Assembly (NCBI GenBank): GCA_015484845.1
Contig: WFUT01000025.1
Span: 1 to 33,329 of the forward strand
From: Desulfobulbaceae bacterium
GTDB lineage: Bacteria > Desulfobacterota > Desulfobulbia > Desulfobulbales > Desulfobulbaceae
Length of the DNA stretch: 33,329 nucleotides
Reading direction: 5' to 3'
The notes under the pieces: generated by a model
Told to the model about the DNA's origin: nothing
Seen by the model: only the letters and a program-made list of their open reading frames with translations
Databases searched by the model: none
In this document: in pieces, positions 1 to 33,329 of the stretch
Position numbering within the stretch: the first letter of the stretch is position 1
How the letters are laid out: the number at the start of each line of letters is the position of its first letter
Program-made: the position numbers and the translations under genes

Positions 1-1879
1 AGGCGACATAGCCCGCGGCCACGCTCCAGGATCCGCTGGCGCCGCCGCCGCCGAACTGGCCGCCGCCACCGGAGAAGCCGGAGGAGGAAGAACTTCCCGT
101 TGTCCTGACCCCACTGGTGACATGGCCCCCGTGGCGCCTGAACCAGGCATCGACCTGCGGCGCCAGGCCAAAGGCCACCAGGTAGGGAAACCAGGAATCC
201 TCCAGGTCCGGGTGCTCATTTTTCAGCTCGTTCCTGAAATATCTCCGCGCCGCGGCGAGCTGCCGCCGGAGGCGGACACCTTCCACGCTTTCCCGGGTCC
301 TGGCCATGTTGAGCACATTGTTGACCATGGCCAGGCAGAAGAAAAAAAGCGAGAGGAGCAGGAGCACACAGCCCCGGGCCGGGGCGGCAAGAACAAAGGA
401 GAACAGGGTGAGCGACAGGAGCAGGGGCGCCAGGAAAAGGACGATCCTCCATGGCAGGAGATCCACGGCCCGCCTGTAGTTCAGGGCCAGGATCAGGGCG
501 ACCACGAATCCGGCCAGGAGGAGGAACAGCATCATGATGCCGGGCACAAACTCGTCCGTGTGGAGGACGCTGTTGACAAAGAACAGGAAAAAACCCGCCG
601 CCCCGAGCAGGGCCGTGGGCACCCAGATCCACTCAAGTCTCTCGAGATGGCCGTCGGTCAGCTCGGTTGCCTTTTTCCTGAGCGGCTCCCTGATCCGCTC
701 CACCGGGTTGAAGGTCGCGGACCCGGACTTCCGGTAATAGGACCGGATGGTCTCGGTATCGGTATGGTCCCGGCCGTCGACGAACAGTTCATCAATCAGT
801 TTCCGTTCATAGCCGGACAGGCTGCCGCGGGGGACCAGCAGGGTCAGGTGGAGGACGGGCGTTCCCCTGACCAGGGGGATCTCGCGGCCAAAGAGGTGAT
901 AGACCTTCTCTTCCACCCGGCTCTCCAGCTTGCCCTCCTGGATGAGGCGGGCCAGGATGGCCGAGACCTCGCTGGAACCGGTCTCCTTGTCCCAGGTGGC
1001 GCCCACCACCTCGGGCAGCATGGAGAAGAGATGCTCTTCGAGCCAGGCGCGGTCAATGGTCTGCGGCGGCGGCAGGGGCTGGAACCGCTGCTGCCGCCGT
1101 TCATGGCCAAGGAAGAGGACAAGACGGGCCAGAAAAAACAACCAGACACCGGCCAGGAGAAGAAAGCGGAACCATGCCGGCGCAGTGCGGGTGCCGGCAA
1201 AAAAACCGCTGGCCCGGGCAACAGGTACAGGCGCAGGCGGCCTGGAGTAGCCCACCTGCCCGGGGGAGGAGCCGGTATAGTCCAGGAACCGGGTCAGGAC
1301 CGCGCCCCTGCCCGGCGGGATATCGTGGGCCTGGAGGTGGATCCGGTGTCCGGCCCTGCTCTGCCAGACCGGGTCCAGCTCCAGGTCCAGGGTGAAGTTG
1401 CGCACCACGCCGGGCCGGTCCGGGAAACAGAAATCATGGCTCAGGAGGAAGCGGCCCCGCCGGGGAACAAGGACGTTCTGGATCGTATAGTCGAGGACAT
1501 AGGTGATATGGGTGTTGGTAAACGGCGGCTCGGAGGGCAGGCGGCTGCGCCAGCGCAGGACATTTTTCCCGGCCCAGGCCCAGTGGTCCCTGCGCGCCAG
1601 GTTACCGTGGACCAGGGGGATATCGCGGCCCGTGGCCGGATCGCGGCGATAGATCCCCTTGAACCGGAGATACTGTCCCGGCCGGATATTGAACCGTCGC
1701 TCGCCGCCATTCCAGGAGCCGGTGAAGACCATGCGCTGGATCTCGCGTACATGCAGCGTTCCCCGCTCATCAAGCCTGGCCCGGACCGTGATGTCCTGCC
1801 AGTGCAGGGAACGCGCCTGCACGGACACCGCCGCGCAGAGCAGAACCGACAGAAGCGCTGAGAACAGGAACCGTTGCAT
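1..1879 (-). CDS. DUF2207-like predicted membrane protein, 3' end truncated by the window start
   Basis: Minus-strand frame open from ATG at 1879 (MQRFLFSALLSVLLCAAVSVQARSLHWQDITVRARLDERGTLHV...) to the window edge. Upstream AGGAGGAGATC SD, signal peptide, central TM segments and a Gly/Ser-rich C-terminus (SSSSGFSGGGGQFGGGGASGSW) typical of DUF2207 proteins. Missing from the ORF track because no stop lies in the window. Confidence 0.8.
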   Translation of the reverse strand, partial: MQRFLFSALLSVLLCAAVSVQARSLHWQDITVRARLDERGTLHVREIQRMVFTGSWNGGERRFNIRPGQYLRFKGIYRRDPATGRDIPLVHGNLARRDHWAWAGKNVLRWRSRLPSEPPFTNTHITYVLDYTIQNVLVPRRGRFLLSHDFCFPDRPGVVRNFTLDLELDPVWQSRAGHRIHLQAHDIPPGRGAVLTRFLDYTGSSPGQVGYSRPPAPVPVARASGFFAGTRTAPAWFRFLLLAGVWLFFLARLVLFLGHERRQQRFQPLPPPQTIDRAWLEEHLFSMLPEVVGATWDKETGSSEVSAILARLIQEGKLESRVEEKVYHLFGREIPLVRGTPVLHLTLLVPRGSLSGYERKLIDELFVDGRDHTDTETIRSYYRKSGSATFNPVERIREPLRKKATELTDGHLERLEWIWVPTALLGAAGFFLFFVNSVLHTDEFVPGIMMLFLLLAGFVVALILALNYRRAVDLLPWRIVLFLAPLLLSLTLFSFVLAAPARGCVLLLLSLFFFCLAMVNNVLNMARTRESVEGVRLRRQLAAARRYFRNELKNEHPDLEDSWFPYLVAFGLAPQVDAWFRRHGGHVTSGVRTTGSSSSSGFSGGGGQFGGGGASGSWSVAAGYVA

Positions 1880-2051
1880 GATCTCCTCCTGTGCAGGTGT
1901 TGCCTGGGGGAAAGGTGATATCCGCGGCCACATGGTGTCCGCGCCGAACCGGCACCGGAACCACTGCCCGCACCTTGATTGTAACGCGGCGCGGTACCTG
2001 ATCCCAAAAAAGAAATGTATTTTTTCCTTGCCAGGCCGGCAAAAAGCATTT

Positions 2052-2070
2052 ATTAATAATAATCATTAAC
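2052..2070. promoter_or_regulatory. Putative Fur-box-like operator
   Basis: ATTAATAATAATCATTAAC matches 15/19 positions of the classical Fur consensus GATAATGATAATCATTATC, 38 bp upstream of the ATG at 2108. Confidence 0.45.
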
Positions 2071-2107
2071 AACCACAGCCCCTTCAGCCCTACGGAGGAG
2101 AGATATC

Positions 2108-2551
2108 ATGTGCCTGGAAGTGAGAAAGACCTGCCGGTGCGGCAGACAGACGGCCCAGTTCCATATGCGGGACAATGTCATGACCGCGGAGGTCATCGAA
2201 GAACTCTACTGCCCGGAGTGTTCCGGACCGGAGACGATTGACCCGGAGACCATGCTCCATGACAACGGCTGGGTCATCAAGTATGACATGGACCTGGCCC
2301 GGTTCCTGGCCGTGTCCAAGCTGATGGTGGACCCGGAAAGCGTGCGGCCCGGTTTCATCTTCGATTCCGGCTATGCCTGCTGGCTGGAGATGTATCCCGG
2401 CGAAAAGGAGGATATCCTGGAAGAGCGGAAGGAGATAATGGCCCTGCAGAAAGAGGACCCGACCCGCTACCTGAAGGAGATCAGTTCCTGGAACATCGCC
2501 CGCATCGAGCGGCTCAAGGCCGACGGCTGGCGCAAGGCCCAGGCGGCCTAG
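2108..2551 (+). CDS. Conserved hypothetical protein with N-terminal zinc-ribbon-like cysteines (CxC...CxxC)
   Basis: 147-aa ORF, SD TACGGAGGAGAG upstream, Cys pattern CRCG...CPEC. Confidence 0.7.
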   Translation: MCLEVRKTCRCGRQTAQFHMRDNVMTAEVIEELYCPECSGPETIDPETMLHDNGWVIKYDMDLARFLAVSKLMVDPESVRPGFIFDSGYACWLEMYPGEKEDILEERKEIMALQKEDPTRYLKEISSWNIARIERLKADGWRKAQAA

Positions 2552-2630
2552 CGCCGATGGTGCAGCAACAGGGGGAGGAGTGCCGGCCGGCGGCGCCTCC
2601 CCCACCACCTTCCCGGACCCGGCGCGCCCC

Positions 2631-3365
2631 CTACCGGCCGATCCATTTTTTCTCCAGCTCCCGGTCGATCCCCCTGGCCCTGACCGCGGCAATACCCCGG
2701 TTGAGCAGGTCGAGCACCCGGCTATTGCCCTTGCGGACCACGACCCCGTACCGCTCCGCCTTGCCGGTCCTGAGCAATGTGGCGACCTTGAGGGTGTCGC
2801 GGTACTTGAACAGGGCATAGTTGGCAGCGACCGGATCGTCACAGACCACGGCATCGATGCGGCCCATGTTGAGGTCCTCCATGGCCAGGCCGATCTTCTC
2901 GTAGGGCCTGGCGATCACCCCGTCGGCCGCCCTGATGACCGAGAAACCCGTGGTGCCGGCCTGGGCGCCCACCTTCCTGCCCCCGAGATCGGCCAGGTCG
3001 TGAACATGGGATTTCTTCGGCACGACCAGCGCCTGGTGGACCGTGAAGTAGGGCTCGCTGAAATCCATCTCTTTTTTTCGTTCCCCGGTGATGGAGACAG
3101 ACGAACAGACCGCGTCGTACCTGCCCGCGGCCAGGCCGGCAAAGATCTCCTCCCAGGCAACGTTCCTGAAGACCGGCGTAAACCCCGCCTCCCTGCCGGC
3201 GGCCCGCATGAAATCGACGGAATAACCGGCGATCTGCCCGTCGGCATTGACAAACTCCATGGGCGGCCAGGTGGCGTCGGTGGCAAAGACGATGGTGATT
3301 CCGGCCCGGGCGCTCCCGCAGAGAGCACAGAGGGCGACCAGCATGACCGCGGTTCTCTTCAACAT
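2631..3365 (-). CDS. Periplasmic amino-acid-binding protein (solute-binding protein family 3)
   Basis: Start MLKRTAVMLVALCALCGSARA (signal peptide). SBP_bac_3 features: WPPMEFVNADGQIAGYSVDFMRAAG, YDAVCSSVSITGERKKEMDFSEPYF, DLGGRKVGAQAGTTG. Confidence 0.85.
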   Translation of the reverse strand: MLKRTAVMLVALCALCGSARAGITIVFATDATWPPMEFVNADGQIAGYSVDFMRAAGREAGFTPVFRNVAWEEIFAGLAAGRYDAVCSSVSITGERKKEMDFSEPYFTVHQALVVPKKSHVHDLADLGGRKVGAQAGTTGFSVIRAADGVIARPYEKIGLAMEDLNMGRIDAVVCDDPVAANYALFKYRDTLKVATLLRTGKAERYGVVVRKGNSRVLDLLNRGIAAVRARGIDRELEKKWIGR

Positions 3366-3710
3366 GGCGTTCTCCTCGCAGTGTTTTTCAGACCTCTCAC
3401 TCAACCGCTCTCCTTTTCCCGGGCTCGGGCACAGGAGCGGCCCATATCTTTTTCTTGACGTATCAGCATGAAAAAAGGTAGGTTATCGGACGTACATGTT
3501 CCATTTCCAGATCCGGCATGCGCAGAGTATGGCAGTGCCCCTGCCATGCAGCACCGGACATGATTTTCAGACTACTTTTCATGCCCTGCGGGCACAACAA
3601 TAATCTAAACAGCAGGATGACGGACCAGGGGCCGGCCGGCCCCGCCGACGGCTGCCGGGGTGACGTCCGCCTGCCACCTGCTGTTTGCCGATGATGAGGA
3701 TATCTCTGTC

Positions 3711-4331
3711 ATGAAGCCAATGACCAGCCTGTTTGCCGCAGTCCTCCTGACCGCCTCCCTGGCCCTTCTCGGCGGCTGTGGCCCCAAGCCCGTTGCTCCC
3801 TACTCGACCAAGGCCAACACCAATATGCCCGAGGGGAAATCCCTGGAAAACGGCGGCCAGGGCACCATCACCGAAGAGGTGGGCCCCAGCGAGGAGTCCC
3901 TTGACGCCTCCGGACCCGGCGGAGGCCAGGCCCTGGGCAGCCTCAATGTCAACAGTGACCAGAACAGCGAGGAATACAAGAAGTTGCATGGCCGTTCCTC
4001 GGTGGAGATGCAGCCCGTCTATTTTGATTTCGACCAGGCCTCGATCCGCACCGACCAGGCCAGCCGCCTGGAACATAATGCCGATTACCTGAATGCCCAT
4101 CCCGGCACCAAGGTGGTCATCGAGGGCAACTGCGACGAACGCGGCACCAATGAATACAACCTGGCCCTCGGCGAACGGCGGGCCCTCAATGCAAAGAACT
4201 ATCTCGTCGACCTGGGGGTGAGCCCGGACAGGATCCGCACCATCAGCTACGGCGAGGAACGGCCGCTCTTCACCGGCCATGATGAATTCTCCTGGGCGCA
4301 GAACCGCCGCGACGACTTTGTCCTCGAGTAG
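3711..4331 (+). CDS. pal: Peptidoglycan-associated lipoprotein Pal / OmpA-family lipoprotein
   Basis: ATG at 3711, lipobox LLGGC, OmpA-like domain YFDFDQASIRTDQ...VVIEGNCDERGTNEYNLALGERRA. Confidence 0.9.
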   Translation: MKPMTSLFAAVLLTASLALLGGCGPKPVAPYSTKANTNMPEGKSLENGGQGTITEEVGPSEESLDASGPGGGQALGSLNVNSDQNSEEYKKLHGRSSVEMQPVYFDFDQASIRTDQASRLEHNADYLNAHPGTKVVIEGNCDERGTNEYNLALGERRALNAKNYLVDLGVSPDRIRTISYGEERPLFTGHDEFSWAQNRRDDFVLE

Positions 4332-4365
4332 CCGCCTGCCGGCCTCCGGGCGCCACCGCATCCCC

Positions 4366-4388
4366 GTGACACCGCTGCGCGGTGTCAC
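4366..4388. repeat. Perfect hairpin downstream of pal (GTGACACCGC-TGC-GCGGTGTCAC)
   Basis: 10-bp perfect stem, 3-nt loop, no T-tract behind it. Confidence 0.6.
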
Positions 4389-4557
4389 GTAGGGACCGCT
4401 ATCCAGTTGCACGCTTGTTGTGTGGCCTGGACCCGAAAAACCCGGGCCCAGCCGTGCTGCCTTCCCCCTCTCCTGCCCCGTTTCACTTTATCCCCCTGAA
4501 GTACCGCTTTCCCATGCCGCCTGGTCCTCTTTTTTCCAGGAAGAGAGAATTTTTCTG

Positions 4558-4610
4558 TTGACATAATAATAGTTACCATGTACTTTTAACAAAAAATTAC
4601 ACATGGTAAC
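4558..4610 (+). promoter_or_regulatory. Promoter with overlapping inverted-repeat operator for the Fur-family regulator
   Basis: TTGACA (4558-4563), 17-nt spacer, TACTTT (4581-4586). Perfect 10-bp inverted repeat GTTACCATGT (4572-4581) / ACATGGTAAC (4601-4610). Confidence 0.6.
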
Positions 4611-4622
4611 AATTTACAGATC

Positions 4623-5270
4623 ATGGACAAACAACTCCGCATGACCCACCAGCGCGAGGTCATCCTCAGCGAGCTCGGAAAATGCCATACCCATCCCACG
4701 GCGGATGAGCTGTATGAGCGGGTCAAGAAAAAGCTGCCGCGTATCAGCCTGGCCACGGTGTATCGCAATCTCGAGATACTCTCCGAGGCGGGACTGATCC
4801 GCAAGCTCGAGGTCAGTGGACGGCAGAAGCGGTTTGACTGGGACCTTCGCCAGCACGACCACATCTACTGCGTCCGCTGCCACCGGGTCGACAACATCGA
4901 CCTGGAAGGGAAAAAACAACTGAGCCTCCCTGCCCATGAAAGCAGGGGGTACAAGGTATCGGGCTGCAGGATCGAATTCTTCGGTCTCTGTCCCGGGTGC
5001 AGAAAAATCCAACAAAAAACAAGGAAAGGAGAAGAAAAAATGGGTTGCAAGACATGTGGAACCGGACTCAGCGACAAGCAACGCGAGGTTCTCGAGGCGC
5101 TTGCCAAGTGCAAGGACGCCTGCGGCAGCAAGGACATCGCCGCTGCCACCAGCCTGGAACCGAAACAGGTCAGCTGCCAGATCACGGCGCTGAAAAAGAA
5201 GGGCTACGTGGCCAGTCCGGCCCGCTGCAAATACGAGATCACCAGTGAGGGCAAGGCCGCACTGTCCTGA
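4623..5270 (+). CDS. Fur/PerR-family regulator continuous in frame with a C-terminal Cys-containing winged-helix-like domain
   Basis: 215-aa ORF: Fur fold (MTHQREVILSELGKCHTHPTADELYERV...SLATVYRNLEILSEAGLI...CVRCH...CPGC) followed by MGCKTCGTGLSDKQREVLEALAKCKDACGSKDIAAATSLEPKQVSCQITALKKKGYVASP. Confidence 0.85.
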   Translation: MDKQLRMTHQREVILSELGKCHTHPTADELYERVKKKLPRISLATVYRNLEILSEAGLIRKLEVSGRQKRFDWDLRQHDHIYCVRCHRVDNIDLEGKKQLSLPAHESRGYKVSGCRIEFFGLCPGCRKIQQKTRKGEEKMGCKTCGTGLSDKQREVLEALAKCKDACGSKDIAAATSLEPKQVSCQITALKKKGYVASPARCKYEITSEGKAALS

Positions 5271-5288
5271 TACCCGAACCGTGATCAA

Positions 5289-5330
5289 CCAGCATGGCTG
5301 GCGCCAATTTTCAGGTCACGATCACAACCA
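5289..5330. repeat. Intergenic repeat with CCAGCATGGCTGG hairpin (copy 1)
   Basis: CCAGCATGGCTGG followed by TTTTCAGGTCAC; related sequence at 11863-11905. Confidence 0.4.
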
Positions 5331-5448
5331 ACCGTGAACACCGGGGCCCGGGGAGAACGGATCCCCTCCATGCCGCCGCGGCTGGAAGCCGAGCCGGCTC
5401 CTGTTCCCTGGCCCCTGTTTTTTATACTTCTACTCAAGGAGATATACC

Positions 5449-6042
5449 ATGAGCACACTCGTTGCCAAGCAGGCCCCTGATTTTACCGCCACCGCCGTCA
5501 TGGGCGACAACTCCATGAAGGAGGACTTCAAGCTCTCCGACTACCATGGCAAGTACGTGGTCCTCTTTTTCTATCCCCTGGACTTCACCTTTGTCTGTCC
5601 GTCCGAGATCATCGCCTTTGACCGGGCCCTGGACAAGTTCAAGGAGAAGAACTGCGAGGTGATCGGCGTCTCCATCGATTCCCAGTTTACCCACTGGGCA
5701 TGGAAGAACACCCCGGTGGACAAGGGAGGCATCGGCAATATCCAGTATCCCCTGGTCGCTGATCTTGATAAAAGCATCTCCCGCAGGTATGGTGTATTAC
5801 TGGATATCGGCATCGCCCTGCGCGGCACCTTCCTCATCGACCGGGAAGGGATCATCCGCCACGAGGTGATCAACGACCTGCCCCTGGGCCGCAATGTCGA
5901 TGAAACCCTGCGCATGCTTGATGCGCTGCAGTTCCACGAGCAGCATGGTGACGTCTGCCCCGCCAACTGGAAGCAGGGAGAAGAGGCCATGAAGCCCACT
6001 GCCGAGGGCGTGGCCGACTACCTGGCCAGGCACTCCGGCTGA
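5449..6042 (+). CDS. 2-Cys peroxiredoxin (AhpC/TSA family)
   Basis: [13 protein letters not shown] peroxidatic Cys motif, resolving Cys in [17 protein letters not shown]. Confidence 0.95.
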
Positions 6043-6120
6043 TGCAGTTCCGGGTACCCGGCCCTGTGCGCCGGGTACCCCCCACCACCCTTTCATTGAT
6101 ACAAGGAGGCTCGAGAGACC

Positions 6121-6495
6121 ATGACCAAGAAAAACCAAGTCTACAAGTGCGCGCTTTGCGGAAACATCGTTGAGGTTCTGCACACCGGCGCCGGCGAGCT
6201 TGTCTGCTGCGGTCAGCCCATGGACCTGATGGCGGAAAATACCGTTGACGCGGCCCAGGAAAAGCATGTGCCGGTCATCGAAAAGGTGGACAACGGCTAC
6301 AGGGTCGCTGTCGGCTCCGTGGCCCATCCCATGGAAGAGAAACACTGGATCGAGTGGATCGAGCTGGTGGCCGACGGCATCGTGTACCGGCAGGATCTCA
6401 AGCCCGGTGACGCGCCGGAGGCGACCTTCTGCATCGATGCCGGCACGGTCTCTGCCCGGGCCTACTGTAACCTGCACGGTCACTGGAAGAGCTGA
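6121..6495 (+). CDS. dfx: Desulfoferrodoxin (2Fe superoxide reductase)
   Basis: N-terminal desulforedoxin motif YKCALCG...CCGQPM plus superoxide reductase domain [14 protein letters not shown]...CNLHGHW. Confidence 0.95.
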
Positions 6496-6497
6496 TC

Positions 6498-6908
6498 ATG
6501 GCCCGACCGGAAGAGATGTACCAGTGCCAGACGGTCAACTGCGGCTATATCTACGATCCTGACAAGGGTGACCGCAAGGGCAAGATCAAGAAGGGAACCC
6601 CGTTTGCCGAGCTTCCCGACGACTGGCGCTGTCCGGTCTGCGGCGCGACCAGGGCGGCCTTCAGGCCCCTGGCCGGACCGGGGTCGGTGCAGGAAGAAAA
6701 CAGCCAGAGCCGGACCTCTCCACAACCAAGCAAAAGTGAGCAAGGAGCAATGAAAAAGTACAAATGTCTCATCTGTGGTTACGAGTATGACCCCGAGCTG
6801 GGCGATCCCGCCGGCGGCATCGATCCGGGCACGTCCTTCGACGACCTGCCCGACGACTGGACCTGTCCGGTCTGCGGCGCAGGCAAGGAGGAGTTCGAGG
6901 AGATCTGA
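6498..6908 (+). CDS. Double rubredoxin (CX4C-type domain followed by CX2C-type domain)
   Basis: Domain 1 [14 protein letters not shown]...[10 protein letters not shown], domain 2 [47 protein letters not shown], one uninterrupted frame. Confidence 0.93.
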
Positions 6909-7092
6909 TCGGCCCGCTTCCCCCGGCGCGGGATGGCACCGGGGGCCTTGCACTTTTCGTTCGCCGCAGTGCGGCGCGACCTGCGCCATGCCGGCCGGGC
7001 CGTGCTGCGGCAGGCGAAAAAAACCACTGTCCCGGACCTGCCACACGAACCTCTGCCCAGGACCGGCCGCCGCCGGCCGCCAACGCGATACC

Positions 7093-7452
7093 ATGAACCA
7101 GGCACACGAAAAGACCGTCTTCTTTGCCTTCCGGGGTGACGCCATGTGTTTCATCCATGTCCTGCTCAACGGGCTGGACATGGCGGAGAAGGGCATGGAG
7201 GGCAGGATCGTCATCGAGGGCGAGGCCGTCAGGCTGGTTCCGGCCATGGCGGCCAGGGACCACTTTCTCCACCAGCTCTTCAGCCGCGCCCGCGAGCAGG
7301 GTCTCATCGTCGGCGCCTGCCGCGCCTGCTCCACCAAGCTGGAGGTGGCCGATGCGGTCAGGCGGACAGGGATCGAGCTGATCGGTGACATGGCCGGTCA
7401 CCCGGCCATGGCGCCGTGGCTTGCCCGGGGCTACCGCATCCTCACCTTCTGA
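7093..7452 (+). CDS. DsrE/DsrF-like family protein
   Basis: ATG at 7093 (MNQAHEKTVFFAFRGDAMCFIHVLLNGLDMAEKGMEGRIVIEGEAV...GACRACSTKLEV...LARGYRILTF). Confidence 0.7.
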   Translation: MNQAHEKTVFFAFRGDAMCFIHVLLNGLDMAEKGMEGRIVIEGEAVRLVPAMAARDHFLHQLFSRAREQGLIVGACRACSTKLEVADAVRRTGIELIGDMAGHPAMAPWLARGYRILTF

Positions 7453-7538
7453 CCAGCCGGTATGGAACCGTTACGGACGGCCGTGGCCGGTCCGGAACGC
7501 CAGGATATCTTTTTACTTTTCACCAGGAGGACCGAACA

Positions 7539-8759
7539 GTGCAACCAGTTGAACTTGCAAAAAACGTCTACTGGGTCGGGGCCGTTGACTGGCTCACCCG
7601 TGATTTTCATGGCTATTCCACCTATCGTGGCACCACCTACAACGCCTACCTGATCATTGACGAGAAAATCACCCTCATCGACACGGTGAAGCGGCCCTAT
7701 CACGGCGAGCTGATGCACCGCATCCGCAACATCGTTGATCCGAAAAAGATCGATTACATCGTGGTCAATCACGTCGAGATGGACCACTCGGGCAGCCTGC
7801 CCCGGGTGATGGAGGAGATCGAACCGGAAAAGGTGATCTGCTCCAAGATGGGCCACAAGGCCCTGCTCAAGCATTTTCACCACGAGGAGTGGCCCTATCA
7901 CGTGGTCTCGCCGGGCGAGGAGATCAGCCTGGGGGAAAAGACCCTCAACTTCCTCGAGACCAGGATGCTGCACTGGCCCGATTCCATGTTCACCTACCTC
8001 AAGGAGGACCAGATCCTGTTCTCCAGCGATGCCTTTGGCGAACACCTGGCCACCAGCGAGCGGTTCGATGACGAGGTCAACCAGGACGTGCTCATGTACG
8101 AGGCGACCAAGTACTATGCCAACATCCTCACCCTCTACTCGCCCCTGGTCAAGAAACTGATCGCCAAGGTCCAGGAGATGAACCTGCCCATCAGGATGAT
8201 CGCCCCGGACCACGGTGTTGTCTGGCGGTCCGATCCCGGCAAGATCATCGAGGCCTACTCCCGCTGGTGCCGCAACGAGGGCAAGGGCTACGCCCTGGTC
8301 ATCTACGACACCATGTGGCACTCCACGGAGATGATGGCCAAGGCCGTTGCCGACGGCCTGCTGGACGAGGGTATCAGTTACAAGCTGCTCGACCTGTCGG
8401 TCAACCACCGCAGCGACGTCATGACCGACGTGCTCGAGGCCAGCGCCATCGTCCTGGGCTGCCCCACCCTCAACAACGGCATGCTGCCGCGTATGGCCGG
8501 TTTCCTGATGTACATGCGCGGCCTGCGGCCCACCAACAAGGTGGGCGCCGCCTTTGGTTCCTATGGCTGGTCCGGCGAGGCGGTCAAGCTGATGAACCAG
8601 GCCATGAAGGAGATGAAGTTCACCATCTGTCACGAGGGACTGCGCGTCCAGTACGTGCCCGAGCACGCCCAGCTCAAGGAGTGCGTGGAGCTCGGTCGCC
8701 ACGTCGGCAGGACCATGAAGGATTTCCTGGCCGGAAAAGAGATCGAGTCCGTGATCTGA
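7539..8759 (+). CDS. fprA: Flavodiiron protein FprA / rubredoxin:oxygen oxidoreductase
   Basis: GTG start at 7539 behind AGGAGG. Diiron beta-lactamase-like motif HVEMDHSGSLP, later metal ligands, C-terminal flavodoxin domain (ALVIYDTMWHSTEMMAKAVADG). Confidence 0.95.
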   Translation: MQPVELAKNVYWVGAVDWLTRDFHGYSTYRGTTYNAYLIIDEKITLIDTVKRPYHGELMHRIRNIVDPKKIDYIVVNHVEMDHSGSLPRVMEEIEPEKVICSKMGHKALLKHFHHEEWPYHVVSPGEEISLGEKTLNFLETRMLHWPDSMFTYLKEDQILFSSDAFGEHLATSERFDDEVNQDVLMYEATKYYANILTLYSPLVKKLIAKVQEMNLPIRMIAPDHGVVWRSDPGKIIEAYSRWCRNEGKGYALVIYDTMWHSTEMMAKAVADGLLDEGISYKLLDLSVNHRSDVMTDVLEASAIVLGCPTLNNGMLPRMAGFLMYMRGLRPTNKVGAAFGSYGWSGEAVKLMNQAMKEMKFTICHEGLRVQYVPEHAQLKECVELGRHVGRTMKDFLAGKEIESVI

Positions 8760-8794
8760 ACCAATGACCTGACAAGAACGCCAAGGAGAATTGC

Positions 8795-9121
8795 ATGAAA
8801 ATAGTCGTAGACAAGAATGTTGTCGAATTTCATCCCGAGAGCAAGCAGGAGACCGCCGACATGGAGGTCCTCTGGCGGATCGTGGTGGACTGCGTCAACG
8901 CCTCCAAGAAGATGGAGCCCATCGGCGAATACATCCCCATCAAGTCCAACGTGGCCCGGTTCGTCATCGAGGACGTGCCCGGCGGCCTGACCCATTACAG
9001 CAATGACAAGGTGGAGGAGGAGTGCACGGTCATCTGCACCATCTGTAACAAGTACGCCCACCTCAAGCCCGGTGACGCCGTGCCCAACTGCTGTGGCCGC
9101 GAGATGGAACACGTGGACTGA
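8795..9121 (+). CDS. Uncharacterised protein with C-terminal desulforedoxin-like metal motif
   Basis: 108 aa ending CTICNKYAHLKPGDAVPNCCGREMEHVD, i.e. CxxC-x(n)-CCGxxM, the same pattern as the desulforedoxin domain of Dfx in this operon. Confidence 0.7.
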   Translation: MKIVVDKNVVEFHPESKQETADMEVLWRIVVDCVNASKKMEPIGEYIPIKSNVARFVIEDVPGGLTHYSNDKVEEECTVICTICNKYAHLKPGDAVPNCCGREMEHVD

Positions 9122-9201
9122 CAACCGGCGCTCCGCTTTGCCGAGGTAAAGCGAGCCCAAAGAAAGGCCGACAGGCATCGACAGCCGATGGCCGCACACA
9201 G

Positions 9202-9232
9202 AGGCCCCTGCCCCAGGCAGGGGCCTTTTTTT
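9202..9232 (+). terminator. Rho-independent terminator of the oxygen-defence operon
   Basis: AGGCCCCTGCC-CCA-GGCAGGGGCCTTTTTTT. Confidence 0.9.
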
Positions 9233-9759
9233 GTCCGGCGGAAAATCTGCCCATGTACCACCCTGTGTACCACCTGCCAGGCTGTATCCCCCACCCCGCC
9301 GCAACCTGCGAAATAATTTTTTTTCTTTCCCTCCCGGATATCGCTGTTCCGCTTCCCTCCGTCATCCTGGGCCATGTATCAAAAAAACTGATGCAATCGC
9401 CAGTAAAAATCGACTTTTTTTCCAGGAAAGATTTCTGTAGCGTGTTGATCACCAACCAGCCGTATTGATGCACTTTGGCCAGGTCACACATTCCGGGCCC
9501 GGAAGCGGCATGACGGAAAAATGGGAAGAAATGCCTCCACGCCCCATGAAGGCCAGGAACGAAACAACAGATAACATCTTGATATAAAAGACGTAATGAA
9601 AAAACAATGCGTGCGCATTCTACCCGGGACAGAACAATTTCATAAGTATTATTGAAAACAAAACAGGATGGCAAGGGACAGGATCGGCAAGGGCACCGGT
9701 CAGGAGGTCCCGAGCCGGCCCCTGGTTTCCGATGCAACCCTCAACAGGGAGGTGAACCC

Positions 9760-11844
9760 ATGAAAAAATCGATATACAGCATGTGTGGAATGTGTACGGT
9801 CCGCTGTCACATCCGGGCCGAGGTGGAAGACAACCGGGTCACCTGGATGGAGGGGAACCAGCACATCCTCGGTGGTGCCCTCTGTCCCCGCGGTGCCGCC
9901 GGCATCGCCCTGCGCGATGACACCGAGCGGCCCCAGGGGCCGCTCATCCGCGAGGGAGCGCGCGGCGAGGGCAAGTGGCGCCAGGTCTCCTGGGAGGAGG
10001 CCCTGGACCACGTGGCGGGAAAACTGGGGGCGATCAAGGAAAAGTACGGCCCGCAGTCCATCGTGGTCTCCTCGCGGGGCGGCCCATGGCAGGGGCTGTA
10101 CAAGACCTTTGTGCATGCCATTGGCAGTCCCAACTACACCAACCATGACAGTACCTGCGGCCGCAACACCCACCACGCCAGCCTCTCTGTCAACGGCGTG
10201 GCCCGCAAGGGGCTGCAGTACGATTACAAGAACGCGCGCCACCTGGTCCTGTTCGGCCGCAACCTCTTTGCCGCCCTGCTCCTCACCGAGACCCGGGCGG
10301 TCATGGAGATGCTGCAGAAGGGGGGCCGGCTCACCTATGTCGACGTCCGGGTCACCGAGACCTCCAGCAAGGCGACCCGCTTCTTCCATGTCCGGCCCGG
10401 CACCGACTATGCCCTGGCCCTGGCCATGGTTCACCAGGTGATCAGGGAAAACGCCTACGACGCCGCGTTCGTTGACAAGTACGTCAAGGATTTCAGTGCG
10501 CTGTGCACCTTTGTCGAACCCTACACCCCGGCCTGGGCCGCCAAGGAGTGTGGTGTCGATGAAGACTCGATCATCAACTTTGTCCGCGAGATCAACGAAG
10601 ACCGTCCCAAGGTCATCTTCCATCCCGGCTGGAACCTGTCCCGCTACAACGACTCCTTTTATGCCTCCCGCATGCTCCACATCCTCAATGGCCTGATGGG
10701 CAATGTCGAGATGGAAGGTGGCCTGTTTTTCCCCAAGGGTCCGGGTGACTGCGGCGTCAAGTCGATCCGCACCGTGGACTGCAAGAAGCCCGACATCGAG
10801 CGGGCCGACGGCTGCGGCACCACCTATCCCCAGTTCGAGAAAGGACCGGGCCTGGCCCACCTGCTCTTTCCGGCCATGAAGACCGGCAAGCCCTACCCGG
10901 TCAAGGCCTGGATGGCCGTGCGCCACGATCCCTTCACCTGCATGCCGGACCCGGAACAGCAGAAGGAGTACTTTGACCACTGCGACCTGCTGGTCTCCAT
11001 CGACACCCACTACTCTGAGTTCGGCTGGTATGCGGACGTGATCCTGCCCGAGTCCATGTTCCTGGAGCGGGACAATCACATCATCGTCCAGAAGGGCCTC
11101 AAGCCACGGCTGGCCGTGCGCCGCAAGATCGTGGAGCCCCGGTTCGACACCAAGGCGGCCTGGGACATCTTCCGGCAACTGGCCGTGCGCATGGGAGTGG
11201 AGGAGTACTTCCCCTACGAGACCATCGAGGAGTTCTGGAAGTGGCAGCTCGAACCCACCGGCTTCACCATGAAAGATTTTGAAGACAAGGGCTTCATCGA
11301 GCTCACCGACCGGCCGGTCTTCTATGACCGCGACGAGCTGGAGGGCAGGTTCAAGACCCCGTCCGGCAAGATCGAGATCATCTCCGAGGTCCTGGAAAAG
11401 GCCGGCTTGCCCTCGCTCAAGCCCTACCAGAGCCCGGCCGCCCCGCCTGCCGGCAAGTTTCGCCTGGTCTATGGCCGGGTGGCGGTCCATACCCACAGCC
11501 ACACCCAGAACAACCCGCTGCTCCACCAGATGATGGATGAAAACAACCTCTGGATCAACACGGAGCAGGCCGGGAAGCTCGGCATCAGCGATGGCGACAT
11601 GGTCGAGGTCACGGCGGCCAATGGCTACCAGGGCAGGCTGCGCGCCTTTGTCACCGATTTCATCCACCCGGAGGCCGTGTTCACGGTCCACGGTTTCGGC
11701 CGCCAGGTGCCCCGGCAGACCAGGACCTGCGGACGGGGGGTGAGTGACCAGCGACTGATGGCCGGTCTGCTTGATGTCTGGGACCAGGCCGGGGGCGCGA
11801 TCAGCCTCTGCGAGTCCTTTGTCACCGTCAAACCGGCACAGTAA
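9760..11844 (+). CDS. Molybdopterin oxidoreductase (DMSO reductase superfamily; PhsA/PsrA-like), apparently cytoplasmic
   Basis: ATG at 9760 behind GGGAGGTG. 4Fe-4S motif CGMCTVRCHIRAEVEDNRVTWMEGNQHILGGALCPRG, Mo-bisPGD motifs, Cys in DSTCGRNTHHAS. No Tat signal. Confidence 0.88.
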   Translation: MKKSIYSMCGMCTVRCHIRAEVEDNRVTWMEGNQHILGGALCPRGAAGIALRDDTERPQGPLIREGARGEGKWRQVSWEEALDHVAGKLGAIKEKYGPQSIVVSSRGGPWQGLYKTFVHAIGSPNYTNHDSTCGRNTHHASLSVNGVARKGLQYDYKNARHLVLFGRNLFAALLLTETRAVMEMLQKGGRLTYVDVRVTETSSKATRFFHVRPGTDYALALAMVHQVIRENAYDAAFVDKYVKDFSALCTFVEPYTPAWAAKECGVDEDSIINFVREINEDRPKVIFHPGWNLSRYNDSFYASRMLHILNGLMGNVEMEGGLFFPKGPGDCGVKSIRTVDCKKPDIERADGCGTTYPQFEKGPGLAHLLFPAMKTGKPYPVKAWMAVRHDPFTCMPDPEQQKEYFDHCDLLVSIDTHYSEFGWYADVILPESMFLERDNHIIVQKGLKPRLAVRRKIVEPRFDTKAAWDIFRQLAVRMGVEEYFPYETIEEFWKWQLEPTGFTMKDFEDKGFIELTDRPVFYDRDELEGRFKTPSGKIEIISEVLEKAGLPSLKPYQSPAAPPAGKFRLVYGRVAVHTHSHTQNNPLLHQMMDENNLWINTEQAGKLGISDGDMVEVTAANGYQGRLRAFVTDFIHPEAVFTVHGFGRQVPRQTRTCGRGVSDQRLMAGLLDVWDQAGGAISLCESFVTVKPAQ

Positions 11845-11862
11845 GGCACGCTGCACCACAAC

Positions 11863-11905
11863 CCAGCATGGCTGGACCAGCTTTTCGGGTCACAGCCTCA
11901 ACACA
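11863..11905. repeat. Intergenic repeat with CCAGCATGGCTGG hairpin (copy 2)
   Basis: CCAGCATGGCTGG followed by TTTTCGGGTCAC; related to 5289-5330. Confidence 0.4.
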
Positions 11906-11910
11906 CCATA

Positions 11911-11948
11911 AAAATGCCACCGTCCCTGGCGCTGCGGACAGGCATTTT
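11911..11948 (+). other. Stem-loop between Mo oxidoreductase and ferredoxin genes
   Basis: AAAATGCC...GGCATTTT with inner GTCC/GGAC pairing; no T-tract terminator. Confidence 0.5.
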
Positions 11949-11974
11949 CGGATAAAACTACAGGGAGATCCGAA

Positions 11975-12490
11975 ATGAGCAAATATTACGTATCGCACGA
12001 TGTCAGCCGCTGTATCGGCTGCCGGGCCTGTGAGGCACACTGCAAGGTGAAGAACGAGACTCCCGCGGGTTCCAACTACTGCAAGATCATGACCGTGGGC
12101 CCCCGGATGAGCAGGGGTATTCCCCGCTTCGACTTTGTCTACCTGGCCTGTTTCCACTGTGAAAAACCCTGGTGCGTGGACGCCTGCCCCACCGGCGCCA
12201 TGCAGCGCCGCGACAAGGACGGCATCGTCTTTGTCAACGACGATCTCTGCGTGGGCTGCAAGGCCTGCATCACCGCCTGTCCCTGGGGCGTACCCCAGTG
12301 GAACAGCACCACCGGCAAGGTGGGCAAGTGCAACCTCTGCATGGACCGCATCGACCAGGGCCTTGCCCCGGCCTGTGTCTCCAAGTGCGTCACCGACGCC
12401 CTGACCTTCACCACCGCGGGCGAGGCGTCCGAGGCGCGGCGGCAGCAGTTTGCCGAACAGCTTCTCAGCAAGCAGGAACAGCAGGGATAG
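11975..12490 (+). CDS. 4Fe-4S ferredoxin-type electron-transfer subunit (PhsB/NrfC/DmsB-like)
   Basis: Multiple cysteine clusters CIGCRACEAHC, CFHCEKPWCVDACP, CVGCKACITACPWG, CNLCMDRI...CVSKC. Confidence 0.92.
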   Translation: MSKYYVSHDVSRCIGCRACEAHCKVKNETPAGSNYCKIMTVGPRMSRGIPRFDFVYLACFHCEKPWCVDACPTGAMQRRDKDGIVFVNDDLCVGCKACITACPWGVPQWNSTTGKVGKCNLCMDRIDQGLAPACVSKCVTDALTFTTAGEASEARRQQFAEQLLSKQEQQG

Positions 12491-12493
12491 ACC

Positions 12494-12871
12494 ATGACAG
12501 CAGCACCCTCTTTTCCCCCGCAGTACCTGGCCATCCTGATCCTGATCCTGTTCGGCATCGGGTTCGGCGCTGTTACCCTGTACGTCGGCCGCTTCTTCCG
12601 CATGAGCCGGCCCTACCACGAGAAACTGGTGGCCTACGAGTCGGGCAACGAGCCCACGGCCGAGCCGAGGATGCGCTTCTCCGTCAAGTTCTACCTGATT
12701 GCCATCCTCTTCGTGGTCTTTGACGTGGAGGCGATCTACCTCTATCCATGGGCCGTGACCTATGACCGGCAGGGACTCTTTGCCCTGGTGGAGATGTTCA
12801 TCTTCATCTTCCTGCTGCTCGCGGGCTACGTCTATGCCTGGAAAAAGGAGACCTTCCAATGGGAGAAATAG
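12494..12871 (+). CDS. nuoA: NADH-quinone oxidoreductase subunit A
   Basis: [40 protein letters not shown]. Confidence 0.97.
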
Positions 12872-13380
12872 CCGGAACCCCGACGGTTGAACTGGAGAAC
12901 GGCATCCGGATGATCCCGGGCGCCAACGCCCTCCTCGGCCCGCTCAACAAGCTGGTCAACTGGGGCCGCGCCGGCTCCATCTGGCCGGTGACCTTCGGCC
13001 TGGCCTGCTGTGCCATCGAGATGATGGATGCCGGCGCCTCCACCAACGACCTGGACCGGTTCGGGGTCATCTTCCGGGCCAGTCCCCGCCAGGCCGACTG
13101 CATGGTGGTGGCCGGCACCCTGACCAAGAAGATGGCGCCGGTCCTGCGCCGGGTCTACGACCAGATGCCGGAGCCGCGCTACGTGCTGGCCATGGGAAGC
13201 TGCGCCTGCAGTGGCGGCGTGTTCGACACCTACTCCGTAACCCAGGGAGTGGACCAGGTCGTACCGGTCGATGTCTACGTGCCCGGCTGTCCGCCGCGGC
13301 CCGAGGCCCTGCTGCAGGGCTTTATCAAGCTGCAGGAAAAGATCATGAAGGAGGAGTTTCGATGGAGCCGATGGCGATAG
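12859..13380 (+). CDS. nuoB: NADH-quinone oxidoreductase subunit B
   Basis: [15 protein letters not shown]...[21 protein letters not shown]...GSCACSGG...[12 protein letters not shown]. Confidence 0.98.
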
Positions 13381-13919
13381 GCAAACGACTGGCGGAAGAG
13401 TTTCCCGGCGAGATCCTCGACACCTGTGTCCACGCGGCCCAGGTCAGCGTCATCGTCCGGCGGCAGCGGATCGTGGAGATGCTGGCCTGGCTGAAGCGGA
13501 CCGACAAGATCCGGCTCAACCACCTGATGTGCCTCTGCGGGGTCGACAACCGCGACCGGATGCAGCCGCCCCTGCAGCGTTTCGAGGTTGCCTACTCCCT
13601 CTACTCCATCACCCATGGCCACGAGTTTCGGCTCCGGGCCCAGGTTCCGGAAGAGGACCCGCGCATCGACTCGGCCACCCCGGTCTGGAAAGGCGCAGCC
13701 TGGCCGGAGCGGGAATGCTACGACCTGGTGGGCATCAGCTTCGCCAACCACCCCGACCTGCGCCGGATCCTCCTGCCCGACGACTGGCAGGGCCACCCCC
13801 TGCGCAAGGAGTACCCGCTCAAGGGGCACGACGAGTGGAGCGGCTTCACCGACCTGCTGCACAAGGTCGAGGAGCTGCGTCCCTTTGATTTCAACCCAAA
13901 TCCTGCACTTCGAAAATGA
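13362..13919 (+). CDS. nuoC: NADH-quinone oxidoreductase subunit C; last codons and stop come from the repeat element
   Basis: [36 protein letters not shown] motif. C-terminus ...[13 protein letters not shown] runs into the element at ~13898. Confidence 0.95.
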
Positions 13920-14140
13920 AGAAAAAATTTTCTTTTGCCGTATCAGCGGATTATACGAACGTGATCGTTTTTTTCGACTCACTGATCGGGTGAAGGATTT
14001 TTTTTCTTCATTTTCTCGGCCGCAGGCATTGGCAATTTTACCGAATCTGCTTCGTTATCAAGGGCTTGAAGTATTCGTATACGACTGCGCCCTTGATGCC
14101 TCGCATCTCCGGCAAAATTGCCAATTGCAGGATTTGGATA
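13898..14140 (+). repeat. Dispersed structured element (MITE-like or RNA-like), copy 1, with predicted four-helix junction
   Basis: Ends AAATCCTGCA / TGCAGGATTT; internal inverted repeats 13912-13927/14000-14015, 14019-14021/14025-14027 and 14028-14043/14110-14125; ~95% identical to 33182-33329; flanked by CAACCC direct repeats. Confidence 0.85.
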
Positions 14141-14192
14141 CAACCCGGGTGGCAACAGGACCCCGGGTCATGAACAGGAGAGGTGATCGATC

Positions 14193-15419
14193 ATGACCAA
14201 GCCCCTGCACACCACGCTGGACGTACCGGTGGCCGCCGGAGACGAGGAGGGCTACAGCCTGCGCATGGGTCCGCAGCATCCGGCCACCCACGGTGTCCTG
14301 CGGGTGGACCTGGAACTGGACGGCGAGACCATCCTCGAGTGCACGCCGCACGTGGGCTACCTGCACCGCGGCTTTGACAAGCTGGCCGAACATCGCACCT
14401 ATGCCCAGGGGCTGATCCTCACCGACCGGCTCGACTATGTCGGCGCCATGGCCAACAACGTGGGCTACTGCGTGGCCGTGGAACGGCTGCTCGGCATCGA
14501 GGTGCCCCTGCGGGCGCGCTATATCCGGACCATGGTCAGCGAGATGTCGCGCATCTGCAGCCATCTGCTCTGGCTGGCCACCCATGCCCTGGATATCGGC
14601 GCCATGACCGTCTTTCTCTACTGCTTCCGCGAGCGCGAGGTCCTGCTCGAGCTGTTCGAGGAGCTGTGCGGCGCCCGCCTCACCTTCTCCTATCCCCGCA
14701 TCGGCGGGGTGCGCCAGGACGTGACCCACTCCTTTATCAGGCGGCTGCAGGAATTCGCCCGCACCTTTCCCGACTGGATCGAGGACTACGAGACCCTCAT
14801 CGACACCAACCGGATCTGGCTCAAGCGAACCCGCGGCGTTGGTGTCATCTCCGGTGAAGAGGCGCTCGATCTCGGTATCACCGGGCCTTCGTTGCGCGGC
14901 TCCGGCATCCGCTACGATGTCCGCAAGGCCAGGCCCTATGATGCCTACGCCCTGGTGGACTTCGAGGTGCCGGTGGGCAGGGAGGGAGATATCTACGCCC
15001 GCTACCGCTGCCGCATGGAAGAGCTGCGCCAGTCGGCCCGGATCATCCTCCAGTGCATCGACCAGCTTCCGCCTGGTCCCATTGTCGGCGACGATGCCCC
15101 CGACCTGGTGATGCCGCTGCACGGCCATCCGGGGAAGGAGGCCGATGCCAGCCGCTGGGGCACCGGCCTGGTCCGGCTGCTCAGGGACCGGGCCCTGTTT
15201 CCCAGGGGCGAGGTCTATGTCTCGGTGGAGGCGCCCAAGGGCGAGCTGGGCTTCTACTTTGTCAGCGACGGCTCCGGCCGGCCCTACCGGATGCATATCC
15301 GCTCGCCCTCCTTCATCCATATCGGGGCCCTGCCCACCATGGCAAAGGGGGCCATGATCGCCGACCTGATCGCCATCATCGGCACCCTGGATGTGGTCCT
15401 GGGAGAATGCGACAGGTGA
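14193..15419 (+). CDS. nuoD: NADH-quinone oxidoreductase subunit D
   Basis: MGPQHPATHGVLRVDLELDGE...HVGYLHRGFDKLAEHRTY...FIHIGALPTMAKGAMIADLIAIIGTLDVVLGECDR. Confidence 0.98.
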   Translation: MTKPLHTTLDVPVAAGDEEGYSLRMGPQHPATHGVLRVDLELDGETILECTPHVGYLHRGFDKLAEHRTYAQGLILTDRLDYVGAMANNVGYCVAVERLLGIEVPLRARYIRTMVSEMSRICSHLLWLATHALDIGAMTVFLYCFREREVLLELFEELCGARLTFSYPRIGGVRQDVTHSFIRRLQEFARTFPDWIEDYETLIDTNRIWLKRTRGVGVISGEEALDLGITGPSLRGSGIRYDVRKARPYDAYALVDFEVPVGREGDIYARYRCRMEELRQSARIILQCIDQLPPGPIVGDDAPDLVMPLHGHPGKEADASRWGTGLVRLLRDRALFPRGEVYVSVEAPKGELGFYFVSDGSGRPYRMHIRSPSFIHIGALPTMAKGAMIADLIAIIGTLDVVLGECDR

Positions 15420-15458
15420 CAGATACCCCAACAACACGAATACCAGGGTAAAAAAACC

Positions 15459-16427
15459 ATGCATGTTCTCGTGCTGCTGCTCCAGATCCTTGTTCTCTTT
15501 GCCGTTGTCATGCTGCACGTCGCCTATGCGACCTATTTCGAGCGCAAGATCATCGGCCACATGCAGGTCCGGATGGGCCCCATGCGGGTTGGCTGGCATG
15601 GTCTGCTGCAGCCCATCGCCGACGGCATCAAGTCCTTTTTCAAGGAAGACATCATCCCGGAACAGGCCGACCGGCCCATCTTCCTGGCCGCGCCCATCAT
15701 CTGCCTGGTGGCCATGCTGACCTCCCTGGCCGTGCTGCCCTTTGCGCCGGGCTGGGTGCTTGCCGACATCAACATCGGCCTGATCTTCATCCTGGCCATG
15801 AGCTCGCTTTCCAGCTATGGCGTCATCCTGGCCGGCTGGGCCTCGAACTCCAAGTACACCTTCCTGGGCGGACTCCGCTCCATGGCCCAGGTCATCAGCT
15901 ACGAGATCGCCATGGGGTTGAGCCTGGTCGGGGTGATGATGCTCTCCGGGACCCTGAACCTGTCCAAAATCGTCGAGGCGCAGGGAACCTCGTTTGGCGG
16001 CATGTACATCTTCCCGCAGATCATCGCCTTCTTCGTCTTCTGCGTGGCCATGCTGGCCGAGACCAACCGGGTGCCCTTTGACCTGCCCGAGGCCGAGACC
16101 GAGCTGGTCTCCGGCTATGCCACCGAGTATTCCGGCATGCGCTACGCCATGTTCTTCATGGCCGAGTATATCGGCATGATCGTCATGTCCGCCATTGGCA
16201 CAATCTGCTTCCTGGGCGGCTGGAACGGTCCGTTCACCGTGCCCGGTGTGCCCTTTTTCTGGTTCGTACTCAAGATCTATCTCTTTCTCTTTGTCTTCAT
16301 CTGGATCCGGGCCACCCTGCCCCGCTACCGCTACGACCAGTTGATGGAGCTGGGCTGGAAACTGCTCATCCCCCTGGCCCTGGCCAATATCGCCCTGACC
16401 GGCATCGTCAAGGCCATCATCGGCTGA
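15459..16427 (+). CDS. nuoH: NADH-quinone oxidoreductase subunit H
   Basis: YFERKIIGHMQVRMGPMRVGWHGLLQPIADGIKSFFKEDIIP...ETNRVPFDLPEAETELVSGYATEYSGM. Confidence 0.98.
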   Translation: MHVLVLLLQILVLFAVVMLHVAYATYFERKIIGHMQVRMGPMRVGWHGLLQPIADGIKSFFKEDIIPEQADRPIFLAAPIICLVAMLTSLAVLPFAPGWVLADINIGLIFILAMSSLSSYGVILAGWASNSKYTFLGGLRSMAQVISYEIAMGLSLVGVMMLSGTLNLSKIVEAQGTSFGGMYIFPQIIAFFVFCVAMLAETNRVPFDLPEAETELVSGYATEYSGMRYAMFFMAEYIGMIVMSAIGTICFLGGWNGPFTVPGVPFFWFVLKIYLFLFVFIWIRATLPRYRYDQLMELGWKLLIPLALANIALTGIVKAIIG

Positions 16428-16443
16428 ACCGCGAGGAATCGCC

Positions 16444-17055
16444 ATGTTCGTCAAGTACAAACCGAAACGCAACCTGCTGCAAACCATCCTCCACACGGAG
16501 ATCCTCCAGGGCATGGCCCTGACCATGCGGAGGCTCTTTTCCAGGCCCATCACCCGGCAGTATCCGGACGAGGAGATCCCGGTGGCGCTCGGCTTCCGTG
16601 GCCAGCACGCCCTGGTCCGCGACCCGGAGACCGGCGGCTCCACCTGTGTCGCCTGCATGCGTTGCGCCACGGTCTGTCCTTCGCGCTGCATCCGCATCCG
16701 TTTCCACGATGAGGAATCGCGGCGGGTGGTGGACAGCTACGACATCGAGGCCCTGCGCTGTGTCTACTGCGGCTACTGCGAAGAGGTCTGCCCGGTCAAT
16801 GCCCTGGTCCTCACCGAGATCTTCGAATACGCGGCCTACAGCAGGGACCCCTTTCACTTTACCCGCGAAGACCTGCTGGCCAACTGGGACCGGTTCGTGG
16901 AGGAGCGGCATATCGACAGGGAGACCTATGTCAACCCCTTCTGGCGCCCCAGGGGGATGCCGGAGGGACGACTGCCGGCGGCAAAACGGCTGCCCGTACC
17001 ATCCGACTGGACCCTGGAGGGCCAGGTGGTGGGTGCAGGCTACGACCAACAATGA
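16444..17055 (+). CDS. nuoI: NADH-quinone oxidoreductase subunit I
   Basis: Two 4Fe-4S motifs CVACMRCATVCP and CVYCGYCEEVCPVNALVLT. Confidence 0.96.
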   Translation: MFVKYKPKRNLLQTILHTEILQGMALTMRRLFSRPITRQYPDEEIPVALGFRGQHALVRDPETGGSTCVACMRCATVCPSRCIRIRFHDEESRRVVDSYDIEALRCVYCGYCEEVCPVNALVLTEIFEYAAYSRDPFHFTREDLLANWDRFVEERHIDRETYVNPFWRPRGMPEGRLPAAKRLPVPSDWTLEGQVVGAGYDQQ

Positions 17056-17230
17056 AAACAGGCCACTTCTGCTGGCTGCCACCGCAGGGTGGTGTCACGG
17101 GGTTGATGCGGTGCCCGGAGTTTGAGGTCAAACCAGGTACGTTGGCTGCTCTTGTTGCACCGCTCCCGCGGTGCAACAGGTCACCAGGCGCTCTGCGCCA
17201 TTTTCGAAGAATGGACGAGGAAATACAAAA
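17056..17230 (+). other. Hairpin-rich nuoI-nuoJ intergenic region
   Basis: Hairpins include TTGCACCGC-TCCC-GCGGTGCAA (17155-17176), GGCGC-TCT-GCGCC (17187-17199), and CCATT...AATGG (17198-17214, overlapping the previous one). Confidence 0.5.
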
Positions 17231-17758
17231 ATGCTGATGCTGCTCTTTTTCTGCTACTGCGCCGTGGTGATCATCGGAACGGGTCTTCTTGCGGTGACCC
17301 TGCGAAACCCTGTCCACTCGGTTCTCATGGTCCTGATCCTCTTCTTCCACATGGCCATGCTCTATCTCTCGCTTGGCGCCGAATTCCTGGCCGCAGTCCA
17401 GGTCATCGTCTATGCCGGTGCCATCCTGGTCCTCTACCTGTTCGTCCTCTTCCTGGTCAGTCTCAAGGAAGAGCTCCGGATGCCGCGCTTTGTCTCCAGC
17501 GCCTGGCTCGGCCGCCTCATTGCCGGCGGCCTGGCGGCATGCCTGCTCTACATCCTGCCGGTCTTCAGCACCGGCGCCAGGGGAAACTGGCCAGCGGAGC
17601 GGGTCCGGGAAATCACGCCCACCCGGGCCCTGGCCACGGAGATGTATTCCGCCAGCGTGCTTCCCTTCGAGATAGCCGGCCTGATCCTGCTGGTGGCGGT
17701 GATCGGGGGACTGCTCCTGGCACGCAGGGAAAAAGATTCATCAAACACGAACGGCTGA
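17231..17758 (+). CDS. nuoJ: NADH-quinone oxidoreductase subunit J
   Basis: ATG 17231; NPVHSVLMVLILFFHMAMLYLSLGAEFLAAVQVIVYAGAILVLYLFVLFLV. Confidence 0.95.
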   Translation: MLMLLFFCYCAVVIIGTGLLAVTLRNPVHSVLMVLILFFHMAMLYLSLGAEFLAAVQVIVYAGAILVLYLFVLFLVSLKEELRMPRFVSSAWLGRLIAGGLAACLLYILPVFSTGARGNWPAERVREITPTRALATEMYSASVLPFEIAGLILLVAVIGGLLLARREKDSSNTNG

Positions 17759-17782
17759 ACCAACCTACACGGAGGAACTGCT

Positions 17783-18085
17783 GTGATCCCACTGAGCTGG
17801 TACATGGCCCTGGCCGCCATCCTCTTCTCCATCGGGGTGTACGGCTTTCTGACCAGGCGCAATATCATCATCATGTTCCTGTCCGCGGAACTGATGCTCA
17901 ACGGTGTCAACCTGAACCTGGTCGCCATGAGTTACTACCTGGAATCGATGCGGGGCCAGGTCTTCACCTTCTTCATCATCACCGTTGCCGCCGCCGAGGC
18001 GGCCATAGGGCTCGGCATCGCCATCTGCCTCTACCGCAACCGCCGGACCGTCTACGTGGATGAAGTCAATCAGTTGAAAGGATGA
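17783..18085 (+). CDS. nuoK: NADH-quinone oxidoreductase subunit K (GTG start)
   Basis: ILFSIGVYGFLTRRNIIIMFLSAELMLNGVNLNLV...AAEAAIGLGIAICLYRNR. Confidence 0.96.
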   Translation: MIPLSWYMALAAILFSIGVYGFLTRRNIIIMFLSAELMLNGVNLNLVAMSYYLESMRGQVFTFFIITVAAAEAAIGLGIAICLYRNRRTVYVDEVNQLKG

Positions 18086-20007
18086 TCATCATGCCCAGCT
18101 ATCTTCTGCTCATACCGTTTCTGCCCCTGGCATCCTTTGTCATCACCCTGCTCCTTGGTCGCAGGATGGGCAGCCGGTGCCACTGGCTGCCGATCATCAC
18201 GGTCCTGGTCTCCCTTGTCTGCGCCATCAAGGCGTTTTTCGAGGTCCTGCACGGCAACATCGTCAACCAGGACCTCTACACCTGGATCAGTTCCGGTTCA
18301 CTCAAGGTCTCGGTGGGATTCCTGGTGGACCAGCTGACCGCGGTGATGCTCATCGTGGTCACCTCCATCAGTTCGCTGGTCCACATCTACTCGGTGGGCT
18401 ACATGAAGGGCGAGGAGGGCTACTACCGTTTCTTCAGCTACCTCAGCCTGTTCACCTTTTCCATGCTCATGCTGGTGCTGGGCAACAACTTTCTCCAGCT
18501 CTTCTTCGGCTGGGAGGCGGTGGGACTGTCCTCCTACCTGCTGATCGGGTTCTACTATGAAAAGGTTTCGGCCGCCGATGCCGGCAAAAAGGCCTTTATC
18601 GTCAACCGGATCGGTGACTTCGGCTTCATTCTCGGCCTGTTCCTGGTCTTTGTCACCTTCGGTACCCTCCATTATGAGCCCATCTTCGCCAATGCCGAAC
18701 AGGCAGTGGGCCAGAGCTTTGCCATCTTCGGCATGCACTTCGACCTGCCCACGGCCATGGCCCTGCTGCTCATGTGCGGCGCCCTGGGCAAGTCGGCCCA
18801 GATCCCGCTCCATGTCTGGCTGCCCGATGCCATGGAAGGACCGACGCCGGTCAGCGCCCTGATCCACGCCGCCACCATGGTCACGGCCGGTGTCTTCCTG
18901 ATCGCCCGCTGCAACCCGCTCTTCGAGCTTTCCTCCCTTGCAATGAACGTGGTCACCGTGATCGGGGCCGTCACCTGCCTGTTTGCCGCCACCATCGCCC
19001 TGGTCCAGACCGATATCAAGCGGGTGGTCGCCTACTCGACCCTGAGCCAGCTTGCCTACATGTTCATGGCCTGCGGTGTGGGCGCCTACTCGGCCGGCAT
19101 CTTCCACCTCTTCACCCATGCCTTTTTCAAGGCCCTGCTCTTCCTGGGCTGCGGCTCCATCATCCTGGCCATGCACCACGAGCAGGAGGTCGGCTCCATG
19201 GGCGGGCTCAGGAAGTACATGCCGATAACCTATGTCACCTTCCTGATCGCCACCCTCTCCATCTCCGGCGTGCCGGGCCTGGCCGGCTTCTACTCCAAGG
19301 ACGAGATCCTGGCCATGGCCTTTGCCTCGCACGTGGCAACCGGCAAGTTTGCCTGGTTCATCGGCACCCTGGTCGCCTTCCTGACGGCCCTCTACTCGTT
19401 CCGGCTCTTCTTCCTCATCTTCCACGGCAAATTCCGGGGCACCGCCGAGCAGAAGGCGCACCTCCGGGAATCGCCCCCCGTGGTCACCGTACCGCTGCTG
19501 CTGCTGGCCGTGGGCGCGGTGGGCGCCGGATGGTTCGGCGTACCCGAGATCCTTGGCGGCGACAACCACTGGTCCCACTTCCTCGGCCCGGTCCTGGGGC
19601 ACCCGGAGGTGCATCTCGGCTATCTCACTGAATCGCTGTTGATGTCCGTCTCGGTCCTGGCCGGGGTCGGGGGCATCCTGCTCGCCTGGTACATGTACAT
19701 CGACCAGCCCGCCCTGCCCGCCGAGCTGGCGGCCCGGTTTCCCCGGGTCTACCGGCTCCTGCACAACAAGTACTACGTGGACGAATTCTATATCCGCTTC
19801 CTGGTGGAGCCGATCAAGGAATTCAGCAGGGTCCTGGACCGAATCGTGGATACCAACATCATCGAGCTGGTGGTCAACGGCGTGCCGCGCCTCATCGGTG
19901 CCCTGGCCGCCAAAGCACGGAAACTCCAGGACGGGCTCCTGCCCCATTACCTGACCTGGATGGGTGGAAGCGCACTCTTCCTCTTTGTCTGGATGTTCAC
20001 CCGATAA
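18082..20007 (+). CDS. nuoL: NADH-quinone oxidoreductase subunit L
   Basis: 641 aa; WEAVGLSSYLLIGFYYEK, KSAQIPLHVWLPDAMEGPTPVSALIHAATMVTAGVFL. Confidence 0.98.
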   Translation: MIIMPSYLLLIPFLPLASFVITLLLGRRMGSRCHWLPIITVLVSLVCAIKAFFEVLHGNIVNQDLYTWISSGSLKVSVGFLVDQLTAVMLIVVTSISSLVHIYSVGYMKGEEGYYRFFSYLSLFTFSMLMLVLGNNFLQLFFGWEAVGLSSYLLIGFYYEKVSAADAGKKAFIVNRIGDFGFILGLFLVFVTFGTLHYEPIFANAEQAVGQSFAIFGMHFDLPTAMALLLMCGALGKSAQIPLHVWLPDAMEGPTPVSALIHAATMVTAGVFLIARCNPLFELSSLAMNVVTVIGAVTCLFAATIALVQTDIKRVVAYSTLSQLAYMFMACGVGAYSAGIFHLFTHAFFKALLFLGCGSIILAMHHEQEVGSMGGLRKYMPITYVTFLIATLSISGVPGLAGFYSKDEILAMAFASHVATGKFAWFIGTLVAFLTALYSFRLFFLIFHGKFRGTAEQKAHLRESPPVVTVPLLLLAVGAVGAGWFGVPEILGGDNHWSHFLGPVLGHPEVHLGYLTESLLMSVSVLAGVGGILLAWYMYIDQPALPAELAARFPRVYRLLHNKYYVDEFYIRFLVEPIKEFSRVLDRIVDTNIIELVVNGVPRLIGALAAKARKLQDGLLPHYLTWMGGSALFLFVWMFTR

Positions 20008-20071
20008 GACCGGTTTCCGTGGCCGGCTGAAGGCACAACCCCGTAACCCCGAGGTACAAACGAGAGCAACC

Positions 20072-21577
20072 ATGTCCATTCCACTTCTCAGCACCCTGAT
20101 CTTTTTTCCCGTTGTCGGCGGCCTGAGCCTGCTGCTGGTGGACCGGAAACAGACCGGTCTCATCCGGATGATGGCGCTGATCATCGCCCTCATGGAGATG
20201 CTGATCAGCCTGCCGCTCTTCTTCCTGTTCGACAAGACCACGCACCGCATGCAGTTCACCGAGCTGCACGCCTGGATCCCGGCCCTGAACATCAACTACT
20301 CGCTGGGCATCGACGGTATCAGCATCCTCTTCATCCTGCTCACCGGCCTGGTCACCGTGCTCTCCATCCTGGTCTCCTGGGAGGCCATCCAGGACAAGGT
20401 CAAGGAGTTCTTCATCGCCCTGATGGTACTGGAGGGGATGATCATGGGGGTCTTCTGCGCCCTGGATTTCTTCCTGTTCTATATCTTCTGGGAGGCCATG
20501 CTGATCCCCATGTTCCTGATCATCGGCATCTGGGGCGGCCCGAAACGCATCTATGCCACGGTCAAGTTCTTTCTCTACACCCTGGTCGGCAGCCTGCTGA
20601 TGCTGGTGGGCATCATCACCCTCTATTACCATGGCGGCCATACCTTCGACATCCGTGAGCTGGCCCGGCATTCCTACTCGCCCGGCCTGCAGATGCTGCT
20701 GTTCTGGGCCATGTTCGCCGCCTTTGCCGTCAAGGTCCCCATGTGGCCGGTGCACACCTGGCTGCCCGACGCCCATACCGAGGCACCGGCGGCCGGCTCG
20801 GTTATCCTGGCCGCGGTGCTGATCAAGATGGGGGCCTACGGCTTTCTGCGCTTCTCCATGCCCATCCTGCCCGACGCCACCCGGGCCATGATGGTACCCA
20901 TGATCGTGCTCTCCCTGATCGCCATCGTCTATGGCGGTGTGATCTGCCTGGCCCAGACCGATCTCAAGCGGCTCATCGCCTACAGCTCGGTCAGCCACAT
21001 GGGCTTCATCACCCTGGGTATCTACGGCCTCAACACCCAGGGCATCGAGGGCGGTATCCTGCAGATGATCAACCACGGTATCGTCACCGGCGCCCTGTTT
21101 CTCTGCATCGGCATGGTCTACGAACGGACCCATACCCGCGCCATTGCCGACTACGGCGGCCTGGCCTCCACCATGCCGGTCTTTGCCGGCTTCTTCATGC
21201 TCTTTACCATGGCGGCGGTTGGGTTGCCGGCCACCAACGGCTTTATCGGCGAATTTCTCATCCTGCTTGGCAGCTTCATCAACCGGCCATGGGCAGCGTT
21301 CTTTGCCGCCACCGGCCTGGTTATCGGCGCCTGGTACATGCTCTGGCTCTACCAGCGGATCTTCTTCAACCCGGTCAATGCCAGGGTCCGGGGACTGCCG
21401 GAGCTGAACCTGCGCGAGGTGGCGACCCTGCTGCCCATGGTGGTCCTGATCTTCTGGATCGGCCTCTACCCGGACAGCCTGCTCAGTTTCATGCACGTCT
21501 CCGTGGCCCATCTCCTGGATCAGGTGCATGGCGGAGCTGATGCCGCACAGCAGGTTGCCGCAGTCCTGGCAAAATAA
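20072..21577 (+). CDS. nuoM: NADH-quinone oxidoreductase subunit M
   Basis: ATG 20072; FWEAMLIPMFLIIGIWGGPKRIYATVKFFLYTLVGS...WLPDAHTEAPAAGSVILAAVLIKMGAYG. Confidence 0.97.
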   Translation: MSIPLLSTLIFFPVVGGLSLLLVDRKQTGLIRMMALIIALMEMLISLPLFFLFDKTTHRMQFTELHAWIPALNINYSLGIDGISILFILLTGLVTVLSILVSWEAIQDKVKEFFIALMVLEGMIMGVFCALDFFLFYIFWEAMLIPMFLIIGIWGGPKRIYATVKFFLYTLVGSLLMLVGIITLYYHGGHTFDIRELARHSYSPGLQMLLFWAMFAAFAVKVPMWPVHTWLPDAHTEAPAAGSVILAAVLIKMGAYGFLRFSMPILPDATRAMMVPMIVLSLIAIVYGGVICLAQTDLKRLIAYSSVSHMGFITLGIYGLNTQGIEGGILQMINHGIVTGALFLCIGMVYERTHTRAIADYGGLASTMPVFAGFFMLFTMAAVGLPATNGFIGEFLILLGSFINRPWAAFFAATGLVIGAWYMLWLYQRIFFNPVNARVRGLPELNLREVATLLPMVVLIFWIGLYPDSLLSFMHVSVAHLLDQVHGGADAAQQVAAVLAK

Positions 21578-21628
21578 CTCCAAACCCGAAAAACCGAACC
21601 GAAAACCCTTTACCCGGAACCGAAATCC

Positions 21629-23065
21629 ATGAATGCTATCACCTGGGCAACCTTTGAACCGCTCCTGCCGGAGATGCTGCTGGTCTGTACCGGGCTGGTC
21701 CTGATCGGCCTGGACCTCTTTGCGGAAAAGACGCGGGAAGTCCTTCCCTGGCTCACCGTGCTGGGTTGTGTCACCGTGCTGGGCATGGTGCTCGGCGAGC
21801 GTAACGTGTCCGCATTCGGCGGCATGTTCCTCACCGACTCCTATGGTGTCTTTTTCAAGGTCATCAGCCTGCTGTCGGTGATCATGGCCACCCTGATGGG
21901 GGAACACTACCGGAGGGTCCATGGCCTGCGCCATGGTGAATACTATGCGCTCATGGTCTTTGCCGCCACCGGCATGCTGATCATGGCCTCGGCAGGCGAC
22001 CTGATGGTCCTCTACCTGGGCCTGGAACTGATGGCGCTTTCGGTCTACTGCCTGGTGGGCATGAACAAGCGCGAGGCCGTCAGTGCCGAGGCGGCCATCA
22101 AGTACTTTCTCATGGGCGTCTTTGCCTCGGCCATCATGCTCTTTGGCATGTCCCTGGTCTATGGCCTGACCGGATCCACATCCATTGCCGAGATAGCCCG
22201 TTTCACGGCCAGGACCGGCCTGGCCGAAAACCCGGCCCTGCTCGCCGCCCTTGGCCTCATGATCGCGGCCTTCTGCTTCAAGGTGGCGGTGGCGCCCTTT
22301 CACTTCTGGACGCCGGACGTCTACGAAGGAGCACCGACCATGGTCACCGCCTTCATGTCCGTGGGACCCAAGGCGGCCGGATTCGCTGTCTTCGGCCGGG
22401 TGCTGGTCTCGGGCTTTCCCGAGCTGCAGCCGCACTGGGGCAGCCTGCTGGCCATACTCGCCCTCCTGACCATGGCGGTCGGCAATATCACCGCCCTGGT
22501 CCAGACCTCCATCAAGCGGATGCTGGCCTATTCCGCCATTGCCCATGCCGGCTATTCCCTGCTCGGCGTGCTTGCCGGCACGGCCGACGGCCTGTCCGCC
22601 ACCATGAGTTATCTTCTCATCTACGGGTTCATGAACATGGGCGCCTTTGCAATCCTGGTGTTGCTCTCCTCCCGGGGCGCCCATCATGAATCCCTGGATG
22701 ACTACCGGGGCCTGGCCAAAAATCATCCCCTGGCCGCGGTCCTGATGCTGATCTTCATGTTCTCCCTCACCGGGATCCCGCCGACGGCCGGGTTCATCGG
22801 CAAGTTCTACCTGCTCCGGGCCGCGCTGGGCGCGGGCTATACCGGAACGGTCATCGGTGCCGTCATCTTCAGCGCCATCTCCGCATACTTCTACCTGCGG
22901 GTGGTGCGCAACATGTACATGAGCGAACCGGAAGGCGAGCTCGATTTCAGCTATTCTCCGGGTATTTCAGCCGTACTCGGGTTAGCACTGCTGGGGGTTG
23001 TCGGACTCGGTCTGCTCCCCGGCACCATAATTGGCCGCGCTGCCAGTGCTCTGCTCGGCCAATAA
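21629..23065 (+). CDS. nuoN: NADH-quinone oxidoreductase subunit N
   Basis: 478 aa; LELMALSVYCLVG, FKVAVAPFHFWTPDVYEGAPTMVTAFMS. Confidence 0.97.
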   Translation: MNAITWATFEPLLPEMLLVCTGLVLIGLDLFAEKTREVLPWLTVLGCVTVLGMVLGERNVSAFGGMFLTDSYGVFFKVISLLSVIMATLMGEHYRRVHGLRHGEYYALMVFAATGMLIMASAGDLMVLYLGLELMALSVYCLVGMNKREAVSAEAAIKYFLMGVFASAIMLFGMSLVYGLTGSTSIAEIARFTARTGLAENPALLAALGLMIAAFCFKVAVAPFHFWTPDVYEGAPTMVTAFMSVGPKAAGFAVFGRVLVSGFPELQPHWGSLLAILALLTMAVGNITALVQTSIKRMLAYSAIAHAGYSLLGVLAGTADGLSATMSYLLIYGFMNMGAFAILVLLSSRGAHHESLDDYRGLAKNHPLAAVLMLIFMFSLTGIPPTAGFIGKFYLLRAALGAGYTGTVIGAVIFSAISAYFYLRVVRNMYMSEPEGELDFSYSPGISAVLGLALLGVVGLGLLPGTIIGRAASALLGQ

Positions 23066-23122
23066 GTGGTATTGACCGCGGTCTTGCCAGCCGCGGTCGG
23101 ACCACGCTTTCTCCTTCGTACC

Positions 23123-23157
23123 GACGGTCGGCCCCTGTGGCCGGCCGTCACTTTTTT
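23123..23157 (+). terminator. Rho-independent terminator of the nuo operon
   Basis: GACGGTCGGCC-CCTGT-GGCCGGCCGTC-AC-TTTTTT. A second hairpin GACCGCGG/CCGCGGTC lies just upstream (23074-23098). Confidence 0.85.
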
Positions 23158-23285
23158 CTGGGGAACTGGTTTGGGAGTTGGAGATTGGAGGATTTCCGGC
23201 AGGAATGCAGGGCACGGGCAGAGACGCGGAGCCGCGCCTGTGACCAGCCTGCCGGCACGGGTGGCCCTCTCTTGCCCTGGCTGGA

Positions 23286-23966
23286 TTACTTCTGCCGGAT
23301 GTGGGAGAGGATCAGGTCCACGACCTGGTCCAGGTCGAGGTTGGTGGTATCGATGTGGATGGCGTCAGGGGCGGCCCGCAGGGGGGCGATGGTCCGCTGG
23401 CGGTCGTCGCGGTCGCGCTGGATGATCTGGGCCAGGATCTCCTCTTTATCCACCTCCTGGCCGCGCTGCCTGAGCTGCTCGGCCCGGCGGCGGGCCCGCT
23501 CCCCGGGCGCGGCGTCGAGAAAGAACTTCCAGGCCGCCCGCGGGAAGACCACGGTGCCGGTATCCCGGCCCTCGGCAACGATCCTGCCGGCGGCCCCCAT
23601 CTCCTGCTGCATGCGGGTCAGTCGTTGCCGCACCACGCCCAGGGCCGAGACCCTGGAGGCGGCCATGGCCATCTCCGGGGTGCGGATCTCGCGGCTCACG
23701 TCCCGGCCATCCACCAGGACCCGGACATCGTCTCCTTCCCTTTCCGGGGGCAGCAGCCGGATATCGAGATCATTGAGAAGGCGCGCCACACCCTGCTCGT
23801 CATCGGGAGAGACGCCCTCCTGCAGGCACTTCCAGGCCACGGCCCGGTACATGGCGCCGGTGTCCAGGTAGGTATAGCCCAGGCGGGCGGCCACGGCCCT
23901 GGAGACCGTGGACTTGCCCACCCCGGACGGGCCGTCGATGGTGACGATCTGCTGTGGTGAGGCCAT
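23286..23966 (-). CDS. cmk: Cytidylate kinase
   Basis: IVTIDGPSGVGKSTVSRAVAARLGYTYLDTGAMYRAVAW...VAEGRDTGTVVFPRAAWKFFLDA. Confidence 0.96.
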   Translation of the reverse strand: MASPQQIVTIDGPSGVGKSTVSRAVAARLGYTYLDTGAMYRAVAWKCLQEGVSPDDEQGVARLLNDLDIRLLPPEREGDDVRVLVDGRDVSREIRTPEMAMAASRVSALGVVRQRLTRMQQEMGAAGRIVAEGRDTGTVVFPRAAWKFFLDAAPGERARRRAEQLRQRGQEVDKEEILAQIIQRDRDDRQRTIAPLRAAPDAIHIDTTNLDLDQVVDLILSHIRQK

Positions 23967-23971
23967 GATCC

Positions 23972-25090
23972 TCAGTCCTCGCGGTAGCCGAGTTCTGCCA
24001 GGCAGTCGGCCAGGGCACCGACAAAACGGCTGTTTTCCTCCTCCGTGCCCACGGTGATGCGGATGAACTCCGGGTAACCGTAGGCCTTCATGGAGCGGAC
24101 AATGACCCCCTTGTGCAGCATGGCCTCGTACAGCCTGGTGGCATCGCCGCGCACGTCGATGAGAAAGAAGTTGGTGTGCGAGGGATAGGCAACACAGCCC
24201 AGCCGCTCCACCTCGGCGCTGAGCCACTGCCGCCCCTGGCGGGTCTTCTCCAGGGTGTGCCGGTAGTGCGCCAGGTCACGGACAGCAGCCAGGGCCCCCA
24301 CCTGGCCGGGCAGGTTGATGTTGAAGGGCTGCCGGACCCGGTGCAGGAGATCGGCGATCTGCCGGTGCATGAGGCCAAATCCCACCCGCAGGCCGGCCAG
24401 GCCAAAGGCCTTGGAAAAGGTGCGCAGGGCGACCACGGCCGGGATGCCGTCCGGCCTGCGGATACAGGCCTTGACATCGATCCGCTCGTTCGGGTCCACG
24501 AAATCGACATAGGCCTCGTCGAGCACCACGATCACGCTCTCGGGCAGGGCGGCGAGAAAATCGTCGAAATCCTGCCTGGCGATCAGGGTACCGCAGGGAT
24601 TGTTGGGATTGTCGAGGAAGATCAACCGGGTCCTGTCGGTTACCGCGTCCCGGATGGCGGCCAGGTCGTGGTACATCTCCCTGAGGGGGATGACCACGTT
24701 TCTGCCGCCGCGCACCTGGACAAACTTCTGGTACATGAGAAAGGAGGGGTGGCTGGTGATCACCTCGTCACCTGCCCGGACAAAGGCCTTGACCAGGAAC
24801 TCGATCACCTCGTTGGAGCCGTTGCCGAGAACGATCTCGGCCATGTCCATGTCCAGCCACTCGGCCAGGGCCTCGGTCAGGTAGTGGCTGGAGCCGTCCG
24901 GGTAGCGGTGCAGGCCGGTGAGGACCCCGGCTATGGCCTCCACCGCGGCCGGGGACGGCCCCCAGGCGTTCTCGTTGGAGGCCAGCTTGATGGAATCGGT
25001 GATGCCATACTCCCGTTCCAGCTCCTCCAGCGGCTTGCCGGGCGGATAGGGGACAATGGCGGCGATGTTTTCCGGGATGCGCAGTTTCAT
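23972..25090 (-). CDS. hisC: Histidinol-phosphate aminotransferase
   Basis: KLASNENAWGPSP...YPDGSSHYLTEALAEWL...GNGSNEVIE...DEAYVDF...TFSKAFGLAGLRVGFG. Confidence 0.94.
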   Translation of the reverse strand: MKLRIPENIAAIVPYPPGKPLEELEREYGITDSIKLASNENAWGPSPAAVEAIAGVLTGLHRYPDGSSHYLTEALAEWLDMDMAEIVLGNGSNEVIEFLVKAFVRAGDEVITSHPSFLMYQKFVQVRGGRNVVIPLREMYHDLAAIRDAVTDRTRLIFLDNPNNPCGTLIARQDFDDFLAALPESVIVVLDEAYVDFVDPNERIDVKACIRRPDGIPAVVALRTFSKAFGLAGLRVGFGLMHRQIADLLHRVRQPFNINLPGQVGALAAVRDLAHYRHTLEKTRQGRQWLSAEVERLGCVAYPSHTNFFLIDVRGDATRLYEAMLHKGVIVRSMKAYGYPEFIRITVGTEEENSRFVGALADCLAELGYRED

Positions 25091-25115
25091 GGTCTCGGGG
25101 TGGCTGAGGGCAGGA

Positions 25116-26576
25116 TCAGGCCAGCTCCGGCTTTGTGCCGACAACTCCGGCCCGCTGCTCCAGGTTGTGGGCCGCGCGCAGCAGCACCTCTTCGTTGAAA
25201 TGGGCCGCCTGCATCTGCATGCCGATGGGCAGGCCGTCGGAGCTGAAGCCGCAGGGCACCGAGATGGCCGGAATGCCGGCCAGGTTGGCCGAGATGGTCA
25301 GGATGTCCGAAAGATACATGGCCAGCGGGTCATCGCTCTTCTCTCCGATCTTCCAGGCCGGGGTCGGGCAGACCGGCGAGACCAGCAGGTCACAGCGTGC
25401 AAAGGCCTGCCTGAAGTCGTCCGTGATCAGGGTGCGGACCTGGGAGGCCTTCTTGTAATAGGCGTCATAGTACCCGGCCGACAGGGCATAGGTGCCGATC
25501 AGGATCCGCCGTTTCACCTCGTCGCCGAATCCCCGCGAGCGGCTGGCGCGGTACATGTCGATGAGGGTCCGGGCGTCCTGGTCGCGGAAGCCGTAGCGGA
25601 CACCGTCGTAACGGGCCAGGTTGGAGCTGGCCTCGGCCGGGGCGATGAGATAGTAGACCGCGACACAGTACCGGGTATGGGGCAGGGAGACCTCGACGAT
25701 CTCGGCGCCTGCCTCGCGCAGCATGTCGATGCCCCGGCGCACGGACCTCTCCACCTCGGGATCCAGCCCGTCGCCGAAGTACTCGGCCGGGATCCCGATC
25801 CTGATCCCCTCCATGCCGTCCACCAGGGCCCTGGTGTAATCGGGCACCTCCCGGTTGATGGAGGTGGAATCGCGGTGATCATAGCCGGCGATGACGTTCA
25901 TCATCAGGGCGCAGTCGGCAACGTCCCGGGTCATGGGGCCCACCTGGTCCAGGGAGGAGGCAAAGGCCACCAGGCCGTAGCGGGAGACGCGGCCATAGGT
26001 GGGCTTCATGCCCACGATACCGCACAGGGAGGCGGGCTGGCGGATGGAGCCGCCGGTGTCGGAGCCCAGCGAGGCAAAACACTCGTCCGCGGCCACGGCC
26101 GCTGCCGAGCCGCCGCTGGAACCGCCGGTGACATAGCCCTCCTTCCAGGGATTGACCGGCACCTGGAAGGCGCAGTTTTCACTGGTGGAACCCATGGCGA
26201 ACTCGTCCATGGCCACCTTGCCCAGGATGACGGCGCCTGCCTGGTTGAGCCTTTCGATCACCGTGGCGTCGTAGGGCGGGGTGAAGTTCTCCAGCATCCT
26301 GGATCCGCAGGTGGTGGGCATGGTCCGGGTGCAGAGCACGTCCTTAACCGAGAGCGGAATACCGAGCAGGTCCCCTGCCCTGCCCTGTTCGCGCAGCCGG
26401 TCGGCCTCCTCGGCCCGGGCCAGGGCCCCTTCCCGGTCCAGGTGCAGGTAGGCCCGGATCCTGTCTTCCACCTGGTTGATGCGGAACAGCACCGCCTCGG
26501 TCAACTGGAGGGAGGTGATCTCGCCCCGGGCCAGTTTTTCCCGTGCCTGGGTCAGGGTCAGACTGTATATCTCCAT
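25116..26576 (-). CDS. gatA: Asp-tRNA(Asn)/Glu-tRNA(Gln) amidotransferase subunit A
   Basis: Amidase signature: [12 protein letters not shown]...[64 protein letters not shown]. Confidence 0.97.
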
Positions 26577-26586
26577 TGCATGATCC

Positions 26587-26874
26587 TCAACTGATGATCT
26601 TCGGGACCACGAAGGCCTCGCCGTTGTCCGCCGGCGCATTGGCCAGGGCCTTTTCCCGGGCCAGGGACGGACGGACCTCGTCCTCGCGAAAGGCGTTGGT
26701 CACCCGCTGGCTGTGCGTCGTCTCCCCGACGCCGGTGGTGTCGACCTCGTCCAGCTTGGCCACGTAGTTGAGGATGGTGTCGAGCTGACCGGTCATCCGC
26801 TCTGCCTCCTCCGGTGTCAGGTCGAGACGGGCCAGCCGGGCCACGTGTTCCACTTCTTCCCGTGTTATCTTCAT
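26587..26874 (-). CDS. gatC: Asp-tRNA(Asn)/Glu-tRNA(Gln) amidotransferase subunit C
   Basis: [49 protein letters not shown]. Confidence 0.96.
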
Positions 26875-27101
26875 TTCCTGCTACCTCTTGTCGCTTTTCC
26901 CCTTCCCTCCAGCCGCAACCGGCCGGGCACAGGGCGGCCCGCCTGGCCGGGATATCCCTGTCGCCGCCGGGGCCTCGAGCTGTCGAAGCCGACAGGGCAG
27001 GCCCGCGGGACCGGTGGACCGTGAGAAGGAAACAGAAACAGGGACCAGGCATTGCCGCCATTGGCGGCGAACCACAGGTCCGCTGCCTGCTGATCGATAA
27101 T

Positions 27102-28169
27102 CTAGGCTGGTTTATACAGTGAACTGGCAGAAAGAACAACCCCGGCGAACACCTCCACCAGTTCCGGGTCGAACTGGCTGCCGGAGCAGCGGCGGAGTTC
27201 GCCCACCGCCTCTGCCGTGGAAAGGTTGCGCCGGTAATTGCGGCGGGAGGTCATGGCGTCGAAACTGTCAGCCACGGTGATGATGCGGGTGAGGGTGTCG
27301 AGATCAGAGCCACCGATACCGTCGGGATAGCCGGTTCCATCCAGTTTCTCGTGGTGGTGCCGGATGATGCTCCGTTCCCGTTCCAGGAAGGTGAGCGGTT
27401 CGATGATCGAGGCGCCCACCTCGGGATGCTTCTTGATCAGCTCCCACTCCTCGGCAGTGAGCTTGCCCGGTTTCTGGATACAGGAGAGATCAATGACCAG
27501 CTTGCCGATGTCATGGAACTGGGAGGCCCGCCTGAGCACCACCTGCTCCTCTTCGGGGAGATCGATGGCCTCGCCGAGCAGCATGGAGTACTCGGTGACC
27601 CGGCGGGTATGGCCGGCGGTGTACTCGTCCTTTTCTTCCATGGCGGTCTGCAGGCTGGACATGATCTGGACCGTGGCCTTTTCCAGGTAATCGCTGTAGC
27701 GTTCCAGGAGCAGGTTCTTTTCCGCCAGTTCCCTGGTCTTGTCCAGGACCTCCTCCTCCAGGTTGGCCTTGTAGAGCCGCTCCTGGCGGATAAAGGTCCG
27801 TTTTTCGATGGCCCGCTCAACCTTGACCCGGAAGAGATCGATATCCTCGATGGGCTTGGTCATGAAGTCATAGGCCCCGAGATTGATGGCCTTGACCGCG
27901 TAGTCCATGGAACCGGCGCCGGTGAGAAAAAGGACCGGGATATCCAGGGCAGTGTTGTTCAGGTGCGCCAGGGTCTCGAAGCCGTCCATGTCGGGCATGT
28001 TGATATCCAGGACAATGACATCGAAATCATCGTTGACCCGCTCGATGACCTCCCGTCCGGACTCCACCGCCACGACATCGTAGTTGAACATGGTAAGGAT
28101 CTTCTGCACCGCGGTGCGCACCAGATCATCATCATCGGCTATGAGGATTTTTGAACCCATCTCTTGCAA
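27102..28169 (-). CDS. Response regulator with HD-GYP domain (predicted c-di-GMP phosphodiesterase)
   Basis: REC domain (ILIADDDDLVR...VIVLDINMPDMDGFE...FLTGAG...KP) plus HD-GYP (HTRRV...HDIGK...HHEKLDGTGYPDG). Confidence 0.95.
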   Translation of the reverse strand: MQEMGSKILIADDDDLVRTAVQKILTMFNYDVVAVESGREVIERVNDDFDVIVLDINMPDMDGFETLAHLNNTALDIPVLFLTGAGSMDYAVKAINLGAYDFMTKPIEDIDLFRVKVERAIEKRTFIRQERLYKANLEEEVLDKTRELAEKNLLLERYSDYLEKATVQIMSSLQTAMEEKDEYTAGHTRRVTEYSMLLGEAIDLPEEEQVVLRRASQFHDIGKLVIDLSCIQKPGKLTAEEWELIKKHPEVGASIIEPLTFLERERSIIRHHHEKLDGTGYPDGIGGSDLDTLTRIITVADSFDAMTSRRNYRRNLSTAEAVGELRRCSGSQFDPELVEVFAGVVLSASSLYKPA

Positions 28170-28304
28170 CTTGGTGAGAAAACTGAATAATCCGGTATCA
28201 CCAATACCCGTCGATCCGGCGGGGTTACGCCAGTGATCCGGATGGCCGGTGGCCGACTCTACCTACAGTCTCTCACACAACCCGGAAATATTGCAAAATA
28301 AAAA

Positions 28305-29378
28305 TCAGATATCCCAGTAATTTTTCACCACGCCCACGGCCTGGTCGAGCGAGGCGAGTTGAAGAGATGATCTATTCGATTCTCCGAGTTTTTTCTCATA
28401 TTTTCCGTCCAGGTATTGCGGATAGCTTTCGCTGAGCCGTTCGCCGCAGAGCTCGGTCAGGACGGCCAGGGCACCCTCCTTCATTCCCTGCAGGTTATAG
28501 CCCCCCTCCAGGGTGACAAGCAGCCGTCCGTCGCAGACCTCGGCGGCCAGGTCCACCAGGACCCTTGTCATGTAGGCGAACCCGGCCGGCGTCACCTTCA
28601 TCGCTCCCAGCGGGTCGCCGTCGTAGATATCAAAGCCGCAGGAGACAAGGACCAGCTCCGGCCTGTACTCCCTGGCCATGGGCAGGATCAGCTCGTTGAA
28701 GATGCAGGCGTACTCCATATCTCCCTGCCCGCCGGTCAGCGGTACATTGACCGTGTAGCCCTCGCCCGGCCCGGCCCCGGTCTCCAGGACCGCCCCGGTG
28801 CCGGGATAGTAGGGATACTGGTGGGTGGAACAGTAGAGAACCGAGTCGAAATTATAAAAACTGTGCTGGGTACCATTGCCGTGGTGGAGATCCCAGTCCA
28901 TGATCATGACCCGTTTGTAGCCCAGTTCCTTCACTGCCCACCATGCGGCGATGGCCACGTTGTTGAACAGGCAGAAGCCCATGGAGCGGTCGCGCTCGGC
29001 ATGGTGACCCGGCGGCCGCACCAGGCAGAAGGCGTTGTCGATCTCCCCCTGGTCCAGCCGGTTGACCGCATCGACCAGGGCGCCCGCCGCCAGGCAGGCC
29101 GCGGCATAGGATTCCTCCGAGGTCGCGGTGTCGGCGTCAAGGAAATCATGGGCATGGCCGGCTGTTGCCGCCACCTTCTCGATGAGGGCCCGGGAGTGGT
29201 TGAGGGCGATGATCTCGGTTGAGGCCGGTTCAAAGCCGGGATAGAGGAAGCGGGAACCCGTGTCCTCCCGGTCCAGTTCCCGGTAGATAACCTGCAGCCG
29301 TTCCGGCGATTCCGGATGGTCGTAGCCGGGCCGGTGTTCAAGAAAGAGCTGGTTTCTGTACACTGCTGTCCTGCGCAT
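28305..29378 (-). CDS. Histone deacetylase / acetoin utilisation (AcuC-like) family protein
   Basis: RPGYDHPESPERL...RPPGHHAERDRSMGFCLFNNVAIAAWWA...IMDWDLHHGNGTQHSFY...SCGFDIYDGDPLG. Confidence 0.93.
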   Translation of the reverse strand: MRRTAVYRNQLFLEHRPGYDHPESPERLQVIYRELDREDTGSRFLYPGFEPASTEIIALNHSRALIEKVAATAGHAHDFLDADTATSEESYAAACLAAGALVDAVNRLDQGEIDNAFCLVRPPGHHAERDRSMGFCLFNNVAIAAWWAVKELGYKRVMIMDWDLHHGNGTQHSFYNFDSVLYCSTHQYPYYPGTGAVLETGAGPGEGYTVNVPLTGGQGDMEYACIFNELILPMAREYRPELVLVSCGFDIYDGDPLGAMKVTPAGFAYMTRVLVDLAAEVCDGRLLVTLEGGYNLQGMKEGALAVLTELCGERLSESYPQYLDGKYEKKLGESNRSSLQLASLDQAVGVVKNYWDI

Positions 29379-29384
29379 GGTCTC

Positions 29385-29966
29385 TTATCTCCTGCACCTG
29401 TAAATGGTTTTTTCCGTTATGACCCGGTCCATCTTCTGGTCATGGGGCTCCAAGGGGACCCGGTCCACTACCTGGAGGTCATAGGCCAGGGCCATGCGGA
29501 GAGCCGCCGGTGTCTGCCGGGAGAGGAAACGGTCATAATAGCCGCCACCATAGCCCAGGCGCCCGCCCCGGCGATCAAAGACCGATCCCGGCACGATGAC
29601 CACATCCACCGTTGCCGGATCGATCCGGTTTTCCCCGGCCCATGAGGGCGGGGGTTCCGGGATGCCGCAGTAGCCGGGCCGGAGCTGGGTATCAGGATCG
29701 GTTATCTTCACCGCCAGCAGGGAGGAGGTCTCCACCACGGTCAGGGGAACAGAGACCGTCTTGCCGGCCGCCAGGCACTGGTCGATAAAGTCCCGCGTCC
29801 GGACCTCGCTGCGGAAACTGACATAGACGAACAGGTGCGCCGCCGCGCCAATCTCCTCCATGCCGAGCAGCTCCCTGATGATTGCCCTGCTCCTGCTTTC
29901 CTGCTCGGCGGACGACAACCGGTCCCGGCGGGCAAGAATCGTTTTTCTCAATTCACCACGTTCCAT
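29385..29966 (-). CDS. 5-formyltetrahydrofolate cyclo-ligase
   Basis: KTILARRDRLSSAEQESRSRAI...VDVVIVPGSVFDRRGGRLGYGGGYYDRFL. Confidence 0.94.
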   Translation of the reverse strand: MERGELRKTILARRDRLSSAEQESRSRAIIRELLGMEEIGAAAHLFVYVSFRSEVRTRDFIDQCLAAGKTVSVPLTVVETSSLLAVKITDPDTQLRPGYCGIPEPPPSWAGENRIDPATVDVVIVPGSVFDRRGGRLGYGGGYYDRFLSRQTPAALRMALAYDLQVVDRVPLEPHDQKMDRVITEKTIYRCRR

Positions 29967-29998
29967 GAACTCGTGTCCCGGCTTCGGATTCCGGTCTC

Positions 29999-30031
29999 AA
30001 AAAAAAGGCGGTACCCGGCAAGGGTACCGCC
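29999..30031 (-). terminator. Rho-independent terminator of the YedE-like gene
   Basis: Minus strand GGCGGTACCC-TTGCC-GGGTACCGCC followed by eight T. Confidence 0.9.
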
Positions 30032-30058
30032 TGTACGCACGTCTCCATTCGCCCTGGA

Positions 30059-31327
30059 TCACATGGGCACGATCAGCTTGTTGCTTTCCTCGTTCCAGGT
30101 AACGATCACGTACCACAGGACCATGAAGGCCAGGATCAGCACCAGGGCGGGACCGTATCCCATCACGTCGGGAAGATAGACATACTTGCCGAGCACGCCG
30201 TCGGCCTCGAAATCCTGGTCCCTGAACCAGGCGACCATGAGCGAGTTGGAAAGACCGAAGAAGAGGACCACCATCCACAGCTTGATCTGTCCCTCGCCGA
30301 CGCGCCAGAGGCTGCCCGATCCACAGCCGCCGGCGAACAGGGCGCCGACACCGAAGAGGAAGCCACCGACAACGCCGCCCCAGCCGAAGGTGCCGCGGAC
30401 ATAGTTCATGGGCGCCAGGACCGGGTCGCCGTCGGCGCGCACGGCAACGCCGTACTTGAGGACAGCCGCGCCCACGGCCAGGATGGCGATGGACAGGGCC
30501 ACGGACTTGGCCAGGGTGCAGTCGCCGGTCATGTGCGGTTCACGGAAACCCTGGATCATACACCAGCGGCCGCGGTGCATGGAATAGCCGAGGCCGGCGG
30601 AGATGAGCAGGATACCGGGGAGGGAGTTGATATAGTCGGCGTAGTCGTCGCCGTTGAAGTTGGCATAGGCATAGGCGCCCCAGATCATGACCGCAAGGGC
30701 GATGAGGCCCAGGATGACCTGGACAACCGGGGGAAACTCGATGGTCTTGGCACCGCCGGAACCCCAGGTTATATACTCCATCTCCTTGTAGAGCAGCCAC
30801 AGTCCGACCACCGCTCCCAACACCAGGCCGATCCACATGGTGAAGCCGTTGGCGGCCAGGTTGCCCAGGGCATTGTACATGCCGCCGATGTTACAGCCGC
30901 CGGCCAGCGCGGCGCCGATGCCCATGAGGATACCGGCGATGATGGCCTTGACATACTCGCGAAATGGCGGAAACCGCAGGGCGAACTGGCCGCCGAGGCA
31001 GGCGGAAAGAAAGGCGCCGCCCACGAATCCCAGGCCGATGACCGAGCCGGAATTGTACCAGATCGACTTGGTCAGGACCTTGGCGCCGTCATCGTTGATG
31101 AAGCCGACAACCTCCTTCATGTCCGAATCCCGGTACCAGCCGGCCGCGTACAGGATCCAGTCACCCCAGTTGCGGATTGCGCCGACAGCACCCCACGGCC
31201 GCCACCAGGCCATGATGAGAATACTGAAGAGGGCAACCACTATTCCTGTAGTCGTGGCATCCCATTCGGTCTGGCAGAAAACCTTGTACAGTCTCTTGAA
31301 CTTGCCTCCAAATCCTTCATCACTCAT
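30059..31327 (-). CDS. YeeE/YedE family sulfur-compound permease-like protein
   Basis: Start MSDEGFGGKF...; multi-TM; duplicated GGC motifs GGCNIGGMYNALGN and GGCGSGSLWRVGEGQ. Confidence 0.9.
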   Translation of the reverse strand: MSDEGFGGKFKRLYKVFCQTEWDATTTGIVVALFSILIMAWWRPWGAVGAIRNWGDWILYAAGWYRDSDMKEVVGFINDDGAKVLTKSIWYNSGSVIGLGFVGGAFLSACLGGQFALRFPPFREYVKAIIAGILMGIGAALAGGCNIGGMYNALGNLAANGFTMWIGLVLGAVVGLWLLYKEMEYITWGSGGAKTIEFPPVVQVILGLIALAVMIWGAYAYANFNGDDYADYINSLPGILLISAGLGYSMHRGRWCMIQGFREPHMTGDCTLAKSVALSIAILAVGAAVLKYGVAVRADGDPVLAPMNYVRGTFGWGGVVGGFLFGVGALFAGGCGSGSLWRVGEGQIKLWMVVLFFGLSNSLMVAWFRDQDFEADGVLGKYVYLPDVMGYGPALVLILAFMVLWYVIVTWNEESNKLIVPM

Positions 31328-31559
31328 ACATTCCCCCTCCGTTGACGTTGCATACTCCTTTTGATCTTCAATGGCCCGTCGGCAGTGATCCTCGGCACTC
31401 CCCGCGGAGCCGTCTTTTCCTGGCAAAGGCCTTTCCGCAGGATCGCGAATGCACGAACCCGGCCGCCGGCAGGAGCCTTCAGCCTGATGATCCGCAGGCA
31501 GCAGGGCAGCCGATCCCTGGCTGGAACATCATATCGCGGTCAAGAACACGCCTCTTTTC

Positions 31560-31595
31560 ACGGTATTCTTTACCGTTGCCCTCTTTTTTTGTCAA
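31560..31595 (-). promoter_or_regulatory. Putative promoter of the YedE-like gene with overlapping inverted repeat
   Basis: Minus strand TTGACA (31595-31590), 17-nt spacer, TAAAGA (31572-31567); ACGGTA-TTCTT-TACCGT (31560-31576) overlaps the -10. Confidence 0.4.
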
Positions 31596-31703
31596 GGATT
31601 GTTGCGGGCATGGGGGCTGACAGCCGCTGTTTTTAATTTTTTTTACTTGTCAATCCGAGATGTTATACACATGAAAGCCCTTGAATTGTCATTCATTTTA
31701 CCC

Positions 31704-31732
31704 TTGACAGACCAGGTGCTATTCGGTATAGG
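31704..31732 (+). promoter_or_regulatory. Putative promoter of the tusA-dsrE-like operon
   Basis: TTGACA (31704-31709), 17-nt spacer, TATAGG (31727-31732). Confidence 0.45.
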
Positions 31733-31848
31733 AAGTTTTGCATCACTCGAATTTCATGAAGAAACTGGAGAGTGGTGGCGATTCATGAAGACAAGGCTGT
31801 GTTTTCATGAGCATTTCTATTTATCTTTATCAAGGTAGGGAGGATAAC

Positions 31849-32106
31849 ATGAGCGACTACAAACAGGCACCCGAGGGAATCCAGGAAAATGCATATCTCG
31901 ATGCCAAGGGACTGAGCTGCCCCATGCCGCTGCTGCGGACCAAGAAGGAGATGGGCAAGCTGAAGTCCGGCGAGATTCTCAAGGTCGACGGCACTGATCC
32001 GGGATCCCGTAACGATATCCCCGGCTGGTGTGAGCGCGCCGGTCACGAGTACCTCGGTGAAAAAGAAGAGTCCGGTTACATCAGCTTCTACATCAAGAAG
32101 GGCTGA
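31849..32106 (+). CDS. tusA: TusA/SirA-family sulfurtransferase
   Basis: LDAKGLSCPMPLLRTKKEMGKLKSGEILKVDGTDPGSRNDIPGWCERAGHEYL; SD GGGAGG. Confidence 0.93.
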   Translation: MSDYKQAPEGIQENAYLDAKGLSCPMPLLRTKKEMGKLKSGEILKVDGTDPGSRNDIPGWCERAGHEYLGEKEESGYISFYIKKG

Positions 32107-32191
32107 TTGCCAGCGCTGATCCGCAACCGGACGGCAGGTATCTTTCCTGCCCCACGTTACGTACCACTCTTTTTTCACACTGGAGGATAGA

Positions 32192-32509
32192 ATGGCAAAA
32201 AGTATAGGGATCTTTGTTACATCCCCGCAGAACATGAGACATGTCATGGGGGTCACCAAGGCCGCGGTGGCCAAGGGCGCCAAGGTCAAGGTCTTCTTCA
32301 CCTGGACGGCAACCCATCTCACCAAGTGTGCCAACTTTGTCGATCTCTGCGCTCTGGACAACGTCGATGTCTCCATCTGCGCCGACAGCTACAAGAAGGT
32401 GGGATACGACGTAAAGGACATCCCCAAGGGACTCGACGAGAAGAAGATGGCCACCCAGGCCCAGCATGGCGCCATCATCGAAGACTACGACTGCTACTTG
32501 ACCCTGTAG
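32192..32509 (+). CDS. DsrE-family-like protein
   Basis: MAKSIGIFVTSPQNMRHVMGVTKAAVAKGAKVKVFFTWTATHLTK...; SD GGAGG. Confidence 0.75.
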   Translation: MAKSIGIFVTSPQNMRHVMGVTKAAVAKGAKVKVFFTWTATHLTKCANFVDLCALDNVDVSICADSYKKVGYDVKDIPKGLDEKKMATQAQHGAIIEDYDCYLTL

Positions 32510-32522
32510 GAAGGAGGAAGGA

Positions 32523-32837
32523 ATGTCTCATAAAGTCTGCTTTATGTATCCCAGCGAGAACTACATCCTTGACGGGATCAGATCCGCCCTGGGCCTGTCC
32601 GTGGAAAACATGTACTCATACGGTGTGGTCATGTACAACGAGCTTGGCGAGCTCAGCGACTATGACAAGGAAAACATCGAATGGATGCGGGACATGGAGG
32701 GTGAGGTCTACACCATGAACGAGGCCAATGTCGAGAAGCATGGCCTGCCGAAAATCACTCTTGAGGAACTGGGACAGAAGCTCCGTGAGATGGATATCAT
32801 TATTCCCTACGGCATAATGAGATCGGACAAGACCTGA
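32523..32837 (+). CDS. Small conserved protein, possibly DsrF-like, of a sulfur-trafficking cluster
   Basis: 104 aa, SD AGGAAGGAGGAAGGA, tight spacing after the DsrE-like gene. Confidence 0.65.
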   Translation: MSHKVCFMYPSENYILDGIRSALGLSVENMYSYGVVMYNELGELSDYDKENIEWMRDMEGEVYTMNEANVEKHGLPKITLEELGQKLREMDIIIPYGIMRSDKT

Positions 32838-32945
32838 GAGCAAACTGTAACGGTACGAGGATACCTTGAAAAACCGGGACAGCCGTTCATGAACCTGCGG
32901 AGAACCGATCTTTCAGGGTGGCCATAATTCAAAGGAGTGAGTGAA

Positions 32946-33119
32946 ATGAAAATCCTGCATGTATATCGTTCCGAGCCCAATGATGACGTCCAGAAGCTGG
33001 TCGAAATCGTATCGGAGGGACGTGAGACCGAGTCATTTGACCTCAATGTTGAATCTCCGGACTATGACAAGCTCGTTGAAATGGTCTGGGAGGCCGATCA
33101 GACCATCTGCTGGTGGTAG
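32946..33119 (+). CDS. 57-aa small protein, possibly DsrH/TusB-like
   Basis: ATG 32946 behind AAAGGAG; MKILHVYRSEPNDDVQKLVEIVSEG...ADQTICWW; followed by a terminator. Confidence 0.65.
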   Translation: MKILHVYRSEPNDDVQKLVEIVSEGRETESFDLNVESPDYDKLVEMVWEADQTICWW

Positions 33120-33145
33120 ACGTATCACACAACGGTCCGACCGCA

Positions 33146-33176
33146 AACCCTTGCTTCCCGGCAAGGGTTTTTTTTA
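33146..33176 (+). terminator. Rho-independent terminator of the tusA-dsrE-like operon
   Basis: AACCCTTGC-TTCCCG-GCAAGGGTT followed by a T-tract. Confidence 0.9.
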
Positions 33177-33181
33177 TCCCT

Positions 33182-33329
33182 AAATCCTGCACTTCGAAAA
33201 TGAAGAAAAAAATTTTCCTTTGCCGTATCAGCGGATTATACGAACGTGATCGTTTTTTTCGACTCACTGATCGGGTGAAGGATTTTTTTCTTCATTTTCT
33301 CGCCCTTCGGGATTGGCAATTTTACCGAA
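33182..33329 (+). repeat. Dispersed structured element, copy 2, truncated by the window end
   Basis: AAATCCTGCACTTCGAAAATGAAG...TTGGCAATTTTACCGAA; ~95% identical over 148 bp to 13898-14045, same orientation. Confidence 0.9.

What the first reader, a model, noticed from the sequence alone, without database searches (positions are those of the whole stretch)
13898..14140. Compact four-helix structured repeat element within the nuo operon
Seen directly: the element has an outer closing stem P1 (AAATCCTGCA 13898-13907 with TGCAGGATTT 14126-14135, or 12 bp if flanking CC/GG is included). Nested within it are P2 (GAAAATGAAGAAAAAA 13912-13927 with its exact reverse complement at 14000-14015), P3 (GCC-GCA-GGC 14019-14027) and P4 (ATTGGCAATTTTACCG 14028-14043 with CGGCAAAATTGCCAAT 14110-14125, one G-T type mismatch). 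P4 contains a further perfect 9-bp pair ATCAAGGGC 14057-14065 / GCCCTTGAT 14089-14097. P2 contains CCG(T)ATCAG 13938-13946 / CTGATCGG 13982-13989 and AACG-TGAT-CGTT 13958-13969. P3 abuts P4 and P4 abuts the right P1 arm with no unpaired bases, giving a cloverleaf-like junction. A second copy starts at 33182. I do not recognise it as a known repeat, IS or RNA family. It could be a non-autonomous mobile element whose ends form a cruciform, or a mobile structured RNA. Its mobility and function are inference.
Basis: partly seen in the sequence, partly recalled or inferred. Interest (0 to 1): 0.88.

Follow-up and report, generated by a model that had tools for sequence, protein, structure and literature searches.

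The report
Mobile DNA carrying a conserved RNA-like fold
A 244-bp mobile element that has landed inside a respiratory operon has the end repeats of one insertion-sequence family (IS1380), but its core is a folded structure conserved across many bacteria and carried elsewhere by mobile elements with quite different ends, so it looks like a structured RNA that hitch-hikes on unrelated transposons.

Summary
The element (13895-14138, 244 bp) is a MITE: 13-bp terminal inverted repeats CCYAAATCCTGCA, a 5-bp target duplication (consensus TNNNA; 36 of 41 copies with at most 1 mismatch, shuffled mean 5.7), at least 40 copies in the host Desulfobulbaceae genome, and a clean empty site in a relative. IS1380-family insertion sequences in the same bacterial family carry exactly these ends; none was found in the host assembly. 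The core (hairpin P2, mini-hairpin P3, 98-nt hairpin P4) is not ordinary MITE filler. A P4 covariance model hits 38 of 395 Desulfobacterota genomes, and 24 of 30 base pairs show two-sided compensatory changes. The core sits between five Desulfobacterota end types and, more weakly, in Pseudomonadota and Nitrospirota, where one type shares ends with a resident IS1182-like IS. I read it as a MITE family built around a conserved, strand-specific (probably RNA) module carried by at least two transposase families. It has no Rfam match. Function is inferred. The published Chunjie MITE may be a relative; untested.

The parts
13890..13894 (.). left target-site duplication TTCAA (pairs with TACAA 14139-14143, 1 mismatch)
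   Evidence: empty site GATTTCAACCCGG in a Desulfobulbus relative (L043)
13895..13907 (+). left terminal inverted repeat (P1 5' arm) CCCAAATCCTGCA
   Evidence: consensus CCTAAATCCTGCA over 41 copies
13912..14015 (.). P2 hairpin (arms 13912-13927 / 14000-14015, inner pairs 13938-13989); sequence differs between lineages but arms stay complementary
14019..14027 (.). P3 mini-hairpin GCC-GCA-GGC; CCCTTCGGG in many copies, abuts P4
14028..14125 (-). P4 hairpin, the conserved core; better folded and wobble-enriched on the minus strand
14126..14138 (-). right terminal inverted repeat (P1 3' arm) TGCAGGATTTGGA
14139..14143 (.). right target-site duplication TACAA
13362..13919 (+). nuoC (Complex1_30kDa, PF00329); its last codons and stop (13917-13919) are supplied by the element
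14193..15419 (+). nuoD (Complex1_49kDa, PF00346), downstream of the insertion
33179..33329 (+). second copy, truncated by the contig end

Best explanation
It is a MITE of an IS1380-type family. An IS1380-family transposase supplied in trans cuts at the 13-bp ends and inserts the element at TNNNA sites with a 5-bp duplication. Between the ends lies a conserved structured module: P4 always, P3 nearly always, P2 usually. It is independent of the transposase: IS1380-type ends in Desulfobacterota, IS1182-like ends in Nitrospirota, other ends in Pseudomonadota. SHOWN: the ends, duplications, empty site, matching IS ends, covariation, strand bias and several end types. INFERRED: trans-mobilisation by IS1380; that the folded molecule is RNA rather than single-stranded DNA; and its role, for which my best guess (about 40%) is that it binds a conserved host RNA-binding or processing factor in the transcripts it lands in, which lowers the cost of insertion so that the element persists.
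For: Copies and target duplications. Empty site. IS1380 ISs with the same TIRs and 5-bp duplications: (L172 ATTAA/ATTAA; L173 TAAAA/TAAAA; L182 TACTA/TATTA), L172 transposase confirmed by NCBIfam NF033539. In other genomes the MITE ends change together with resident IS1380 ends (CCCGGATTATGCAGCTC in G150 and G328). The ISs themselves lack P4: 0 hits at E<=1. P4 covariation: 16 of 30 pairs in 13 sequences; 24 of 30 pairs and 260 two-sided cells (shuffled 68, slid 18-62) in 44 sequences. Distribution: 38 of 395 Desulfobacterota genomes, Desulfobulbus rhabdoformis DSM 8777, weaker in Pseudomonadota and Nitrospirota. End types and duplications. Minus-strand preference: 33/35 (p 1e-6) and 20/21 in other phyla (p 2e-6); A.C 62 vs G.T 24 on the + strand (one near-invariant T.G pair excluded). 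P2 arms match within an element, not between elements. IS1182-like IS with matching ends and CTA/TAG flanks in G1118 and G1017.
Against: No IS1380 transposase was found in the host genome (97% complete MAG, 233 contigs; repeats break assemblies). Copies within the host genome show almost no covariation, so selection is seen only between lineages. The strand asymmetry comes from shared ancestral loops as well as variable pairs, so the 35 and 21 cases are not independent. In the nuo operon the sense transcript carries the + strand, not the preferred one. A crude gene-orientation count was inconclusive. No transcription data exist. The IS1182 assignment rests on partial transposase genes scoring below the curated cut-off.
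Confidence: 0.75

Rival explanations
1. Ordinary MITE: a deletion derivative of an IS1380 element whose hairpins are a by-product, with no selection on structure.
For: TIRs and target duplications are textbook; MITEs commonly fold into stable stem-loops (PMC10969869); little covariation among host copies.
Against: Two-sided compensatory changes across genera far above shuffled and slid controls; core absent from the ISs; same core within different TIRs and in other phyla; strand asymmetry.
Confidence: 0.12
2. The fold acts as single-stranded DNA: the hairpin of one strand, exposed on the lagging strand or during excision, recruits the transposase or a host replication factor and raises transposition frequency.
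For: G.T wobbles and tandem G.A mismatches are also stable in DNA; the core is nearly always linked to mobility; P1 to P4 span the whole element; DNA fold z -8.2.
Against: IS1380 and IS1182-like ISs move without P4, and neither family is known to me to use single-stranded intermediates (general knowledge, not tested); P4-only units without these TIRs exist.
Confidence: 0.25
3. The minus-strand RNA is a trans-acting regulator, for instance an antisense or decoy RNA that limits or recruits the transposase.
For: Strand-specific fold and high copy number.
Against: The same core goes with unrelated transposases, so a transposase-specific RNA is unlikely; no promoter on the outer minus-strand side was seen, only one weak internal match.
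Confidence: 0.13

Closest known systems
IS1380-family insertion sequences
   Same: Identical 13-bp TIR CCTAAATCCTGCA and 5-bp target duplication in ISs of the same bacterial family.
   Different: No transposase gene in the element; it contains P2/P3/P4, which the ISs lack.
Chunjie MITE of Geobacter (Geotalea) uraniireducens (Chen 2008; described in PMC10969869)
   Same: 235 bp, 38 full-length copies plus 57 partial ones, sizes 178-235 bp, one copy in an operon, host in the same phylum.
   Different: Sequence not available to me; whether it carries the P4 core, and which TIR it has, was not tested. No phylum-wide core is mentioned in the text I could read.
MITEPye1, an IS1182-related MITE (PMC11578231)
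   Same: Short element probably mobilised through TIRs of a named IS family, strong predicted RNA stem-loop.
   Different: Described from one species; presence of the P4 core not tested.
REP elements: GTAG- and CGTC-tagged palindromes (PMC3733652)
   Same: Dispersed palindromic repeats without their own transposase gene inside, possibly functional as RNA.
   Different: 20-40 bp and no TIRs; here 198-266 bp with TIRs and 5-bp duplications.
IS110 bridge RNA (PMC11208160)
   Same: Conserved structured RNA tied to a transposable element.
   Different: There the RNA belongs to the autonomous IS and guides it; here the ISs lack the structure.

Membership tests
IS1380-type MITE | TIRs matching an IS1380-family IS | tested here: met
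   13 of 13 bp (family consensus) in L172 and L182; L172 transposase NF033539, 293 bits vs cut-off 180
IS1380-type MITE | Target duplication of the size made by those ISs (5 bp) | tested here: met
   36 of 41 copies with <=1 mismatch; L172 ATTAA, L173 TAAAA
IS1380-type MITE | Short, multicopy, no transposase gene | tested here: met
   244 bp, at least 40 copies, no long ORF of its own
IS1380-type MITE | Cognate transposase resident in the host (expected for present activity, not required for descent) | tested here: not met
   No PF13701 match in the 97% complete MAG; loss or an assembly gap are both possible, so the element is filed by its ends and not by a resident helper
Rfam family | Score above a curated threshold | tested here: not met
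   0 gathering hits on the window; only chance-level hits at E<=5 or E<=1 on 12 loci
Conserved structured RNA | Covarying base pairs across lineages | tested here: met
   24 of 30 pairs with two-sided changes, 0/500 shuffles; 16 of 30 on a MAFFT alignment
Conserved structured RNA | Transcribed | not testable with these tools
   no expression data
IS1182-type MITE (Nitrospirota members only) | TIR and target site match a resident IS1182-like IS | tested here: inconclusive
   GGAGCCTGTCCGA.. ends and CTA/TAG flanks shared, but only partial transposase genes were scored, below the curated cut-off
Chunjie MITE | Sequence identity with the published element | not tested

The most novel reading that the evidence does not exclude
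A single ancient structured RNA module (P3-P4, usually with P2), shared by at least three bacterial phyla, spreads by being enclosed in the terminal repeats of different DDE transposon families (IS1380, IS1182-like and others): a transposon-independent hitch-hiking RNA that gives some benefit to the element or host wherever it inserts.
Probability: 0.5. Interest if true: 0.87.

Novelty: new variant of a known kind. Interest (0 to 1): 0.73.

Why it matters
MITEs are usually treated as decayed insertion sequences with incidental hairpins. Here the core is more conserved than the ends, covaries across a phylum, is selected on one strand and is paired with several end types. That points to a selected function for MITE interiors and gives a defined, testable module (a 98-nt hairpin) present in a cultured strain. 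It may also explain a class of unannotated palindromes scattered through Desulfobacterota, Nitrospirota and Pseudomonadota genomes.

Tried and rejected
BLASTN against phage and plasmid records: no match. Rfam at gathering and relaxed thresholds: nothing. A pattern search of the family was mis-specified and uninformative. An apparent 2-kb composite 'transposon' at C198 was rejected: two separate P4 remnants flank efp and an epmA-like gene. IS1380 as the source of the hairpins was rejected, since R1 finds no P4 in 20 IS-bearing loci. G328 L255, first read as an IS fragment next to a MITE, turned out on reading the sequence to be a degenerate IS with the same ends. tRNA genes under the cross-phylum hits were excluded for six loci. 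Gene-orientation bias of copies was inconclusive because the gene caller was crude. A short ORF in P2 (ATGAAGAAAAAA...) was dismissed because indels break it in many copies. The literature searched did not describe this core.

Full report
WHAT IS THERE. The element is not two copies but a family. BLASTN in the host genome (3.38 Mb, 233 contigs, closest named relatives Desulfobulbus/Desulfobulbaceae) finds at least 40 copies, 38 of them full length and about 89-97% identical, plus shortened derivatives of about 150, 54 and 34 bp that have lost P4 or P2. The terminal 12-mer CTAAATCCTGCA occurs 53 times forward and 55 times reverse, against 0 for the reversed control.

IT IS A TRANSPOSON-TYPE INSERTION. 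Aligning the flanks gives ends CCTAAATCCTGCA...TGCAGGATTTAGG and a 5-bp duplication: 25 of 41 copies exact, 36 with at most one mismatch, against a mean of 5.7 and a maximum of 13 when flanks are shuffled. The duplication has T in first position in 40 of 41 and A in last position in 35 of 41 (39 copies from the host and 2 from a same-genus genome). The window copy has TTCAA/TACAA. A Desulfobulbus relative whose NuoD is 94% identical has the empty site GATTTCAACCCGG. The insertion falls in the last codons of nuoC and supplies a new stop codon at 13917-13919; nuoD follows intact.

WHICH TRANSPOSASE. None with PF13701 was found in the host MAG. In the same bacterial family, IS1380-family ISs carry the identical 13-bp ends with 5-bp duplications: 1674 bp with ATTAA/ATTAA in G081, TAAAA/TAAAA in G066, TACTA/TATTA in G015; the G081 transposase is NCBIfam IS1380. 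In other Desulfobacterota the element's ends differ, and where an IS1380 IS is present its ends can match those of the elements in the same genome (CCCGGATTATGCAGCTC in G150 and G328). The match is not universal: G447 has an IS of another end type, which matches elements of other genomes.

THE CORE IS CONSERVED AS A STRUCTURE. Another genome of the same bacterial family (G015) holds two subfamilies with unrelated P2 sequences but the same layout. A covariance model of P4 from 13 sequences (16 of 30 pairs with two-sided changes) hits 38 of 395 Desulfobacterota genomes in 30 genera, many with the maximum of 10 scored hits. In 44 sequences, 24 of 30 pairs have two-sided changes, 260 such cells against 68 in shuffles and 18-62 in slid controls; that alignment was fitted to the model, so the figures lean towards it, but the 13-sequence MAFFT alignment gives the same picture. 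Most of these loci have TIRs, a total length clustered at 255-258 bp and often exact 5-bp duplications; five end types occur (TGCAGGATTTAGG, TGCATAATCTGGG, TGCAAAATTCAGG, CGCTCAATTTAGG, TGCAACGTTTAGG), and there is also a P4-only class ending GTAAGC...GCTTAC. P2 arms are complementary within an element but not between elements (mean duplex energy -16.8 against -6.9, 9 of 14 beyond the 5% tail). The IS1380 ISs contain no P4.

BEYOND THE PHYLUM. The refined model finds weaker matches (28-47 bits) in 26 of 399 Pseudomonadota and 20 of 246 Nitrospirota genomes at E<=1e-4, but none in 15 non-Desulfobacterota genomes searched individually. The phylum of these two samples is taken from the record titles of the genomes used as centres. 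The sequences keep the loop motifs, often with a CCCTTCGGG-type P3, and several lie within quite different inverted repeats. In Nitrospirota G1118 and G1017, ISs with DDE_Tnp_1 transposases closest to IS1182 have GGAGCCTGTCCGA.. ends and CTA/TAG flanks like those of the elements. That IS1182 assignment rests on partial genes and is provisional.

WHICH STRAND. In 21 non-redundant sequences from the other phyla the figure is 20 of 21. Random 98-mers from the window average 0.5 (sd 6.0). In 43 P4s under 85% identity, A.C mismatches outnumber G.T wobbles 62 to 24 on the + strand, one near-invariant T.G excluded, so wobbles predominate on the minus strand. Two pairs supply 19 of those 62. The near-invariant UC/CU 2x2 loop becomes a tandem G.A on that strand, a common motif of structured RNA (general knowledge). 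The sequences are related, so p-values overstate the independent evidence.

HOW IT PROBABLY WORKS. Shown: past mobility by TIR-directed transposition with 5-bp duplications; sharing of ends with IS1380; selection on a single-stranded P4 fold; several end types. Inferred: an IS1380 transposase acts in trans; the folded molecule is RNA; the RNA lowers insertion cost or otherwise helps persistence by binding a host factor. A single-stranded DNA role in transposition is the main rival.

WHAT IS KNOWN. No Rfam match and no paper in the searched library describing this core. [quoted passage not shown] its paper was not held, so this was not tested. Novelty is therefore claimed for the conserved strand-specific core and its pairing with several end types, not for the existence of MITEs in this phylum.

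Noticed in passing
window 33179-33329 and other contig ends (L015, L027, L123): Several contigs of this MAG end inside or right beside copies of the element, so the repeat is probably what broke the assembly, and resident ISs may have been lost for the same reason.
   Followed up: no
L156, L157, L158, L159, L160, L162: Host genome holds 150-bp derivatives lacking P4 (consistent with deletion across a short CAATT repeat at the hairpin base) and 54- and 34-bp remnants that keep both ends.
   Followed up: partly
L155 (G000 C198:24254-26883): efp and an epmA-like gene are flanked by two P4-containing remnants, which mimics a composite transposon.
   Followed up: partly
L240, L341, L352, L353, L356, L357: A P4-only class with GTAAGC...GCTTAC ends instead of the TIRs, including copies in Desulfobulbus rhabdoformis DSM 8777; mode of spread unknown.
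   Followed up: no
L201-L209 (G015): Most 262-bp copies carry a 16-nt insert on the 3' side of the P4 outer helix that the 246-bp copies lack; a similar insert is seen in G034.
   Followed up: no
L304 (Pseudomonadota genome G504): The apical loop of P2 (TAGTTGTTCTA) is the exact reverse complement of the apical loop of P4 (TAGAACAACTA), which could be a kissing-loop contact or a sign that P2 is an inverted copy of P4.
   Followed up: no
window 28305-29378 (-): Gene with a histone-deacetylase-type domain (PF00850).
   Followed up: no
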